A stretch of DNA of 64,000 bases from Sedimentibacter saalensis (GTDB taxonomy: Bacteria > Bacillota > Clostridia > Tissierellales > Sedimentibacteraceae), in contig NZ_VLKH01000007.1 of the NCBI RefSeq assembly GCF_007830175.1, forward strand, positions 62,001-126,000, given 5' to 3'. Positions 1-64,000 of this stretch are shown here, piece after piece (the first letter of the stretch is position 1; each line of letters opens with the position of its first letter). The notes under the pieces were generated by a model, which saw only the letters and a list, made by a program, of their open reading frames with translations, was not told the DNA's origin and did no database searches. Both the position numbers and the translations under genes were made by a program.

Positions 1-510
1 TACCCTCTCACAGATGAAGAGTTTCTCAATGTTTCAGGTGTAGGTGATGTGAAGGCTGAAAGATATGGCAAAGAATTCATACGGGCTATAACAGACTACA
101 CCAAGAAAAACAATATTGATGTACAATCAGTAAAAAATGCTGAACATAAAAATAATATTGAAACAAAAAGCGTGGGCAATCATAGAGCAAGTACAAAAAA
201 ATCATTAAAGGAAGACACTTACCTTACTACCTACAATCATTATAAACAAGGAAAAAGTGTGAAAGAAATTGCAGCTGAAAGAAGTCTCACTGAAAATACA
301 GTGGAAAATCACCTTGCTCACTGTGCAGAAACAGGATATGAAATAAATTTCAGTGAGTTCATAAAAGCCGAACACGAAGAAATGATAATGAAAGCAATTG
401 AAAAACAAGGAACAGATAAACTTAAACCAATTAAAGAATGTTTGCCTGATGAAGTAACATATACAGAAATCAAATTTGCAATATGCAAATTTAAGAGGAG
501 ATTAACATGA
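1..510 (+). CDS. recQ: ATP-dependent DNA helicase RecQ, C-terminal fragment
   Basis: Frame 1 is open from the first base, so the gene starts before the window and only about 169 C-terminal residues are present. The visible part begins inside an HRDC domain (YPLTDEEFLNVSGVGDVKAE, the helix-hairpin-helix-like end of HRDC that binds DNA), then a charged linker, then a helix-turn-helix segment (GKSVKEIAAERSLTENTVEN) of the kind that closes many Firmicute RecQ proteins. RecQ unwinds DNA 3'-5' in recombination and fork repair. The helicase motor itself lies outside the window, so identity rests on the HRDC plus terminal HTH order. The stop codon overlaps the rsmI start (ATGA), which suggests translational coupling. 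Confidence 0.8.
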   Translation, partial: YPLTDEEFLNVSGVGDVKAERYGKEFIRAITDYTKKNNIDVQSVKNAEHKNNIETKSVGNHRASTKKSLKEDTYLTTYNHYKQGKSVKEIAAERSLTENTVENHLAHCAETGYEINFSEFIKAEHEEMIMKAIEKQGTDKLKPIKECLPDEVTYTEIKFAICKFKRRLT

Positions 511-1376
511 GCAGATTATACATTGTTCCCACACCCATAGGGAATTTAAAGGATATGACGGAAAGAGCCGTTGAAACATTAAAGGAATGTGATCTTATTC
601 TGGCAGAGGATACAAGACATACACAAAAGCTCTTAAATCATTTTGATATAAAAACAAAACTTGTTTCATATCACAAGTTCAATGAAAAAACAAGAAGTGA
701 AGAAATAGTAAATGAAATTTTAACAGAGGAAAAAAACGTGGCACTTGTTACAGATGCAGGAACGCCATGCATTTCTGATCCCGGTTATGAGCTTGTAAAA
801 AGAGCCAGAGAAGAAGAAATTGAAATTATAGCACTGGCAGGCGCATCGGCAGTAACCATTGCACTTTCTGCCGCAGGAATAGACACTTACGAATTTGCTT
901 TTTACGGGTTCTTACCCAGAAAGAAAAGTGAGCTTGAAGAAGCCCTTGAAAAAATCAAGAAAAATTCCATAAAAACATTTATTATATATGAATCACCAAA
1001 AAGAATAATTAATCTTATGGAAATAATAAGTACAATTATGCCAAACTCAACAATTTGTGTAATGAAGGAACTTACAAAGCTTCATGAAAATTCATTTTAC
1101 GGAAACGCTGAGCAGGTACTTGAAAAACTAAAGAATCATGAAGATGTTGAAAGAGGAGAATACGTGCTGGTGGGCTATAACAACGACTGGGAAGAAAATC
1201 TCTCTACAGGCCCAGCTGTGAGCCTGCAGGCGATTTTGTTTGACAAACTTATACAAAAATATTATTCTTTAAAGGAGGCTGTCAATGAAGTCGTAGAGGA
1301 AGGCATTGCATCAAAAAACGATGCATACAAGGCTTCGCTTGAAGTGAAAAAATTCATAGAAAATTACAACAAATAG
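507..1376 (+). CDS. rsmI: 16S rRNA (cytidine(1402)-2'-O)-methyltransferase RsmI
   Basis: A 289-residue tetrapyrrole-methylase-fold enzyme that 2'-O-methylates C1402 in the decoding centre of 16S rRNA using SAM. Diagnostic motifs are PTPIGNL (8-14), AEDTRHT (33-39) and VTDAGTPCISDPG (81-93), all hallmarks of the RsmI branch of the family, and the length is normal. The start overlaps the recQ stop by four bases, with GAGGAG eight bases upstream. The next gene begins eight bases after its stop, so it sits inside a tight operon. Nothing looks broken. Confidence 0.96.
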   Translation: MSRLYIVPTPIGNLKDMTERAVETLKECDLILAEDTRHTQKLLNHFDIKTKLVSYHKFNEKTRSEEIVNEILTEEKNVALVTDAGTPCISDPGYELVKRAREEEIEIIALAGASAVTIALSAAGIDTYEFAFYGFLPRKKSELEEALEKIKKNSIKTFIIYESPKRIINLMEIISTIMPNSTICVMKELTKLHENSFYGNAEQVLEKLKNHEDVERGEYVLVGYNNDWEENLSTGPAVSLQAILFDKLIQKYYSLKEAVNEVVEEGIASKNDAYKASLEVKKFIENYNK

Positions 1377-1384
1377 GGGGAAGC

Positions 1385-2059
1385 ATGTTAGGCACAATAG
1401 TAAACGCATTGGCAATTGTAGTCGGAGGAATAATAGGAATCATCTTTAAAAACATAATTCCAGATAAGCTGTCTGAATCTCTTCTGAAAGCAACAGGTTT
1501 GGCTGTTGTGACTGTAGGAATAAGACTTAGTCTTGCTGGTGAAAATCTCACACTGTTAATAATTTCTGTCATAGCTGGAACTTTAATTGGAGAATTGCTT
1601 GATATAGAAGGAAGGCTTGACAGGTTGGGTCAGAATATAGAAGGACGACTTAAAAACAAGGATAGCAACATCACTGCAGGCTTCGTATCCTGTACTCTTG
1701 TGTACTGCGTTGGATCAATGTCTATTATGGGTGCCATTCAAAGCGGTCTTACAGGAAACCATGAAATATTGTTTTCCAAGGCACTGATTGACGGTATAGT
1801 TTCAATTTCAATGGCTGTTTCAATGGGTGTGGGCGTAATATTCTCGAGCATAAGCGTATTGCTTTATCAGGGACTGTTGACAATACTCGCACAATTTGTA
1901 CAGTCTTTGTTGAGCCCGGAAGTTATAAGTGAAATGACTGCCGTAGGTGGAACTGTAATTATGGCCATAGGACTTAATTTCCTGGAAATTAAACGAGTTA
2001 AGGTTGGAAATATGCTTCCTGCTATTTTCCTGCCAATATTGTATTTTATATTTTTTTAA
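1385..2059 (+). CDS. DUF554 family multi-pass membrane protein
   Basis: A 224-residue, very hydrophobic protein with about six or seven predicted membrane segments. It opens with a glycine-rich helix (VNALAIVVGGIIGIIFKN) followed by the acidic/basic turn GELLDIEGRLDRLGQ near residue 75, the layout of the DUF554 (YdfK/YqgA-like) family. Function is unknown; family members are presumed small-molecule or ion transporters. GGGGGAAGC precedes the ATG. It lies between rsmI and an NhaC-type antiporter and is probably co-transcribed with both, which does not define its substrate. Confidence 0.85.
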   Translation: MLGTIVNALAIVVGGIIGIIFKNIIPDKLSESLLKATGLAVVTVGIRLSLAGENLTLLIISVIAGTLIGELLDIEGRLDRLGQNIEGRLKNKDSNITAGFVSCTLVYCVGSMSIMGAIQSGLTGNHEILFSKALIDGIVSISMAVSMGVGVIFSSISVLLYQGLLTILAQFVQSLLSPEVISEMTAVGGTVIMAIGLNFLEIKRVKVGNMLPAIFLPILYFIFF

Positions 2060-2077
2060 TGTAAAAGAGGTGCTAAA

Positions 2078-3463
2078 TTGAGTAAAGTAAAATTGGTGAT
2101 AAATCCAGCTATCATAATGGCAGTGAGCTTGTTTTTCATAATAGGCTCCATAGTTTTTTCTGTACCTCTGTACTATGGATTTATTGCAGGCATTGTTTTT
2201 ACAGTAATTGTCCTTAAGAAAAGCGGATATGCACTTAAGGAACTTCTTGAAACAATTGTTTCAGCAGTTTTTGAAGTGAAGAATCTCATAATAGTCATTT
2301 TGTTTATAGGGGCTACAACTTCCATATGGCTTGCATCAGGAGTTGTTCCCACAATTATGTACTACGGCTTCACATACATGGAAGGCGTGAATTTTTTAAT
2401 GGCAGCATTTTTAATAATGACTGCTGTGTCTTATTTTATGGGAACAGCAATTGGGACCATGAGCACCGTGGGCATTTCACTGTCAGGTATAGGGCTTGGA
2501 CTGGGGATACCCCTTAATCTCATGGTGGGTGTTCTTGTTTCAGGAGCATTCATTGCCGACAAAATATCACCCCTGTCAGGACTTGTAAACCTGACAATGA
2601 CAGCTATTAACAGAAACTACAAAGACATTTTAAAATCTACTCTCGTGACATTGCTGCCAACTATAGCAATAACAGCAGCAATTTATTACATAATGGGACT
2701 TAATTATATGTCAGGAGATTACAGTAAGCTTATATTGTACAAAAATGCAATTGCAGAAGGCTTCAACACTTCAAAAATTCTATTGCTGCTGCCTGTGGTT
2801 ATTCTTGTACTGTCTGTTTCGGGTCTTAAATCAATTTACACTCTTTGTGTGGGAATAGGTGTGGGAGCTGTATTAAGCATTGTTTTTCAAGGAATGACAA
2901 TGGCTGAAGTCATTAATTCTATTTTGTTTGGCTTTCACGGGAAAACTCCCTCAGAAGAACTCAACAAACTTCTGGTAAGCGGAGGAATGGTTGCAATGAT
3001 TGAAGCAATATTTATTGTAATAAGCGCCATATCATTGGTTAAAATATTTGAAAAGGGAAATATTCTTATGCCTCTTATGGATAGGCTGGTATCAGGCATA
3101 AACACAAAAATAAATCTGGTTCTCAGGACGGGATTCATAAGCACAATTCTTACAATTGCCACTTGCGATCAGACAGCAGGTATTATACTTCCTGCAAGAA
3201 TACTTAATGACAAGTACAAGGAACTTGAACTTGACAATGCTGTGCTGGCAAGAACAATCTCTGATACGGGAGTAATTGTAGCACCATTAATGCCCTGGAA
3301 CATTAATTCATTTCTCATTAAGCCAATTATGGGCATAACAGCAGCCCAGTATGCCCCTTATGCAGCATTGTGCTATGTGTGCCCGCTTGTAAGTGTTGCA
3401 GCAGCATTTTTGTTATACAGGAGCAAAAATCATAAGAATATACAAAAATCAAATGATGTTTAG
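2078..3463 (+). CDS. NhaC-family Na+/H+ (or malate/lactate-Na+) antiporter
   Basis: A 461-residue integral membrane protein with about 11-12 hydrophobic segments and the NhaC signature regions, including GAFIADKISPLSG (about 160-172) and TCDQTAGIILPARI (about 363-376). I use the TTG at 2078 because AAGAGGTG lies seven bases upstream and there is no better ATG. NhaC-family members exchange Na+ for H+, and a subgroup (MleN of Bacillus) couples Na+/H+ to malate-lactate exchange. The gene directly downstream is a lactate/malate dehydrogenase homologue, which fits a 2-hydroxyacid-linked role. The exact substrate cannot be read from sequence. Confidence 0.88.
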   Translation: MSKVKLVINPAIIMAVSLFFIIGSIVFSVPLYYGFIAGIVFTVIVLKKSGYALKELLETIVSAVFEVKNLIIVILFIGATTSIWLASGVVPTIMYYGFTYMEGVNFLMAAFLIMTAVSYFMGTAIGTMSTVGISLSGIGLGLGIPLNLMVGVLVSGAFIADKISPLSGLVNLTMTAINRNYKDILKSTLVTLLPTIAITAAIYYIMGLNYMSGDYSKLILYKNAIAEGFNTSKILLLLPVVILVLSVSGLKSIYTLCVGIGVGAVLSIVFQGMTMAEVINSILFGFHGKTPSEELNKLLVSGGMVAMIEAIFIVISAISLVKIFEKGNILMPLMDRLVSGINTKINLVLRTGFISTILTIATCDQTAGIILPARILNDKYKELELDNAVLARTISDTGVIVAPLMPWNINSFLIKPIMGITAAQYAPYAALCYVCPLVSVAAAFLLYRSKNHKNIQKSNDV

Positions 3464-3482
3464 ACATAATTCAGGAGGAAAA

Positions 3483-4394
3483 TTGAAGCTAGCTATTATT
3501 GGAGGAAACGGAGCAATAGGCTCCACAACAGCCTTTTTGACTGCTCAAAAAGGAATATATGATGAAATAAAACTTTTGGGAAGAAAAACAAATGTACTTA
3601 AAAATCATGCCATGGACATGGAGCATGCACTCATGCCTTTCTCAAAGACAGTGGTTTCTTTTGCAGAATATGAAGATATAAGTGATTGCCAGGTTATTTT
3701 CATAGCAGTAGGAGCACCGGAAAGGAAGGTAGAATCAAGGGAAGAGTATTTGAAGGACAATATAAGGGTTATTGATGAAGTGTTGGAGAATTCCTGCTAT
3801 TTCAACAAAGATGCAGTCATTCTCACTGCAACAAACCCAATCGATGTGTTCAACTATTATCTGTACAAGAAACTAAAAAGAGACAGGATGAAAATGCTTG
3901 GCTTTTCAGCAAATGACAGCTTGAGACTCAGGTGGGCTGTTGCTGAAAAATTCAACATTGATTTTAACAAAATAGAAGCTTATTGCATAGGTGAGCACGG
4001 AGAAGACCAGGTACCTTTAATGAACTGTGTAAAATACGACGGGAAGAAATTTGACGTAGAAGATGAAACAAAATCTGAAATCAAAAATATTCTTGTGGAC
4101 TGGTTTTTGAAATTTCAAAATCTTGATGCCAAAAGAACAAGCGGATGGACTTCTTCTGTGACTGCTTCGGAGGTTCTTGAAGCCATAGCATGTGACAGCG
4201 GGAAAATCATTGAGTGCTCTGTCCCGTTGGAAGGGGAGCTGGGATTTAGAGATGTATCCCTTGGCATGATGGTGAAGCTTGGGAAAGAAGGGGCAAAGGA
4301 AATAATAGTTCCAGAGCTTAATGATGGGGAAAAAAGTGCAATTAACAAAGCTGTAGCCAAAATAAAGCAACAAATAACACATTTAAATATATAA
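3483..4394 (+). CDS. Lactate/malate dehydrogenase family oxidoreductase with atypical specificity residues
   Basis: About 303 residues from a TTG start at 3483, chosen because AGGAGG sits just upstream and the Rossmann strand KLAIIGGNGAIGS starts immediately; a longer in-frame ATG at 3393 lies inside the antiporter gene. Catalytic elements of the LDH/MDH fold are present: the Arg of VESREEY, the Asp-Arg pair in SANDSLRLRW, and His in GEHGEDQVP. Two positions are odd by eye alignment. The second Rossmann strand ends LLGRKTN, without the acidic residue that holds the NAD ribose. The substrate-choice position (Gln in LDH, Arg in MDH) appears to be Glu in GAPERKVESR. NADP use and a non-standard 2-oxoacid are therefore possible. 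Confidence 0.85.
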   Translation: MKLAIIGGNGAIGSTTAFLTAQKGIYDEIKLLGRKTNVLKNHAMDMEHALMPFSKTVVSFAEYEDISDCQVIFIAVGAPERKVESREEYLKDNIRVIDEVLENSCYFNKDAVILTATNPIDVFNYYLYKKLKRDRMKMLGFSANDSLRLRWAVAEKFNIDFNKIEAYCIGEHGEDQVPLMNCVKYDGKKFDVEDETKSEIKNILVDWFLKFQNLDAKRTSGWTSSVTASEVLEAIACDSGKIIECSVPLEGELGFRDVSLGMMVKLGKEGAKEIIVPELNDGEKSAINKAVAKIKQQITHLNI

Positions 4395-4399
4395 TTTTT

Positions 4400-4450
4400 G
4401 AGAAGCTGGGTTTTTAATAAAAACCGTAACAAGCAGCTTCTCTTTCTTTT
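4400..4450 (+). terminator. Intrinsic terminator after the dehydrogenase gene
   Basis: Inverted repeat GAGAAGCTG (4400-4408) / CAGCTTCTC (4434-4442) with a second nested stem GGTTTTT/AAAAACC (4409-4415/4419-4425), followed by TTTCTTTTT. It closes the recQ-to-dehydrogenase gene run. Confidence 0.85.
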
Positions 4451-4531
4451 TGCAAAAAAATATTTAGTTAACATTTTTAATTTAAGAAAATACAAAAAAA
4501 AGCTTAGTTTATAAGAAAGTTATTTTAAGGG

Positions 4532-4560
4532 TTGCAACCGGTAATGTGGCGTAATATAAT
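4532..4560 (+). promoter_or_regulatory. pckG promoter with overlapping palindrome
   Basis: TTGCAA (4532-4537), a 17-bp spacer and a perfect TATAAT (4555-4560). The -35 box lies within the palindrome GGTTGCAACC (4530-4539), a possible repressor site. Predicted start of transcription is near 4567. Confidence 0.7.
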
Positions 4561-4575
4561 ACAAATAGCTATTAA

Positions 4576-4626
4576 ATAATATAACACATATATTAAAAAT
4601 AAAGATATAATATAACACATATATTA
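4576..4626 (+). repeat. Two identical 20-nt dyads in the pckG leader
   Basis: ATAATATAACACATATATTA occurs exactly at 4576-4595 and again at 4607-4626. Each holds a 7-bp inverted repeat (TAATATA/TATATTA) around ACACA. The second copy abuts the AGGAG of the pckG ribosome binding site. They could be tandem operator half-sites or RNA hairpins controlling translation. Confidence 0.8.
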
Positions 4627-4636
4627 GGAGCGTATC

Positions 4637-6430
4637 ATGCATAATTTAACTTCAAACCAAAATGTTTTAACTTGGATAGATGATATCGTCAAAATGACAA
4701 AACCAGCAAATGTCATGTGGATTGATGGAAGTGAAGAACAGCTGAACATTCTCCGCCAGGAAGCATGTTCAACAGGAGAAATCAAATCATTGAATCAGGA
4801 AAAGTATCCGGGATGTTACTATCACCGTTCACGCAAAGATGACGTTGCAAGAATGGAAGATAAAACATTTATTTGTTCAAGAGATAAGAATAATGCAGGA
4901 GCAACAAACAACTGGAAAAGCCCTGAAGAAGCATACAGCATGGGAAGAGAAATCTACAACGGCTGCATGGAAGGAAGAACAATGTACATAATCCCTTATT
5001 CAATGGGGCCTGTTGGTTCAGAATTTTCCAAAATAGGATTTGAAGTGACGGATTCAATTTATGTAGTACTGAGCATGAACATCATGACAAGAATAGGACA
5101 AAAGGTTTTGGATGTTCTTGGAGATTCAAATGATTTTGTGAGAGGGCTCCACGCAAAATGCAGTCTGGATATAGACAAAAGGTACATATTCCATTTTCCT
5201 GAAGACAACACCATTTGGTCCTGCAATTCTGCTTATGGCGGAAATGTTCTTTTGGGGAAAAAATGCTTTGCTTTAAGAATTGCTTCCTACCAGGGATGGA
5301 AGGAAGGGTGGATGGCTGAGCACATGTTGATTTTAGGAATTGAAAATCCAGAAGGAGAAGTTAAGTATGTGGCAGCAGCTTTCCCATCAGCATGCGGGAA
5401 AACAAATCTTGCAATGCTTATTCCTCCGGAGCTATACAGGAAAAAAGGCTACAAGGTATGGACTGTTGGGGACGATATAGCATGGCTTCGCATCAAGGAA
5501 GACGGAAGACTCTGGGCTATTAATCCTGAAGCAGGTTTTTTTGGAGTTGCACCTGGAACAAACGAAAAATCAAACTACAATGCGCTCATGTCAACTAAGA
5601 AAAATGCAATATTTACCAATGTTGTTTACAATTTGGATGATGATACTGTATGGTGGGAAAAATTTGATGAAAATCCTCCGGAAAACGGTCTGGATTGGCA
5701 AGGAAATCCATGGAATGGGAAAAAATCCAAGGAAAAAGGGGCACATCCTAATTCAAGATTTACTGCTCCTGCTAAAAACTGCCCATGCATTTCATCAGAG
5801 TTCGAATCTCCTGAAGGAGTTCCGCTGTCAGCAATAATATTCGGCGGAAGACGAGCAAAGACTGCTCCTCTTGTATATCAGTCAAGAAACTGGCAGCACG
5901 GAGTATTTGTGGGTTCAACACTCGCATCTGAAACTACAGCTGCAGCATCAGGCAAAGTTGGAGTAGTTAGAAGAGATCCTATGGCAATGCTTCCTTTCTG
6001 CGGATACAACATGGGAGATTATTTTGCACACTGGTTGGAAATGGGAGAAAAAATGAGCAATGCCCCAAAAATATTCCATGTAAACTGGTTCAGGACAAAT
6101 GACAGAGGAGAATTCATTTGGCCGGGCTTCGGCGACAATTTCAGAGTTCTTGAATGGATTTTGAAAAGATGTGAAAATGAAGTCGATGCTGTAGAAACAC
6201 CTATAGGAAATCTTCCATATGCTGAAGACATAAACTTCGAACAGATGAACATAACAGAAGAAACTGTTGATAATTTGCTTAAAATTGATGTTAATTCATG
6301 GCTGGAAGATGAAAAAGGAATAGAAGAATTTTATGCGAAAATCGGAAACACTGTTCCTCAGCAGCTGAAAGAAGAACTTAACAATCTGAAGAAGAATTTA
6401 AACATGTCTGTTGCAGACATAGTAGCTTAA
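4637..6430 (+). CDS. pckG: Phosphoenolpyruvate carboxykinase (GTP)
   Basis: A 597-residue GTP-type PEP carboxykinase, which interconverts oxaloacetate + GTP and PEP + CO2 + GDP at the C4/glycolysis node. Visible motifs include the kinase P-loop with reactive cysteine FPSACGKTNLAML (from residue 249, Cys253), the metal-binding VWTVGDDIAWL region, the FGGRRAKTAPLV segment and the mobile lid ASETTAAASGKVG. The length matches the GTP family; the ATP family is shorter and unrelated in these motifs. It is monocistronic, with its own promoter, twin leader dyads and a strong terminator. In an amino-acid fermenter it may work either way, gluconeogenic or as a GTP-yielding step. Confidence 0.97.
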   Translation: MHNLTSNQNVLTWIDDIVKMTKPANVMWIDGSEEQLNILRQEACSTGEIKSLNQEKYPGCYYHRSRKDDVARMEDKTFICSRDKNNAGATNNWKSPEEAYSMGREIYNGCMEGRTMYIIPYSMGPVGSEFSKIGFEVTDSIYVVLSMNIMTRIGQKVLDVLGDSNDFVRGLHAKCSLDIDKRYIFHFPEDNTIWSCNSAYGGNVLLGKKCFALRIASYQGWKEGWMAEHMLILGIENPEGEVKYVAAAFPSACGKTNLAMLIPPELYRKKGYKVWTVGDDIAWLRIKEDGRLWAINPEAGFFGVAPGTNEKSNYNALMSTKKNAIFTNVVYNLDDDTVWWEKFDENPPENGLDWQGNPWNGKKSKEKGAHPNSRFTAPAKNCPCISSEFESPEGVPLSAIIFGGRRAKTAPLVYQSRNWQHGVFVGSTLASETTAAASGKVGVVRRDPMAMLPFCGYNMGDYFAHWLEMGEKMSNAPKIFHVNWFRTNDRGEFIWPGFGDNFRVLEWILKRCENEVDAVETPIGNLPYAEDINFEQMNITEETVDNLLKIDVNSWLEDEKGIEEFYAKIGNTVPQQLKEELNNLKKNLNMSVADIVA

Positions 6431-6438
6431 AAAGATAG

Positions 6439-6468
6439 GCGGAACGGCATAACTGTTCCGCTTTTTGA
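6439..6468 (+). terminator. Intrinsic terminator of pckG
   Basis: GCGGAAC (6439-6445) / GTTCCGC (6455-6461) with a 9-nt loop and TTTTT. Confidence 0.9.
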
Positions 6469-6521
6469 ATATTAGAATTTTTGAGATGAAAAAGTACAGA
6501 AAATATTTTTCAAAAAAAGTG

Positions 6522-6550
6522 TTGACAATGTTAGATGTTTCGTTTAAGAT
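6522..6550 (+). promoter_or_regulatory. Promoter of the T-box leader
   Basis: Perfect TTGACA (6522-6527), a 17-bp spacer and TAAGAT (6545-6550). It is positioned so that transcription starts shortly before Stem I of the T-box. Confidence 0.7.
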
Positions 6551-6556
6551 GTGGAT

Positions 6557-6838
6557 TAATAGTTAATGCGTTGAAGCAGAGAAAAGTATTTTGGAAGTCT
6601 ACAGAGAATTGGTGGTGCTGAGAGCCAATGACAGAGAAATATAATATACACTGCTGAGCTGGTTTGTTCAACGGTAATTCAAGTAGACAAACACGTATAC
6701 CTACGTTACAGGGTTAGAGGTTGTTAGACCTCGAAGAGTGATGATTTTTTAATCATAATTAGGGTGGTACCGCGGATCTTTCGTCCCTATAAGCACATTT
6801 AAAAAAGTGTGTTTATAGGAATGAAAGATTTTTTTTTA
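6557..6838 (+). promoter_or_regulatory. T-box riboswitch, probably tyrosine-specific
   Basis: The T-box sequence AGGGTGGTACCGCG is at 6761-6774. A long terminator stem follows, running from ATCTTTC (from 6776) to GAAAGAT before a T8+ run (6829-6838). Stem I runs from TTGAAGCAG (about 6571) to CTGCTGAGC...TTCAA, with the AGAGAAAAGTA internal-loop signature and a GGTGGTGCTGAGAGCC apex. On the 3' side of the specifier loop the sequence is ATATACACTGC, so the specifier is TAT or TAC (6645-6649), both tyrosine codons. The T-box bulge TGGT demands a tRNA ending ACCA, as in tRNA-Tyr, and excludes tRNA-Trp with its G discriminator. The specifier was assigned by eye; an Ile (ATA) reading cannot be fully excluded. 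Confidence 0.9.
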
Positions 6839-6839
6839 T

Positions 6840-7206
6840 GACCTAACCCAATATGTTCAAGCGATAGCGAAGAACATATTGTTGGTAGGTCAAACGCAAT
6901 GAGAACCAAATTTTCGCGACCGTAGGGAGCAGGAAAATTTGTGTTCGAAACTGCGAATGACCAGCGACAGCCTCAGGAAGTCAATGGTAGGTCAAACGCA
7001 ATGAGTTCCAATTTTGTGCGACCGGAGGAAGCTGACAAAATTGTGAACGAAACTGCGAATGACCAGCGACAACCACAGGAAGTCAAAGGTAGGTCAAACG
7101 CAACGAAATCCAATTTTACGCGACCGGAGGAAGCTGACAAAATTGTGAACGAAACTGCGAATGACCAGCGACAACCACAGGAAGTCAAAGGTAGGTCATA
7201 CAAATA
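6840..7206. repeat. 102-bp tandem repeat block with nested palindromes
   Basis: AGGTCAAACGC-type units begin at 6887, 6989 and 7091, and a truncated fourth begins at 7193, an exact period of 102 bp. Each unit holds a hairpin with a conserved loop (GCGACCGGAGGAAGC type) and a stem that varies but stays paired: CAAATTTTC/GAAAATTTG, then CAATTTTGT/ACAAAATTG. A second short dyad TGAC/GTCA frames CAGCGACAACCACAGGAA. The block is preceded by a larger imperfect palindrome (6840-6892) with AATATGTTC/GAACATATT. Because 102 is a multiple of three, both strands are open through it; 6941-7222 would encode a 34-residue repeat, but it has no convincing RBS, so I do not call a gene. It lies between the T-box terminator and the transporter genes. 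Confidence 0.9.
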
Positions 7207-7284
7207 CATTCCAAAAGATTAAATATTAAACTTTGCGCAGAGTTGAAATATGAACAATTAGAATAGAAAATTATGGAGGATATT

Positions 7285-8319
7285 ATGAAATTCGGAAAAA
7301 TTAATAAGATTATAGCAATAGCAATGTGCGTGCCCATGATTTTAGCTGGCTGCGCAAAAAGTGACGCTGCAGACAAATCAGAGGCAGCTCAACCAAAACA
7401 AACTACAGAAGAAGCAACATCAGTAAAGGAAGAACAATTTACCATAGGAATAGCAGAACTTGTACAGCATCCGGCACTTGATGCTTCAAGACAGGGATTT
7501 ATAGATGAACTTGCAAATCAAGGCGTTAATGCAGTCCTTATAGACCAAAACGCTCAAGGTGAAATTTCAAATGCACAGATGATAGCAGAAAAATTTGTTA
7601 AAGATGATGTTGATTTAATATTTACAATAGCAACTATTACATCTCAGGCTGCGAAGCAGGCTATTGAGGGAACAGATATACCTTTAGTTTTCACAGCCGT
7701 TACAGATCCTGTTTTTTCACAGCTTGTTACTGCAATGGACGTTACGGACAACAACATTACAGGAGTTGTGGATGCAGCTCCAATAAAAGAAAACCTGGAA
7801 CTTTTCAAGGAACTAAAAAAAGATATAAAAACAATAGGAATTATTTATAATATAGGTGAATCAAATTCAGAGGTTCAAGTCAACCAGACAAAAGAAATTG
7901 CAAAGAGTTTAGGACTTACAATTGAAACAGTGGGAATTTCAACTGTAAATGACATACCTCAAGCTGTTAACACCGTTTCTAAAAATGCAGAAGGACTGTA
8001 CATTATAACAGACAACATGGTTGCATCATCAATTTCACTGGTGGCTAAGCTTGCTCAGGAAAACAAACTTTTAACAGTATCTGCAGACGGTACACATGTT
8101 GATGAAGGGATAATGGTTTCCAAAGGAATAAGCTTCTACGGAATAGGAAAGCAATCAGCAGTAATAGCAAAAAAGATTCTTGTGGACAAGGTTCCTGTTT
8201 CTGAAATACCGGTTCAGACAGCTCCTGAATTTGAAAAGAAAGTAAATGTGAAGACAATGGAAGCACTTGGTTTCACAAAAGACAATTCTGCATTCGAAGG
8301 GGCAGAGTTTGTCAATTAA
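7285..8319 (+). CDS. ABC transporter substrate-binding lipoprotein (TrpX-like)
   Basis: A 344-residue periplasmic-binding-type protein of the ABC_sub_bind family. The ATG at 7285 is used because GGAGGA lies five bases upstream; the ATG at 7273 overlaps that RBS. The N-terminus is a lipoprotein signal (KINKIIAIAMCVPMILAGC, lipobox LAGC), then an Ala/Thr/Glu-rich linker and the domain from TIGIAELVQHPALDASRQGF. This family, with its permease and ATPase, is known as the tryptophan-type uptake system TrpXYZ in Gram-positives. Here the upstream T-box points to tyrosine. It is first in a three-gene operon. Confidence 0.9.
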   Translation: MKFGKINKIIAIAMCVPMILAGCAKSDAADKSEAAQPKQTTEEATSVKEEQFTIGIAELVQHPALDASRQGFIDELANQGVNAVLIDQNAQGEISNAQMIAEKFVKDDVDLIFTIATITSQAAKQAIEGTDIPLVFTAVTDPVFSQLVTAMDVTDNNITGVVDAAPIKENLELFKELKKDIKTIGIIYNIGESNSEVQVNQTKEIAKSLGLTIETVGISTVNDIPQAVNTVSKNAEGLYIITDNMVASSISLVAKLAQENKLLTVSADGTHVDEGIMVSKGISFYGIGKQSAVIAKKILVDKVPVSEIPVQTAPEFEKKVNVKTMEALGFTKDNSAFEGAEFVN

Positions 8320-8425
8320 GAATGAAGAATGAAAAGTGAAGAATTATTAGATTAATCAAGGATTTGTGCTTTGCACAAATCCTAACCACAATTCTTAATT
8401 CTTAACTATTAATTCTTAATTAATT
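8314..8425. repeat. AATTAAG palindromic element, copy A
   Basis: Left arm AATTAAGAATGAAGAATG, central hairpin GGATTTGTGC/GCACAAATCC (8360-8369/8373-8382), right arm ATTCTTAATTCTTAAC...AATTAATT. The left arm supplies the TAA stop of the upstream lipoprotein gene. Related to copies near 10.9, 21.7, 29.3, 40.0, 43.8, 53.5 and 59.4 kb. Confidence 0.85.
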
Positions 8426-8444
8426 AACGGAAGGGATGACATAA

Positions 8445-9311
8445 ATGAACACATTAATGATTGCATCAATTGAACAAGGCCTCATATTTGCAGTGCTTGC
8501 AATAGGAGTTACCATAACATTTAAAATACTTGACTTTGCTGACATGAGCGTTGAAGGGACGTTCCCAATGGGAGCATTCATATTTTCAAAATTCATTATA
8601 GCAGGAGCAACACCATTAACAAGTACTATGATGGCATTTTTCCTTGGTACTCTAGCAGGTCTCATAACTTATACACTTAACATAAAACTGAAAATCAAGT
8701 CTCTGCTTTCTGGAATTCTCACAATGACCATTTTGTATTCAGTAAATTTAAGACTTAACGGAAAATCAAACATAGGACTTTTTAACTACTCTTCCATATT
8801 TGACGGCAGGGAAGCAGTGATAGTGTTAATTATAATAATAGCAGCCGTCAAAATACTGATGGACATGTTTTTGAAAACAGAAGTTGGATATCTTTTGATA
8901 GCAACAGGAGACAATGAAACCCTTGTAAAATCTCTTGGGGAAAATTCAAACAGGTATAAAATGATAGGACTCATGATATCAAACGGGCTTGTGGGATTAA
9001 GCGGAGCCATGATGGCACAGTACCAGGGATTTGCAGATATAAACATGGGTATGTCAATAATAGTTACAGCCATAGCTTCAATAATAGTGGGAGATACCAT
9101 ACTAAAAAAATCAAGGAAGCTAAAAAATACAACAAGAGCAATAATGGGAGCGTTGGTTTACAAATTCATAGGGGCGGTAGCCATTGACCTGGGCCTGGCA
9201 CCTACGGATCTGAAGGCAATAAATGCAATAATAGTGATTTTGTTTTTAAGCTACAATACATTTGCACCGGAAATAAAAAATAAGAGATCAACGGAGGCAG
9301 CACAATGCTAG
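8445..9311 (+). CDS. ABC transporter permease (TrpY-like)
   Basis: A 288-residue inner-membrane permease of the BPD_transp_2 type, with about eight hydrophobic segments. Typical family landmarks are FKILDFADMSVEGTF near residue 30 and the cytoplasmic GDNETLVKSLGEN loop near 155, the likely contact with the ATPase. GGAAGGG precedes the ATG. It is separated from the lipoprotein gene by a palindromic repeat element and overlaps the ATPase gene by seven bases. It forms the transmembrane channel of the T-box-controlled amino-acid uptake system. Confidence 0.9.
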   Translation: MNTLMIASIEQGLIFAVLAIGVTITFKILDFADMSVEGTFPMGAFIFSKFIIAGATPLTSTMMAFFLGTLAGLITYTLNIKLKIKSLLSGILTMTILYSVNLRLNGKSNIGLFNYSSIFDGREAVIVLIIIIAAVKILMDMFLKTEVGYLLIATGDNETLVKSLGENSNRYKMIGLMISNGLVGLSGAMMAQYQGFADINMGMSIIVTAIASIIVGDTILKKSRKLKNTTRAIMGALVYKFIGAVAIDLGLAPTDLKAINAIIVILFLSYNTFAPEIKNKRSTEAAQC

Positions 9312-10081
9312 ATATAAAGAACATGTCAAAGAGCTTCAACATAGGAACGGACAATGAAACAAACATATTCACAAGCTTTGACTTCCATATAAACAAGGGA
9401 GAATGCACAGGGATTCTCGGAGCAAACGGCTGCGGAAAGAGTACGTTGTTTAACATAATTAGCGGAGCAATAATACAGGAAGAAGGAGACATAATATTAA
9501 ACGGTGAAAACATAAACCGCCTTAAGGAAAATGAAAGGGCAAAATTCATAGGAAGAGTGCACCAGAACCCTTCTGCAGGAGTGTCTCCATCTCTCACAAT
9601 ACTTGAAAACATAAGCCTCTCAGACAAAAAATGCCAGAAGTTCGGTTTGAGAAAGCTCATAAACAAAAATAAAATAAGCCAGTATAGGGAAATGCTAAGC
9701 ACACTGGACTTAGGCCTGGAAAACAAGCTTGACACGGAAGTGAAATTTCTTTCGGGGGGGCAGAGGCAGTCTTTGTCACTTTTGATGGCAACAATGAACA
9801 AGCCGGAGCTTCTTCTGCTTGATGAACACACGGCAGCACTTGACCCAAAGACATCAAGGCTCATAATGGAAAAAACAAAGGAGCTCATAAATACCCACAG
9901 CATTACAACAATGATGATATCCCACAACGTGAGGGATGCCATAAAATATTCGGACAGAATAGTGATGCTTGACAAAGGACGTGTCATACTTGATGTGAAA
10001 AACGGATGTATCACAGAAAAGGAACTGCTTAATATTTACAACTCAAGGAATTCAGGAATGATGTTTCAGGAAGCTGTATAA
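9305..10081 (+). CDS. ABC transporter ATP-binding protein (TrpZ-like)
   Basis: A 258-residue ATPase subunit. It shows Walker A GANGCGKST (about 39-47), Q-loop region VHQNPSAGVSPSLTILENIS, signature LSGGQRQSLSL (about 150-160), Walker B LLLLDEHTAALD and the H-loop MISHNVRD. The glutamate after the Walker B aspartate is present, so it should be catalytically competent. Its start overlaps the permease stop, typical of a coupled transporter operon. It energises import by the upstream permease and lipoprotein. Confidence 0.93.
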   Translation: MLDIKNMSKSFNIGTDNETNIFTSFDFHINKGECTGILGANGCGKSTLFNIISGAIIQEEGDIILNGENINRLKENERAKFIGRVHQNPSAGVSPSLTILENISLSDKKCQKFGLRKLINKNKISQYREMLSTLDLGLENKLDTEVKFLSGGQRQSLSLLMATMNKPELLLLDEHTAALDPKTSRLIMEKTKELINTHSITTMMISHNVRDAIKYSDRIVMLDKGRVILDVKNGCITEKELLNIYNSRNSGMMFQEAV

Positions 10082-10089
10082 GAACAAAC

Positions 10090-10118
10090 TTGTGCCATGA
10101 TGTTTTTTAATATATAAT
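10090..10118 (+). promoter_or_regulatory. Candidate truA promoter
   Basis: TTGTGC (10090-10095), a 17-bp spacer and a perfect TATAAT (10113-10118). The -35 match is poor, so this is tentative. Confidence 0.45.
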
Positions 10119-10164
10119 GTCAATATAGCAAATAGTACAATAAATAATTGTTAACGGAGATACT

Positions 10165-10902
10165 ATGAGAAATATAAAGATGATAATTCAATATGATGGC
10201 ACAAGGTACAAAGGCTGGCAGAAGCAGACTGAAGACATAAACACTGTACAGGGAAAACTTGAGAGTATATTGGGCAATATGACAGGTGAGGAAATACAGC
10301 TTGTAGGCTGTGGAAGGACTGATACAGGAGTTCATGCCATAAATTACACTGCAAACTTTCATACAAATTCAACCATGAACACGGATGATATGCACAAATA
10401 TCTGAATGATAAGCTGCCTGATGACATTGCTGTAAAATCAATAAAAAATGCAAGCGAAAGATTTCATGCAAGATACAACATTTTGTCAAAGACATACATG
10501 TACAGAATAAACAACAGCGGAATTAAAAATGTTTTTGACAGAAAATACATTCATAGCATAGATGAGAAGCTTAATATTGAGAAAATGAGAGAATGTGCAG
10601 CTGTGCTTGTAGGCACACATGATTTTCAAAGCTTTACAACTCTTAAGTCAAAAACAAAATCAACTGTAAGGACTATAAATTTCATCAACATTGAAGATAA
10701 TGACGGCATAATTGAAATAGATGTTAATGGCAACGGTTTTTTGTGGAACATGGTAAGAATAATACTTGGAACATTAATTGAAGCAGGTAAGGAAAAGTTA
10801 AACCCTGAAGATGTGAAAAACATTCTTGAAGCAAAAAAAAGAGCCGAAGCAGGCCCAATGGTACCTGCAAAAGCGCTTTTCCTGAAAGACGTAGAATACT
10901 AG
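10165..10902 (+). CDS. truA: tRNA pseudouridine(38-40) synthase TruA
   Basis: A 245-residue pseudouridine synthase that isomerises U38-U40 in the anticodon arm of tRNAs. It shows the N-terminal IQYDGTRYKGWQKQ, the catalytic motif GCGRTDTGVHA with nucleophilic Asp53, and the C-terminal FLWNMVRIILGTLIE. Length and motif order are standard. It is separated from the transporter operon by 83 bases containing a candidate promoter. The gene ends at a palindromic terminator-like element shared with the convergent Fe-S gene. Confidence 0.96.
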   Translation: MRNIKMIIQYDGTRYKGWQKQTEDINTVQGKLESILGNMTGEEIQLVGCGRTDTGVHAINYTANFHTNSTMNTDDMHKYLNDKLPDDIAVKSIKNASERFHARYNILSKTYMYRINNSGIKNVFDRKYIHSIDEKLNIEKMRECAAVLVGTHDFQSFTTLKSKTKSTVRTINFINIEDNDGIIEIDVNGNGFLWNMVRIILGTLIEAGKEKLNPEDVKNILEAKKRAEAGPMVPAKALFLKDVEY

Positions 10903-10908
10903 TAAAAA

Positions 10909-10967
10909 CAATGAAGAGTTAAGAGTTAAGAATTAAATGAAGAGAACGGCCAGCCGTTCTCTGTTTT
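10909..10967. terminator. Hairpin terminator with AATTAAG half-arm (copy B)
   Basis: GAGAACGGC (10942-10950) / GCCGTTCTC (10953-10961) then TGTTTTT. The preceding GAAGAGTTAAGAGTTAAG is the same arm seen in the AATTAAG element family. It probably terminates truA. Confidence 0.7.
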
Positions 10968-11000
10968 TAAAATAATGTGTAAATCCTGAATTAACAAACT

Positions 11001-11027
11001 GTAGGGGCGGACCTTGTGTCCGCCCGC
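11001..11027. repeat. GTAGGGG hairpin repeat, copy 1
   Basis: GTAGGGG leads into GGGCGGAC (11005-11012), CTTGT and GTCCGCCC (11018-11025). Two relatives with compensating stem changes lie at 29.3 kb. It sits between the convergent truA and Fe-S genes. Confidence 0.8.
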
Positions 11028-11037
11028 TGGATAATTC

Positions 11038-11760
11038 TTAATTTTGAAGAATTCTTCCGTCTGTTGAAACTATTTTGAAGTCCCACGGAATCATTTTTCC
11101 TGAGTTTAATAAAGCAGTCTTTACTGCATTTACAATTCCTGTGCAGCAAGGAACTTCCATTCTTAAAACAGTGATGCTTTTTACATTGTTGTTTTTCAGA
11201 ATTTCTGTGAGCTTTTCTGAATAATCAACACTGTCAAGTTTAGGACATCCTATGAGTGTTACCTTTCCCTTCATGAATTCCTGATGAATGTTGGCATATG
11301 CATAGGCAGTACAGTCAGCTGCCACAAGAATGTGAGAATTGTCAAAGTATGGAGCATTTGGCGATACAAGTTTAATCTGTACAGGCCATTGTCTCAACTG
11401 ACTTGTTAGTTCTGACATTTCTGCTTTCACTGCCTTTGATACTGCAGGGGCTGTATTTACTTTGATTTCTTTTGCTGCATGTCCAGGACATCCGCATGGA
11501 AGAGGCTCCTGCTTGTTTTTTCTTTCTGCCATTCTTTTTTCAACCAGTTCCTTGTCGAACTCTTCAGCGTCTCTTTCAATAATTTCAATTGCATCAACCG
11601 GACATTGAGGGAGGCAGTCACCAAGACCATCACAGTATACGTCTGACAACAGAACAGCTTTTCCGTTAATTAATTCCAAAGCTCCTTCATGGCACGCATT
11701 TACGCACAAACCGCAGCCGTTACATTTTTCTTCATGTATTTTAACTATTTTTCTTTTCAT
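11038..11760 (-). CDS. Ferredoxin-type Fe-S protein
   Basis: A 240-residue protein with a 2[4Fe-4S]-like N-terminus. The first motif CNGCGLCVNAC is complete (Cys13, 16, 19, 23). The second, CDGLGDCLPQCP, has only Cys43, 49 and 53, so one position of the classical second cluster is replaced by a non-cysteine; this variant looks typical of the family. More cysteines follow (LPCGCPGH about 98-105, VPCCTG near 204). The role is unknown, presumably redox. It is divergent from a Crp/Fnr regulator with a shared palindrome between them, so it is the likely target of that regulator. RBS AAAGGGGA lies ahead of the ATG. Confidence 0.85.
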   Translation of the reverse strand: MKRKIVKIHEEKCNGCGLCVNACHEGALELINGKAVLLSDVYCDGLGDCLPQCPVDAIEIIERDAEEFDKELVEKRMAERKNKQEPLPCGCPGHAAKEIKVNTAPAVSKAVKAEMSELTSQLRQWPVQIKLVSPNAPYFDNSHILVAADCTAYAYANIHQEFMKGKVTLIGCPKLDSVDYSEKLTEILKNNNVKSITVLRMEVPCCTGIVNAVKTALLNSGKMIPWDFKIVSTDGRILQN

Positions 11761-11798
11761 ATTTATCCCCTTTAAATTTTACTTTACTTATTAATTAT

Positions 11799-11840
11799 AG
11801 TATATTAAAATGAAAAAGTAAAGTATGTAACATATGTTAC
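11799..11840 (-). promoter_or_regulatory. Crp/Fnr-type operator and promoter for the Fe-S gene
   Basis: Perfect 14-bp palindrome GTAACATATGTTAC at 11827-11840. On the - strand TATACT (11799-11804) places the palindrome centre at about -41.5, the position used by class II activation of Crp/Fnr proteins. The site also lies 17 bp ahead of the divergent regulator gene. As I recall, GTAACAnnTGTTAC-type sites have been proposed for clostridial HcpR regulators. Confidence 0.65.
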
Positions 11841-11856
11841 TTAATTTGAGGGGAAT

Positions 11857-12546
11857 ATGGAAGATATAATAAAGTTAATAAAAGATAATCAATTGTTTGA
11901 AAATATAAACGAAAATGAAATCAGTGCAATTCTTAAATGCAGCAAGGCAACAGTTGAAAGTTACCAGGAAAATCAAATAGTCTTTGAAAAAGAAGACACC
12001 ATTCAAAAAATGGGAATAGTTCTTGAAGGCGAATTCAACCTGGTTTCGCAAAAATACAGCGGAACCAGAGTTATAGTAACTTCTCTTGAAAAAGGTGATT
12101 TGTTTGGAGAAGCTTTGATTTTTTCTTCTATTAAAAAATCGCCATACGACCTGGTGAGCTCAGGAAACAGCAAGGTCCTTCTCATTCCATACGGAATATT
12201 TGTCAACATGTGTCAGGAAGTGTGCAACTTCCACAAGCAGCTTATAAGCAACATGCTTACAATTTTGTCAGATAAAATTGTTATGCTCAACAACAAGATG
12301 ACAATTCTCAATGCAGAAACGCTGAAAGGGAGAATTGCCCTTTATCTGTTGTCCATAAACAAAAAAACCAAGACAATGACATTCAACATGCCCATGAACA
12401 GGCAGGAACTGGCAGAATTTCTAAATGTAACAAGGCCATCCTTGTCAAGAGAACTTTCAAACATGCAAAAGGACGGTTTAATTGAAATTTACCGTTCATC
12501 GGTCAAAATAAAAGACATTGAAAGGCTTAAGGAACTGGCTGACTGA
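11857..12546 (+). CDS. Crp/Fnr family transcriptional regulator (HcpR-like)
   Basis: A 229-residue regulator. An N-terminal cyclic-nucleotide-binding-type beta barrel (LFENINENEISAILKCSKAT to GDLFGEALIF, about 11-88) is joined by a dimer helix to a winged HTH (MNRQELAEFLNVTRPSLSRE, about 170-189). It lacks the N-terminal cysteine cluster of FNR, so it is not an oxygen-sensing Fe-S FNR. Arrangement with an Fe-S protein and the palindrome type suggest the nitrosative/redox HcpR group. GAGGGG precedes the ATG. It likely binds the 11827-11840 palindrome and regulates both divergent genes. Confidence 0.87.
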   Translation: MEDIIKLIKDNQLFENINENEISAILKCSKATVESYQENQIVFEKEDTIQKMGIVLEGEFNLVSQKYSGTRVIVTSLEKGDLFGEALIFSSIKKSPYDLVSSGNSKVLLIPYGIFVNMCQEVCNFHKQLISNMLTILSDKIVMLNNKMTILNAETLKGRIALYLLSINKKTKTMTFNMPMNRQELAEFLNVTRPSLSRELSNMQKDGLIEIYRSSVKIKDIERLKELAD

Positions 12547-12569
12547 CAAATAGTACTTGTTAATACTCA

Positions 12570-12598
12570 TTGAAGATAGACGTTTTTTATGTTACAAT
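12570..12598 (+). promoter_or_regulatory. Promoter of the GNAT gene
   Basis: TTGAAG (12570-12575), a 17-bp spacer and TACAAT (12593-12598), located 23 bp ahead of the start codon. Confidence 0.65.
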
Positions 12599-12620
12599 AT
12601 TGTAAAATGGACGGTAGAAA

Positions 12621-13415
12621 ATGATTAGAAAATTATATGAAAAAGACAAAGACAATTTAATGAATTTTCTCATGGAAGAAGCTTCTCTTAATCTTTTTAT
12701 CATTGGTGATGTACTTAACACCGGATTCGAACAGGATTACATGGAGTTATGGGGAGAATTTATAGGCGATGAAATTATCGCAGTCCTTCTCAGATACTAC
12801 AATAACTTCATACCATATTACAAAGATGGAAGCAATGTAGATGTTGAACAGTTCAAGAAAATAATTGCTTCTCATAAAAAGAAGAAGCTTGTTTCAGGGA
12901 AATATGAAATTGTAATGAAATTTACAGATGCATTACAAGATGTTCAGGGAAGCCGTAAGTTTTTCTGTGAACTGAAGGACAAGACAAAACTACTTAAGGA
13001 AAATGATAAGTTCAATATAAAAAAAGCAACAGTTGAAGATGCTAATAGGCTTTCTGTTTTTCTGGAATCCATTGAAGAATTCAACAATACAGGCGAAGAC
13101 AGGGACATGCTTGAAAACAGCATCAGGACAAAAACCGGACGTTTTTATTTCATTGAAGACGAAGAAGGGAAAATAGTATGCACAGCAGGAACCTCGGCAG
13201 AAACAAAGCATGCAGCCATGATAGTGGACGTTGCAACAAGTCCCCAATACAGGAATAAAGGCCTGGCTGTAAACTGCCTTTCAAAACTCTGCATTGACAC
13301 ACTCAAGGACTGCCAAGGCATCTGCTTGTTTTACAGCAATGAAAAGGCAGGAAAAATATATCACGGAATAGGGTTTGAAACAACCGGCAATTGGATGATT
13401 GCAGCTGAAAAATAA
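12621..13415 (+). CDS. GNAT family N-acetyltransferase
   Basis: A 264-residue protein. The C-terminal half (about 130-264) has the GNAT fold with the acetyl-CoA motif VATSPQYRNKGLAVN (about 196-210), where the R-N-K-G-L-A segment forms the pyrophosphate loop. The N-terminal half (RKLYEKDKDNLMNFL...) resembles the accessory domain of two-domain GNATs that act on small molecules or peptides. The acceptor substrate is unknown. It has its own promoter and is followed after 26 bases by the YhaO/YhaN-like pair, so it may be first in that operon. Confidence 0.8.
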   Translation: MIRKLYEKDKDNLMNFLMEEASLNLFIIGDVLNTGFEQDYMELWGEFIGDEIIAVLLRYYNNFIPYYKDGSNVDVEQFKKIIASHKKKKLVSGKYEIVMKFTDALQDVQGSRKFFCELKDKTKLLKENDKFNIKKATVEDANRLSVFLESIEEFNNTGEDRDMLENSIRTKTGRFYFIEDEEGKIVCTAGTSAETKHAAMIVDVATSPQYRNKGLAVNCLSKLCIDTLKDCQGICLFYSNEKAGKIYHGIGFETTGNWMIAAEK

Positions 13416-13441
13416 GCATCTCTAAAAAGAAGGAGCAGGCT

Positions 13442-14530
13442 ATGAAACTTAAATTTATACATACATCTGACTTGCATTTAGGAAAAAAATTCAATATAAA
13501 AAATTTCAGTTTAAAAGAGCGGGAAAAAAGAAGACAGGAAATATGGGATGCCTTTGATGAAATTATAAAAACAGCAAGAAACGAAAAAACAGAATACCTG
13601 TTCATTGCAGGCGACATGACAGAAGGAGAATACATCAATTTCAAAGGCCTCAATAAAATTGCCAGAAAGTTCAAATCAATAGAAGATACAAATGTTGTAA
13701 TAGTCTGCGGAAAAAGCGATCCATACGGCATTGACAGCCTTTACGAGTATATTGACTGGTCTGACAACGTATATTTCATAAAAAGCACCGATACAGTGGA
13801 AAAATTATATTTTCCTAAGGACAATCTGTGCATACACGGGCTGAGCTGGGACAATTTGAATAACAGCGAAAGACCACAGCTTATTTATGACATATCTGTT
13901 GACGAAAACAAAATAAATGTTCTTCTTTTAAACTGTGAGCTTGAAGGAGAAACTGAATTTACAATCAATGTTGATATGGTTAAAAATAAGTTTGACTACT
14001 GTGCATTAGGAGGAAAACACAATTTTCACATGTATAGAAACAACGTTGTATACGCCGGTACACCTGAACCCTTAAACTTTGAGGAAAATGGCGACCATGG
14101 ATTTATTGTGGGCACCATTGAAAAAGGAAATGTGGAATACAAACTTGTGCCCATTGCAAAGAGAAAATTTACAACAAGAGACATCAATCTTGATGTGTCA
14201 TACAGTTTCAATAAAATTCTCGACCTGATTAAATTTTCAGGAGATACTTTTTCCAACATCAAGGATTATGTGAAAATAAACCTCACCGGTACAGTCAGTA
14301 CGGATATATCCATGGAAGAAGTGGAAAACGAAGCAAAACAATTTTTTTACTACATTGAGTTTGAGGAAAATTACTCATATAAAAATGCTGAAGATAAAAT
14401 ATACGACAGTAATGACTACAACATAATCGAATCTTTCAAGCTTCAGTTTGAAAATCATCAGGACAAAATGGAGCAACAGGCTTTTAAGCTTGGTCTTGAG
14501 GTTCTCAGAAAAGAAAAGGTGGTAAAATAA
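13442..14530 (+). CDS. Metallophosphoesterase, DNA repair exonuclease type (YhaO/SbcD-like)
   Basis: A 362-residue phosphoesterase with the SbcD/Mre11 motif series: HTSDLHLG (metal Asp and His, 7-14), AGDMTEGEY (about 59-67), a GKSD motif where GNHD is usual (about 90-93), and a GGKHN histidine site near 190. The GNH(D/E) motif reads VCGKSDPYG, so the usual histidine is replaced, a variation also seen in some YhaO-type proteins. It probably works with the ATPase encoded one base downstream as a nuclease-ATPase pair on DNA ends. The C-terminal region after 250 is the capping/adaptor part. Confidence 0.85.
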   Translation: MKLKFIHTSDLHLGKKFNIKNFSLKEREKRRQEIWDAFDEIIKTARNEKTEYLFIAGDMTEGEYINFKGLNKIARKFKSIEDTNVVIVCGKSDPYGIDSLYEYIDWSDNVYFIKSTDTVEKLYFPKDNLCIHGLSWDNLNNSERPQLIYDISVDENKINVLLLNCELEGETEFTINVDMVKNKFDYCALGGKHNFHMYRNNVVYAGTPEPLNFEENGDHGFIVGTIEKGNVEYKLVPIAKRKFTTRDINLDVSYSFNKILDLIKFSGDTFSNIKDYVKINLTGTVSTDISMEEVENEAKQFFYYIEFEENYSYKNAEDKIYDSNDYNIIESFKLQFENHQDKMEQQAFKLGLEVLRKEKVVK

Positions 14531-14531
14531 A

Positions 14532-17225
14532 ATGTACATCAATAAATTGCACTTGAGAGCTTTTGGCAAATTCTCATCTAAAAGAATGTACTTTGGAAGC
14601 AAATTCAATATAGTATACGGTGAAAATGAGGCAGGAAAAAGTACTATTCACAACTTCATCGAGGCAATTCTTTACGGCTTCGGAGATGATGAGAACGGGA
14701 TTTTAAAATATAATAAGTACAAGCCTTGGGACAACAGTCTATTTAGAGGAACTCTTGGCATGAGCATGAGAAACGGCGAAAAATATGTTGTTTCTAAAGA
14801 TTTTTTATTGGGCACAACACAGGTTTTTAAAAAGGAGTCAAGCGACAGGAGTGATCCGGAAATGGTTGAAGAAGATATTCCAAGTCCGGGGGACTTTTTC
14901 TTCAACATGAACAGGACATCCTTCAGAAACACAGTAAGTGTAAGGCAGCTTGGAAACAAGACTGAACAGGAGCTAGCTAACGAACTGAAGAGCAAAATAA
15001 TTAATTTAAGCAGCACAAGAGACCAGAACATATCAATAGAGAGAATACTTTCAACACTGAACAGAATTAAGGATGAGGCAGGAAGCGAAGATAACGGAAA
15101 AACACTTTTAGGACAATATTCTCTTCGCTTGTCAGAACTTAAATCTGCAAGAGAAAATTCAGTCAATGCAAATAGACAAGTGATGTTTCTGGCAATGGAA
15201 AAAAAGAAACTTAAAAACAAAATAAGAGAGCTTGACATGAGGATGGCTGAACTAAAAAAACAGCTTTCAGATTATGAACTTTCTGTTGCAAAAGATAAAT
15301 TCCTTAAATGTGAACCGGTCAAGAAGGAACTTGATGAAATAAATGAAAATCTTCAAAAATTTAATCATTCTTTGAAATATTCACAGGAAGATTTTAAAGA
15401 AGCCTTAAATATTGAAAAAATACTTGCAGACATGGTTGGGCAAAGAGATTCTCTGCTTCAGGAAAAGGAAAAAATAGATTCAAGGCTTGAAGAATTAGGA
15501 CGGGACATATCAAATTTAATGGACAGCAGTTTTTCAATTGAAAAGCTCAATGAAGATTACAGCAATTATAAGTTGACCAGAGATAAAGTTCGTGACATGA
15601 AGTCCAAAATTCAAACGGGATATGAAAGCATTAAAAGTATAGACATGGATGAAATAAACAGATTTTCAGACAGCTATGCAACTGTTGAGGAAATAAGCAG
15701 GAAAATTGAAATTGCAAATGTGTTTCTCGATGAAAAAGATTATGCAACAATGAAGAAATTTGGAAAGTCACAGGGAGTACAAAGTTTATTTGCAGGATTG
15801 TTTGGTATTGCTTTTCTGGGTGCAGGAGCGTATTCCTGTTATTTAGGATACACAATGAACGTTCTGGAATACTATTATGGAGCCGGAGCTGTTGTTCCAG
15901 CAGTAATTTTATTTGTTCTGTCTTCAAGAAAATCATCTAGAGCCAAAAGTGCAAAAAAAGAAATAGAGAGCATTGAATGCAGCCATGCTGACTACAAACT
16001 GACAGTTGATCAGCTTCAAAACCAGAAAAATGAAATTATCAAAAATTCCGGCTGTGAAAACATTGATGTCATGTCGGATATGTATAAGAAAAAATGTACT
16101 GAAAAGAACATTGTTGAAGAAAAGTTAAATCTTCTAAAATTCGATGAAGAGGAACTCAAACAAACAGAAGAAGAAAATAACGGCTTGTCAAGGGCGCTTC
16201 ATGAAACCCTTAAAAAATTTGCTTTTGATGAAATAAGCCAGGAAAACATTAAGGAAATCAATGAAGCATATGAAAGAAAAAGCCAGGTGAGAGAGGAAAC
16301 ATCAAATCTTAAGATAAGCTCTGAACAAAATGCTCAGATATTGTCCAAAGTTGAAAAAGAACTGTCATTTGAACAAAAGCGCCTTGAGATGATTCTTTCT
16401 GCAAATGGCGTTGATGACTTAGAAAACTTCAAGGAAACAGCTGCAAAATATGAGCAATATGAAGAGTGTGTTAAAAGAAAAGAATATCTTGATAACATTT
16501 TGACTTCTATTATAGGAAACGAAGACTTTGATTCACTTAAGGAAAAAACCAGGAATGTGATGTTTTATGAAACAAAGGTAATTGATGAACAGAAGTGCCA
16601 GTTGGATATTTTAATAATGAATGATGAAAAATCAAAAATTGCTGAAAATATCGAAAGCATTCACAAAGAAATCGAGGACATAGAAGCAGGCACAAGAAAT
16701 CTTGCTGAAATAGAAGAAGAAATTGATTTTTACGAAGACAAAATCAACATGTTCAAGAGTAAAATTAAAATTGCCGAAATGGCAGCTGAAAAAATCACAA
16801 AGATTGCAGATTCAATAAAAGGAGACTTCATGCCTCTTTTGAAGAAATCCATAAGCGACAACTTTTATTACCTGACGGGAGGAAAATACAGCGAGGTTTC
16901 CTTTGATGAAAACATGAATATAACCGTAATAGAAGAGGATAATAAAAACAGGAACGTAGAGCTTGAAAGTTTGAGCGGCGGAACATTGGACCAGCTTTAT
17001 CTGTCGCTTAGGGTGGGACTCAGCAACATATTAAGCGGAAATCAAGATATACCTCTCATATTCGATGACAGTTTTGTTCAATATGATTCAAGAAGACTTA
17101 AAAAGTCAATTGAGATGCTTTCCAGAGAAAGCGAGAGAAGACAGGTTATTTTGTTCACATGCCAGGAAAGAGAAGCTGAAACAGCAAAACAGCTGAACGT
17201 TAAATTTAACTATATAAAATTATAA
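14532..17225 (+). CDS. SbcC/Rad50-like AAA ATPase (YhaN-like) with central membrane hairpin
   Basis: An 897-residue SMC/Rad50-type ATPase. It has N-terminal Walker A GENEAGKST (about 33-41), long coiled coils (about 190-400 and 470-790), and a C-terminal signature LSGGTLDQLYLSLR with Walker B IPLIFDDSFVQYD. Two hydrophobic segments (LFAGLFGIAFLGAGAYS and GAGAVVPAVILFVL, about 418-465) interrupt the coil where Rad50 has a zinc hook, so the tip is predicted to anchor in the membrane, as in Bacillus YhaN. It starts one base after the phosphoesterase stop, so the two form a complex. The role in DNA-end processing is inferred from the family. Confidence 0.88.
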   Translation: MYINKLHLRAFGKFSSKRMYFGSKFNIVYGENEAGKSTIHNFIEAILYGFGDDENGILKYNKYKPWDNSLFRGTLGMSMRNGEKYVVSKDFLLGTTQVFKKESSDRSDPEMVEEDIPSPGDFFFNMNRTSFRNTVSVRQLGNKTEQELANELKSKIINLSSTRDQNISIERILSTLNRIKDEAGSEDNGKTLLGQYSLRLSELKSARENSVNANRQVMFLAMEKKKLKNKIRELDMRMAELKKQLSDYELSVAKDKFLKCEPVKKELDEINENLQKFNHSLKYSQEDFKEALNIEKILADMVGQRDSLLQEKEKIDSRLEELGRDISNLMDSSFSIEKLNEDYSNYKLTRDKVRDMKSKIQTGYESIKSIDMDEINRFSDSYATVEEISRKIEIANVFLDEKDYATMKKFGKSQGVQSLFAGLFGIAFLGAGAYSCYLGYTMNVLEYYYGAGAVVPAVILFVLSSRKSSRAKSAKKEIESIECSHADYKLTVDQLQNQKNEIIKNSGCENIDVMSDMYKKKCTEKNIVEEKLNLLKFDEEELKQTEEENNGLSRALHETLKKFAFDEISQENIKEINEAYERKSQVREETSNLKISSEQNAQILSKVEKELSFEQKRLEMILSANGVDDLENFKETAAKYEQYEECVKRKEYLDNILTSIIGNEDFDSLKEKTRNVMFYETKVIDEQKCQLDILIMNDEKSKIAENIESIHKEIEDIEAGTRNLAEIEEEIDFYEDKINMFKSKIKIAEMAAEKITKIADSIKGDFMPLLKKSISDNFYYLTGGKYSEVSFDENMNITVIEEDNKNRNVELESLSGGTLDQLYLSLRVGLSNILSGNQDIPLIFDDSFVQYDSRRLKKSIEMLSRESERRQVILFTCQEREAETAKQLNVKFNYIKL

Positions 17226-17233
17226 GGATTAAT

Positions 17234-17923
17234 ATGAAAATATTTGCTATTGCAGATTTGCATTTTGATTATAAAAAAGAAAAGCCCATGAATGTATTCG
17301 GTGACAACTGGATAAATCATGAGGAAAAAATAATTGAGAACTGGAAGAGTGTTGTAAAAGAAGATGACCTTGTTCTTATTCCGGGGGACATATCATGGGC
17401 AGCAAAGCTTGAAGAAGCTCTGGGAGATTTGTCAAGGATTGATGAATTGCCAGGCATCAAGGTAATAGGCAAGGGCAACCACGACTATTGGTGGGCTACA
17501 TCCAGCAAATTGGACAGACTTGAATTAAAAACAATCAGATTCTTGAAAAACAACAGCTATGAATTCGAAGACATAGTAATTTGCGGTACAAGAGGCTGGG
17601 ACACAATGGAGGAACACTCTGAAGATGAAACAAACAAGAAAATATTCTTAAGAGAGTTGAACAGGTTTAAAATATCTCTTGACTCAGCAAGAAAAGCAAA
17701 AAAGCCAATAATAGTTATGCTGCATTTTCCGCCATTTGACAGCAACGGTCTTCCAAATGAATTTTTTTCTGTTCTCAAGGAATACGAGACTGAAACATGT
17801 ATTTACGGACACCTTCACGGAGAAGAGGGTCACAAGAATGTCAGGGAAGGTTTAATTGACAGTGTTAATGTTCACTGCGTTTCAAGCGATTATATGGATT
17901 TTAATTTAAAAAGGATAAAGTAA
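17234..17923 (+). CDS. Metallophosphoesterase (calcineurin-like)
   Basis: A 229-residue phosphoesterase with every metal motif intact: IADLHFD (Asp7, His9), PGDISWA (about 51-57), GKGNHDYWWA (about 78-87), MLHFPPF (about 163-169) and YGHLHG (about 193-198). The WW after GNHDY is typical of a conserved Firmicute subfamily of unknown substrate. It begins nine bases after the YhaN-like gene and ends at a strong terminator, so it is last in this operon. A role next to the nuclease pair is possible but not proven. Confidence 0.85.
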   Translation: MKIFAIADLHFDYKKEKPMNVFGDNWINHEEKIIENWKSVVKEDDLVLIPGDISWAAKLEEALGDLSRIDELPGIKVIGKGNHDYWWATSSKLDRLELKTIRFLKNNSYEFEDIVICGTRGWDTMEEHSEDETNKKIFLRELNRFKISLDSARKAKKPIIVMLHFPPFDSNGLPNEFFSVLKEYETETCIYGHLHGEEGHKNVREGLIDSVNVHCVSSDYMDFNLKRIK

Positions 17924-17924
17924 G

Positions 17925-17951
17925 ACGGCAAATTAATTTGCCGTTTTTTTC
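17925..17951 (+). terminator. Intrinsic terminator
   Basis: Perfect palindrome ACGGCAAATT/AATTTGCCGT (17925-17944) running into T7. Confidence 0.92.
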
Positions 17952-17974
17952 TTGAATATAAAAGGAAAAAACAG

Positions 17975-17992
17975 ATATCATAATTATGATAT
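17975..17992. promoter_or_regulatory. 18-bp palindrome upstream of tdh
   Basis: ATATCATAATTATGATAT is a perfect palindrome about 80 bp ahead of the tdh -35 box. Candidate operator; no T run follows, so it is not a terminator. Confidence 0.45.
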
Positions 17993-18070
17993 GTTTAGAC
18001 AAATTATTTCGAGAATTATCAGAAAAACAAAACGTGTATATGATTTGTAAACAAAAAAGATATTAGGCTC

Positions 18071-18099
18071 TTGACATGAATACAGATTTGGAGTATATT
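18071..18099 (+). promoter_or_regulatory. tdh promoter
   Basis: Perfect TTGACA (18071-18076), a 17-bp spacer and TATATT (18094-18099). Transcription probably starts near 18106. Confidence 0.8.
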
Positions 18100-18149
18100 A
18101 ATTATGAAAAAACGTTATCAAATATTATTGAGTATAGAGGATGGTGTTT

Positions 18150-19193
18150 ATGGAAAAGATGGATGCATTGGTGAAAAAATACAAAGAACCAGGATTGTGG
18201 CTTGAGCAGGTTGAAAGGCCGGTTCCGGAAGAAGGAGAGGTTCTTGTAAAAATTCACAAGACTGCAATATGCGGAACTGATGTTCACATATATGAATGGA
18301 ACAAATGGGCTCAGGAAACAATCCCTGTACCAATGACAATTGGGCATGAATTTGTTGGTGAAATAGTTGAGCTTGGAAAAGGCGTTAAAGATTTGAATGT
18401 TGGAGACCTGGTTTCCGGTGAAGGACACATTGTATGCGGAAAATGCAGAAACTGTCTTGCCGGAAGAAGACATCTCTGCAAGGACACAAAGGGCGTTGGA
18501 GTAAACCGCACAGGAATATTCTCTGAATATGTGGCTTTGCCTGCTTCAAACATCTGGCTGTGCGACAATTCTCTTCCTGAAGAAATTTACAGTATTTTTG
18601 ATCCATTTGGAAATGCTGCACACACTGCATTGTCATTTGAAGTTCTTGGAGAAGATGTGCTTGTTACAGGAGCAGGTCCTATAGGAATTATGGCAGCTGC
18701 CATTGCAAAACATGCAGGTGCAAGGTTTGTTGTGCTCACAGACATAAACAACGACAGACTTGAACTTGCTAAAAAGATGGGAAAATTCAGAACCGTAAAC
18801 ACCAAAGAAGAAAATCTTGAAGATGTAATGAAGGAACTTGGAATGAAGGAGGGTTTTGACGTTGGACTTGAAATGTCAGGAAACGGCAGAGCTCTGAATC
18901 AAATGATAGACCACATGACTCACGGTGGTAAAATTGCAATGCTTGGAATTCAGGATTCTGATACAACTGTTGACTGGAACAAGGTTGTATTCAACGGACT
19001 CCATATTAAGGGAATTTACGGCAGAGAAATGTATGAAACATGGTACAAGATGCAGTCAATGCTTAAGTCAGGACTGGATATATCTCCAATCATAACCCAC
19101 AGATATCATTATACTGAATTTGAAAAAGGCTTTGAAGCCATGTTAAGCGGTAAATCAGGAAAAGTAATACTGGATTGGACGGAGAAAAAATAA
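18150..19193 (+). CDS. tdh: L-threonine 3-dehydrogenase
   Basis: A 347-residue zinc-dependent medium-chain dehydrogenase that oxidises L-threonine to 2-amino-3-ketobutyrate with NAD+. Start 18150 is preferred because AGAGG lies nine bases upstream; the ATG at 18141 directly abuts that RBS. Catalytic zinc ligands are Cys41 (ICGTDVH) and His66-Glu67 (GHEFVGE). The structural zinc site is Cys96, 99, 102 and 110. The Rossmann motif is [12 protein letters not shown] (from 172). The product is unstable, and kbl, 31 bases downstream, converts it to glycine + acetyl-CoA, so the two form a threonine-degradation operon. Confidence 0.95.
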
Positions 19194-19224
19194 ATTATTT
19201 AAAATCTAATAAGGAGTTGATAAA

Positions 19225-20415
19225 ATGTACGAGAACAATAAACAATATTATGCAGACATTTTAAAGGATATCAAGGAAAGCGGACTCTGGAAAGAAGAAA
19301 GAATAATTACAACACCTCAAAGCAGCAGAATAAGCACAACCAAGGCCGACAAGGTTTTGAACATGTGTGCCAACAACTACCTCGGACTTGCAGACAACAA
19401 AGAAGTTATTGCTGCTGCCAAGGAAGCATATGACACATGGGGCTATGGATTGTCTTCTGTAAGATTCATATGCGGAACTCAGGGAATTCATAAGCAGCTT
19501 GAACAAAAATTAAGCGAGTTTCTCATGACTGAAGATACTATTTTATATTCATCTGCATTTGATGCTAACGGAGGGTTGTTTGAAACAATCACAACAGAAA
19601 ATGATGCCATAATAAGCGATGAGCTTAACCATGCAAGCATCATTGACGGAGTAAGGCTGGCTAAGGCGAAAAAATACAGATATAAGAACAATGACATGGC
19701 TTCACTGGAAGAACAGCTCATACAGGCTGACAAGGACGGAGCAAAGTTAAAACTAATTGCAACAGACGGCGTTTTTTCCATGGATGGAATAATAGCCAAT
19801 CTCAAGGGAATATGCGACTTGGCAGACAAGTACAATGCCATGGTTATGGTTGATGACAGCCATGCAGTGGGATTTGTGGGCAAGACAGGAAGAGGAACTC
19901 ACGAATACAGGGATGTTGTTGGAAGAGTTGACATTATAACAGGAACACTGGGCAAAGCCCTTGGCGGAGCCAGCGGCGGCTACACAAGCGGAAGAAAAGA
20001 AATCATAGACCTGTTGAGACAGCGTTCAAGACCATATCTTTTTTCAAACACTCTGGCTCCTGCCATTGCCGGAGCTTCACTGAAGGTTCTTGAAATGCTT
20101 ATGGAAAGCACAAAGTACAGAGATAAGCTTGATGAAAACACAAAGTACTTCCGTGAACAAATTAAGAAAATCGGACTAACAATAATAGAAAGCGAACACC
20201 CTATAGTTCCAATAATGTTAGGAGATGCAGTGTTGTCTCAGAAAATGTCTGAAAAACTCCTGGAAAAGGGAGTTTATGCAGTAGGTTTTTATTATCCTGT
20301 TGTTCCAAAAGGAAAAGCAAGAATAAGAACTCAGATTTCAGCCGGTCATTCAAAGGAAGATCTTGATTTTGCAATCAATGCATTCAAGGAAGTAAAAGAA
20401 GAGCTTGGCATATAA
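19225..20415 (+). CDS. kbl: Glycine C-acetyltransferase (2-amino-3-ketobutyrate CoA ligase)
   Basis: A 396-residue PLP enzyme of the alpha-oxoamine synthase family that cleaves 2-amino-3-ketobutyrate with CoA to glycine and acetyl-CoA. It shows [11 protein letters not shown] near the N-terminus, [11 protein letters not shown] (about 207-217, Asp of the PLP-ring contact) and the Schiff-base lysine Lys244 in GTLGKALGG. The length and lysine position match characterised KBL. AAGGAG precedes the ATG. Placement right after tdh separates it from BioF-type paralogues. Acetyl-CoA from this step can feed ATP formation. Confidence 0.95.
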
Positions 20416-20544
20416 TTGCCCGGGAAATATTTTGGCGAAAAACATAAAAACGAAAATTATCGTGTAATAATGGCGTAAAATGATGTATCCATGGACACAA
20501 AATTGTCGTTACGAAAAGATACAAAAATATAAAAAGAGTTGAAT

Positions 20545-20590
20545 AAAAAAAGACTGTAAACATCATTACTTTGACGGAACAGTCTTTTTT
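20545..20590. terminator. Terminator after tdh-kbl
   Basis: AAAAAAAGACTGT (20545-20557) pairs with ACAGTCTTTTTT (20579-20590); the hairpin ends in a T6 run and is A-rich on the other side, so it could act in both directions. Confidence 0.85.
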
Positions 20591-20622
20591 GCTGCCAATA
20601 ATTATTTTTACAGACAAAGTAA

Positions 20623-20652
20623 TTGAAAAAAATTGTGAAAAGGTTTATACTA
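20623..20652 (+). promoter_or_regulatory. ilvE promoter
   Basis: TTGAAA (20623-20628), an 18-bp spacer and TATACT (20647-20652). A second TATAAT overlaps at 20651-20656. Confidence 0.6.
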
Positions 20653-20690
20653 TAATATAACAATTAAATATTTTATAAGGAGGCATTGCA

Positions 20691-21713
20691 ATGCAGAAAA
20701 AGGACATAAAATGGTCTGAACTTGGTTTTAGCTATATCAAGACTGACAAAAGGTACATATCTTATTGGAAAGATGGAAAATGGGATGACGGTCAGCTTGT
20801 GGAAGACAATAAAATAAGTATCAGTGAAGGTTCAACTTGTCTTCATTATGGACAAGAATGTTTTGAAGGATTAAAAGCTTACAGCACTAAAGACGGTGGA
20901 ATTCAACTTTTCAGACCAGATGAAAATGCTAAACGTATGCAAAACAGCTGTGAAAAGGTAATGATGCCTAAGGTTCCAGTTGAAAAATTCATAGATGCCT
21001 GCATGCAGGTTGTTAAAGCAAATGAAGCATGGGTACCTCCATACGGATCAGGCGCTACTTTTTATTTAAGACCATATGTTATAGGAATAGGCGACAACAT
21101 AGGAGTTAAACCGGCACCTGAGTATATTTTTGGAGTGTTTGGAATGCCTGTAGGTCCATATTTCAAAGGCGGCATGAATCCAGTAAACTTCGTTACAACT
21201 GACGAAGACAGAGCTGCACCTCATGGAACAGGAAAGAACAAAGTAGGCGGAAACTACGCAGCAAGTTTGCATTCACATCATGATGCTGTTGCAAGAGGAT
21301 TTGCTGATTGTATTTATCTTGATCCGGCAACTCACTCAAAAATTGATGAAGTTGGAGCAGCAAACTTCTTTGGAATCACAAAAGACAACAAATTCATAAC
21401 ACCTCATTCAACATCCATACTTCCAAGTATTACAAGAATTTCCCTCATGCAGGTTGCAAAGGACTACTTGGGAATGGAAGCAATTGAAGCAGATGTTTTC
21501 ATTGATGAAATAGACCAGTTCGCAGAAGCAGGAGCTTGCGGTACAGCAGCTGTTATAACTCCTATAGGAGGAATTGAACACAAAGGAAAAATGCACGTGT
21601 TCCACAGCGAAACAGAAGTTGGCCCTGTGACTAAAAAATTATACAACACATTGTACGGAATTCAGATGGGCGATGTTGAAGCTCCTGAAGGATGGATTTA
21701 CAAAGTACAATAA
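20691..21713 (+). CDS. ilvE: Branched-chain-amino-acid aminotransferase
   Basis: A 340-residue class IV PLP aminotransferase. The catalytic lysine is Lys184 in [13 protein letters not shown], and the PLP-phosphate region is [11 protein letters not shown]-terminal features [16 protein letters not shown] and [12 protein letters not shown] match the longer, eukaryote-like BCAT type. It transfers the amino group between Leu/Ile/Val and 2-oxoglutarate, in biosynthesis or as the first step of fermentative oxidation. It stands alone behind its own promoter with AAGGAGG ahead of the ATG and shares a terminator with the convergent ATPase gene. Confidence 0.95.
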
Positions 21714-21723
21714 CCACCGTTTC

Positions 21724-21808
21724 TAATTAAGAATTAAGAGTTAAGAATTAAGAATTATAAGTTAAAATAAAAAGCAATTGGTGATTTCGGTTCATCAATT
21801 GCTTTTTG
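21724..21808. terminator. Bidirectional terminator with AATTAAG arm (copy C)
   Basis: AATTAAGAATTAAGAGTTAAG arm-type repeats (21724-21760) are followed by AAAGCAATTG (21771-21780) / CAATTGCTT (21796-21804) and T5. The hairpin lies between convergent ilvE and the Ca2+-ATPase gene and can serve both. Confidence 0.8.
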
Positions 21809-21823
21809 TATTTACTTTTGATG

Positions 21824-24529
21824 TTAAAGGAACTTAGCAACTTCTTCTTTTGTGTGGCACAACCTAAGGAATGATTTGCGCATGAGGTCAAGGGGGATAA
21901 CCGTAAATGAAATTGATAAAACTGTCAACAGTTCCCCTGTTGTAAGGCCATAGGTTCTGAACACTCTTCCGCCAAAGTAAAGAATCAGTATCTGAATTAT
22001 ACAAACCAAGGACATTATTGTTACAAAAGATTTGTTTTTTATGATGTTAGACATGATATTTATTCTTTGAGTTCTTGCATTCAGGCTGTTAAAAATAGCG
22101 CAGAACATGAAAAGGGCAAAGAAGCCGGTCATCATGTATTCACTTCCTGCAGAATATCTGAACCTGGAACCTATCCCCGGAAATTTCAAGAACAAGATGC
22201 ACAGGAAAGTTGTATAAACGGCAGATATGACAATTTGATTTTCCATGTAATCATTGATGATTTTTTCTCCCTTTTTCTTAGGAAGCTCTTCCATGTATTC
22301 AGGCAACGGTGCTTCACCGGCAAAAGCAAGTCCTGCCAGCGTATCCATGACCATGTTTATCCAAAGCATCTGTGTCACGGTTATAGGTGTTTCAATTCCA
22401 AGGAACTGGCTTATTAGAGTAATGCTCATGGCGCATATGTTTATAGTAAGCTGAAAAACTATGAATTTTCGAATGCTCTTGAAAATTGTCCTGCCATAAA
22501 GAATTGCTTTAACAATTGACGAAAAATTATCGTCAAGAATCACTATGTCGCTTGCTTCTTTGGCAACCTCAGTGCCGCTTCCAAGTGAAAAACCTACATC
22601 CGCTCTTTTTAAAGCTGGTGCGTCATTGACACCGTCGCCGGTCATTCCGGCAACAAGATTCATTTCCTGTGAGAGCCTCACAAGTCTGCTCTTATCAGAA
22701 GGCAAAGCTCTGGCAACAACCCTGATCTTTGGCAGTGCTTTTTTTAACTGATCATCAGTCATGTTTTTCATTTCATCAGATGTGAGAACTATATCCCCAC
22801 GTGCATAATCAAGAAGATTTGATTCCTTTCCAATGGAAACTGCTGTTTCTTTTCCGTCTCCGGTAATCATTACAACCTGGACGCCTGCATTTGTTACTTC
22901 TTCAATGCTTTTTGCGGCGTCTTCTCTTAATTCGTCCTTAATGCACGCTATTCCCACAAGAGTGAGATTTGAAAATCCTTTAAGCAGTTTGTCCGTGGCT
23001 GCATCAGAAGTAGCAAGAGCTAACAGCCTGTTTCCTGCCGAAGACATGTCTTTTGTCAATTTGTTAATTTGAAAAATGTTGTTAAGTTCAGATTTTGTGC
23101 CGTCTTCGCAATAATAATGTGTGCAGAAGGGCAGTATCTTATCTGGAGCACCCTTGAGCAATGTAACATTTAAATCACCTGTTACGGATGATGCTGAAAA
23201 CTTATTTTTGCTGTCGAAGCTTATTTCAGAAAGTTTCCTGACATCAGCATTTATTACAGGGTAGGACATAGCAAAGCCAAGCATTGCCCTGTCTGTTGAA
23301 TTTCCACCAACAGGAGACTGTTTTTTGCCGTCATGGCCTATTGTTGAACCGTTGTTGTAGACAGACGAAATGTAGATTATTTTCCACAAATTTTTTTCTT
23401 CTTTCAAGTTGTGCATGTTTTCATAAATTTTACCGTTTCCGGTTATGAACTTTGAAACCTGCATTTTTCCAACAGTCAAAGTGCCTGTTTTGTCTGTAAA
23501 CAATATGTTTAAACTTCCAGCAGTTTCAATTCCAACCAGTTTTCTCACCAGCACGTTGTCCTTGATCATTCGCTTCATGTTTGATGAAAGCACAACGGTT
23601 ATCATAACCGGCAAACCTTCTGGTACAGCAACAACTATGATGGTAACTGCAAGAGTCAGTGCCCTTATTACATCCTGTGCCAGCGTGTACGGGTTCGACA
23701 TGTACATGATAATTTCAGCCATGTTGAAATGGTTGTCCATTGCTATTGACTTGAAAAGGGATGAAACAAGAATTAAAAATGCGCCAAGATATCCAATGCG
23801 GCTTATGAAAGCTGCAAGATCTTTAAGTCTTTCTTTTAACGGACTGTCAGATTTGTCGTGCTGAAGTTCTCTGGCAAGACTTCCGTAATAAGTTTTCTCG
23901 CCCACAGCAGTGACAAGCATTGTGGCTGATCCTTGGCAGACTGTGCTTGAGTTGAAAACCAGGTGTGGATTTGAAAAGTTCAGATCATCTGTTTTGTCAT
24001 AATCCACTATGGCCGCCGAAACTTTGTGTGCTTCCTTTGTTTCACCGTTTAAGGGTGACTGATCTACGTCTACTTGCCCGTCAATTAAAATTCCATCAGC
24101 AGGAATTCTGTCTCCTTGTTCAAGCTTTACAAAATCTCCTTTTACAACTTCTGAAGTCGGAACTTCAGTCAGACTTCCATCTCTGTACACCTTGCATTTT
24201 ATTTTTTGAGCATCCTCCACAAGCTTTTCAAAGGCCAGCTGGCTTCCGTATTCAGATATGCTTGAAACCATGGTAGCCAATATAATGGATACAGCAATGC
24301 CAATGGATTCATACCAGTTGAAATTTTCTATAAACAGCAAAATGTTCAAACCAAGCGCTACAAGAAGTATTTTAATAGTTGGGTCAGCAAAACTCGCAGC
24401 ATAATGGCTAAGGAATGTCTTTCTTTTTCCGGGCTCAATTATGTTGGCACCGAATGTTTTTCTTGATTTTGCAGCCTCATCGCTGCTTAATCCTCTGTAA
24501 ATTTTGTTGTAGTTTTTCATTGCATGCAT
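21824..24529 (-). CDS. Calcium-transporting P-type ATPase (PMCA type, P2B)
   Basis: A 901-residue P-type ATPase. It shows the actuator motif NGET (161-164), the ion-site PEGLP (303-307), the phosphorylation motif DKTGTLT with Asp346, nucleotide-domain KGAPD, and the hinge TGDGVNDAPALKRAD. A C-terminal set of about six membrane segments completes the ten-helix type II layout. It pumps Ca2+ out of the cell using ATP. AGAGGTG lies upstream of the first ATG; an ATG three codons later is an alternative start. It is monocistronic, divergent from greA and convergent with ilvE. Confidence 0.94.
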   Translation of the reverse strand: MHAMKNYNKIYRGLSSDEAAKSRKTFGANIIEPGKRKTFLSHYAASFADPTIKILLVALGLNILLFIENFNWYESIGIAVSIILATMVSSISEYGSQLAFEKLVEDAQKIKCKVYRDGSLTEVPTSEVVKGDFVKLEQGDRIPADGILIDGQVDVDQSPLNGETKEAHKVSAAIVDYDKTDDLNFSNPHLVFNSSTVCQGSATMLVTAVGEKTYYGSLARELQHDKSDSPLKERLKDLAAFISRIGYLGAFLILVSSLFKSIAMDNHFNMAEIIMYMSNPYTLAQDVIRALTLAVTIIVVAVPEGLPVMITVVLSSNMKRMIKDNVLVRKLVGIETAGSLNILFTDKTGTLTVGKMQVSKFITGNGKIYENMHNLKEEKNLWKIIYISSVYNNGSTIGHDGKKQSPVGGNSTDRAMLGFAMSYPVINADVRKLSEISFDSKNKFSASSVTGDLNVTLLKGAPDKILPFCTHYYCEDGTKSELNNIFQINKLTKDMSSAGNRLLALATSDAATDKLLKGFSNLTLVGIACIKDELREDAAKSIEEVTNAGVQVVMITGDGKETAVSIGKESNLLDYARGDIVLTSDEMKNMTDDQLKKALPKIRVVARALPSDKSRLVRLSQEMNLVAGMTGDGVNDAPALKRADVGFSLGSGTEVAKEASDIVILDDNFSSIVKAILYGRTIFKSIRKFIVFQLTINICAMSITLISQFLGIETPITVTQMLWINMVMDTLAGLAFAGEAPLPEYMEELPKKKGEKIINDYMENQIVISAVYTTFLCILFLKFPGIGSRFRYSAGSEYMMTGFFALFMFCAIFNSLNARTQRINIMSNIIKNKSFVTIMSLVCIIQILILYFGGRVFRTYGLTTGELLTVLSISFTVIPLDLMRKSFLRLCHTKEEVAKFL

Positions 24530-24638
24530 TTTTCACCTCTATATGCTTTTGTATATTGCTTTTATTCAATATATGAGGACAAGTTAAGCAATAGAACATA
24601 ATATTCTATTTTAAAAAAGACGTTATTTCTAAAAATTA

Positions 24639-24666
24639 TTGAAATTTATAAATTATCGGTTATAAT
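24639..24666 (+). promoter_or_regulatory. greA promoter
   Basis: TTGAAA (24639-24644), a 16-bp spacer and a perfect TATAAT (24661-24666). Confidence 0.7.
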
Positions 24667-24701
24667 ATAGTATAGAATGTCACAACAAGCAGGTGGAAAG
24701 A

Positions 24702-25178
24702 ATGGACAATAACAAAGAAATTTTAGTAACTGAAGAAGGCTATAAGGAAATTGTTGACGAAATAGAATACAGAAAGACTACATTCAGAAAAGAAATAGCC
24801 GAAAGAATAAAAGGAGCCTTGAAAGAAGGCGATTTGAGTGAAAACTGTGAATATCAAGAATCAAAAGAAGAACAAAATAAAAATGAATCCAGAATAATCG
24901 TGCTTGAACACACACTGAAGCACGCTAAAATAGTTAAACACAATGCAGATGAAAAAGATACAGTGCAGATAGGAAGCAAAGTGGTAATAAAAGACATAGA
25001 GTTTGATGAAATTCTTAACTATTCATTGGTTGGGGCTACAGAAGCAGACCCGGTGGCAGGCAAAATATCAAACTTGTCTCCTCTTGGAGCAGAGCTTTTA
25101 GGTAAGAAAAAGGGAGCAATCATCAATGTTTCATCTCCCGGAGGAATAGTGAAGTACGAAATCATGGAAGTAAGTTAA
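24702..25178 (+). CDS. greA: Transcription elongation factor GreA
   Basis: A 158-residue GreA/GreB-type factor with an N-terminal antiparallel coiled coil whose acidic tip GDLSENCEYQESKEEQ carries the Asp and Glu that reach into RNA polymerase to trigger RNA cleavage. A C-terminal FKBP-like domain follows (SLVGATEADPVAGKIS...). The ATG at 24702 is used because AGGTGG sits five bases upstream; a GTG at 24693 lies within that RBS. It rescues backtracked polymerase. The gene is single, with a promoter ahead and a weak hairpin after it. Confidence 0.93.
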   Translation: MDNNKEILVTEEGYKEIVDEIEYRKTTFRKEIAERIKGALKEGDLSENCEYQESKEEQNKNESRIIVLEHTLKHAKIVKHNADEKDTVQIGSKVVIKDIEFDEILNYSLVGATEADPVAGKISNLSPLGAELLGKKKGAIINVSSPGGIVKYEIMEVS

Positions 25179-25186
25179 AGAAAGAT

Positions 25187-25226
25187 TAAGCTTTGTGATG
25201 TATAATTGCAAAGCTTATATTATTTT
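25187..25226 (+). terminator. Probable greA terminator
   Basis: TAAGCTTTG (25187-25195) / CAAAGCTTA (25209-25217) followed by an AT-rich tract with a T4 run; the U tract is weak. Confidence 0.5.
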
Positions 25227-25236
25227 AAATAAAATC

Positions 25237-25265
25237 TTGAAGTAATTGTGCAATAATTGTATAAT
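25237..25265 (+). promoter_or_regulatory. Promoter of the DUF1385-prmC-prfA operon
   Basis: TTGAAG (25237-25242), a 17-bp spacer and a perfect TATAAT (25260-25265). Confidence 0.7.
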
Positions 25266-25294
25266 AGCTTGAATGTAATAGAAAAGGGGACAAA

Positions 25295-26239
25295 ATGAGC
25301 GATATAGTTTTAAAAGAGGTTAAAAAGACCAGTATCGGCGGTCAGGCGCTGATTGAAGGCATCATGATGAAGGGCCCTGATAAAATTGCAACTGCAGTAA
25401 GAAAGCCTGACGGTGGTATAGAAGTAAAAGAAAGCACCATAAACCAGATATTCAAAAATAAATTTTTTAAACTTCCATTAATAAGAGGAAGCTTTGTTCT
25501 CATAGATTCACTTGTAACCGGTGTGAAGGAGCTTATGTATTCAGCTGAATTTTATGGCGATGATTATGAAGAAGATGCATTTGACAAGTTTTTAAAAAAA
25601 GTGTTCAAAGACAAGGCTGATACTGCCATAATATATGCATCTGTAATAATAGCTCTCATATTTTCAGTGGGAGTATTCATCTTAGGACCGACGCTTCTTA
25701 CAAACCTTGCAAAGAATGTGATACATAACACGTTTTTGCTTAATCTTACGGAAGGTGTAATAAGGGTTTCATTGTTTGTTGGTTATGTGTATCTTGTTTC
25801 AAAGCTTGAAGACATAAAGAGAGTATTCATGTATCATGGTGCAGAGCACAAAACAATCCACTGCTATGAACATAAGGAAGATTTGACTGTTGAAAATGTG
25901 AGAAAATATTCAACACTTCATCCAAGATGCGGAACAAGCTTCATGATCAATGTAATGTTAATAAGCATAATAGTTTTCTCGTTTTTCGGATGGCCCAATC
26001 CTTTTATGAGACTTGTCATAAGGCTTGCAATGCTGCCGCTTATTGCAGGCTTATCATACGAGCTTAACAAGTATGTTGGAAGATGCGAAAAAGAAAATAT
26101 ACTCACCAGAATAATATCATATCCCGGATTTTTAATTCAGAAAATTACTACTAAAGAGCCTGATGACTCTATGATTGAAGTGGCTATTGAGGCTATGAAA
26201 AGAGTTATACCTGCAAATGGAGAAGATGATACATGGTAA
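25295..26239 (+). CDS. DUF1385 family membrane protein (YqhQ-like)
   Basis: A 314-residue protein whose N-terminus IGGQALIEGIMMKGPDK and central MYHGAEHKTIHCYEH segment are diagnostic of DUF1385. About four or five hydrophobic helices lie between residues 110 and 260. The conserved histidines and cysteines (HGAEHKTIHCYEH, LHPRCGT) suggest a metal site, but function is unknown. In many Clostridia this gene sits directly ahead of prmC and prfA, often with rpmE upstream; here rpmE is absent and greA lies upstream. Its stop overlaps the prmC start by seven bases. Confidence 0.9.
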   Translation: MSDIVLKEVKKTSIGGQALIEGIMMKGPDKIATAVRKPDGGIEVKESTINQIFKNKFFKLPLIRGSFVLIDSLVTGVKELMYSAEFYGDDYEEDAFDKFLKKVFKDKADTAIIYASVIIALIFSVGVFILGPTLLTNLAKNVIHNTFLLNLTEGVIRVSLFVGYVYLVSKLEDIKRVFMYHGAEHKTIHCYEHKEDLTVENVRKYSTLHPRCGTSFMINVMLISIIVFSFFGWPNPFMRLVIRLAMLPLIAGLSYELNKYVGRCEKENILTRIISYPGFLIQKITTKEPDDSMIEVAIEAMKRVIPANGEDDTW

Positions 26240-27093
26240 CAATTGAAAAATTGTTGAAAGACGGAATAGAAATAATACGACAAAGGGATTATAACAATCC
26301 CTATCTTGATGTGCAGCTGATTTTGTGCCATCTGCTCAAGAAGGACAGGGTATATGTACACCTTAACAGAAAAGAAGAAGTGGATGATGAAATTAAAAAC
26401 AAATTTTTAGATATGGTCCACAAAAGAAATCAGGGCTATCCTCTTCAATATATGACAAATGTTCAGGAATTCATGGGACTGGAGTTTTTCGTGCAGGAAG
26501 GAATACTTGTTCCAAGGCCTGATACGGAAATACTTGTTGAGAAAATCATAAACCTTGTAAATAATTCAGATTTCAAGGACAGGACGCTGAAAATACTGGA
26601 TATTGGTACAGGAAGCGGTGCAATTGCAGTAAGCCTAGCATATTACGTGAAAAATTCATTTGTCACTGCTATTGATGTGAGTGAAACTGCCATTAGTACA
26701 GCAGAAATAAATATTAAAAAACACAATTTGAAAAATGTAAGGACTGTGAAGGCTGATATTTTTGAAGACATGTTTTCAGATGAAAAATTTGACATCGTAG
26801 TGTCAAATCCTCCATATATTAGAAGGGATATCATAAAGGACCTTCCTGTTGAAGTGTCAGAATATGAGCCGAAGCTTGCTCTTGACGGAGGAGAAGACGG
26901 CCTTTTGTATTACAGGAGAATTGCAGAAGTTTTTAGTGAAATTCACGGCGAAAAAGCTGTGCTATGTGTTGAGATAGGCCACGACCAGAAGCAGGATGTT
27001 CAAAGGATTTTTGAAAATTTAAATATTTTCAAGATAATTGAGACAGACAAGGACTTAGGCGGCAACGACCGTGTAGTGACAGGATTCTTGTAA
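26233..27093 (+). CDS. prmC: Peptide chain release factor N5-glutamine methyltransferase PrmC
   Basis: A 286-residue SAM-dependent methyltransferase that methylates the GGQ glutamine of release factors. It shows a helical N-terminal recognition domain, VPRPDTE (93-99), SAM-binding DIGTGSGAIAVSL (123-135) and the amide-binding NPPY (192-195). All catalytic elements are present. It overlaps the DUF1385 gene and precedes prfA, its substrate gene, by 141 bases, the usual clostridial arrangement. Confidence 0.96.
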   Translation: MVTIEKLLKDGIEIIRQRDYNNPYLDVQLILCHLLKKDRVYVHLNRKEEVDDEIKNKFLDMVHKRNQGYPLQYMTNVQEFMGLEFFVQEGILVPRPDTEILVEKIINLVNNSDFKDRTLKILDIGTGSGAIAVSLAYYVKNSFVTAIDVSETAISTAEINIKKHNLKNVRTVKADIFEDMFSDEKFDIVVSNPPYIRRDIIKDLPVEVSEYEPKLALDGGEDGLLYYRRIAEVFSEIHGEKAVLCVEIGHDQKQDVQRIFENLNIFKIIETDKDLGGNDRVVTGFL

Positions 27094-27234
27094 CGCAGCT
27101 TGGGCTAACAATTGATATAAATATTAAATTGAATAAATAAAGATAGGAAAATGCCATAAATAACAATGAATCCTGAGAAAAATGCAGCGGTTGCTCAAAT
27201 CTTATCCAGTTCATGGTTATAAAGAGAGGATAAT

Positions 27235-28305
27235 ATGATAAATAAATTAGAAGTTTTAAATGAAAAATATATAGAATTAAGCGAAAAAATATCTGACCCT
27301 GAAACACTGTCTGATTCACAGAAGCTTCAAAAGCTCATGAAGGAACAGTCACAGCTTGAGCCCATTGTAACTAAGTACAATGAATACAAGGATGTTGTAG
27401 ACCAGCTTGAAGAATCAAAGACAATGCTCAATGAAAAGCTTGATGATGATTTCAAGGAAATGGTAAAAGAAGAAGTAAAAGAACTTTCAGCAAAAAAAGA
27501 AGAATTAGAGCAGGAAATAAGAATACTCTTGCTTCCAAAGGACCCAAATGACGATAAGGACGTAATAGTTGAAGTAAGAGCAGGCGTTGGAGGAGACGAA
27601 GCAGGATTGTTTGCAGGTGATCTTCTGAGAATGTATTTAAGATATGCTGAAAGACAGGGATGGAGAACAGAATTTATTTCTGTAAACGAACAGGGAATAG
27701 GCGGCTACAAAGAAGTGATATTCTCCATAAAAGGAAAAGGCGCATATTCTAAACTTAAATATGAAAGCGGTGTTCACCGTGTTCAGCGTGTGCCTGATAC
27801 AGAATCAAGCGGACGTATTCACACATCTTCAGCAACAGTTGCTGTGCTGCCGGAAGTAGATGATATTGAAATTGAAATCAACCCAAATGATGTAAGAGTT
27901 GACGTGTTCCGTTCATCAGGAAACGGCGGACAGTGCGTAAACACAACTGACTCTGCCGTTAGACTCACACACATTCCAACAGGCATTGTAATTTCATGCC
28001 AGGATGAAAAATCACAGCTTAAGAACAAAGACAAGGCGTTCAAGGTTCTTAAGGCGAGACTTTACGACAAATATCAGCAGGAGCAAAATGATGAACAGGC
28101 GCAGTCAAGAAAAAGCCAGGTAGGTTCAGGTGACAGAAGCGAAAGAATTAGGACGTACAACTTCCCACAGGGAAGGGTGAGTGACCACAGAATAGGGCTT
28201 ACATTGTATAAGCTGGATTCATTCATTGATGGAGACATCACAGAAATGCTGGATGCTCTTCTCACTTCAGATCAAGCAGAAAAATTGAAAAATGTATCAG
28301 AATAA
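27235..28305 (+). CDS. prfA: Peptide chain release factor 1
   Basis: A 356-residue class I release factor for UAA/UAG. The codon-reading PxT motif is PDT (187-189, in [13 protein letters not shown]), which marks RF1 rather than RF2 (SPF). The catalytic GGQ is residues 231-233 in [11 protein letters not shown], the target of PrmC. The length is standard. GAGAGG lies upstream of the ATG. It is followed after 29 bases by the small S4-domain gene. Confidence 0.97.
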
Positions 28306-28334
28306 TATTCCGCCTCAGGCAGATTGGAGTTATT

Positions 28335-28580
28335 ATGAGAATTGATAAGTATTTGAAAAATGCCCGTGTCATCAAAAGGAGGACTATTGCAAAGGAAGCA
28401 TGCGAACAAGGAAGAGTACTTGTAAACGGCAAGACTGCAAAGCCCGGAACTGAAGTTGACACCGGGGATGAAATAGAAATCATATTCGGCACAAAGCCAA
28501 TGAAAATAAAGGTTGAACAAGTGCTGGAGCATGTTATGAAAGACGACTATAAAGAAATGTATACAATAATTAATGATTAA
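28335..28580 (+). CDS. rqcP: S4-domain RNA-binding protein RqcP
   Basis: An 81-residue protein made almost entirely of an S4 RNA-binding domain: MRIDKYLKNARVIKRRTIAK, then ACEQGRVLVNG and a GDEIEI strand. This length and sequence match the YabO/Hsp15 group, known in Firmicutes as RqcP, which stabilises peptidyl-tRNA on stalled 50S subunits during alanine tailing by RqcH. TTGGAG precedes the ATG. Location after prfA fits a translation-rescue theme, although the gene is more often found near mazG or divIC. Confidence 0.88.
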   Translation: MRIDKYLKNARVIKRRTIAKEACEQGRVLVNGKTAKPGTEVDTGDEIEIIFGTKPMKIKVEQVLEHVMKDDYKEMYTIIND

Positions 28581-28725
28581 GGTGTAAAATATTGGGTATA
28601 TTTAAATTGTTGGACTAATGAAAAAATTTTTAAAGTTGAACTAATCAATAAAAAAACGAGAAAATTTACCATTGTCTATGTCCTAGGCTAAGTCCAAAGG
28701 ATAAATATATTTAATGAGGTGCATT

Positions 28726-29262
28726 ATGGAATTAAAAGGAAGCAAGACTGAACAAAATTTAATGACTGCATTTGCAGGGGAATCTCAGGCACATGTGAAG
28801 TATTCATACTACCAAAGCAAAGCTAAGAACGATGGATATGTTCAAATCAGTAAATTTTTTGAAGAAACAGCAAGAAATGAAAAAGAACATGCAAAAATAT
28901 GGTTTAAATTACTTCATGATGGTATGCCAGAAACACCTTCTAATTTAAAAGATGCAGCTGCCGGCGAACACTATGAGTGGACTGATATGTATGCTAACTT
29001 TGCCAAAGTTGCAAGAGAAGAAGGATTCAACAAAATAGCATACTTGTTTGACGGAGTTGCTGCAATAGAAAAAGGCCATGAAGAAAGATATCTGGCACTT
29101 CTTGAAAATATTGAAACAGGCAAAGTTTTCAAACGTGAGGGAGAAGTTGTATGGCAGTGCGATAACTGCGGACACATTCATGTTGGAAAAGATGCTCCAA
29201 AAGTATGTCCTGTTTGCGACCATCCACAAGCACATTTCCAGTTGTACACAAAACCATACTAA
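28726..29262 (+). CDS. rbr: Rubrerythrin
   Basis: A 178-residue non-haem iron peroxidase of anaerobes that reduces H2O2. The N-terminal ferritin-like four-helix domain shows the diiron ligands in [19 protein letters not shown] and [10 protein letters not shown]-terminal rubredoxin domain carries CDNCGH and CPVCDHPQ. Start 28726 follows GAGGTG by five bases; the in-frame ATG at 28714 overlaps that RBS. It has its own 145-base upstream region, where I see no clear promoter or PerR-like box. Confidence 0.96.
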
Positions 29263-29266
29263 AATC

Positions 29267-29593
29267 AATTAATAATTAAGAATTAGATGTAAATTGCCGG
29301 AATTATCCGGCAACCATCATATTGTAGGGGAGGACCTCGTGTCCTCCCGTAATATTTTAAAATTAATAAACGGGCGGATACAAGATCCGCCCCTACGAAT
29401 GTAGGAAATTAGGTTTGTTAATAGTCTATTGCCGGAATTATCCGGCAATTTTTTATTTTTGCTTGAAGATTGTAATAAGTATGTTATAATAAACAATAAA
29501 AATGATAATTAATAATGAATGTTGAATAAATACAATTATGTATGACGAATCAATTTGTGACTCTAAATTCTTAACTCTTCATTCTTAATTAAT
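29267..29593. repeat. Mosaic of palindromic repeats in the rbr-argH gap (copy D)
   Basis: This gap holds three repeat types. AATTAAG-family arms lie at both ends (29267-29284 and 29565-29593). Two exact copies of the 20-bp palindrome TTGCCGGAATTATCCGGCAA occur at 29294-29313 and 29429-29448; the second runs into T6 and acts as a terminator. Between them are two GTAGGGG-type hairpins, GGGAGGAC/GTCCTCCC (29328-29335/29341-29348) and GGGCGGAT/ATCCGCCC (29372-29379/29385-29392), themselves arranged as an outer inverted pair GTAGGGG...CCCCTAC. Confidence 0.88.
29463..29490 (+). promoter_or_regulatory. argH promoter
   Basis: TTGAAG (29463-29468), a 16-bp spacer and a perfect TATAAT (29485-29490). 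It leaves a leader of about 110 nt that includes one arm of the AATTAAG element. Confidence 0.65.
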
Positions 29594-29610
29594 AAACGAA
29601 GGGAGAAACA

Positions 29611-31002
29611 ATGGCAAATCTATGGAGTGGAAGATTTGAAAAGGGAATGGATAAAATCGTTGAAGAATTCAACGCATCCATATTTTTTGATAAAAGGCTT
29701 TACGACTGCGACATTGCAGGAAGCATTGCACATGTCACAATGCTATGTGAGCAGGGAATAGTAAGCAAAGCAGATAAGGAAAAAATAGTTGAAACTTTAA
29801 AGGAAATAAAAACAGAAATACAAAACGGAACAATTACTTTCGATGTTCATGATGAAGACATTCACATGGCTGTTGAAGGAATACTCATAAAAAGACTTGG
29901 TGAAACAGGCAAGAGGCTTCACACTGCAAGAAGCAGAAACGACCAGGTGGCTGTTGACACTCGCCTTTACGCAAAACGAGAAATAGTTGAAATAATAGAA
30001 GTTTTAAAATATATGGAACATGTGCTTCTTGAAAAAGCAGAAAAATACAACAATCAAATAATGGTGGGTTTCACTCACATGCAGCATGCCCAGCCTGTAA
30101 CTGTGGGTTTCCACCTCATGGCATATTTCCAGATGTTTAAAAGGGATATTGAAAGGTTTATCCAGTGCTATGAAAGAACAGACTACAATCCACTTGGGTC
30201 TTGTGCTCTGGCTGGAACTACAATTCCCATAGACCGTCATAGGACTGCAGAGCTTCTAGGGTTTAAAAATGTTACAGAAAATGCTATGGATTCTGTAAGC
30301 GACAGGGATTATGTCCTTGAAATCCTCAGCAACGCTTCCATATGCATGATGCACATAAGCCGTTTTGCAGAAGAGTTTGTTTATTGGAATTCTCAGGAAT
30401 TTTCTTACATATCAATAGATGATAGCTTTTGTACAGGAAGCAGCATCATGCCTCAAAAGAAAAATCCTGACATGGCGGAACTTTTAAGGGGTAAGACAGG
30501 GAGAATTTATGGCAATCTGATGCAGCTTCTTACAGTGATGAAGGGAACTCCTCTGGCATACAACAAGGATTTCCAGGAAGACAAGGAGTCATTGTTCGAT
30601 ACTGTTGACACTTTGAAGAAAAGCATTGTAATATTTGCAAAAATGATTGAAAAAACTGAATTCAGAATGGAAATTATCAAGAAACATCTGGACAAGGGAT
30701 TTTTAAATGCAACTGACATTGCAGAACACTTTGTAAAAAATGGCATGCCGTTTAGAGAAGCACATGAAATAGTGGGAAAAATGGTCAAGTACTGCGAAAC
30801 AACAAACAAAGATTTCATTGACTTGACAGATGAAGATTTACAAAAGATTGATTCAAGAGTGAACAATACGCTTCTTCCTGATCTTACAATGGAAGGATGC
30901 GTCAACGGAAGAGTTTCTTACGGAGGAACAGCACCAAAAGAAGTATTGAGACAAATAGAAGCAGGGAAGACCTGGCTTGGAGGAGTAGAAAATGAACTAT
31001 AA
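29611..31002 (+). CDS. argH: Argininosuccinate lyase
   Basis: A 463-residue member of the fumarase/aspartase superfamily that splits argininosuccinate into arginine and fumarate. Motifs are LHTARSRNDQ (103-112), GFTHMQHAQP (153-162, catalytic His) and the signature loop GSSIMPQKKNPD (276-287, catalytic Ser). AAGGGAG precedes the ATG. argG is not adjacent; instead the gene overlaps a malic enzyme gene by 11 bases. Co-expression with malic enzyme makes metabolic sense, since fumarate can go to malate and then to pyruvate. Confidence 0.96.
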   Translation: MANLWSGRFEKGMDKIVEEFNASIFFDKRLYDCDIAGSIAHVTMLCEQGIVSKADKEKIVETLKEIKTEIQNGTITFDVHDEDIHMAVEGILIKRLGETGKRLHTARSRNDQVAVDTRLYAKREIVEIIEVLKYMEHVLLEKAEKYNNQIMVGFTHMQHAQPVTVGFHLMAYFQMFKRDIERFIQCYERTDYNPLGSCALAGTTIPIDRHRTAELLGFKNVTENAMDSVSDRDYVLEILSNASICMMHISRFAEEFVYWNSQEFSYISIDDSFCTGSSIMPQKKNPDMAELLRGKTGRIYGNLMQLLTVMKGTPLAYNKDFQEDKESLFDTVDTLKKSIVIFAKMIEKTEFRMEIIKKHLDKGFLNATDIAEHFVKNGMPFREAHEIVGKMVKYCETTNKDFIDLTDEDLQKIDSRVNNTLLPDLTMEGCVNGRVSYGGTAPKEVLRQIEAGKTWLGGVENEL

Positions 31003-32158
31003 TGAAGAAGCACTGAAAATGCATGAAGCATTCAAGGGAAAAATAGAAATAAAAAGCAAGGTACGTCTTGAAAACAGAGATGATTTAAGCACGGCATACA
31101 CGCCGGGAGTTGCAGAGCCATGCAGAAAAATCCACGAAAATACTGAAGATGTATACAGATACACAGCCAAAGGAAATCTTGTGGCTGTGCTGTCAGATGG
31201 GTCAGCAGTACTTGGCCTTGGTAACATAGGAGCAGAAGCAGCAATTCCTGTAATGGAAGGAAAGGCTGTATTGTTTAAAAGTTTTGCAGGTGTTGATGCA
31301 TTTCCCATATGTGTGAAATCCCAGGATATTGAAGAAATAATCAATACTGCAGTAAATATTGCTCCTGTGTTCGGAGGAATAAACCTAGAAGACATACAGG
31401 CTCCAAAATGTTTTGAAATTGAAGAAAGACTCAAGAAAATTCTGGACATTCCTGTGTTCCACGACGACCAGCACGGAACTGCCATAGTTGTTTCAGCTGC
31501 CCTCATTAATGCACTGAAGCTTACAAAAAAGAATATGGAAGAAGTAAAAATTGTATTGAACGGTCCGGGAGCTGCAGGAACAGCAATAATCAAGATGCTC
31601 ATATCACTTGGGGCAAAAAACATTGTTGCCTGCGACAGCAAGGGAATTGTTGTTGAAGGAAGAGATGGGGGACTCAATGCTCACAAGACTGAACTTTCTA
31701 AAATCACAAACAGCCAGAAGCTAAAAGGTACACTGAAGGATGCTATGGTTGGTGCTGATGTATTCATTGGAGTGTCGGCACCAAATTCAGTGACCGAAGA
31801 AATGGTAAAAAACATGAATTCTGACTCAATAATTTTTGCCATGGCAAATCCAACTCCTGAAATAATGCCGGATATTGCTAAAAAAGCAGGTGCCAGGGTA
31901 GTTGGAACTGGAAGATCAGATTTCCCAAATCAGATAAACAATGTACTTGCATTTCCCGGAGTTTTCAGAGGTGCATTGGACTGCAGGGCAAAACAAATAA
32001 CTGAAGAGATGAAAAAAGCAGCAGCATATGCCATAGCAAATCTTGTAACAGATGAGCAGCTTGCTGAAGATTTCATAATACCCGGACCATTTAACAACAG
32101 AGTAGCAATGGCAGTTGCTGCAGCTGTGGCTGAAGCATGGGAAAAAGAGAGTAAATAA
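30992..32158 (+). CDS. NAD(P)-dependent malic enzyme (decarboxylating)
   Basis: A 388-residue short-form bacterial malic enzyme converting malate to pyruvate + CO2 with reduction of NAD(P)+. Visible are the catalytic Tyr region STAYTPGVAEPC, the lysine region EGKAVLFKSFAGVDA, metal ligands in FHDDQHGTA and the nucleotide loop LNGPGAAGTAI. No C-terminal phosphotransacetylase domain is present. GGAGGAG inside the end of argH serves as RBS. It may channel fumarate-derived C4 carbon to pyruvate; the cofactor cannot be fixed from sequence alone. Confidence 0.94.
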   Translation: MNYNEEALKMHEAFKGKIEIKSKVRLENRDDLSTAYTPGVAEPCRKIHENTEDVYRYTAKGNLVAVLSDGSAVLGLGNIGAEAAIPVMEGKAVLFKSFAGVDAFPICVKSQDIEEIINTAVNIAPVFGGINLEDIQAPKCFEIEERLKKILDIPVFHDDQHGTAIVVSAALINALKLTKKNMEEVKIVLNGPGAAGTAIIKMLISLGAKNIVACDSKGIVVEGRDGGLNAHKTELSKITNSQKLKGTLKDAMVGADVFIGVSAPNSVTEEMVKNMNSDSIIFAMANPTPEIMPDIAKKAGARVVGTGRSDFPNQINNVLAFPGVFRGALDCRAKQITEEMKKAAAYAIANLVTDEQLAEDFIIPGPFNNRVAMAVAAAVAEAWEKESK

Positions 32159-32201
32159 ACCAATAGCAGAAGAAATCTGCAAGTGCAATATGGAGGGTGA
32201 A

Positions 32202-33569
32202 ATGCTTGATATTAAAATAGTAAACGGAATTATTATTGATGCAGAAAATAAAAAGTCATCAGCGGGCGACATAGGAATCAAGGACGGAAAAATAACAGCC
32301 GTTGGCAATGTTTTAGAAGAAGCAAAAACAACAATTGATGCTCAGGGCAAATATGTTTCTCCTGGTTTTATCGACATACACATGCACGAAGAGGATCTTA
32401 GCCTTACAAAAAAAATGGAGTACGACATTGCAGACACTATGCTGAACATGGGTGTTACAACATGCATAGTTGGCAACTGCGGCAACAACAGGCAGAGCAT
32501 CGAGGAACTTTGCCAGTTCATTCAGGAAAAAGGAAATCCTGTTAACTATATGTCCTTCATAGGGCACAATTTTTTAAGAAGCCAGGTTGGAAGCACGGAC
32601 ATATACAATAAATCATCAAAAGAGCAAATCGAAAAAATGCAGATTATGGTTAAAAACGCTGTTGATTTCGGTGCAGTCGGAGTATCATACGGACTTGAAT
32701 ACTGCCCTGGCATAGACACTGAAGAAGCAATCCTAATCACAAAGGAAATTCAGGGAAGGGACGACTTGCTTCTTGCAGCCCACTATAGAAAGGATGCAAT
32801 TTATGCTCTGGATGCAATAAAAGAAATGGCTCAAATCGGAAAAGAAAGCCGCATACCATTTCAAATTTCCCACTTGTCAAGCTGCAGCGCATACGGCAAC
32901 ATGACTGAGGCTCTAAAACTCATTGATGATATTGCAAACAGCGGTATTGACCTGCAGGTTGATGCATATCCTTATGCTGCATTCAGCACTTATATAGGCT
33001 CAGCAGTATTTGACGACGGCTGCCTTGAAATATGGAACAAGGATTATGATTCAATAATGCTTACTGAAGAACCATTCAAAGGAATGTTCTGTGACAAGGA
33101 ATTGTTTGAAAAAGCACGAAAAGAATATCCGAATATGCTTGCCGTTGCATACGTAATGAATGAAAATGAAATTGTACAGGCTCTCAACCATCCTCTTGTA
33201 ATGATTGCAAGCGACGGAATTTACAGAAATCATTCAGGACATCCAAGAGGTGCCGGAACATTCCCTAGAGTCATAGGACACTATGTGAGGGATGAAAAGA
33301 AAATGGAATTTTATGATGCTATTTACAAGATGACATACATGCCTGCAAAGCGCTTACAGTTTAAAAACAAGGGACTTATAAAGGAAGGCTATGATGCAGA
33401 TATCACAATTTTTGACTACAGCACCATCTTGGACAAGGCTACATTTCAGGACCCTCAAGTAAGACCTGAAGGCATAGAATATGTAATTGTAAACGGAAAA
33501 ATAGCAGTTGAAGAAGGCAGGACAATCAATAACACATCAGGGAAATTTTTTAAGAGAGGCGAAGCATAA
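32202..33569 (+). CDS. N-acyl-D-amino-acid deacylase family amidohydrolase
   Basis: About 455 residues from the ATG at 32202, chosen because GGAGGGTG lies just upstream and the beta-sandwich start (LDIKIVNGIIIDAENK) begins there. Metal-site motifs of D-aminoacylase-type amidohydrolases are seen: DIHMHEED (HxH), the cysteine of GNCGNN, AAHYRKDA, QISHLSS and IASDGIYRNHSGHPR (Asp). It should hydrolyse N-acylated amino acids, probably D-forms; the exact substrate is unknown. It follows malic enzyme by 43 bases and is followed by a YfcC-type transporter that could import substrate. Confidence 0.88.
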   Translation: MLDIKIVNGIIIDAENKKSSAGDIGIKDGKITAVGNVLEEAKTTIDAQGKYVSPGFIDIHMHEEDLSLTKKMEYDIADTMLNMGVTTCIVGNCGNNRQSIEELCQFIQEKGNPVNYMSFIGHNFLRSQVGSTDIYNKSSKEQIEKMQIMVKNAVDFGAVGVSYGLEYCPGIDTEEAILITKEIQGRDDLLLAAHYRKDAIYALDAIKEMAQIGKESRIPFQISHLSSCSAYGNMTEALKLIDDIANSGIDLQVDAYPYAAFSTYIGSAVFDDGCLEIWNKDYDSIMLTEEPFKGMFCDKELFEKARKEYPNMLAVAYVMNENEIVQALNHPLVMIASDGIYRNHSGHPRGAGTFPRVIGHYVRDEKKMEFYDAIYKMTYMPAKRLQFKNKGLIKEGYDADITIFDYSTILDKATFQDPQVRPEGIEYVIVNGKIAVEEGRTINNTSGKFFKRGEA

Positions 33570-33707
33570 TTAGAATTATAACGCATAAAAATTAAAATGA
33601 AAATAAATGTGAAAAACCGCTTGCATCTATGAAAATTATGTGTTAATATGGTTTAAATTTTATGTCGAAAATTAATAAATAACCCAGTGATGATTATATT
33701 TATTAAT

Positions 33708-33736
33708 TTGACATTAAATAATTTTAATTCTATATT
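33708..33736 (+). promoter_or_regulatory. Promoter of the YfcC-type transporter gene
   Basis: Perfect TTGACA (33708-33713), a 17-bp spacer and TATATT (33731-33736), 25 bp ahead of the start codon. Confidence 0.8.
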
Positions 33737-33761
33737 ATATTTTAATTAATAAGGAGGAGCT

Positions 33762-35162
33762 ATGGAAGAAAAGAAAAAAAAGGGCAAGGTACCCCATACC
33801 TACGTAATATTGTTTGCAATGATAATTATAATCGCAATTTTGACTTATGTAATCCCAGCCGGACAGTATCAGAAAGTTGAATCATCAACAGGAAGAATGA
33901 TCGTTGATCCGGCATCTTATCAGCAAATTGAATCTGCTCCTGCAAAACTTTTTGATGTGCTTAAGGCATTTCCTAAAGGGCTTGCAGCTGCACAAAGTAT
34001 TGTATTCTTCATATTTATAGTTGGAGGATCATTTAATGTTATTAATCAGACAGGTGCAATAGAGGCTGGAATCAGCAAGGTTGCACTTAGCCTCAAGGGT
34101 AAGGAGAAACTTCTCATACCGATTATTGTACTCATCTTTTCACTGGGTGGTGCTACAATAGGTATGGCAGAAGAAGCCATAGTATTTGTTCCAATAGGAA
34201 TAGCATTGTCAAGAGCTCTTGGATATGATGCAATAGTAGGTATGTCAATTGTGGCATTGGGAGCTGCTGCAGGATTTACAGCAGGATTCATGAATCCTTT
34301 CACTGTAGGTGTTGCACAGAGCATTGCCGAGCTGCCTATGTTCTCAGGTATTGCTTTGAGACTTGTTGTATGGGTTTGCACATTGGTACTTGTAATTGTT
34401 TATATTTCAAGATATGCAAACAAAGTTAAGGCAGATCCTACAAAGAGCCTTGTTTATGAGCTTGAGCTTGAAGAAAAAGATCATGCAATTGACTTAAACA
34501 ATGTAAAACAAATGACATCAAGACACATAGGAGTACTATTGGTATTTTTAATAGGAATGGGCATTTTGATTTTCGGAGTGTTTAAGTTTGGATGGTATAT
34601 AACAGAAATTGCTGCAATATTCCTTGCAATAGGTATTGTAGGCGGTTTAGTTGGCGGTATGAATCTTGATGATATTGCTAAGGATTTTATTACAGGAGCT
34701 AAAGATATGACAACAGGAGCATTGGTTGTTGGTCTTGCAAGAGGAATTCTTGTAATAATGGAAGGCAGCATGATAATTGATACAATAGTATTCGGCATGG
34801 CATCTGTTGTTTCTTCTCTTCCAAAGTCAGTAAGTGCTGTTGGAATGCTTTTGGTTCAGTCATTCCTGAACTTCTTTATTCCTTCAGGTTCAGGTCAGGC
34901 AGCAACTACTATGCCTATAATGGCGCCTCTTTCTGAAGTAATAGGACTCACAAGACAGACTGCTGTTCTTGCATATCAGTTTGGTGATGGAATTTCAAAC
35001 TCAATAATTCCTACTTCAGGTGTATTGCTGGCAAACTTATCAGTTGCAAAGATTAAGTATGAAGTTTGGGTTAAATATGTTGCTCCATTAATGGGTCTTT
35101 GGACTCTCTTGGCAGCAGTATTCATGGTAATTTCGGTTCTTATTAATTACGGACCATTCTAA
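33762..35162 (+). CDS. YfcC family transporter (DcuC superfamily)
   Basis: A 466-residue membrane protein with about 12 hydrophobic segments. The N-terminal VPHTYVILFAMIIIIAILTY with VIPAGQY and the inner motif SGSGQAATTMPIMAPLSEV (about 377-395) are typical of YfcC proteins, related to anaerobic C4-dicarboxylate carriers and annotated in places as basic amino acid antiporters. Residues 226-250 form a charged cytoplasmic loop. The substrate is unknown; its position after the deacylase hints at an N-acyl amino acid or an amino acid product. It has its own promoter and terminator. Confidence 0.88.
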   Translation: MEEKKKKGKVPHTYVILFAMIIIIAILTYVIPAGQYQKVESSTGRMIVDPASYQQIESAPAKLFDVLKAFPKGLAAAQSIVFFIFIVGGSFNVINQTGAIEAGISKVALSLKGKEKLLIPIIVLIFSLGGATIGMAEEAIVFVPIGIALSRALGYDAIVGMSIVALGAAAGFTAGFMNPFTVGVAQSIAELPMFSGIALRLVVWVCTLVLVIVYISRYANKVKADPTKSLVYELELEEKDHAIDLNNVKQMTSRHIGVLLVFLIGMGILIFGVFKFGWYITEIAAIFLAIGIVGGLVGGMNLDDIAKDFITGAKDMTTGALVVGLARGILVIMEGSMIIDTIVFGMASVVSSLPKSVSAVGMLLVQSFLNFFIPSGSGQAATTMPIMAPLSEVIGLTRQTAVLAYQFGDGISNSIIPTSGVLLANLSVAKIKYEVWVKYVAPLMGLWTLLAAVFMVISVLINYGPF

Positions 35163-35176
35163 AAATATAATTTTTT

Positions 35177-35217
35177 AAAACAAGCGTTGTTCAAATGGAC
35201 ATACGCTTGTTTTTATT
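35177..35217 (+). terminator. Intrinsic terminator
   Basis: AAAACAAGCGT (35177-35187) / ACGCTTGTTTT (35203-35213) with a T-rich tail. Confidence 0.88.
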
Positions 35218-35281
35218 TTCGGTAAATGGATTCGAAGGCTTGAACTTTTTATTTCTTTTAGTTAAAATTAAACCATCCATT

Positions 35282-35312
35282 ATAACACCAGACTTTCATA
35301 TGGTGATATTGT
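35282..35312 (+). promoter_or_regulatory. MerR-type promoter/operator 1 (autoregulation)
   Basis: ATAACA (35282-35287), a 19-bp spacer with the dyad CCAG...TGGT, then TATTGT (35307-35312). Elongated 19-bp spacers carrying a dyad are the mark of MerR-family promoters. It matches promoter 2 at 36092-36122 in ACACCAGACTT, TGGTG and TATT. Confidence 0.7.
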
Positions 35313-35333
35313 AGTAAATAACGGTGGTGATAT

Positions 35334-36095
35334 ATGAATACTTACAAAACATCAGAAGTTGCACATATAATTGGGATACATCCGAACACAGTGAGACTTT
35401 ATGAAAAGCTTGAACTTATTCCAAAACCGGAACGAATGGCAAATGGCTATCGTGTTTTTACAGATTTTCATGTGGAGCAGATTAAATTTGTCAGAACAGC
35501 ATTAAAGGTTGAAGTTTTACAAAATGGCCTTAGAAAACAAGCAATAGATATTATTAAAATCTCAGCTTCCGGGAATTTTAGTAAGGCTATTCATATGACT
35601 GAAAGTTATTTGCTGCAAATTAGAAATGAACAAAGAAATGCTGAAGAAGCCATAGAAATTGCTGAAAAACTGCTATCAGGCAGCAATGAAGCAATAGAAA
35701 CTGCTTTTTTGACCAGAAAAGAAACAGCTGATTATTTACATATTTCTATGGACGCTTTAAGAAATTGGGAAATGAATGGTCTTTTGACCATAAAACGAAG
35801 GCAGAATGGTTACCGCGTTTATAGGGATGAAGATATAAGAAGGCTTAAAATCATTCGTTCTTTGCGCTGTGCCAATTACTCCCTTTCGGCAATATTGCGG
35901 ATGTTGAACACATTATCAAAAAACCCTTCAGCAGATATACGGCAAGCCATTGACACACCAAAAGAAAACGAAGATATTATTTCCGTATGTGATAAGCTGA
36001 TTACATCATTGCGTTTAGCCGAACAAAATGCAGAGGCAATGCTTACGCACCTTGAGAAGATGAAAAAACAAATTATATTAAACCCTACACTTTAA
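35334..36095 (+). CDS. Transcriptional regulator with two MerR-type HTH domains
   Basis: A 253-residue protein containing two MerR winged-helix domains in one chain: residues 1-70 (YKTSEVAHIIGIHPNTVRLY ... NGYRVFTDFHVEQIKFV) and about 124-190 (LTRKETADYLHISMDALRNW ... NGYRVYRDEDIRRLKII). A coiled-coil-like C-terminus follows. No cysteines suited to metal sensing are seen, so the inducer is probably organic or absent. The gene starts 21 bp after a MerR-like promoter, and its stop overlaps the -35 box of the next one, which drives an ABC exporter. This suggests an autoregulated resistance or export module. Confidence 0.88.
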   Translation: MNTYKTSEVAHIIGIHPNTVRLYEKLELIPKPERMANGYRVFTDFHVEQIKFVRTALKVEVLQNGLRKQAIDIIKISASGNFSKAIHMTESYLLQIRNEQRNAEEAIEIAEKLLSGSNEAIETAFLTRKETADYLHISMDALRNWEMNGLLTIKRRQNGYRVYRDEDIRRLKIIRSLRCANYSLSAILRMLNTLSKNPSADIRQAIDTPKENEDIISVCDKLITSLRLAEQNAEAMLTHLEKMKKQIILNPTL

Positions 36096-36122
36096 CACCA
36101 GACTTCCTGCTGGTGTTATTCT
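36092..36122 (+). promoter_or_regulatory. MerR-type promoter/operator 2 for the ABC genes
   Basis: TTAACA (36092-36097, overlapping the regulator stop codon), a 19-bp spacer with the perfect dyad ACCAG/CTGGT, and TATTCT (36117-36122). It has the same layout and nearly the same sequence as 35282-35312. The dyad AACACCAG/CTGGTGTT could also act as a weak terminator. Confidence 0.75.
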
Positions 36123-36150
36123 TTTATAAAGAATAACAGGAGGATATTGA

Positions 36151-36879
36151 ATGGAAACAATCATTGAAGTTAAAAAACTATGTAAATCCTACAACAACAT
36201 TAAAGCAGTAGAGAATATAAATTTCTCAATTTGCCGCAAAGAAGTGTTTGGATTGCTGGGCGCAAACGGTGCCGGTAAAAGCACGACTATTGAGTGCATT
36301 TTAGGAACAAAAAAGCAAGATAGCGGAACGGTATCAATTTTGGGAATGAATCCGCAAAAAGAACGGAAAAAAATGTTTGAAAAGGTTGGTGTTCAATTTC
36401 AAGAAGGGTACTACCAGGACAAAATCAAGGTATCTGAACTCTGTGAAGTTACAGCATCTCTTTACAAGAAACCTTCGGATTATGTGGCTTTGCTAAAACA
36501 ATTCTGCCTTCAAGACAAGTTAAAAAGCATGGTCAGTGAACTCTCGGGAGGTCAGAAGCAACGGCTGTTTATTGTGCTTGCTCTGATTCCAAACCCTGAA
36601 GTTGTTTTTTTAGATGAGCTTACCACAGGTTTGGATGTCAAGGCACGGCGGGATGTTTGGAATAGCCTTTCTGAATTAAAGGCAAAAGGTTTGACTATTC
36701 TGTTGACTTCGCATTTTATGGATGAGGTGGAAGCACTTTGCGATAAAATCATGATATTAAAAAATGGGAAAGACATTTTTTATGGTACAGTGAAAGAAGC
36801 AATTGAGGCAAGTCCTTATGATAAATTTGAAGATGCGTATCTTTGGTATACAGAGGAGGAAGAAAATGAAAGCATTTAA
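36151..36879 (+). CDS. ABC transporter ATP-binding protein (ABC-2 export type)
   Basis: A 242-residue ATPase with Walker A GANGAGKST (about 40-48), the Q-loop in QFQEGYYQDKIKV, signature LSGGQKQRLFI (about 132-142), Walker B VVFLDELTTGLD and H-loop TSHFMDEVE. The TTGLD after Walker B is typical of multidrug/antibiotic exporters of the DrrA/CcmA group. AGGAGG precedes the ATG. It overlaps the permease gene and lies behind a MerR-type promoter, so expression probably follows the tandem-MerR regulator. Confidence 0.92.
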   Translation: METIIEVKKLCKSYNNIKAVENINFSICRKEVFGLLGANGAGKSTTIECILGTKKQDSGTVSILGMNPQKERKKMFEKVGVQFQEGYYQDKIKVSELCEVTASLYKKPSDYVALLKQFCLQDKLKSMVSELSGGQKQRLFIVLALIPNPEVVFLDELTTGLDVKARRDVWNSLSELKAKGLTILLTSHFMDEVEALCDKIMILKNGKDIFYGTVKEAIEASPYDKFEDAYLWYTEEEENESI

Positions 36880-37609
36880 AACATTGCTTAAAACTGAAGG
36901 CAGATTGTCACTTCGCGGAATGGATATGTTTATTTTTGCCATATGTATGCCGGTCATTGTTGTTGTTATACTTGGCGCAGTTTTCGGAAACAGATCTGCT
37001 TTTGACGGAGCTGGGTATACATTCCTGGAACAATCATTTGGTGCAGTATCAACCATTGCAATTTGTGCAGGAGGTGTAATGGGACTGCCCCTTGTAGTAT
37101 CCGATTATCGAGATAAAAAAATATTAAAGAGGTTCAAGGTAACGCCAACCAGTCCGGCACTTATACTGGCAGTACAGGTATGTATTTACACAGTGTATTC
37201 TATTGCCTCACTTATTCTTATTTATGTTACAGCAGCTGTATTTTTCAACTATGAACTAAATGGGTCGTGGATAGAGTTCCTGGGCGGCTACTTTCTTGTA
37301 ATGTTGTCCATGTTCAGCATTGGGCTTTTGGTTGGGGGAATATCACCAAACACGAAAATAGCTAGTGTTATAGCAAGTCTGTTATACTTTCCCATGCTTA
37401 TTTTTTCAGGCGCTACTCTTCCTTATGAGGTTATGCCATTTGCACTTCAAAAAATAGCTGATATACTCCCGTTGACACAAGGAATTAAACTTCTGAAAGC
37501 TGCTTCCCTTGGCTTACCAATGGATAGTGTTATTGTTCCTGTCACTGTGATGATTGTAATCGCAACAATATGCACAATCATTTCCCTTAGGTTTTTTAAG
37601 TGGGAATAA
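36866..37609 (+). CDS. ABC-2 type transporter permease
   Basis: A 247-residue permease with six hydrophobic segments (FIFAICMPVIVVVILGAVFG, STIAICAGGVMGLPLVV, then four more) and the ABC-2 pattern SGATLPYEVMPFALQKIADI before the last helix pair. Start 36866 is chosen for the GAGGAGGA seven bases upstream; an in-frame ATG at 36803 lies deep inside the ATPase gene. It overlaps that gene by 14 bases. Together they form an exporter, possibly for a drug or peptide; the substrate is not readable. Confidence 0.9.
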   Translation: MKAFKTLLKTEGRLSLRGMDMFIFAICMPVIVVVILGAVFGNRSAFDGAGYTFLEQSFGAVSTIAICAGGVMGLPLVVSDYRDKKILKRFKVTPTSPALILAVQVCIYTVYSIASLILIYVTAAVFFNYELNGSWIEFLGGYFLVMLSMFSIGLLVGGISPNTKIASVIASLLYFPMLIFSGATLPYEVMPFALQKIADILPLTQGIKLLKAASLGLPMDSVIVPVTVMIVIATICTIISLRFFKWE

Positions 37610-37632
37610 CATAACTTGAAATACAATTCTTT

Positions 37633-37677
37633 AAAAAAAGCCTTCAATTGCAAAATACAATAGAAGGCTTAAGCTTT
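37633..37677. terminator. Bidirectional terminator
   Basis: AAGCCTTC (37638-37645) / GAAGGCTT (37663-37670), with an A7 run on the left (T run for the - strand M20 gene) and CTTTTT on the right. Confidence 0.88.
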
Positions 37678-37701
37678 TTACAGCAAATTTAATTTGTATA
37701 T

Positions 37702-38868
37702 TTATTTTTCAACGCTGTCAAATTCAAGCTTTATTTTTTCATACAAATCTTTGTTTTCTATTACTTCAGCAGCAGTGAGCACCAAAGCAGCAATTGTGTT
37801 TTTCATCTGCTCCTTGGCGTAATCTGTTAATGTGGCACTTGCCATTTCTCTGGTGTGAGCAACAATTGATTTATCATTTGTTATGTCAAAGTATGGATGT
37901 ATTGCAGGGCACACCTGGCTTACCTGTCCGGCGTCTATGCTGCCTGTGCTTTTTGAAGGCTCCTGCATTTTAATTCCAGCTACTTCATAAATTTTATTAT
38001 TGAACACATCAGACAATGATTGGTTTGTGACCATGTTGTCGTAGTTGTATTCGAATTTGGTCATTTTAAGCTCGCATCCCGTTGCAAGGGCAGCACCTCT
38101 TGCACAGTTTTTAACCTTTTCAAGAAGTTCCATATTGTATGTCTTTGATGTGGAACGAACATAAAACTGAGATTTTGAATAATCAGGAACAATATTAGCT
38201 GCCTTTCCGCCGTCAAGGATTACACCGTGAATTCTTGAATCACTTTTTACATGCTCTCTTAAGGCATTTATGCTGTTGAATGTTTGAATTGCTGCATCAA
38301 GTGCGTTTACTCCTTTTTCGGGAGCAGCTGCTGCATGGGCTGTCTTTCCGAAAAATTCAAACTGTATTGGTTCAAGAGCAAGAGAAGAACCGCTTTTTGT
38401 ATATTCACTTCCCGGATGGGCCATCATTGCAATATCCACATTGTCGAATTCATGATTTTCAACATAGGCAACCTTTGCTCCGCTTGTTTCTTCAGCAGGA
38501 GTTCCAAACACCACAACTGTTCCTCCGATTTCATCTATGATCTCTTTAAGAACAATTCCTGCTCCTGTGCTTACTGTTCCAAGAATGTTGTGTCCACAGC
38601 CATGTCCTATGCCGGGAAGAGCGTCATATTCAGACATGTATGCAACTGTTATTCCTTCCTTGCTGCTTTTGTATTCTGCTTTAAATCCTGTTTCAATGCC
38701 TGAAAAGTTTTCTTCTACCTTAAAGCCGTATTTGCGCAGAATATCACAGTGGAGTCTGCATGAGTTGAATTCCTCATATCCCAATTCAGGATTGTTGTAT
38801 ATTTCCAGGCTAAGTTCATCCAGCTCCGGAGCAAGCTTATTGATTATATCCATAACTTTGTTTTTCAT
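37702..38868 (-). CDS. M20 family metallopeptidase / amidohydrolase (AbgB-like)
   Basis: A 388-residue M20 peptidase. Start 38868 is preferred because GGGAG lies about six bases upstream; a TTG 15 bases earlier is weaker. Motifs include the metal region MSEYDALPGIGHGCGHNI, catalytic EETSGAK and AMMAHPGSE, and a dimerisation domain starting FFGKTAHAAAAPEKGVNALD. This pattern fits amidohydrolases such as p-aminobenzoyl-glutamate hydrolase or N-acyl amino acid hydrolases; the substrate is uncertain. It is monocistronic on the - strand with its own promoter. Confidence 0.88.
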   Translation of the reverse strand: MKNKVMDIINKLAPELDELSLEIYNNPELGYEEFNSCRLHCDILRKYGFKVEENFSGIETGFKAEYKSSKEGITVAYMSEYDALPGIGHGCGHNILGTVSTGAGIVLKEIIDEIGGTVVVFGTPAEETSGAKVAYVENHEFDNVDIAMMAHPGSEYTKSGSSLALEPIQFEFFGKTAHAAAAPEKGVNALDAAIQTFNSINALREHVKSDSRIHGVILDGGKAANIVPDYSKSQFYVRSTSKTYNMELLEKVKNCARGAALATGCELKMTKFEYNYDNMVTNQSLSDVFNNKIYEVAGIKMQEPSKSTGSIDAGQVSQVCPAIHPYFDITNDKSIVAHTREMASATLTDYAKEQMKNTIAALVLTAAEVIENKDLYEKIKLEFDSVEK

Positions 38869-38938
38869 TTTAAACTCCCACAATTAAATTTTATTTTGTC
38901 AATTACTATTAGAACAATATTATATTTATTCACCATCA

Positions 38939-38967
38939 ATATTATCATCATTAATAAACGTTGTCAA
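38939..38967 (-). promoter_or_regulatory. Promoter of the M20 peptidase gene
   Basis: On the - strand: TTGACA (38967-38962), a 17-bp spacer and TAATAT (38944-38939). Confidence 0.6.
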
Positions 38968-39087
38968 TTTTAATTGTAAAAAATACAGGCTTTAATAGCT
39001 TCTCTCAGAAGAATAATAAAAATATTTCTTTTAAAAATATGAAAGAAATGTTAAAATGTAACTAGTAAGATTAGAAAGGGTGAAGTA

Positions 39088-40020
39088 ATGGAATATCAGT
39101 CAAAAATTAATGAACTTTACGAGGATATGACTTCAAATGTCAAAGGAAGAGTCCTTAAGGATGAGCCATTAAAAAATCACACTTATTTTAAAATAGGAGG
39201 CCCTGCAGGCATACTTGCAGAGCCTGAAAATACAGAAGATTTAAAAACAGTTTTAAAGCTGATAAAAAAACATGATGTAGATTGTTTTATAATAGGAAAT
39301 GGAACAAATTTGTTGGTTTCAGATGATGGCTACAATGGAGCAATTGTAAAAATAGGTGAAAATTTCGACTATTTTTCAAAGGTTGAAAACAAAGTGACAG
39401 TGGGTGCAGGAACATTATTGTCAGTACTTGCTAAATATCTTGCAAGGGAAAGCCTTGCAGGCTTTGAATTCGCCAGCGGAATTCCGGGATATATTGGCGG
39501 AGCCGTATACATGAATGCAGGAGCTTACGGCGGTGAAATGAAGGATGTTGTGAAAAAAGTTCGCTGCATTGATCTTGATGGAAATATGCATGAATTCACA
39601 AATGAGGAAATGGAGTTTTCATACAGACACACAAAACTAACGGATTCAGACCTCATAGTTCTTGAAGCAGAGCTTGAACTTACATACGGCAACAAAGATG
39701 AAATTATGGATATTATCAGGGATTTAAATGAAAAGAGAATCACAAAACAGCCTCTTAACCTCCCTAGTGCCGGAAGCACTTTTAAAAGACCTGCAAACGG
39801 ATATGCTTCAAAGCTCATTGAAGATGCCGGACTTAAAGGGCTTAGATACAAAGGTGCAATGGTATCCGACAAGCACAGCGGCTTTGTTGTGAACTACGAT
39901 AATGCAACGTGTGATGATGTTCTCGGACTCATGAGAATAGTTATCAGCACTGTAAATGATAAATTCGGCATAATTTTAGAACCTGAGATAAAAATAGTAG
40001 GAACTACATTAAACAATTAA
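39088..40020 (+). CDS. murB: UDP-N-acetylenolpyruvoylglucosamine reductase
   Basis: A 310-residue FAD enzyme that reduces UDP-GlcNAc-enolpyruvate to UDP-MurNAc for peptidoglycan synthesis. The FAD domain shows GNGTNLLVSDDG and GIPGYIGGAVYMNAGAYGGE. The catalytic serine region is LPSAGSTFKRP, and the proton-relay glutamate lies in ILEPEI near the end. The short type II architecture is standard for Firmicutes. Its stop codon is formed by the left arm of an AATTAAG repeat. It leads a run that continues through PHP, rapZ and yvcK, a common clostridial cell-wall/carbon order. Confidence 0.96.
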   Translation: MEYQSKINELYEDMTSNVKGRVLKDEPLKNHTYFKIGGPAGILAEPENTEDLKTVLKLIKKHDVDCFIIGNGTNLLVSDDGYNGAIVKIGENFDYFSKVENKVTVGAGTLLSVLAKYLARESLAGFEFASGIPGYIGGAVYMNAGAYGGEMKDVVKKVRCIDLDGNMHEFTNEEMEFSYRHTKLTDSDLIVLEAELELTYGNKDEIMDIIRDLNEKRITKQPLNLPSAGSTFKRPANGYASKLIEDAGLKGLRYKGAMVSDKHSGFVVNYDNATCDDVLGLMRIVISTVNDKFGIILEPEIKIVGTTLNN

Positions 40021-40118
40021 GAATGAAGAATGAAGAGTTAAGAATTAAATGAAAGAAAAAGTGCTCTGCACTTTTTTAACCATAATTTTTAATTCTTAAC
40101 TATTAATTCTTAATTAAT
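40014..40118. repeat. AATTAAG palindromic element, copy E (most complete)
   Basis: The left arm CAATTAAGAATGAAGAATG continues to AGTTAAGAATTAAATG. The central hairpin is AAAAAGTGC/GCACTTTTT (40056-40064/40068-40076) with T6, and the right arm is AATTCTTAACTATTAATTC to TTAATTAAT. The left arm contains the murB stop codon. Confidence 0.88.
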
Positions 40119-40132
40119 ACAACGGAGGGTTT

Positions 40133-40870
40133 ATGAAATTAAGAGCTGATTATCATATGCATTCAACATATTCAAGGCGCAATCACGGCAAATCTACAAT
40201 TGAGGAAATTGCTGAGGAAGCTGTACGAAAAGGTCTTGAAGAAATTGCCATAACTGATCACGGTCCCAAACACTACATGTTTGGAGTTCAAGAGCACAGG
40301 ATGGCAGAAGCCAAAGCAATTGTTGAGAAAATGCGAATAAAATATCCGCAGCTTAAAATACTTTACGGAGTCGAGGCAAATGTGCTTGACTATGAAGGAC
40401 ATACGGACATAAGCAGCGAGGTATTAAAGCAGTGCGACATTATTCTTTGCGGTTTTCATTTAGGAGCATTGTTCACTACGGCGGGTGATTTCTGGAATTT
40501 CATCGTTATGAACAAGTTGGGGAAAAACAATAAATCCTTAAGAGAAAAAATGATACAAAAAAATACGGAAGCATTCATCAAGGCCATGGACAAATATAAA
40601 ATTGACATTTTGACCCATCCAGGGGACAAAATACCACTGGATATTGATAAAATTGCAGCCATGGCTGAAAAAAAGGGAGTAATTCTTGAAATAAACAACA
40701 GCCACGGACATTTGAACGCAGAAGAAATAAAAATTGCTTCAAGGTACAACGTTAAGTTTGCAATAAATTCTGATGCCCATGTAAAAGAAAGAGTGGGAAG
40801 CTTTGAGGAAGCGCTGAAAGAAGCAAAAAAAGCAAATCTCGATTTGAAAAGAATCATAAATCTGGTGTAG
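40133..40870 (+). CDS. PHP domain phosphoesterase (histidinol-phosphatase-like)
   Basis: A 245-residue protein with the PHP metal motifs: DYHMHSTYS (His8, His10), ITDHGPKH (about 41-48), a glutamate in YGVEANVLDYEG, CGFHLG, DILTHPGD (about 161-168) and INSDAHVKE. These are the trinuclear metal ligands of YcdX/HisK-type phosphatases. The substrate is unknown; in Clostridia it is commonly found between murB and rapZ. CGGAGGG precedes the ATG. rapZ follows after 14 bases. Confidence 0.9.
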   Translation: MKLRADYHMHSTYSRRNHGKSTIEEIAEEAVRKGLEEIAITDHGPKHYMFGVQEHRMAEAKAIVEKMRIKYPQLKILYGVEANVLDYEGHTDISSEVLKQCDIILCGFHLGALFTTAGDFWNFIVMNKLGKNNKSLREKMIQKNTEAFIKAMDKYKIDILTHPGDKIPLDIDKIAAMAEKKGVILEINNSHGHLNAEEIKIASRYNVKFAINSDAHVKERVGSFEEALKEAKKANLDLKRIINLV

Positions 40871-40884
40871 AAAAAGGTAATGAT

Positions 40885-41739
40885 ATGGAGTTTGTAATAA
40901 TAACGGGAATGTCAGGCGCCGGAAAGAGCCAGGCAATTAAAATATTGGAAGACATAAACTATTACTGCATGGATAACTTGCCTCCGGCACTGCTTCCAAA
41001 TTTTGCAGAGCTTTGTTCAAGTTCTTCAAAGGACGTAAACAAGGTTGCTGTGGTTGCAGACATAAGGGGAGGCATATTTTTCAAGGATCTGTTCAACAGC
41101 CTTGATGAATTGAAAAACAAGGGCATTAAGTACCACATATTGTTCCTGGACGCTTCAGACGAAGAGCTTGTGAAAAGATATAAGGAACAAAGACGCCCTC
41201 ATCCATTAAGTTCAACAGGAACAATAGTGGACGGAATTCATGAAGAAAGACTTAGCCTTGAAGAGGTTAAAAAAAGATCAGATTACATCATTGACACAAC
41301 CAGCATGAAAATGGGACGGCTTAAAGAAGAACTTTTAAGTATTTTCGTGCAGGGCAATATTTCATACAACATAAATATTACGGTCATGTCCTTTGGCTAC
41401 AAGTATGGACTGCCGCAAGATTCGGATTTGGTTTTTGATGTGAGATTCCTGCCTAATCCGTTTTACATAGAGGAGCTTAAATCTTTTACGGGAAACGACA
41501 AGAATGTTCAGGATTATGTCATGGGATTTGATACTACATCAACATTTATCGAAAAATTAAAAGACATGCTCTTTTTTCTTTTGCCTCACTACATCAAGGA
41601 AGGTAAATCCAATCTTGTTATTTCCATAGGATGTACCGGGGGCAAGCACCGCTCTGTTACAATTTCAAATCACATTGCTTCAATACTCAGCAATGAAAAC
41701 TACAGGGTGCTTTTAAATCACAGGGATGTTGAAAAATAA
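40885..41739 (+). CDS. rapZ: RNase adapter RapZ / nucleotide-binding protein YvcJ
   Basis: A 284-residue P-loop protein with Walker A TGMSGAGKSQ (near 7-16), a D-loop VVADIRGG, and the C-terminal GCTGGKHRSVTIS of the RapZ family. In Gram-negatives RapZ guides RNase E to GlmZ; in Firmicutes the homologue YvcJ hydrolyses GTP/ATP and affects competence and cell-wall metabolism. It sits directly ahead of yvcK with an 11-base gap, the conserved pair. Confidence 0.94.
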   Translation: MEFVIITGMSGAGKSQAIKILEDINYYCMDNLPPALLPNFAELCSSSSKDVNKVAVVADIRGGIFFKDLFNSLDELKNKGIKYHILFLDASDEELVKRYKEQRRPHPLSSTGTIVDGIHEERLSLEEVKKRSDYIIDTTSMKMGRLKEELLSIFVQGNISYNINITVMSFGYKYGLPQDSDLVFDVRFLPNPFYIEELKSFTGNDKNVQDYVMGFDTTSTFIEKLKDMLFFLLPHYIKEGKSNLVISIGCTGGKHRSVTISNHIASILSNENYRVLLNHRDVEK

Positions 41740-41750
41740 GAGGGGTATTT

Positions 41751-42719
41751 ATGAAGATAGTGGTATTCGGAGGCGGAACAGGCCTTTCCATATTGCTCAG
41801 AGGACTTAAAAAATATACTAAAGACATATCTGCAATTGTAACGGTGGCTGACAACGGAGGAGGCTCCGGAGTGCTCCGTGAAGACCTTGGAATGCTGCCG
41901 CCCGGTGACATGAGAAACTGCATCATAGCACTTTCCGATATAGAGCCCATAATGGTGAGCCTCATGCAACACAGGTTCAACGATGGGTATTTAAAAGGAC
42001 AGAGTTTTGGTAATCTTTTAATTGCAGCAATGTATGAAATATTTGGAGATTACGAGCATGCTCTTAAAGAAATAGGAAGCATATTCAGACTTTCAGGAAA
42101 AGTTCTTCCCATGACGCTGCAGGATGCCCAGCTTAAGGCACACCTTGACAATGGAGAATGTATACTGGGAGAAAAGGATATACCTGATTATGTGAGCAAA
42201 TCAAGCTGCAAAATTGACAGGGTTTCCCTTGTTCCTGAAATATGCACACCTTTGGAAGAAACTCTCAAGGACATAAAGGAAGCAGACATTGTGCTTCTTG
42301 GACCGGGCAGCCTTTATACAAGCGTCATACCAAACATTTTGGTCAGCAATATTACTGAAGCCATAGTTGATTCAAAGGCTAAGGTTTTTTACATATGCAA
42401 TCTCATGACTCAGCCCGGAGAAACAGACAATTACAACGTATATGACCATGTGAATGCAATAATCAAACACAGCAGCAGGTATCTTATTGACTATGTGATT
42501 GCAAATGATGAACTTATTTCAGATAATCAGATACAAAATTACAAGTTCAAGGGAGCAAAGCAGGTTCTTGTGGATGATGACCAGATTAAAAAACTTGAAG
42601 AAATGAACATAAAGGTAATAAGCAGCGACTTTACTGAAATAAAGAAAAATTATATAAGACATAACTCGGAAAAAATCGGACAATTGTTGTTTAATTACAT
42701 TTCGGAAAAAAATAAATGA
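41751..42719 (+). CDS. yvcK: Gluconeogenesis factor YvcK (CofD-like)
   Basis: A 322-residue protein of the CofD/YvcK family with FGGGTGLSILLRGLKKYT at the start, VADNGGGSGVLREDLG (about 34-49) and ALSDIEPIM. YvcK binds UDP-sugars and is needed for growth on gluconeogenic carbon and for cell-wall precursor control. AGAGGGG precedes the ATG. In most Clostridia whiA follows; here it does not, and a PAS-PP2C gene comes 16 bases later. Confidence 0.94.
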   Translation: MKIVVFGGGTGLSILLRGLKKYTKDISAIVTVADNGGGSGVLREDLGMLPPGDMRNCIIALSDIEPIMVSLMQHRFNDGYLKGQSFGNLLIAAMYEIFGDYEHALKEIGSIFRLSGKVLPMTLQDAQLKAHLDNGECILGEKDIPDYVSKSSCKIDRVSLVPEICTPLEETLKDIKEADIVLLGPGSLYTSVIPNILVSNITEAIVDSKAKVFYICNLMTQPGETDNYNVYDHVNAIIKHSSRYLIDYVIANDELISDNQIQNYKFKGAKQVLVDDDQIKKLEEMNIKVISSDFTEIKKNYIRHNSEKIGQLLFNYISEKNK

Positions 42720-42735
42720 TCAAGGATGTGATCCT

Positions 42736-43824
42736 ATGGCAGAATATAAAAAAATAAACGAAAATCAGCTTGTTATTGTTGACGGCATGATAGACTGGGT
42801 CAGAGTAGTTGACAAAAACAACATGGTCATGTATGCCAACAAGAAAATGAAGGAAGATTTTGGGGAAGAAATCGTAGGAAAAAGATGCTACGATGTTTTC
42901 TGTCAGAAGAGCAAATGCGATTACTGCATATCAAGCATCACAATGGAACACGGCTCTATAATGAAAAAACAGTCAACAATTGGAGACAACACATACATGG
43001 TTGTATCTTCTCCTCTTGTTGATGAAGATGGAGAAATAATGGGCTCCGTGGAAGTTTTCAGGGACATAACAACAGAAATAGAGCTTACAAAAAAAATAAG
43101 TGAAAAAAATAAAAAAATGAGCGATGACATAAATTTTGCCAAAAACATGCAGATTCGTATGCTCCCGCCCAAGGGAATGTACAACGGAGTGAATATTGAC
43201 TATTTGTATGAATCTTCAGAAGGTTTAAGCGGCGATTTTTTTGATGTGTTTAAAATAGACGATGACAATACGGGAATATACATATGCGATGTTGTTGGGC
43301 ACGGCGTTTCTGCCTCTCTGCTCACTGTCTTTGTCAGACAGTCATTAAGAACCATAGCCAAGGGACACACCCTTATAAACAGTATAATGAAGGAGCTGCA
43401 CAAAACATTTCTTTCATTGAATTTGGATTATGACAAATATTTTTCTGTGTTTTTCGGAATATACAATAAAAAAACATGTGAGTTTCAATATGTTAACGCA
43501 GGGCACAATTCAGAACCCATTTTATTGGAGAAGGATGGAAGTGTTGCAAAACTCATGGCTAAGGGTTATCCGATTGCAAATATATTCGACAACGTGCAAT
43601 ATGATGTGAATACTTTAAAACTTCATGTGGGAGACAGGATTTTCTTTTACACAGACGGCATTACTGAAGCTGCAAATGAAGAAGGACTGCAGTATGGAGC
43701 TGAAAGAATAATAAACATAATAAAGAACGACAAAAATATTCTGGAAAACTTAAAATCATCTCTGGATGATTACTGCAAGGATCACAAGGACGACTATGCG
43801 CTATTGATGGTAGAAATATTATAA
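42736..43824 (+). CDS. PAS domain-containing PP2C (SpoIIE/RsbU-type) serine phosphatase
   Basis: A 362-residue signalling protein. An N-terminal PAS domain (about 10-120) carries a cysteine cluster CYDVFCQKSKCDYC (about 55-68). A helical linker (EIELTKKISEKNKKMSDDIN) then leads to a PP2C/SpoIIE catalytic domain with GLSGDFFDV, ICDVVGHGVSASL, NAGHNSEP and FYTDGITEA, so the metal aspartates are intact. It presumably dephosphorylates an anti-sigma antagonist in response to a ligand or redox state sensed by PAS. The start region AGGATGTGATCCT folds the SD into a tiny hairpin. Its partner proteins are not in the window. Confidence 0.88.
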   Translation: MAEYKKINENQLVIVDGMIDWVRVVDKNNMVMYANKKMKEDFGEEIVGKRCYDVFCQKSKCDYCISSITMEHGSIMKKQSTIGDNTYMVVSSPLVDEDGEIMGSVEVFRDITTEIELTKKISEKNKKMSDDINFAKNMQIRMLPPKGMYNGVNIDYLYESSEGLSGDFFDVFKIDDDNTGIYICDVVGHGVSASLLTVFVRQSLRTIAKGHTLINSIMKELHKTFLSLNLDYDKYFSVFFGIYNKKTCEFQYVNAGHNSEPILLEKDGSVAKLMAKGYPIANIFDNVQYDVNTLKLHVGDRIFFYTDGITEAANEEGLQYGAERIINIIKNDKNILENLKSSLDDYCKDHKDDYALLMVEIL

Positions 43825-43828
43825 AAAC

Positions 43829-43934
43829 AATTAAAAATTAAGAATGAAGAGTGAAGAATTAAACGAAGTAATTGCGCTAGGGCGCAATTCCAACTATCAA
43901 TTCTTAATTCTTAACTCTTAATTATTCATTAAAT
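43829..43934. repeat. AATTAAG palindromic element, copy F
   Basis: Left arm CAATTAAAAATTAAGAATG, central hairpin AATTGCGC/GCGCAATT (43870-43877/43882-43889), right arm AATTCTTAATTCTTAACTC to ATTCATTAA. Lies between the PP2C gene and pgi. Confidence 0.85.
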
Positions 43935-43947
43935 GACGGGGGTTGGA

Positions 43948-45231
43948 ATGGAAGATATTGTACTTGATTTAAATGGAAGTTTTGTTGCTTTGGATGAGAT
44001 GAACAGTATTAAGACGGAAATAATGAATGCTCAGGAAACACTGCTTGATAAAAAAGGCATAAGCAGCGAAATGACAGGCTGGATTGACTTCATGGATACA
44101 ATGGACAAAAAAGAATATGAAGAGATTAAGAAATGCGGAAAGTTTATAAATGAAAACTGCGATGCTTTTATAATTCTTGGAATAGGAGGGTCTTATCTGG
44201 GAGCAAAGGCTGCTATTGAAGCTGTGAGAGGTGATTTTCACAATGAGCTTAAAAGTCCTCAAGTTTATTATGCGGGACAGAACCTTAGCGGAGCATATTT
44301 AAAAAAGTTAGTAGAAGCAATAAAAAATAAGGAAGTTTGCGTAATTGTAATTTCAAAATCAGGAACAACCCTTGAAACAGCACTATCATTCAGAATAATA
44401 AGAAATCTCATGGAAGAAAAATACAAGGATGAAGCAAAAAACCGAATTTTTGCAGTGACAGACAAAAATAAAGGCGCATTGAAAACAATGGCTGATCTTA
44501 ACGGATATAAAACATTTGTGATTCCGGATGACATAGGAGGAAGGTATTCAGTCATTACACCGGTAGGGCTTCTTCCAATGGCTGCAGCAGGAATAAACAC
44601 GGACGAATTTATAAGAGGACTTAAATCCGGAAGAAATGAATACACAAAAAGAGATTTCCATGATAACATATGCTGTCTTTATGCAGCTGCAAGAAATATA
44701 CTGAGTAGAAGAGGAAAAGAAATTGAAATTCTTGTAAACTATGAACCATGCTGCATATCCATAGCAGAATGGTGGAAGCAGCTGTTTGGAGAAAGTGAAG
44801 GAAAGGACGGAAAGGGAATATTTCCGGCAAGTCTTAATTTCACTACTGATCTGCACTCCATGGGGCAGTTTGTTCAGGATGGCAGAAAAATAATTTTTGA
44901 AACAACTATTTTTGTTGAAAATGCAGGAGATGACATGGAAGTTCCCTATGAAGGGGATGATTTTGACAAGTTAAACTACATAGCAGGCAAAAAATTAAAT
45001 TACATAAACCAAAAGGCATTTGAAGGAACATTCATGGCACACTCTGAAGGTGATGTTCCGGGAATTATAATAAGAATTCCTGCCATGAACGAGTTTTACC
45101 TGGGAAAGCTTTTTTACTTTTTCATGATGACTTGCGGTATAAGTGGGTATACTAACGGTATAGACCCGTTTACACAGCCCGGAGTTGAAGCATACAAGAA
45201 AAACATGTTCAGACTACTTGGTCGCCAATAA
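43948..45231 (+). CDS. pgi: Glucose-6-phosphate isomerase
   Basis: About 427 residues from the ATG at 43948, chosen for GGGGG six bases upstream; the ATG at 43933 precedes that RBS. It interconverts glucose-6-P and fructose-6-P. Motifs are GIGGSYLGAKAAIEAV, VISKSGTTLETALSFR, the catalytic glutamate region FGESEGKDGKG and a C-terminal GVEAYKKNMFRLLG with the catalytic lysine. It is the shorter Firmicute type. Its AATTAAG-bearing upstream gap separates it from the signalling gene. Confidence 0.95.
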   Translation: MEDIVLDLNGSFVALDEMNSIKTEIMNAQETLLDKKGISSEMTGWIDFMDTMDKKEYEEIKKCGKFINENCDAFIILGIGGSYLGAKAAIEAVRGDFHNELKSPQVYYAGQNLSGAYLKKLVEAIKNKEVCVIVISKSGTTLETALSFRIIRNLMEEKYKDEAKNRIFAVTDKNKGALKTMADLNGYKTFVIPDDIGGRYSVITPVGLLPMAAAGINTDEFIRGLKSGRNEYTKRDFHDNICCLYAAARNILSRRGKEIEILVNYEPCCISIAEWWKQLFGESEGKDGKGIFPASLNFTTDLHSMGQFVQDGRKIIFETTIFVENAGDDMEVPYEGDDFDKLNYIAGKKLNYINQKAFEGTFMAHSEGDVPGIIIRIPAMNEFYLGKLFYFFMMTCGISGYTNGIDPFTQPGVEAYKKNMFRLLGRQ

Positions 45232-45284
45232 AGTATATGCTACACAACCAGCATGCAACACAAAAACGAAAACAAGGAGAACAT

Positions 45285-46370
45285 ATGATAAAATTAGGAG
45301 AAATGCAAGAGCTAGTAATAGCTAAGAAAGTTGAATTCGGAGTATACCTGGTAAGCCCCGACGACGTTAGAGGAGAGGACAAAATTCTGCTGCCGCAAAA
45401 ACAGGTGCCGGAAGATGCACAATCAGGAGATAGAATAACAGTATTTGTGTACAGAGATTCAAGCGACAGAAAAATAGCAACAACAAAGAGACCAAAAATT
45501 GTGATGGGTGAAATTGCATATTTGAAGGTTGCAGAAATGTCAAGAATAGGAGCATTCATGAACTGGGGGCTTGAAAAGGACTTGTTCCTTCCTTTCAAAG
45601 AACAGGTGGGAGACATAAAGCTTAACGGCGAATACTTAGTAGGGCTTTATATAGACAAGTCAGACAGACTTTGTGCAACTATGAACCTGTTCAAGGTTTT
45701 GAAAACCGATTCTCCATACAAAGTAAACGACATGGTTAAAGGAACAGTGTTCAGCCTCAAGAGAGGACTTGGTGCAATGGTTGCTGTTGACGGAAAATAT
45801 CTTGGACTCATCCATGAAGGCGAAATATTAAAACCCATGAGACCCGGGGATGAAGTAGAATTAAGAGTGAGCAATGTTAAGGAAGACGGCAAACTTGATT
45901 TGAGCCTAAAGGATGCCCCAAGACTTCAAATTGACAAGGACGGCGAAAAGGTATTAAGCGTATTGATGAAAAACAAAGGCCAGTTAAAGCTCAATGACGA
46001 AAGCAGTCCTGAAGCAATCTATGAATCACTGAACATGAGCAAGGGTTCATTTAAAAAAGCAATAGGAAGGCTCATGAAAAAAGGTATAATTGACATTACA
46101 AGGGAAGGCATACGCCTTGCAGAAAAAAAATCCGGGTATGAAAACAAAAATCATGGGCCAAAGACAGACTACAAAAATGTTGACAGAAATAATAAAAGAA
46201 CAAGCAGGAGCAATGACAGCAGAAACTCCGGCTATAAAACAAGTGACAACAGAAACATGAACAAAGACGGAGAAAGAAAAAGTTACAGCAATTTCAAAAA
46301 CAATGAAGTGAGACAATCATACAACGACAAAAATAAAGAAAGAAATAGTACAACAAACAAAAGAAAATAA
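45285..46370 (+). CDS. CvfB/YitL-like S1-domain RNA-binding protein with basic C-terminal tail
   Basis: About 361 residues from the ATG at 45285 (AAGGAG six bases upstream). Residues 1-210 contain three S1-type beta barrels (IAKKVEFGVYLVS, AEMSRIGAFMNWG, VFSLKRGLGAMVAVDG), and 215-281 form a winged helix (NMSKGSFKKAIGRLMKKGII), the CvfB layout. CvfB homologues influence virulence and RNA-related regulation in staphylococci. Unlike the usual roughly 280-300-residue proteins, this one ends in an 80-residue tail (282-361) rich in Asn, Lys, Arg and Ser, predicted disordered and probably RNA-binding. Confidence 0.87.
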   Translation: MIKLGEMQELVIAKKVEFGVYLVSPDDVRGEDKILLPQKQVPEDAQSGDRITVFVYRDSSDRKIATTKRPKIVMGEIAYLKVAEMSRIGAFMNWGLEKDLFLPFKEQVGDIKLNGEYLVGLYIDKSDRLCATMNLFKVLKTDSPYKVNDMVKGTVFSLKRGLGAMVAVDGKYLGLIHEGEILKPMRPGDEVELRVSNVKEDGKLDLSLKDAPRLQIDKDGEKVLSVLMKNKGQLKLNDESSPEAIYESLNMSKGSFKKAIGRLMKKGIIDITREGIRLAEKKSGYENKNHGPKTDYKNVDRNNKRTSRSNDSRNSGYKTSDNRNMNKDGERKSYSNFKNNEVRQSYNDKNKERNSTTNKRK

Positions 46371-46378
46371 GCTCAGTA

Positions 46379-46407
46379 TTGACAAAAATACTTTAAAGAA
46401 GTACTAT
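46379..46407 (+). promoter_or_regulatory. Promoter of the nucleoside operon
   Basis: Perfect TTGACA (46379-46384), a 17-bp spacer and TACTAT (46402-46407). A GTACTATTTATAGTGC partial dyad covers the -10, and a TGCATATGCA palindrome follows, possible operator sites. Confidence 0.6.
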
Positions 46408-46487
46408 TTATAGTGCATATGCATAGGAAGCAAGCATATTTATAATTTATTCCAATGAAAAAATACATACGCAAAAGGAGAAATAAT

Positions 46488-47189
46488 ATGTCTACACCTC
46501 ACAATAATGCTGTCCAAGGTCAAATAGCTGAAACAGTGCTTTTACCTGGAGACCCTTTAAGAGCAAAATTTATCGCTGAAAATTTTTTAAGCGATGTTGA
46601 ACAGTTTAATGCAGTAAGAAACATGTTTGGATATACAGGAACCTACAACGGAAAGAAAGTGTCAGTAATGGGCACAGGAATGGGTTGCCCATCCATAGGT
46701 ATTTATTCTTATGAATTGATACACATGTATGGTGTTAAAAACTTAATAAGAATCGGCTCATGCGGAGCATATGACCCTAATTTGGAGCTGTTTGACATAG
46801 TAATTGCAATTGGAGCAAGCACTGATTCAAATTACGCTTCTCAGTACAATTTACCGGGAACATATTCAGCAACTGCATCATGGGATCTGCTTTCAAAAGC
46901 AAAACAAGTTGCTGATGAAAACAGCATAAAGGCAACTGTAGGAAACATAGTTACTTCAGATATATTCTACCACGATGAACCTGAATCATGGAAAAGATGG
47001 GCTAAAATGGGCTGCATTGCAGCAGAAATGGAAACATATGCATTGTACTGCAACGCAAACAGAGCTGGAGTGAATGCACTTACCATACTTACAGTATCAG
47101 ACTCAATAGCAAGAGAATCAGAAACTACAGCTGAACAAAGAGAAAAAGGATTCAAGGACATGATGAAAATTGCCTTGGAACTGGCATAA
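46488..47189 (+). CDS. deoD: Purine-nucleoside phosphorylase, DeoD type
   Basis: About 233 residues from the ATG at 46488 (AAAGGAG seven bases upstream). It is a hexameric-type PNP that splits purine (deoxy)nucleosides with phosphate into base and (deoxy)ribose-1-P. Motifs are LLPGDPLRAKFIAENFL, GTGMGCPSIGIYSYELI, the substrate EMETYALYC and TVSDSIARESETTAE, where the catalytic Asp is kept but the next residue is Ser rather than the usual His or Ser-type variants. It is first in the nucleoside uptake/salvage operon. Confidence 0.95.
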   Translation: MSTPHNNAVQGQIAETVLLPGDPLRAKFIAENFLSDVEQFNAVRNMFGYTGTYNGKKVSVMGTGMGCPSIGIYSYELIHMYGVKNLIRIGSCGAYDPNLELFDIVIAIGASTDSNYASQYNLPGTYSATASWDLLSKAKQVADENSIKATVGNIVTSDIFYHDEPESWKRWAKMGCIAAEMETYALYCNANRAGVNALTILTVSDSIARESETTAEQREKGFKDMMKIALELA

Positions 47190-47213
47190 CAAACGTATCA
47201 GAAAGGAAGTTGT

Positions 47214-48614
47214 ATGAAGAAAGCTTGGGAATTAGCGTACGATATATATTCAAATGCAAAGCCTTCGGTATTAAGTTCTGAAGAGCAGGGCTGGGGCGCA
47301 TTGAAGGAAGTTTCAAATTTCTATGACAATTTGTTGAGCCTTGACTGGTCAAGCAATGTTCCAGGTTCAGGAGCTCCGGAAAAAATCATGGTTGCATCCA
47401 TACAAGCGTTGGAAAACAGAGGTTATAAGGTTGACAGAGCTTATGGGCTCCTGGAAGAAGGAATGAAAGCTCATGCTGATGGCGACAAAGTACGACTGCA
47501 GAAAATTTCAGCAGAAATAAAAAATGAATTCATGAATGCCAAGAAAGACGAAGCGTCTCCTTATTGGCAATATAAATTTTACAACACATTCGAAGAGTAT
47601 GAAAAATCTGTAGAATTTAAAGGCGAAGTTGATGTTGACATAAATAGTGAAACGTTTAAAGACAGCATCAGGGCAGCATGGATGTCCCAGCTCATAGGGG
47701 CTGCCATGGGAACCATGGTTGAAGGATACACATCTGAAAACCTTTATAAAGCTTTCGGGGACGTAAAGGATTACATTAGAGAACCAAACACTTACAATGA
47801 TGATATAACATTTGAATTAGCATTTCTTGATGCTTTCAAAGATAAGGGATATGATGTAACAAGCAAGGATATTGCTCTTTCTTGGATTGGGCTCATACCG
47901 TGCGGATGGTCTGCTGAAGAAATTGCTTTAAGAAACATAAGAGCAGGATTTATGCCTCCGGAAAGCGCAAGCTTCAACAATCCGTTCAATGAATGGATTG
48001 GTGCTCAAATGAGAGGAGCTATTTGCGGAATGGTTGCACCTGGAAATCCAAGGCTTGCTGCAAAACTTGCATGGACAGACGGAGAAGTATCCCACATAAA
48101 CAACGGAATACTTGGTGAAGTATTCAATGCAGTGATGATTTCATTATCTTTTGTAATGAGTGATGAGAAGGAAATAGTGAAAACAGCAATTTCGTGCATA
48201 CCAAAAGACAGTGAATATTATTCTGTTGTTAAATTTGCTTACGATAGCTGCCTGAAACACAGCGACTGGCATGATGCACTTAGGGACTGCCAGGAAAAAT
48301 ACATAAAATATAACTGGATTCACGCTTATCCAAATGCGTGCTGTGAAATAATCGCTCTCATGTACGGCGACGGCGATTTCGACAAAACACTGAACATTGT
48401 AACCATGTGTGGAATCGATGCAGACTGCAATGCAGGCATGATTATGCCTGTTTTGGGAATTCAAAAGGGAATGCGTATCATTCCAAAAAGACTAATCGTT
48501 CCGGCATTTGACAAACTTGTGACCTATATGCGCAGTTACGAAGAAATCATGCTTGATGATTTAGTCAATGATACTTTAAATTATATTACAAAAGCAAAAA
48601 GTAGGAGGAACTAA
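47214..48614 (+). CDS. ADP-ribosylglycohydrolase family protein
   Basis: A 466-residue protein. The C-terminal two-thirds (about 155-460) carries the ADP-ribosylglycohydrolase signature series: LIGAAMGTMVEG (about 161-172), YNDDITFELAFLDA (metal DD pair, about 195-208) and CGIDADCNAGMIMPVLG (second metal site, about 401-417). The N-terminal 150 residues are a helical extension I do not recognise. The family removes ADP-ribose from proteins or cleaves related N-glycosidic compounds. Its position between deoD and the BMP nucleoside receptor, 24 bases and one base away, suggests a nucleoside-like or ADP-ribose-like small substrate. Confidence 0.87.
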   Translation: MKKAWELAYDIYSNAKPSVLSSEEQGWGALKEVSNFYDNLLSLDWSSNVPGSGAPEKIMVASIQALENRGYKVDRAYGLLEEGMKAHADGDKVRLQKISAEIKNEFMNAKKDEASPYWQYKFYNTFEEYEKSVEFKGEVDVDINSETFKDSIRAAWMSQLIGAAMGTMVEGYTSENLYKAFGDVKDYIREPNTYNDDITFELAFLDAFKDKGYDVTSKDIALSWIGLIPCGWSAEEIALRNIRAGFMPPESASFNNPFNEWIGAQMRGAICGMVAPGNPRLAAKLAWTDGEVSHINNGILGEVFNAVMISLSFVMSDEKEIVKTAISCIPKDSEYYSVVKFAYDSCLKHSDWHDALRDCQEKYIKYNWIHAYPNACCEIIALMYGDGDFDKTLNIVTMCGIDADCNAGMIMPVLGIQKGMRIIPKRLIVPAFDKLVTYMRSYEEIMLDDLVNDTLNYITKAKSRRN

Positions 48615-48615
48615 A

Positions 48616-49761
48616 ATGAAAAAAGCACTATCTTTGTTACTTGTAGTCATGATGATTTTCTCTTTGGCCGCATGTGCAAAACAAGAAACACCGGCACCAG
48701 CACCTTCAGGTGATAAACCGGCTACAGAAACACCAGCAAAGCCATACAAAGCTGCTTTGTTGTTAAACGGAACTTTAGGAGATAAATCATTCTTTGATTC
48801 AGCTAATGAAGGACTTCAGAAATTGAAGGATGAAGTTGGCGCAGATGTTTTTGATTTTAAAGTTGAACAAATGGGAGCAACTGCTGCTGATGAGCCAAAA
48901 TGGACACCAACATTGCTTGATTACTGCGAAAGCGGAGAATATGATGTTATAATCATAGGAACATGGCAAATGATCGAAGGTTTGGCTGATGCAGCTGAAC
49001 AATTCCCTGATCAGAAATTCATGTTCTTCGATGAAACATTTGATTTCACTTCAGGAGATTACAAAAACATTTATAACGTTCTTTACAAACAAAACGAAGT
49101 TTCTTTCTTGGTTGGAGCTGCTGCAGCTATGATGACAACTGATGAAAGCCTTCCTATGGTAAATCCTGCAGATAAAACAATCGGATTCCTCGGCGGAATG
49201 GAAAACCCAATTATCAACGACTTCCTTCTTGGATATATTCAAGGAGCAAAATATGTTGAGCCAGATGTAAAAGTTGCTATAGCATATGTAGGAAACTTCT
49301 ACGATTCAGCTGTTGGTAAAGACCTTGCATTGGTTCAGTACCAAAACGGCGCTGACGTAGGATACAACGTTGCCGGAGCAGCAGGATTAGGACAAATCGA
49401 CGCAGCTGCTGATGCTAAAAAATATGCATTCGGCGTTGACTCTGACCAGGCTGCATTGTTGCCTGAAAAAGCAGAATTCATACCTACATCAGCTCTTAAA
49501 AATGTAGGAAACTCTCTGTACAGAGCAATTAAGCTTGACATGGAAGGAAAACTTACATACGGCGTTGCAGAATCTTTAGGTTTTGCTGAAGGCGGAGTTA
49601 ACCTTGTAAAAGATGCTCACTATGAAGAAATGCTTTCTGAAGAAATCAGAACTAAAATCGATGAATTAGAAGCAAAAATCGTAAGCGGAGAAATAGTTGT
49701 TGATTCAGCTTTAGGAAAAACTACTGAAGAAATCGAAGCTATTAAAGCATCTGTAAAATAA
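48616..49761 (+). CDS. BMP family nucleoside-binding lipoprotein
   Basis: A 381-residue receptor of the Bmp/PnrA (Med) family. The N-terminal lipoprotein signal is KKALSLLLVVMMIFSLAAC (lipobox LAAC), then a Pro/Ala-rich linker, then the nucleoside-binding fold with LLLNGTLGDKSFFDSA (about 56-71) and GFLGGMENPIINDFLLGYI. It delivers nucleosides to the downstream NupOPQ-like transporter. AGGAGG precedes the ATG, and only one base separates it from the preceding stop. A 199-base gap with a stable palindrome follows before the ATPase gene. Confidence 0.92.
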   Translation: MKKALSLLLVVMMIFSLAACAKQETPAPAPSGDKPATETPAKPYKAALLLNGTLGDKSFFDSANEGLQKLKDEVGADVFDFKVEQMGATAADEPKWTPTLLDYCESGEYDVIIIGTWQMIEGLADAAEQFPDQKFMFFDETFDFTSGDYKNIYNVLYKQNEVSFLVGAAAAMMTTDESLPMVNPADKTIGFLGGMENPIINDFLLGYIQGAKYVEPDVKVAIAYVGNFYDSAVGKDLALVQYQNGADVGYNVAGAAGLGQIDAAADAKKYAFGVDSDQAALLPEKAEFIPTSALKNVGNSLYRAIKLDMEGKLTYGVAESLGFAEGGVNLVKDAHYEEMLSEEIRTKIDELEAKIVSGEIVVDSALGKTTEEIEAIKASVK

Positions 49762-49819
49762 TTTATATCCAGTTTAAATTAATCAGTAACAAGTAATACT
49801 GATTTAAATATTGGTAAAA

Positions 49820-49848
49820 TTAACAGTCAGGCTCAGCCTGACTGTTAA
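49820..49848. repeat. Large perfect palindrome between receptor and ATPase genes
   Basis: TTAACAGTCAGGCT/AGCCTGACTGTTAA around a single C. No T run follows, so it may cap and stabilise the receptor mRNA rather than terminate fully. The rest of the 49762-49960 gap shows only AT-rich sequence and short dyads. Confidence 0.8.
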
Positions 49849-49960
49849 TATAATTAGTGACAAACAAATCCGGCGAGGGCCAGATTATTAATAATTAACA
49901 AATGCTGACTATAACTAGCTGTCAATTGTTAGTTATTAATCATATAAAACGGAGGTAACA

Positions 49961-51514
49961 ATGAGCGAAAAAGTGCTGCAAATGAACAATATTATGAAAA
50001 TATATCCAAATGGGGTAGTTGCAGTTGAAGACGTGACATTTGAATTGGAAAAGGGAGAAATCCATGCTTTGCTGGGAGAAAACGGAGCAGGCAAAAGCAC
50101 ACTTATGAAGGTCTTGTTCGGAATAGAAGCTCCGGAGCAAGGAAAAATAATTTTAAACGGCACTGAAACTACAATTAAGTCGCCTCAGGATGCTATAAAA
50201 AAAGGTATAGGAATGGTACATCAGCATTTTATGCTTGTTCCTTCGTTGACTGTTGCTGAAAATATTGTTCTTGGAACAGAACCTAAAAAAAGCGGAACGT
50301 TTATAGATATGGATAAAGCTGTTGAACTTTCCCAGCAGATTGCCGAGAAATATAATTTTGAAGTGGATGTCAGAGAAAAGGTAGAGGAACTTCCTGTAGG
50401 AATCAAGCAAAAGGTTGAAATACTCAAGGCTCTTTACAGAGGTGCCGACATATTGATACTTGATGAGCCTACAGCTGTTCTTACTCCTCAGGAAACTGAC
50501 GAGCTGTTCGTTCAGCTTAAAAAACTTAGAGAAGCAGGCCACACAATTATTTTTATTTCTCATAAACTTGATGAAATCAAGGAAATATGCGATAGAGCCA
50601 CAATCATGCGAAACGGCAAGAGCAAGGGAACTTATTTTGTAAAAGACATTTCAACTAAAGAGATGTCAAGGCTCATGGTTGGAAGAGACGTTGTGCTCAC
50701 TTTTGACAAGAAGCCTCTGGACCTTAAAGAAACCGTGCTGAGAGTAAGAAATCTGTGTGTTTCCGGTTCTACGGGAGTAAAAAGAGTGAACAACTTATCA
50801 TTTGACCTTAAGGCCGGTGAAATTTTCGGAATTGCCGGGGTTGAGGGAAATGGTCAAGGACATCTGGTTGAAGTTCTCACAGGTCTTTCTAAAAAATACA
50901 TGGGAGAAATATCTGTTTTTGGAATGGAAGCTAAAAAACATTCAATAAAAGAAATAAGAGAACTTGGCATGGCTCATATTCCTGAAGACCGTATGACACT
51001 GGGCTGCGCAAAAAACATGAACATAATGGATAACATGTTTTCAAATCAATATGACAGTCCTGAATATTCAGGTAAAGTTATGCTAAAGGGCAATAAAATT
51101 GAAAAAAGAGTCAATGAACTTATAAAGGAATATCTTGTGAAGTGCAAATCTTACAAGCAACATGTGGGAATGCTTTCAGGAGGAAACATTCAAAAGGTTG
51201 TTGTTGCAAGAGAATTTTCTACAAATCCTAAAATTATTATAGCAAACCAGCCTACACGCGGTATTGACGTTGGAGCTGCAGCATTTATAAGACAAAGAAT
51301 AATTGAATTCCGTGAAGCAGGCAGTGCAATAATACTTATTTCTGCAGACCTTAATGAAATTTTGGAACTAAGCGACAGACTTGCTGTTATATATAAAGGA
51401 CAATTTGCAGGCGTGTTCAATGACGTCAAAAATGTTACAGAAGGCGAACTGGGCGAATACATGCTTGGTATTAAAAAAGACGACAAATTGGAGGGAATAA
51501 TATATGAACAGTAA
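49961..51514 (+). CDS. Nucleoside ABC transporter ATP-binding protein (NupO-like, two ABC domains)
   Basis: A 517-residue fused ATPase. The first domain has Walker A GENGAGKST (about 40-48), Walker B ILILDEPTAVLTP and a degenerate signature ELPVGIKQKVEI. The second begins near 260 with GIAGVEGNGQGHLVEV as its P-loop variant, signature LSGGNIQKVVVARE and IANQPTRGID in place of a standard Walker B. This asymmetry is normal for BMP/NupO-type sugar-nucleoside ATPases. CGGAGG precedes the ATG. It overlaps the permease gene by 11 bases. Confidence 0.94.
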   Translation: MSEKVLQMNNIMKIYPNGVVAVEDVTFELEKGEIHALLGENGAGKSTLMKVLFGIEAPEQGKIILNGTETTIKSPQDAIKKGIGMVHQHFMLVPSLTVAENIVLGTEPKKSGTFIDMDKAVELSQQIAEKYNFEVDVREKVEELPVGIKQKVEILKALYRGADILILDEPTAVLTPQETDELFVQLKKLREAGHTIIFISHKLDEIKEICDRATIMRNGKSKGTYFVKDISTKEMSRLMVGRDVVLTFDKKPLDLKETVLRVRNLCVSGSTGVKRVNNLSFDLKAGEIFGIAGVEGNGQGHLVEVLTGLSKKYMGEISVFGMEAKKHSIKEIRELGMAHIPEDRMTLGCAKNMNIMDNMFSNQYDSPEYSGKVMLKGNKIEKRVNELIKEYLVKCKSYKQHVGMLSGGNIQKVVVAREFSTNPKIIIANQPTRGIDVGAAAFIRQRIIEFREAGSAIILISADLNEILELSDRLAVIYKGQFAGVFNDVKNVTEGELGEYMLGIKKDDKLEGIIYEQ

Positions 51515-52574
51515 CACAAAGTTTAATGTGCTCAGGACTGTACTGTCAGTAGGCATTGCACTTTTAATATCATTCGGCATAATATTCTTGACCAGCAAGG
51601 AACCGGTCAATGCAATAGTACAGCTTTTAACAGGGCCGCTGCAGAGCCAGAGACGTTTCGGCAATGTAATTGAGGCCATGATTCCGCTCATATTTACAGG
51701 TGTAGGCGTGAGCATCATGTTTGCAGCAAATGAAATAAACCTGGCCGGTGAAGGCGCTTTTCATTTAGGAGGACTCGTTGCAACTTACGTTGCCCTAAAT
51801 ACAACTTTTCCTTCAGGAATAAGTTCTCTTGCATGTATTTTGGCTGCAGGATTTTTCGGAGCAATGGTTACTACAGTTCCGGCGGTTTTGAAAATCAAGA
51901 CTGAATCAGACGTATTGGTGTCATCTCTCATGATGAACTATTTGATATTATATTTTGCAAACTATGTGCTGAGCAATTTCTTAAGGGATCCAAATGCAGG
52001 AGCAGTTGTTTCATTTGCTGTTCCCCAAGCAGCACAGCTAAACACAATATTCACTGGTACAAGAATTCACATAGGACTGTTTATTGCTCTTGCAGTGGCA
52101 GTGTTCGGATACATTTTCATGTTCAAAACAAAAATAGGCTACGAGCTTCGCCTCACCGGTGAAAACAGATCCTTTGCCAGATACTCAGGTATCAATGTTA
52201 TCAAAATAACATTGATTTCACAGCTTATTGGAGGATTCATATTCGGTATAGGCGGAGGAGTTGAACTCCTTGGAATGTACAACCGCTTCACATGGACTTC
52301 ACTGCTCGGCTATGGATGGGATGCCATCATCATAACAACTCTGGCTAAAAAGAATCCTCTTTATGTGCCATTTGCAGCGTTCTTCCTGGCTTACTTAAGA
52401 ACAGGAGCTTCAATTATGGCCCGTTCGACAGATGTCGTTACAGAAATAGTTACAATCACTCAGGGAATAATTATTCTTCTGGTTGTTGCGGAGCAATTCC
52501 TGAGCAAGTACAAACATAAAATGATAGCAAAAGAAGCTAAGGCTACATTAACTAACGAAACGGAGGGTGAATAA
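51504..52574 (+). CDS. Nucleoside ABC transporter permease (NupP-like)
   Basis: A 356-residue BPD_transp_2 permease with about ten membrane segments and the family motifs AANEINLAGEGAFHLGG (about 73-89) and TGENRSFARYSGIN (about 217-230, ATPase contact). It pairs with the second permease one base downstream to form the heterodimeric channel of a nucleoside importer. GGAGGG precedes the ATG within the end of the ATPase gene. Confidence 0.93.
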   Translation: MNSNTKFNVLRTVLSVGIALLISFGIIFLTSKEPVNAIVQLLTGPLQSQRRFGNVIEAMIPLIFTGVGVSIMFAANEINLAGEGAFHLGGLVATYVALNTTFPSGISSLACILAAGFFGAMVTTVPAVLKIKTESDVLVSSLMMNYLILYFANYVLSNFLRDPNAGAVVSFAVPQAAQLNTIFTGTRIHIGLFIALAVAVFGYIFMFKTKIGYELRLTGENRSFARYSGINVIKITLISQLIGGFIFGIGGGVELLGMYNRFTWTSLLGYGWDAIIITTLAKKNPLYVPFAAFFLAYLRTGASIMARSTDVVTEIVTITQGIIILLVVAEQFLSKYKHKMIAKEAKATLTNETEGE

Positions 52575-52575
52575 C

Positions 52576-53496
52576 ATGATATTTGAAGCTATTATATCTC
52601 CTGAATTTTTAAATGCAACCCTCAGAGCAACAACGCCAATATTGTTTGCAGCACTGGCATCAGCCGTGGCTTCAAAATCAGGCATTACAAACATGGCTCT
52701 TGAAGGAATTATGCTGTTTTCGGCACTTTTCGGTGTTATATTCAGTGCAGCATTTCAAAGTGCATGGATGGGACTTTTAGTTACAATGATTATAGGCGGT
52801 TTCATAGGATTTTTTCTCGCATTTTTCGTATTGAGGCTTAAGACTGATGAAATACTTGCAGCAATTGCCATAAACCTTATAGCAAACGGAGCTACAATAC
52901 TAATTCTCTTGGCTGTGTCCGGGGACAGAGGAGTATCATCTTCCATACAAAGTTTGCAGATTCCAAGAATTCCCATACCTGTAATAGAAAACATTCCGTT
53001 TTTGGGAAGGGTTATTTCAAACCAGAACATTTTGACATATATTTCTCTCATAATGGTTGTGGTGGTTCACATGTTTCTGTATAAAACTCCATTGGGATTA
53101 AGAATAAGGGCCGTTGGAGAAAATAAAGACGCTGCAGAATCTGTTGGTATAAGCTCAAAGAAAGTTAAGTACATTTCACTTATTATAAGCGGAGTTCTTG
53201 CTTCCATAGGAGGTTTCTTCCTTTCAGGCGGATACCTTACATATTTCACAACAGGAATGAGTGCCGGCAGAGGTTTTATAGCTCTTGCTGCTGCTTCAAT
53301 GGGTGGAAACACTCCAATAGGAGCCTTCCTTGTTTCAATTTTATTCGGAGCTGCACAGGCTTTTGCAAACATTCTGCAGCTAGGGTCATGGCCTTATGAA
53401 CTCATACAAATGCTTCCATATTTCGCAACATTGCTGGGACTTGGAATTTACAGCTATATAAGAATGAAGAAAAGACAAAGACTCACAGGAAAGTAA
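52576..53496 (+). CDS. Nucleoside ABC transporter permease (NupQ-like)
   Basis: About 306 residues from the ATG at 52576 (GGAGGG eight bases upstream). A second BPD_transp_2 permease, with SKSGITNMALEGIMLFSA near residue 35 and the conserved IRAVGENKDAAESVGI loop (about 178-193). It completes the NupNOPQ-like importer. An AATTAAG element lies in the 97-base gap before the nucleoside hydrolase gene. Confidence 0.93.
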   Translation: MIFEAIISPEFLNATLRATTPILFAALASAVASKSGITNMALEGIMLFSALFGVIFSAAFQSAWMGLLVTMIIGGFIGFFLAFFVLRLKTDEILAAIAINLIANGATILILLAVSGDRGVSSSIQSLQIPRIPIPVIENIPFLGRVISNQNILTYISLIMVVVVHMFLYKTPLGLRIRAVGENKDAAESVGISSKKVKYISLIISGVLASIGGFFLSGGYLTYFTTGMSAGRGFIALAAASMGGNTPIGAFLVSILFGAAQAFANILQLGSWPYELIQMLPYFATLLGLGIYSYIRMKKRQRLTGK

Positions 53497-53499
53497 TTT

Positions 53500-53565
53500 C
53501 AATTAAGAGTTAAGAATGAAGAATTAAGAATTATTGAAGATTTGTGCTTAAGCACAAATCTTTAA
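53500..53565. repeat. AATTAAG element, copy G (left arm and hairpin)
   Basis: CAATTAAGAGTTAAGAATG arm then AAGATTTGTGC/GCACAAATCTT hairpin (53537-53562). The hairpin resembles that of copy A (GGATTTGTGC/GCACAAATCC). A clear right arm is missing. Confidence 0.8.
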
Positions 53566-53593
53566 ATTTAGTTTATGTACAATCGGAGGAATA

Positions 53594-54538
53594 ATGAAAA
53601 AGAGAAATATTATAATAGACTGCGATCCGGGAATCGATGATGTGGTAGCTCTTTGCTTTGCAGCAGCAAACACTGACAAATTTAATATCCTTGGAATAAC
53701 AACCGTGGCAGGAAATCAGACTATAGATAAGGTTACAGACAATGCACTTGGACTCATGTCATTTTTAAACAGCGACATAAAGGTTGCAAGGGGAGCAAAA
53801 GGACCTCTTATAAGAGAAAAAAGACCGGCTATTAACGTCCATGGAGAAAACGGAGTTGGAGATTATCAGTTCCCCAAATCTAAAGAACTTTATTCCAACA
53901 ATGCAGTAACATTTTTAAGAGATACAATAATGGCTTCAGAAGAAAAGGTGACTTTAGTTCCTGTCGGACCGCTTACTAACATAGCTCTTCTTATAAAGAC
54001 ATTCCCTGAAGTAATGGACAAAATAGAAATGCTTTCAATAATGGGAGGAGCCGTTTGGGGAGGAAACACTTCAGGTACTGCAGAATTCAATGTGTGGGCT
54101 GACCCTGAGGCAGCAAGAATTGTTTTTGATTCAAAGCTTCCAATAATCATGAGCGGACTTGACGTTACACACAGCTGCGGACTTTTCAGGGAAGATGTCA
54201 ACAACTTGTTGAAAAGTGAAGGCAAAGTTACTCGCATGTGTGGAGAAATTCTTAATTTTTACTTTAAAGGCGACCATGTGAAGAAAGGAACATTCACTCC
54301 CATACATGATGCTTGTGCCCTTATGTGCCTCATTTATCCTGAACTTTACAAATCAAGACATATGCCTGTTCAAGTTGATTGCTCAGAGAGTCTGAACAGA
54401 GGAAATACAGCTTGTGATGTAAGAGAATGGATTGATTACGACGAAACATACCCTGAGGTTTTGCTGGATGTTGATATGGAAAAATGCAGGGAGATTTTGC
54501 TGGAAAGTTTATATAATCTTGATAAAATGGTAAAATAA
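53594..54538 (+). CDS. Inosine/uridine-preferring nucleoside hydrolase
   Basis: A 314-residue nucleoside hydrolase that cleaves ribonucleosides to base + ribose. The Ca2+-binding N-terminal cluster IIDCDPGIDDVVAL (Asp9, 11, 15, 16), the VPVGPLTNIALL segment, MGGAVWGGNTSGTAEFN and WADPEAARIV are all present, plus a late Asp in THSCG...IHDACAL. Ribose released here is the substrate of the ribokinase 15 bases downstream. CGGAGG precedes the ATG. Confidence 0.94.
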   Translation: MKKRNIIIDCDPGIDDVVALCFAAANTDKFNILGITTVAGNQTIDKVTDNALGLMSFLNSDIKVARGAKGPLIREKRPAINVHGENGVGDYQFPKSKELYSNNAVTFLRDTIMASEEKVTLVPVGPLTNIALLIKTFPEVMDKIEMLSIMGGAVWGGNTSGTAEFNVWADPEAARIVFDSKLPIIMSGLDVTHSCGLFREDVNNLLKSEGKVTRMCGEILNFYFKGDHVKKGTFTPIHDACALMCLIYPELYKSRHMPVQVDCSESLNRGNTACDVREWIDYDETYPEVLLDVDMEKCREILLESLYNLDKMVK

Positions 54539-54553
54539 CAGGGAGGAATAGTA

Positions 54554-55441
54554 ATGGGAAAAACAGTAGTTGTGGGCAGCATAAATGTGGACCTGGTATT
54601 CACTTCTGAAATAAGACCTAAGGCCGGAGAAACTGTAATGGGCAGCACATTTTCAACCATACCGGGAGGCAAGGGTGCTAATCAGGCTGTTGCAGCTAGC
54701 AAGCTAGGGGCTTCAAGCTGCATGGTGGGCTGCATTGGAAACGATCAAAACGGTGAATTTTCAATTAATAATTTAAACCTCATGAATGTTGACACTTCCT
54801 GCATCAAAAAAACTGACAATGCTCCAACAGGAGTTGCAAACATTGTTGTTGCTGAACATGACAACAGCATTATAGTAATTGCAGGAGCTAATTATGAAAT
54901 TACAAAAGAGGACATAGACAAATGCAAGGATGTTATTCTTTCTGCAGACATAGTCCTTCTGCAGCTGGAAATTCCACTGGATGTTGTTGAATATACTGCA
55001 GATATGTGCAGGAAAAACAATGTGAGAGTTTTATTAAACCCTGCTCCGGCAGTTGAGCTTCCAAAAACACTCATAGAAAATGCAACATATATAACTCCAA
55101 ATGAGCATGAGCTCAACATAATTTTAGGAAAACAAAACAATGTTGATGAAACCATAAAAATGTACCCAAATAAAATTATTGTTACAATGGGTTCAAGAGG
55201 AGTTAAATATTTTGATGGAAGTGAAATGAAGATTGTTCCTTCATACAATGTTGAAGTAGTAGACACCACAGGAGCTGGAGACACATTCTGCGGAGGACTG
55301 GCTGCAGCTTTAGTACGAGGAGACAATCTTGAAGATGCTATTATGTTTGCCAACAAGGCAGCAGCAATTTCCATAACAAAGCTTGGTGCACAAAGCGGCA
55401 TGCCTACACTGGAAGAATTCAATAATTTTAAATTTAAATAA
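54554..55441 (+). CDS. rbsK: Ribokinase
   Basis: A 295-residue PfkB-family kinase that phosphorylates ribose at O5. It shows GSINVDLVF (sugar contact), PGGKGANQAVAASKLG (about 37-52) and the catalytic GAGDTFCGG (about 239-247, base Asp). The order after a nucleoside hydrolase supports ribose as substrate, although a nucleoside kinase of the same family cannot be fully excluded. GGGAGG precedes the ATG. It ends the nucleoside operon at a strong palindromic terminator. Confidence 0.93.
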   Translation: MGKTVVVGSINVDLVFTSEIRPKAGETVMGSTFSTIPGGKGANQAVAASKLGASSCMVGCIGNDQNGEFSINNLNLMNVDTSCIKKTDNAPTGVANIVVAEHDNSIIVIAGANYEITKEDIDKCKDVILSADIVLLQLEIPLDVVEYTADMCRKNNVRVLLNPAPAVELPKTLIENATYITPNEHELNIILGKQNNVDETIKMYPNKIIVTMGSRGVKYFDGSEMKIVPSYNVEVVDTTGAGDTFCGGLAAALVRGDNLEDAIMFANKAAAISITKLGAQSGMPTLEEFNNFKFK

Positions 55442-55445
55442 AATT

Positions 55446-55475
55446 AAAAGCGCATACTTGTATGCGCTTTGACTT
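55446..55475. terminator. Bidirectional terminator between rbsK and csp
   Basis: AAAGCGCATA (55447-55456) / TATGCGCTTT (55461-55470); on the - strand it is followed by TTTTAATTTTATTT. Serves the convergent ribokinase and cold-shock genes. Confidence 0.85.
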
Positions 55476-55482
55476 TCATAAA

Positions 55483-55686
55483 TTATTTTATAACTGTTAC
55501 GTTTGCAGCTTGTGGACCTCTTTGTCCTTCCACAACTTCAAATTGAACGCTCTGGCCTTCTTCTAAAGTTTTAAATCCGTTAGAAGCAATAGCTGAAAAA
55601 TGAACAAATACATCATTTCCATCTTCACAAGAAATAAATCCGAATCCCTTTGCTGAATCAAACCATTTAACTTTACCTGTTTTCAT
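55483..55686 (-). CDS. Cold-shock protein (CspA family), copy 1
   Basis: A 67-residue single OB-fold nucleic acid chaperone with RNP1 KGFGFISCE (about 13-21) and RNP2 DVFVHFSAI (about 25-33), the complete set of aromatic RNA contacts. It binds single-stranded RNA/DNA and melts structure at low temperature or in growth. GGAGGA precedes the ATG on the - strand. A paralogue about 80% identical by eye lies 143 bases upstream, separated by a hairpin terminator, so this copy may depend partly on read-through. Confidence 0.95.
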
Positions 55687-55725
55687 TAAATCCTCCGTGT
55701 TTTTAAATTAAATTTAATTATTAAT

Positions 55726-55752
55726 GAAAAAGAACTACATTGTAGTTCTTAT
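55726..55752 (-). terminator. Hairpin between the two csp genes
   Basis: AAGAACTACA (55730-55739) / TGTAGTTCTT (55741-55750); read on the - strand it ends in TTCTTTTTC, an intrinsic terminator for csp copy 2. Confidence 0.75.
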
Positions 55753-55829
55753 CATGTTTCATTGAAATACCAATATTAATATAAGTAATTGCTATATCTA
55801 TATTAATTATTATTTCTAAAAAACAAATA

Positions 55830-56030
55830 CTACGCTACAGTAACGTTGCTAGCTTGTGGACCTTTTTGTCCATCAACTATATCAAAGTTTACCTTTTGTC
55901 CTTCTTCTAATGTTTTGAATCCATCAGATACGATTGCAGAGAAGTGTACGAATACATCTTTGCCGTCATCGCAAGAAATAAATCCAAAACCTTTCTTAGA
56001 ATCAAACCATTTAACTGTGCCTGTTTTCAT
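55830..56030 (-). CDS. Cold-shock protein (CspA family), copy 2
   Basis: A 66-residue cold-shock domain protein with RNP1 KGFGFISCD and RNP2 DVFVHFSAI, very close to copy 1 but with SKKGFG for SAKGFG and a shorter end. GGAGGA lies ahead of the ATG. The promoter at 56066-56094 predicts a leader of only about 30 nt, so it lacks the long thermosensing leader of E. coli cspA. The two genes look like a recent tandem duplication. Confidence 0.95.
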
Positions 56031-56065
56031 TAAAAAAATCCTCCGATATTAAAAAAGATACATGT

Positions 56066-56094
56066 ATTATAACAATTTTTTTTGTAAATTGCAA
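56066..56094 (-). promoter_or_regulatory. Promoter of csp copy 2
   Basis: On the - strand: TTGCAA (56094-56089), a 17-bp spacer and a perfect TATAAT (56071-56066). Confidence 0.75.
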
Positions 56095-56253
56095 TACATA
56101 TTTATGAAAAAAATCCGAAAAAATTCGACTGTGCAAAAGAACTAGAATTTAAACTATAGTAAAAATTATTGCCTGTCATGAAAATGTTTTTACATAACGA
56201 ATAGAAAGTGCATATTACGCATATTTATTTATATAATTTTTGTAGAATACCAA

Positions 56254-56282
56254 TTGAAATAAATGTAAAGCTTTGATATAAT
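56254..56282 (+). promoter_or_regulatory. Promoter of the LCP genes
   Basis: TTGAAA (56254-56259), a 17-bp spacer and a perfect TATAAT (56277-56282). The rest of the 56031-56330 gap holds only the divergent csp promoter and AT-rich sequence. Confidence 0.7.
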
Positions 56283-56330
56283 TATTTGGTATAATAAATC
56301 ACAGATACCGTAAAAATATAAGGTGAACTA

Positions 56331-57335
56331 ATGATAAGACATTTCTTAAAGATTTTTTTTGCTTCACTTGTTTTAATTGCAGTAATTTTAAGTGTAACAG
56401 CTTTGGGATATATAATTATAATCGACAAGGACATGGTTATAGGTTCAATTAAGGGCGCAGAATCATCTGGCAAAGAAGAAGCAGCAGCTTTTTATGAGTC
56501 AAGCACATTTAATTATGAAAGCGAAATAGGAAGGGCTGCAAGAAACAGCAAAAGATTCAATGTTCTTCTTGTAGGGCTTGAAAATTCAAGATCAGACACC
56601 ATAATGCTTGCCAGTTATGATACAGAGAACAAGACTGCTGATTTGATTTCAATTCCAAGGGATACATACTGCCCGAGAAATGCAGATGACAGTCCTGATT
56701 TGAAAAAGATAAATGCGGTATACGGTCAGGAAGGAATAGAAGGACTTACATCAACCGTACAGGATTTATTGGGAGTACCGCTGGAAAAGTATATTATAAT
56801 TGATTATGAGGCTTTAGTTGCCTGCGTGGACCTATTAGGAGGCGTAGAAGTGAATGTGCCGTTTCATATGCAATATTCCGACCCATATGATGACCCGCCG
56901 TTACACATAGACATACCTGAAGGAACACAGGTTTTAAACGGAGAACAAGCTTTAAAATATGTAAGGTTCAGAAAAGGATACAGCAATCAGGATTTAGGAA
57001 GAATTCAGGCTCAACAGGATTTTTTGAAATCCGCTTTAAAAAAAGCGCTGGGACTGAAACTCCCATCTTTAATAAAGGAAGCTTATTCATATATTGAAAC
57101 AAATGTAACAGTTACGGATTTAATGAGTCTTTCTGGTGATGTAATAGGATTTTCAGCAGACAAAATAAGCATGAATACATTGCCTGGAATGGAGACACCT
57201 TTAGAAGGACTGTCATTTTACATACCTGATGAAGATGGTATAGCAAGTATGGTTAAAGATATGTACAAATCTAAAAATAATACAGATGATACATTGGAAG
57301 GCACAACGGGGGACACAGGAACAAAGACAAATTAA
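56331..57335 (+). CDS. LytR-CpsA-Psr (LCP) family protein, copy 1
   Basis: A 334-residue membrane-anchored enzyme. One N-terminal transmembrane helix (about 6-30, FLKIFFASLVLIAVILSVTA) is followed by an extracellular LCP domain with LLVGLENSRSDTIMLASYD (about 79-97), SIPRDTYCP (pyrophosphate-binding Arg-Asp) and LKYVRFRKGYSNQDLGRIQAQ (about 206-226, catalytic arginines). LCP proteins transfer teichoic acids or polysaccharides from lipid carriers to peptidoglycan. AGGTG precedes the ATG. A paralogue follows after 29 bases. Confidence 0.93.
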   Translation: MIRHFLKIFFASLVLIAVILSVTALGYIIIIDKDMVIGSIKGAESSGKEEAAAFYESSTFNYESEIGRAARNSKRFNVLLVGLENSRSDTIMLASYDTENKTADLISIPRDTYCPRNADDSPDLKKINAVYGQEGIEGLTSTVQDLLGVPLEKYIIIDYEALVACVDLLGGVEVNVPFHMQYSDPYDDPPLHIDIPEGTQVLNGEQALKYVRFRKGYSNQDLGRIQAQQDFLKSALKKALGLKLPSLIKEAYSYIETNVTVTDLMSLSGDVIGFSADKISMNTLPGMETPLEGLSFYIPDEDGIASMVKDMYKSKNNTDDTLEGTTGDTGTKTN

Positions 57336-57364
57336 TATGCAATCAACTGAAAGGCGGATAATAA

Positions 57365-58366
57365 ATGAAACAATTTATAAAGATATTTTCCTTATGGCTG
57401 GTTATATTTACAGCTGTAATTTCAACCGGAATTTTTACTTACGCTAAATTTGCTTATCCCGATGGTGAAGGAGAAAATCTTCCCGGTGAAGAAGAACAAA
57501 CTGCTGAAGAGGATGAAAGCACGGAATTTGATACACCGTTGGAAAAAGCAATACATGAAAGCAATCGCATAAACGTGTTGGTTGTTGGGCTTGAAGGAAC
57601 AAGATCAGACACTATAATGCTTGCAAGCTTTGACAGAAAAACTAAGGAAGCTGATATTATTTCTATCCCCAGAGATACATATTATTTCAGAGAAGGATAC
57701 TCAAAATATGCTGACACACAAAAAATAAATGCAGTATACGGCATGGAAGAAGAAGGCATAAAAGCACTTGTAAAAGCCATAGAAGAACTTACCGGGCTTC
57801 CCATAGACAATTATGCCACAGTTGACTATGACGGAGTAAGGGCTGCAGTAAACGCCATAGGCGGCGTGGAAGTGAACGTGCCGTTTCATATGAGATATAC
57901 AGATCCTTACGCTAAACCTCCTCTTGACATCAACATAAAGCCGGGAAAACAAATAATATATGGAGACAATGCCATAGAATTTTTGAGGTTTAGAAAATCA
58001 AACTATGAAGGATATTACGGTTACGCTAACGGTGATTTGGGAAGAATTGAAGCCCAGCAGAATTTTGTGAAATCAGCCGTTAAAAAAGCCATGAGCTTGA
58101 AAATCATAAACGTGATCACTGCAGTATATCCGTATGTTGAAACAGACTTGACACTTACAAATCTTCTTGCTCTTGGAAAAGATGCCATAGGTTTTTCTAT
58201 AGAAAATCTGGAAGCCACAACATTGCCGGGCACAGACAAAATGGCAGGCGGACTGTCATTTTACTTTCCTAACGGCGAAGAAATGACAAGGCTTGTATAT
58301 GACCTGTACGATGTAAATTTATCTGCATATGCAGACAAAGAAAATATAGCAGATGCTAATCAATGA
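57365..58366 (+). CDS. LytR-CpsA-Psr (LCP) family protein, copy 2
   Basis: A 333-residue paralogue of the preceding protein with one N-terminal membrane helix (IFSLWLVIFTAVISTGIFTY), a Glu-rich stalk (about 37-55) and the LCP domain: VVGLEGTRSDTIMLASFD, SIPRDTYYF, IEFLRFRKSNYEGYYG then DLGRIEAQQNF. The active-site arginines are intact. The sequences have diverged in stalk and tail, suggesting distinct glycopolymer or acceptor use. It follows copy 1 in one operon and is followed by a probable terminator. Confidence 0.93.
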   Translation: MKQFIKIFSLWLVIFTAVISTGIFTYAKFAYPDGEGENLPGEEEQTAEEDESTEFDTPLEKAIHESNRINVLVVGLEGTRSDTIMLASFDRKTKEADIISIPRDTYYFREGYSKYADTQKINAVYGMEEEGIKALVKAIEELTGLPIDNYATVDYDGVRAAVNAIGGVEVNVPFHMRYTDPYAKPPLDINIKPGKQIIYGDNAIEFLRFRKSNYEGYYGYANGDLGRIEAQQNFVKSAVKKAMSLKIINVITAVYPYVETDLTLTNLLALGKDAIGFSIENLEATTLPGTDKMAGGLSFYFPNGEEMTRLVYDLYDVNLSAYADKENIADANQ

Positions 58367-58375
58367 AAAATTTAA

Positions 58376-58419
58376 GGTTCCTCGCCAAAAACAGAGCGGA
58401 GAATCTTTTATCTTTTTAT
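58376..58419 (+). terminator. Probable terminator after the LCP pair
   Basis: GGTTCCTCGC (58376-58385) pairs imperfectly (two G-U, one mismatch) with GCGGAGAATC (58396-58405), followed by TTTTATCTTTTTATTG. Confidence 0.55.
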
Positions 58420-58443
58420 TGTTTTATTAAGGGGGAATAAAAA

Positions 58444-59403
58444 TTGATAAAACCGATACATCTTAAAAGAGGCGACAAGGTTGCCGTTGTTGCTCCTTCT
58501 TCTGCAACTGATTTGAAATCAGTTCAAAATGGAGAATTAAAAGTAAGGGCGCTTGGTCTGGAGCCTGTAATGTTTCCAACATGCTATACAAATTATGGAC
58601 ATCTTTCGGCACGAGATGAAGAACGGGCAAGAGACATAAACAATGCTTTCAGGGATGAAGACATAAAAGGAATAATATGCTTAAGAGGCGGCTATGGAAC
58701 TCCCAGAATATTAGACATGCTTGATTATGACATGATATCAGAAAACCCCAAGGTTTTCGTAGGCTTTTCAGATATTACTGCTCTTCATGTTGCATTCAAT
58801 CAATTATGCGGACTGACAACGTTCCACGGCCCCATGGCAACATCAAACTATGCAAAAATTCAAGGCGAAAGAGTTGATTTTGAATCTTATACATATGAAA
58901 GTCTTGTAAAAAACCTGTTTTCTGATGAACCTATGGGAATACATAAAAATCCCAATGGAGAGCAATTAAAAAGTTATTGCAGAGGCTTGGGTGAGGGAAT
59001 TCTCATTGGAGGAAACCTTACGCTTCTTACTGCCTGCATGGGAACAAAGTATGAGGTGGATACAAGAGACAAAATATTGTTCATTGAAGAAGTAAGCGAA
59101 CCAATTTACAAAATAGACCGAATGCTTACTACGCTTGCCTTGGCAGGGAAGTTCAACCATTGCAGAGGAGTGATTCTCGGCACATTCACAGGGTGTGAAA
59201 GAGAGAAAAAAGCTTATGAGGGAGGATTTGACCTTCCGTTGGAAGACGTGATTGAAAACACAATTGTTCCGTTCGGCAAGCCTGTCATTTACAACTTCAA
59301 GGCAGGACACAGCTTCCCGCAGCCAACTCTTCCGCTTGGAACACAGGTTAAAATAGATGCGGATTTAAAACAGGTTGTTTTTATGGAAAGCGGAGCTATA
59401 TAA
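58444..59403 (+). CDS. Murein LD-carboxypeptidase (peptidase S66 family)
   Basis: A 319-residue S66 serine peptidase starting at TTG 58444 (GGGGG nine bases upstream). Motifs are VAVVAPSSATD at the N-terminus, the nucleophile region VGFSDITALH (about 107-116, Ser), the glutamate in LFIEEVSEPIYKIDRML and the histidine of KAGHSFPQPTLPLG. LdcA removes the terminal D-Ala from L,D-linked murein tetrapeptides; relatives (MccF) cleave microcin-type acyl-AMPs. The neighbours alr, M20 peptidase and D-aminopeptidase favour the peptidoglycan-peptide role. Confidence 0.9.
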   Translation: MIKPIHLKRGDKVAVVAPSSATDLKSVQNGELKVRALGLEPVMFPTCYTNYGHLSARDEERARDINNAFRDEDIKGIICLRGGYGTPRILDMLDYDMISENPKVFVGFSDITALHVAFNQLCGLTTFHGPMATSNYAKIQGERVDFESYTYESLVKNLFSDEPMGIHKNPNGEQLKSYCRGLGEGILIGGNLTLLTACMGTKYEVDTRDKILFIEEVSEPIYKIDRMLTTLALAGKFNHCRGVILGTFTGCEREKKAYEGGFDLPLEDVIENTIVPFGKPVIYNFKAGHSFPQPTLPLGTQVKIDADLKQVVFMESGAI

Positions 59404-59482
59404 ATTAAGAGTTAAGAATTAAGAATTAAGAATTATTAGTCATATATGGCGTTGTCATCCTGAGCTAGCGAAGGATCTCATC
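59402..59482. repeat. AATTAAG arm (copy H) plus GTCATCCTGAG repeat
   Basis: AATTAAGAGTTAAGAATTAA arm (59403-59437) is followed by GTCATCCTGAGCTAGCGAAG (from 59454) and GATCTCATC, an imperfect palindrome ATCCT/AGGAT. The second motif resembles a short repeat scattered through many bacterial genomes. The remaining sequence to 59543 is featureless. Confidence 0.75.
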
Positions 59483-59543
59483 ATTGCGCATTAAAAATTA
59501 CTTAATAACATGAATACAATATTATAGAAATACAGGGGGAAAT

Positions 59544-60698
59544 ATGGAACCATTGTTAAGGGACACTTATGTTGAAATCAACCTGGACAACATTGCGTAC
59601 AACATGAGAAAAATCAAGGAAATAGTAGGAAGCGATGTTTCAATTGCTGCTGTTGTAAAGGCTGATGGTTACGGCCACGGTGCAGCTGATATTGCAGAGA
59701 CGATTATGGAAAACGGCGGCGATTTTCTTGCAGTAGCCACACTCACAGAAGCGCTGCAGCTAAGAAAAAGATTTAAGGATTACAAAATATTCATCATGGG
59801 ATATACTCCGGATGAATATCTTGAATATGTTGTAATAAACAACATTGTACAGACCATTTTTTCAATGAGGCAGGCAAAAATTCTCAGTGAGCTTGGAATG
59901 AAGCACAATAAAAATGCTCATGTACAAATAAAGTATGACACAGGATTTAACCGCCTTGGGTACAAGGACTGCCAGGAAAGCATCGAAGAAATTGATAACA
60001 TATTTGATTTGAAAAACTTAGAAGTTGATGGAATTTTTTCACACTTTGCCCTGGCCGGAAAAAAAGAAGACGAAGAACAATATGAAAAGTTCATGAATGC
60101 TGTAGAGAAACTTGAAGCAATGGGAAGGAAATTTAAATTTAAGCACATTTGCGACAGCATTTCAGGCATTGATTATCCCCAGTACAGGCTCAACATGATA
60201 AGACCCGGAGCAATTGTCTACGGGCTTAAATCATACAAGGATGATTCAGTTAAACTTAAGCAGGCAATGACTTTCAAAACAAGAATTTATCACATTAAAA
60301 CACTGGAAAAAGGGGAAGGCTTAAGCTACGACTATTTGTGGAAAGCTGAAAGAAAATCTTTGGTTGGAACTCTTCCCTTTGGATATGCAGACGGCTACCC
60401 CAGAAACCTTCGTGACAAGGGTTATGTTACAATAAACGGAAAGAAGGCACCAATAATAGGTGTTATATGCATGGATCAGTGCATGGTTGACCTGACTGAC
60501 ATACCGGAAGCAAAAGTTGGAGATGAAGCTGTAATATACGGGGACGGAACTTATAACACAATGGATATCAATGAAGCATCAAGACTGGCCGGAACAAACA
60601 AAAATGAAATAGTGTGCCGCATTACAAGAAGGACACCAAGGGTATACATTAAGGACAATAAATTTTATAAGTTGTCAAACTATTTGTTGCAGGAGTGA
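59544..60698 (+). CDS. alr: Alanine racemase
   Basis: A 384-residue fold-type III PLP enzyme interconverting L- and D-alanine. The PLP lysine is in AVVKADGYGHGA (about 35-46), GFNRLG follows near 135, and the second catalytic base Tyr lies in GLSYDYLW (about 261-268) ahead of FGYADGYPR. Its C-terminal beta domain is complete. GGGGG lies upstream of the ATG. The stop codon overlaps the Shine-Dalgarno region of the M20 peptidase gene, so the two are coupled. Here it may serve catabolism of D-alanine from murein peptides as well as cell-wall supply. Confidence 0.95.
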   Translation: MEPLLRDTYVEINLDNIAYNMRKIKEIVGSDVSIAAVVKADGYGHGAADIAETIMENGGDFLAVATLTEALQLRKRFKDYKIFIMGYTPDEYLEYVVINNIVQTIFSMRQAKILSELGMKHNKNAHVQIKYDTGFNRLGYKDCQESIEEIDNIFDLKNLEVDGIFSHFALAGKKEDEEQYEKFMNAVEKLEAMGRKFKFKHICDSISGIDYPQYRLNMIRPGAIVYGLKSYKDDSVKLKQAMTFKTRIYHIKTLEKGEGLSYDYLWKAERKSLVGTLPFGYADGYPRNLRDKGYVTINGKKAPIIGVICMDQCMVDLTDIPEAKVGDEAVIYGDGTYNTMDINEASRLAGTNKNEIVCRITRRTPRVYIKDNKFYKLSNYLLQE

Positions 60699-60700
60699 TT

Positions 60701-61882
60701 ATGGACATTCAAAACAGAATAAGTGAAATATATGAAGAAATTGTTGATATAAGAAGAGATTTTCATAAAAATCCGGAATTGAGCCAGCAGGAATTCAGGA
60801 CTCAGAAAAAAATTGAGGAGTATTTAAACCTTTGGGGAATCGAAAACTTCAGATGTGCTGAAACAGGAGTTGTAGGGATAATAAGAGGACGACAGGCCGG
60901 AACAACAGTTGGGCTTCGAGGGGACATTGACGCACTTCCCATCAATGAAAAAAGCAACGCATCATACTGCTCCATAAATCCAGGAGCAATGCATGCCTGC
61001 GGACACGATGCCCACACGTCCATACTTCTTGGAGTTGGAAAAATCATGAAGGAAGTAGCAGATAGTGATGAAAGCTTCTTCGGAAATGTGAAGCTGTTCT
61101 TCCAGCCGGCTGAAGAAACAATAGGCGGCGGCAAACGCATGGTTGAGGAAGGATGCATGATTAATCCTGATGTGGACTATATGCTGGGGCTTCATGTTAT
61201 GCCTTACATAGATGCAGGAAAGGTAGAACTTAAGTATGGAAAACTCAATGCATCCACAGATACAATAAAAATAAAGATAAACGGAAAATCAGCCCATGGC
61301 GCTTACCCGGACAAGGGAACAGATGCCATAGTTATTGCAGGAAACATAATTACTTCGCTTCAGACAATTGTTAGCAGAAATATTTCACCGCTTAATTCAG
61401 TTGTAATATCCCTTGGAAAAATTACCGGGGGAGTAAAAGACAATGTGATAAGTGATGAAGTTGAAATGTCAGGAACATTGAGAGCTCTTGATGATGACAC
61501 AAGAAACTTTGTGAAAAAAAGAATAGAAGACATGGTTACAAACACAGCTGCCGCCTACGGGGGAACAGCATACGTCAATTTTTCAGAAGGTTACCAGGCA
61601 CTCATAAACAATGATGAAGTTGTTGACGTGATTAAAGAAAATGCAGAAAAGATTCTTGGAAGAGAAAACATCGTGTTCAAGGAATTTCCAAGCCTTGGAG
61701 CAGAAGATTTTTCATATTTCTCAGATGTTGCTAAGGGTGCGTTTTTCCACCTGGGCTGCGGCGACAGCAAAAACGGCATTGATTCTCCCATTCACACTGA
61801 GTGTTTTGACATTGACGAGAAATGCCTTAAAATAGGAATACAACTTCAAGTTGAAAACATACTGACGTTATTGAACAAGTAA
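60701..61882 (+). CDS. M20 family amidohydrolase (aminoacylase/N-acyl-amino-acid deacetylase-like)
   Basis: About 393 residues from the ATG at 60701 (AGGAG five bases upstream). The M20D pattern is clear: IRRDFHKNPELSQQEF, LRGDIDALPINE, HACGHDAHTS (Cys and His metal ligands, about 100-109), FQPAEETIGGGKRM (catalytic Glu), a lid domain with KSAHGAYPDKGTDAI, and GAEDFSYF near 338. Such enzymes hydrolyse N-acyl amino acids or small peptides. The M20 peptidase at 37.7 kb belongs to a different branch. Its start is two bases past the alr stop. Confidence 0.9.
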   Translation: MDIQNRISEIYEEIVDIRRDFHKNPELSQQEFRTQKKIEEYLNLWGIENFRCAETGVVGIIRGRQAGTTVGLRGDIDALPINEKSNASYCSINPGAMHACGHDAHTSILLGVGKIMKEVADSDESFFGNVKLFFQPAEETIGGGKRMVEEGCMINPDVDYMLGLHVMPYIDAGKVELKYGKLNASTDTIKIKINGKSAHGAYPDKGTDAIVIAGNIITSLQTIVSRNISPLNSVVISLGKITGGVKDNVISDEVEMSGTLRALDDDTRNFVKKRIEDMVTNTAAAYGGTAYVNFSEGYQALINNDEVVDVIKENAEKILGRENIVFKEFPSLGAEDFSYFSDVAKGAFFHLGCGDSKNGIDSPIHTECFDIDEKCLKIGIQLQVENILTLLNK

Positions 61883-61928
61883 ATATCATCCTGAAAAGGG
61901 ATGAAAAATATATTTATGGAGGGGAAAG

Positions 61929-62723
61929 ATGAAAGTATTTATAAGTGTTGATATTGAAGGAATTACCGGAGTTACAGACTGGAGCGAAACTGAGCTTGGC
62001 AACCATGATTACAAGCAGTTTGCAGAGCAAATGACAAAAGAAACTGTTGCTGCATGTGAAGGTGCAATTGCCATGGGAGCTAAGGAAATTTTCATAAAAG
62101 ATGCTCATGATTCTGCAAGAAACATAGATATCACCAAGCTTCCAAGATGTGCAAAATTAAGCCGCGGCTGGACCAGCAGCCCAGATTCAATGGTTGCAGG
62201 ACTTGATGAAACATTTGATGCGGCTATTTTCATAGGATATCATTCCGCTGCAGGAACAGACGGAAGCCCATTGGCTCACACCATGAATTCAGGAAACAAC
62301 TACATGATGGTTAATGGAGAAAAAGCTTCAGAATTCACAATTAATTCATACCTGGCTGCCAACTATGGAGTGCCGGTTGTATTTTTAAGCGGAGACAAAG
62401 CGTTGTGCGACACAGCTAAGAAGTTTAACAAGGGAATTGAAACCGTTGCTGTAAAAGAAGGCTCGGCAGGAGCAACAATTAGCATAAATCCTGACTATGC
62501 ATGTGACCTAATAAAAGAAGGTGTTAAAAACGGCCTAAAACATATAAATGAATGCAAAATTGCCATACCTGAAAAGTTTGAAGTTGAAATAAACTACAAG
62601 GAACACAAAAATGCAAGAAGAGCTTCATTTTTCCCTGGAGTTACACAGACTGGGTCACACACCATAAAATACACAGCAAACAATGTTAAGGATTTTTCTG
62701 TAACAAGGATGTTCATATTATAA
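61929..62723 (+). CDS. D-aminopeptidase (DppA, peptidase M55)
   Basis: A 264-residue zinc peptidase of the DppA family. Zinc ligands appear in ISVDIEGITGV (Asp8, Glu10), KDAHDSARN (His near 60) and GYHSAAGTDGS (His near 104). It cleaves D-amino-acid-containing dipeptides such as D-Ala-D-Ala. Family members form decameric self-compartmentalising rings. GGAGGGG precedes the ATG. It is the last of a run (LD-carboxypeptidase, racemase, M20, DppA) that together could dismantle murein-derived peptides. Confidence 0.93.
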   Translation: MKVFISVDIEGITGVTDWSETELGNHDYKQFAEQMTKETVAACEGAIAMGAKEIFIKDAHDSARNIDITKLPRCAKLSRGWTSSPDSMVAGLDETFDAAIFIGYHSAAGTDGSPLAHTMNSGNNYMMVNGEKASEFTINSYLAANYGVPVVFLSGDKALCDTAKKFNKGIETVAVKEGSAGATISINPDYACDLIKEGVKNGLKHINECKIAIPEKFEVEINYKEHKNARRASFFPGVTQTGSHTIKYTANNVKDFSVTRMFIL

Positions 62724-62749
62724 GAGTTCTAAACCAAGTAAATAGTTAA

Positions 62750-62777
62750 TTGACAAGACTCCTGTTAATAGTATAAT
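62750..62777 (+). promoter_or_regulatory. Promoter ahead of the rlmD-like gene
   Basis: Perfect TTGACA (62750-62755), a 16-bp spacer and a perfect TATAAT (62772-62777); transcription would start near 62784, inside the loop of the surrounding inverted repeat. Confidence 0.8.
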
Positions 62778-62815
62778 TGTAATTAGATTATAAAATAAAT
62801 TAACAGGAGTTTTTA
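62758..62815 (+). terminator. Terminator/SD-sequestering hairpin that encloses a promoter
   Basis: Perfect 12-bp inverted repeat ACTCCTGTTAAT (62758-62769) / ATTAACAGGAGT (62799-62810) followed by TTTTT. The right arm contains the AGGAG ribosome binding site of the next gene; the left arm lies in the promoter spacer. Read-through RNA from dppA would fold and terminate or hide the RBS, while RNA from the internal promoter lacks the left arm. Confidence 0.7.
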
Positions 62816-64000
62816 TGTTTGAAAACGGTCAGATAAAGGAAGTTGAAATAATAGACATTAATCATACAGGCCAAGGTGTTGCCAAGGTTGATAATTTTGT
62901 TGTGTTTGTTGACAATGCAGTTACAGGGGACATTGTTGAAATCGAAATAACAGAAAAGAAGAAAAACTTTGCAGTGGGAAATCTAAAAAGAATCATAAAA
63001 GAATCCCCAAAAAGGATAAAACCTCAATGCAGCTATTATTATGACTGCGGAGGATGCCAGCTCATGCACCTGGATTATGCTGCAAATCTTTTGTATAAGA
63101 AAAACAGAGTTATAAATGAATTAAGAAGGGCTTCTGTAAACATGGATGAAGTGAATATTCATGAAACCATGGGAATGGAAGAACCGTTCAGATACAGAAA
63201 CAAGACTGCTTTTTCAGTTGCAGAAAAAAACAAGGAAATAATCATAGGACCATATGAACAGGGAACATACAATACAGTCAACATATCAGGCTGTCTGCTT
63301 CAGACCACTGAAGCTGACAGGGCAGTGGAGCTTTTTAAAAATCTAATGATAAAGCACAATATAAAGGCCTATGATAAAAGAACAGGAAATGGATCAGTTA
63401 AAAATGTAGTAGTGAGAAGCAGCAGAAAAAATGAATTGATGTTTATAGTAGTAACTTCATCTGAAAATTTCCCGGCTAAAGAAAAACTAGTTCAGGAGCT
63501 CACGATAGCTATAAAAGAAATAAAGACTGTTGTACAAAATATAAATCCCAAAAACACAAACCTTGTAATGGGACATAAAAACATAACATTGTATGGTAAA
63601 GGAACAATAACAGACACCATAGGAAATCTTACATTCACAATTTCTCCGGAAACATTTTTTCAAATAAATCCACAGCAAACCGAGAAACTTTATGAAAAGG
63701 CAATCCAGTATGCGGATTTAAAAAAAGATCAGGTTTGTTTTGACATTTACTGCGGCATAGGAACAATATCCCTTATGGCTGCAAGAAATGCAAAAAAAGT
63801 ATACGGCGTTGAAATAGTAGAACAGTCAATAATAAATGCAAAAGAAAACGCAGCTGCAAACAACATTAATAATGCAGAGTTTTTTGCAGGAAAGGCAGAA
63901 GTTGTTCTGCCTAAGCTCTACAAAAAAAACATAAAAGCTGACGTTGTAATTGTTGACCCCCCAAGAAAGGGATGCGAAAAAGAAGTTATAGACACAATAA
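62815..64000 (+). CDS. 23S rRNA (uracil-5-)-methyltransferase, RlmD/RlmCD type, N-terminal part
   Basis: The frame stays open from the ATG at 62815 to the window end (395 codons), so the 3' end is missing. A TRAM domain (about 1-60, EIIDINHTGQGVAKVDN) is followed by the Fe-S cysteines CSYYYDCGGCQLMHLDY (three of four; the fourth is probably in SGCLLQTT), a central domain, SAM-binding FDIYCGIGTISLMAA (about 309-323) and the VDPPRKGC motif (about 381-388). It would methylate U747 and/or U1939 of 23S rRNA. AGGAG lies five bases before the ATG, within the hairpin described above. Confidence 0.92.
   Translation, partial: MFENGQIKEVEIIDINHTGQGVAKVDNFVVFVDNAVTGDIVEIEITEKKKNFAVGNLKRIIKESPKRIKPQCSYYYDCGGCQLMHLDYAANLLYKKNRVINELRRASVNMDEVNIHETMGMEEPFRYRNKTAFSVAEKNKEIIIGPYEQGTYNTVNISGCLLQTTEADRAVELFKNLMIKHNIKAYDKRTGNGSVKNVVVRSSRKNELMFIVVTSSENFPAKEKLVQELTIAIKEIKTVVQNINPKNTNLVMGHKNITLYGKGTITDTIGNLTFTISPETFFQINPQQTEKLYEKAIQYADLKKDQVCFDIYCGIGTISLMAARNAKKVYGVEIVEQSIINAKENAAANNINNAEFFAGKAEVVLPKLYKKNIKADVVIVDPPRKGCEKEVIDTI

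Follow-up and report, generated by a model that had tools for sequence, protein, structure and literature searches.

What is the 102-bp tandem repeat that stands between a T-box leader and a set of ABC transporter genes in Sedimentibacter saalensis? An initial annotation, made from the letters of the 64,000-nucleotide stretch analysed here (the window), saw in it either an RNA structure tuning expression after antitermination or a mobile palindromic repeat that had expanded in tandem, and pointed to a 93-residue frame kept open by a unit divisible by three. In our judgement the array quite probably arose by tandem expansion from one copy of a non-autonomous mobile DNA element, a palindromic unit about 118 nt long with two imperfect hairpins. 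This element is dispersed in many copies, mostly outside genes; its structure is kept by compensatory change, and it has been inserted beside empty paralogous sites. It often lies exactly behind terminator T-tracts or at stop codons, and the host base on its left complements one at the 3' foot of its first hairpin. Genomes (G) and loci (L) are cited below by working labels where they have to be told apart; G000 is the genome of the window.

The array in the transporter leader

The tandem repeat is real. Tandem Repeats Finder places it at 6884-7198 (period 102, 3.1 copies, 90% matches, score 497), the top score among eight rows for the window, and a repeat search recovers three 114-nt copies spaced 102 and 102. 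The T-box noticed upstream is recognized by Rfam (Table 1), and the array starts where the T-tract of its terminator ends, at 6837. Both strands of the array fold far beyond shuffled sequences (z -7.2 and -9.3; 0 of 100 shuffles as good).

Copies compared side by side reveal a unit longer than the one first delimited, a dispersed element of two hairpins, hp1 and hp2. A whole element opens the array, with an additional hairpin at 6836-6894; two hp2 units with a shortened hp1 between them follow, and a third shortened hp1 comes last. The left boundary of the element falls inside a T-tract, where exact placement is impossible. The paired but diverged stems with conserved loops that had been described are found in units 1 and 2 and fail in unit 3, where the 5' side reads AAATCC, the 3' side still reads GTGAAC, and the match of CAATTTTAC with ACAAAATTG is now incomplete. 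To judge from these arms, unit 3 looks like a mosaic, its 5' arm resembling one subfamily and its 3' arm another.

Table 1. Features of the leader, the array and the genes behind it, in positions of the window
Feature	Position	Strand	Basis
T-box leader RNA, upstream of the array	6562-6791	+	Rfam RF00230, 137.2 bits, E 2e-30
T-tract of the T-box terminator	6829-6837	+	sequence
Base taken as flanking host base, pairing with 6894; 6837 taken as first base of the element	6836		boundary inferred from rRNA-leader and rplJ sites
Complete element (hp1 + hp2) plus one flanking base	6836-6955	+	covariance model R1, 133.9 bits, G000:C7:68836-68955
hp1: variable palindrome CAATATGTTC/GAACATATTG within conserved TGACCTAACC/GGTAGGTCA	6837-6894	+	
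Internal dinucleotide AA, matching the flank	6893-6894	+	within hp1
hp2, unit 1: base CGCA-A-TGA / GAAAC-TGCG with tandem G.A, stem, GCGACCGTAGGGAGC loop	6895-6955	+	
Short hp1 variant (ATGACC...GGTAGGTCA), copy 1	6957-6994	+	sequence
hp2, unit 2	6997-7057	+	nhmmer core match 6986-7057
Short hp1 variant, copy 2	7059-7096	+	sequence
hp2, unit 3 (apparent mosaic, stem partly broken)	7099-7159	+	nhmmer core match 7088-7159; sequence
Short hp1 variant, copy 3; end TAGGTCAT mirrors ATGACCTA at array start	7161-7199	+	
93-residue open frame, judged accidental	6941-7222	+	
ABC transporter substrate-binding protein	7273-8319	+	PF04392
ABC transporter permease	8445-9311	+	PF02653
ABC transporter ATPase	9305-10081	+	PF00005

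A dispersed family of paired hairpins

The consensus of hp1 consists of ATGNCCTAACCC, a freely varying palindrome and GGTAGGTCA, with a variable dinucleotide next; that of hp2 consists of CGCAAYGA, a stem, a GCGACCGNAGGGAGC-like loop and GARACTGCG. The initial annotation had proposed a search for further copies of the palindrome, and these are plentiful. BLAST of the array against its own genome gives 48 matches at E<=10 and 38 at E<=1e-3, and a covariance model built from 43 copies finds 52 at E<=4e-4 (150 of the 1230 candidates from the first look were scored, with each tandem unit and partial copy counted on its own). At E<=1e-3 the model matches 22 of the 24 other genomes of the genus and, the own genome included, 120 of 249 genomes of the order; at the stricter E<=1e-8 the order figure is 80 of 249, and many of the weaker matches belong to family f4. 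In a phylum-wide draw of 398 genomes, searched with stricter filters and nine candidates scored per genome, so that weak copies could escape, the own genome is the sole match at E<=1e-8. The genome sample contains one genome per species, and carriers among the matches listed include Sedimentibacter acidaminivorans, S. hydroxybenzoicus, Tissierella pigra and an Emergencia strain.

A known RNA family was rejected, as nothing in Rfam rises above chance. The element of the window has no match at the gathering score and, at E<=5, only mir-6095 on hp1 (E 0.79, chance level; 19.7 bits where the gathering score is 100); the elements of 42 distinct loci have none (5 scanned at E<=0.5, 40 at the gathering score, three in both). 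Carriage by plasmids, phages or viruses was likewise rejected: plasmid and phage collections hold no match to the element, nor do viral contigs in an exact pattern search. Literature searches, with subscription papers largely outside their coverage, returned no report of this repeat family.

The covariance analysis that had also been proposed reveals strong covariation of the stems. In 43 sequences picked with BLAST, nhmmer and motif searches rather than with the covariance model, both sides have changed in 26 of 42 pairs, and 92.2% of cells are paired, against 80.0% in shuffled and 34-45% in slid alignments; one hp1 pair (columns 7-58 of alignment A1) is mismatched in 25 of the 43 copies. Before A1 was built, nine hp2 copies had been removed for want of a recognised hp1, as had one row containing masked letters. 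The model was run on 99 loci, including 80 of the 112 stretches listed. In 123 distinct matches, whose alignment is fitted to the model, 41 of 42 pairs have changed on both sides and 93.8% of cells are paired.

An RNA that is kept for its fold should have an excess of G.U pairs over A.C mismatches, as tRNA does, and a DNA palindrome need show none. Acceptor stems of tRNA from the loci examined, 136 in number and counted by fixed position, gave a yardstick of 48 G.U and 9 A.C. In hp2 the corresponding counts are 18 and 26 in A1, and 58 and 63 in alignment A2. Since hp2 thus has no G.U excess, unlike tRNA, its pairing constraint looks like that of a DNA palindrome rather than of an RNA. All pairs of A2 taken together give 138 G.U and 80 A.C, about 39 of those G.U coming from one class-specific hp1 pair.

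Insertion sites and the base at the left junction

Leaders of rRNA genes provide filled and empty sites within one genome, and these are insertions. Among the leaders fetched from G021, five are empty and read CTTGAG followed directly by CAAGAATATAAAACG, and one is filled, with the element between the G and the C and the right flank one base off; in G000 one leader is filled and one is empty at the same place, with two changes in the right flank. These one or two changes count against the reading. Target-site duplication at the rRNA site could amount to at most one base. All five leaders fetched from G014 are filled, and the four fetched from G008, G019 and G024 are all empty, so that the 16S-leader copies number five in G014 and one each among the leaders fetched from G021 and G000. 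The element precedes the 16S gene by a few tens of bases in L222, L223, L231, L232 and L233 (G014), and in L216 and L228. Spacers between tRNA genes, considered as further empty sites, were too diverged for junction placement.

Another recurrent site is a gap that we take to be the one between rplJ and rplL; in L029 and L036 an L10 leader precedes it. By eye, about nine genomes have the element, or a relic, starting there directly at the upstream stop codon. In L305 and L307 the copy immediately follows the first gene's stop codon, in what appears to be this gap in a ribosomal protein operon. The gap is without the element in L310, L316, L317 and L320, and is occupied by another repeat in L312, L314 and L318. 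Because many sites, this one included, are common to several species, movement of the element looks slow. The junctions indicate that the preceding base belongs to the host and that the element begins at the next one, with a shift of one base possible in some cases. Several copies lie, by eye, inside another repeat family. A second dispersed repeat (TGTCATYCTGARC... ...GAGATTCTTCGGGC) hosts insertions of the element at L019, L020, L027, L038, L115, L145 and L148, and is itself found directly behind the presumed rplJ stop codon in L312, L314 and L318.

For a general view of landing contexts, 129 of the 175 rows of A1 and A2 were retained, namely those that were distinct, had enough flank, measured 100-135 nt and had a readable AGGTC word. 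By flank dinucleotide and internal triplet they fall into TT-AAA (45), AG-ATT (41), GT-AAC (22), GC-AGC (2) and 19 scattered combinations. A terminator is predicted just upstream in 30 of 45 TT copies, 15 of 22 GT copies and 1 of 41 AG copies; TT and GT together have one in 45 of 67 cases and, by the rule used, lack one in 22. Control positions, tried at one offset where elements were tried at two, gave 34 of 3973 anywhere in the loci, positions inside genes included, and 48 of 4000 when restricted to sequence outside long open frames. In 16 of 41 AG copies, 1 of 22 GT copies and 0 of 45 TT copies, a long frame has its stop codon ending between -2 and +1 nt from the flank dinucleotide, against 32 of 4000 controls. 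The remaining 25 of the 41 AG copies were not found at a stop; 12 of the 41 had no such frame near, and 4 had too little sequence. Listed copies in five genomes are mostly co-oriented with replication (113 of 127; 34 of 36 in G185, where 79% of 296 sampled ORFs are so oriented, and 19 of 27 in G239); a replication-strand bias was set aside as not clearly beyond gene orientation.

Of the 129 rows, 118 are flanked by host sequence, and one copy per site leaves 100; in 98 of these the host base at the left junction is the Watson-Crick complement of the second internal base, whereas in 20000 shuffles such complements averaged 34.9 and never exceeded 54. For the next three flank positions, compared with the internal bases that follow, no such match is seen (4, 6 and 8 of 100), and in class AG the second pair is G.T, not Watson-Crick, in 41 of 41. 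The covariance model contains the flank pair and could slightly favour matching copies; among the 43 copies chosen without it, 39 match. Units that follow another in tandem match in 4 of 11 cases, all four of class AG. That the match is found at host junctions and mostly not at tandem ones speaks for a choice of target rather than a merely maintained stem. Class (TT, GT or AG) is partly inherited, and therefore not every site is an independent choice: on the element tree, itself poorly resolved, classes change 30 times, against a mean of 48 and a minimum of 37 with shuffled labels, and the supported branches alone offer four independent pairs per contrast, nearly all agreeing, which is too few for significance.

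These contexts bear directly on the proposal that the hairpins act in cis within the transcript, tuning how the T-box leader is read through after antitermination. The array does lie between the T-box and the transporter genes and has a strong RNA fold; T-boxes stand directly upstream at seven further G000 loci (L005, L007, L008, L011, L012, L016 and L021), and in L012 (1250-1842, minus strand) the element is placed between two of them. Yet the same structure recurs at rRNA leaders, tRNA spacers, ordinary terminators and stop codons, and related arrays differ in the spacing and number of units; given these many kinds of site, the varying unit number and the G.U/A.C symmetry of hp2, we do not accept regulation as the main reading and consider it very unlikely. 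Strong RNA-like covariation in a riboswitch leader need not mean regulation. An incidental effect of the array on the leader is possible, and any effect on the transporter genes would be a side effect.

The AG copies raise a different possibility, namely a REP-like element kept for a role at gene 3' ends, where it would protect mRNA or slow ribosomes at nearby stops, and REPs of E. coli within 15 nt of a stop codon are indeed reported to lower translation (PMC12306157, in the text available). The copies exactly at stop codons and the recurrence in the presumed rplJ-rplL gap agree with such a role; the TT and GT copies, however, lie mostly behind terminators and hence outside the upstream transcript, several species have only relics or nothing at rplJ, and the missing G.U excess of hp2 again points away from RNA, so that we regard this role as rather improbable. 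As to a coding tandem repeat whose 102-bp unit holds a protein frame open, the length is divisible by three and the 93-residue frame is open as described, but the spacing is 103 nt in L032 and L033 (the orthologous transporter locus) and in L100, the L032 and L033 arrays contain internal stops in all three frames, and searches with the frame give nothing in Pfam at E<=0.01 and nothing in PHROG below E 0.025. The frame looks accidental, and the coding reading is hardly credible.

Mode of movement and known relatives

The reading that the array is an expanded mobile DNA element, which the initial annotation had named as its alternative, is backed by the census of copies, the filled and empty sites and the insertion contexts. 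One copy may have landed behind the T-box terminator in an ancestor shared with at least G003, and the hp2 units would then have multiplied through unequal recombination or slippage. From a geometry similar to that of IS200/IS605 we infer that the element moves as a folded single DNA strand and that the mobilising enzyme acts in trans; the 3' foot of hp1 would help to select the target base or to keep hold of it, a task that pairing performs in IS200/IS605. Considered as an IS200/IS605 derivative, the family offers one matching host base at nearly all sites, with pairing as a possible mechanism. A bolder version, that the landing site is picked by base pairing between the 3' foot of the left hairpin and the target, and that AA, AC or TT in this foot switches the element between a terminator T-tract and a stop-codon end, is put forward tentatively, with more doubt than conviction.

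To our knowledge, how small bacterial palindromic repeats choose their landing sites is mostly unknown. The interest of the present family lies in the family itself, in its two kinds of landing site together with the matching base: it seems to carry the choice of target in its own sequence, through classes of internal dinucleotide, a host base that matches and sites of two precise kinds. If targets were chosen by pairing, the family would be a natural insertion system that evolves, is programmed by a guide and is directed at the ends of genes.

The nearest parallel that we found, by analogy, is the BOX element of Streptococcus pneumoniae, which in the available text of its description is likewise small, dispersed, modular and strongly folded, has modules multiplied in tandem, and was judged parasitic and slow-moving (PMC3049150). 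One BOX lies between two T-boxes of the pneumococcal trp leader, and some have open frames (PMC3049150), which parallels L012 and the window. The likeness is one of description: BOX is composed of boxA-boxB-boxC modules and belongs to streptococci, and the present element is composed of two hairpins and belongs to Tissierellales. BOX is also overrepresented between convergent genes, and the accessible part of the report mentions no match between a flanking base and the element (PMC3049150).

REP sequences associated with TnpA-REP (RAYT) are comparable in being palindromic, mostly extragenic, in some cases near stops, and arranged in pairs and clusters, according to the available parts of two reports (PMC3733652, PMC12306157), and a REP-like GTAG word is present in GGTAGGTC of our element. 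REP units, however, measure 20-40 bp (PMC3733652, in the text seen), against about 118 nt here, where the two hairpins differ and keep a fixed head-to-tail order. The main texts do not contain Clostrid or Firmicutes (PMC3733652), nor Sedimentibacter, Tissier or Clostrid (PMC12306157).

Similar in geometry is IS608 of the IS200/IS605 group, described, in the portion of the source at hand, as having two subterminal hairpins and inserting 3' of a short flank that stays as the left flank (PMC5934647). Its guide, in the same account, is four bases long and lies 5' of the hairpin (PMC5934647), whereas here one host base is clear and is matched at the 3' foot; also unlike IS608, the element has no transposase gene inside. 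Classical MITEs of the DDE type have terminal inverted repeats and a target-site duplication; the family is set apart from them, as the two ends of single elements differ (ATGNCCTAACC against ACTGCG) and at most one base could be duplicated at the rRNA site. Group IIC introns insert right behind terminator hairpins. In contrast to these, the scanned elements have no intron match in Rfam, 118 nt is too small for a reverse transcriptase, and the stop-codon class rarely has an upstream terminator (1 of 41).

As for a partner enzyme, the own genome has three Y1_Tnp matches, two of them over the cut-off and none linked to the element, and the loci examined yielded neither an autonomous element nor a transposase with these ends. 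A RAYT partner was rejected: L051, L052 and L053 contain no copy of the element (best chance match E 1.8), and the two Y1 genes that were read with their flanks, the IS200-like ones of L051 and L052, adjoin other palindromes, GGGGACGG-like and GGGCGGAC/GTCCGCCC-like by eye. Among 340 hp2 matches in the loci examined, 30 have no adjacent hp1, and four combinations of an isolated hp1 with an isolated hp2 were marked. Candidates for an autonomous version were dismissed in turn: L078 and L130 have another palindrome inside hp1 or hp2, L102 has two full elements, and L152 spans, by eye, genes resembling those of fatty acid synthesis.

Some minor observations accompany the family. A third palindrome, with arms like ACACTCAG / CTGAGTGT, is inserted within hp1 or hp2 at about 3430-3700 of L078 and about 2845-3030 of L130. 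Four versions in G185 (488821, 3018919, 3464340 and 3725424) measure 161 nt, some 40 nt over the usual length, and resemble a subfamily. At 8390-8421, 21725-21765, 53501-53533 and 59403-59435 the window also has short arrays built on a 7-bp unit, AATTAAG or AATTCTT, and similar runs are seen by eye in L025 and L033.
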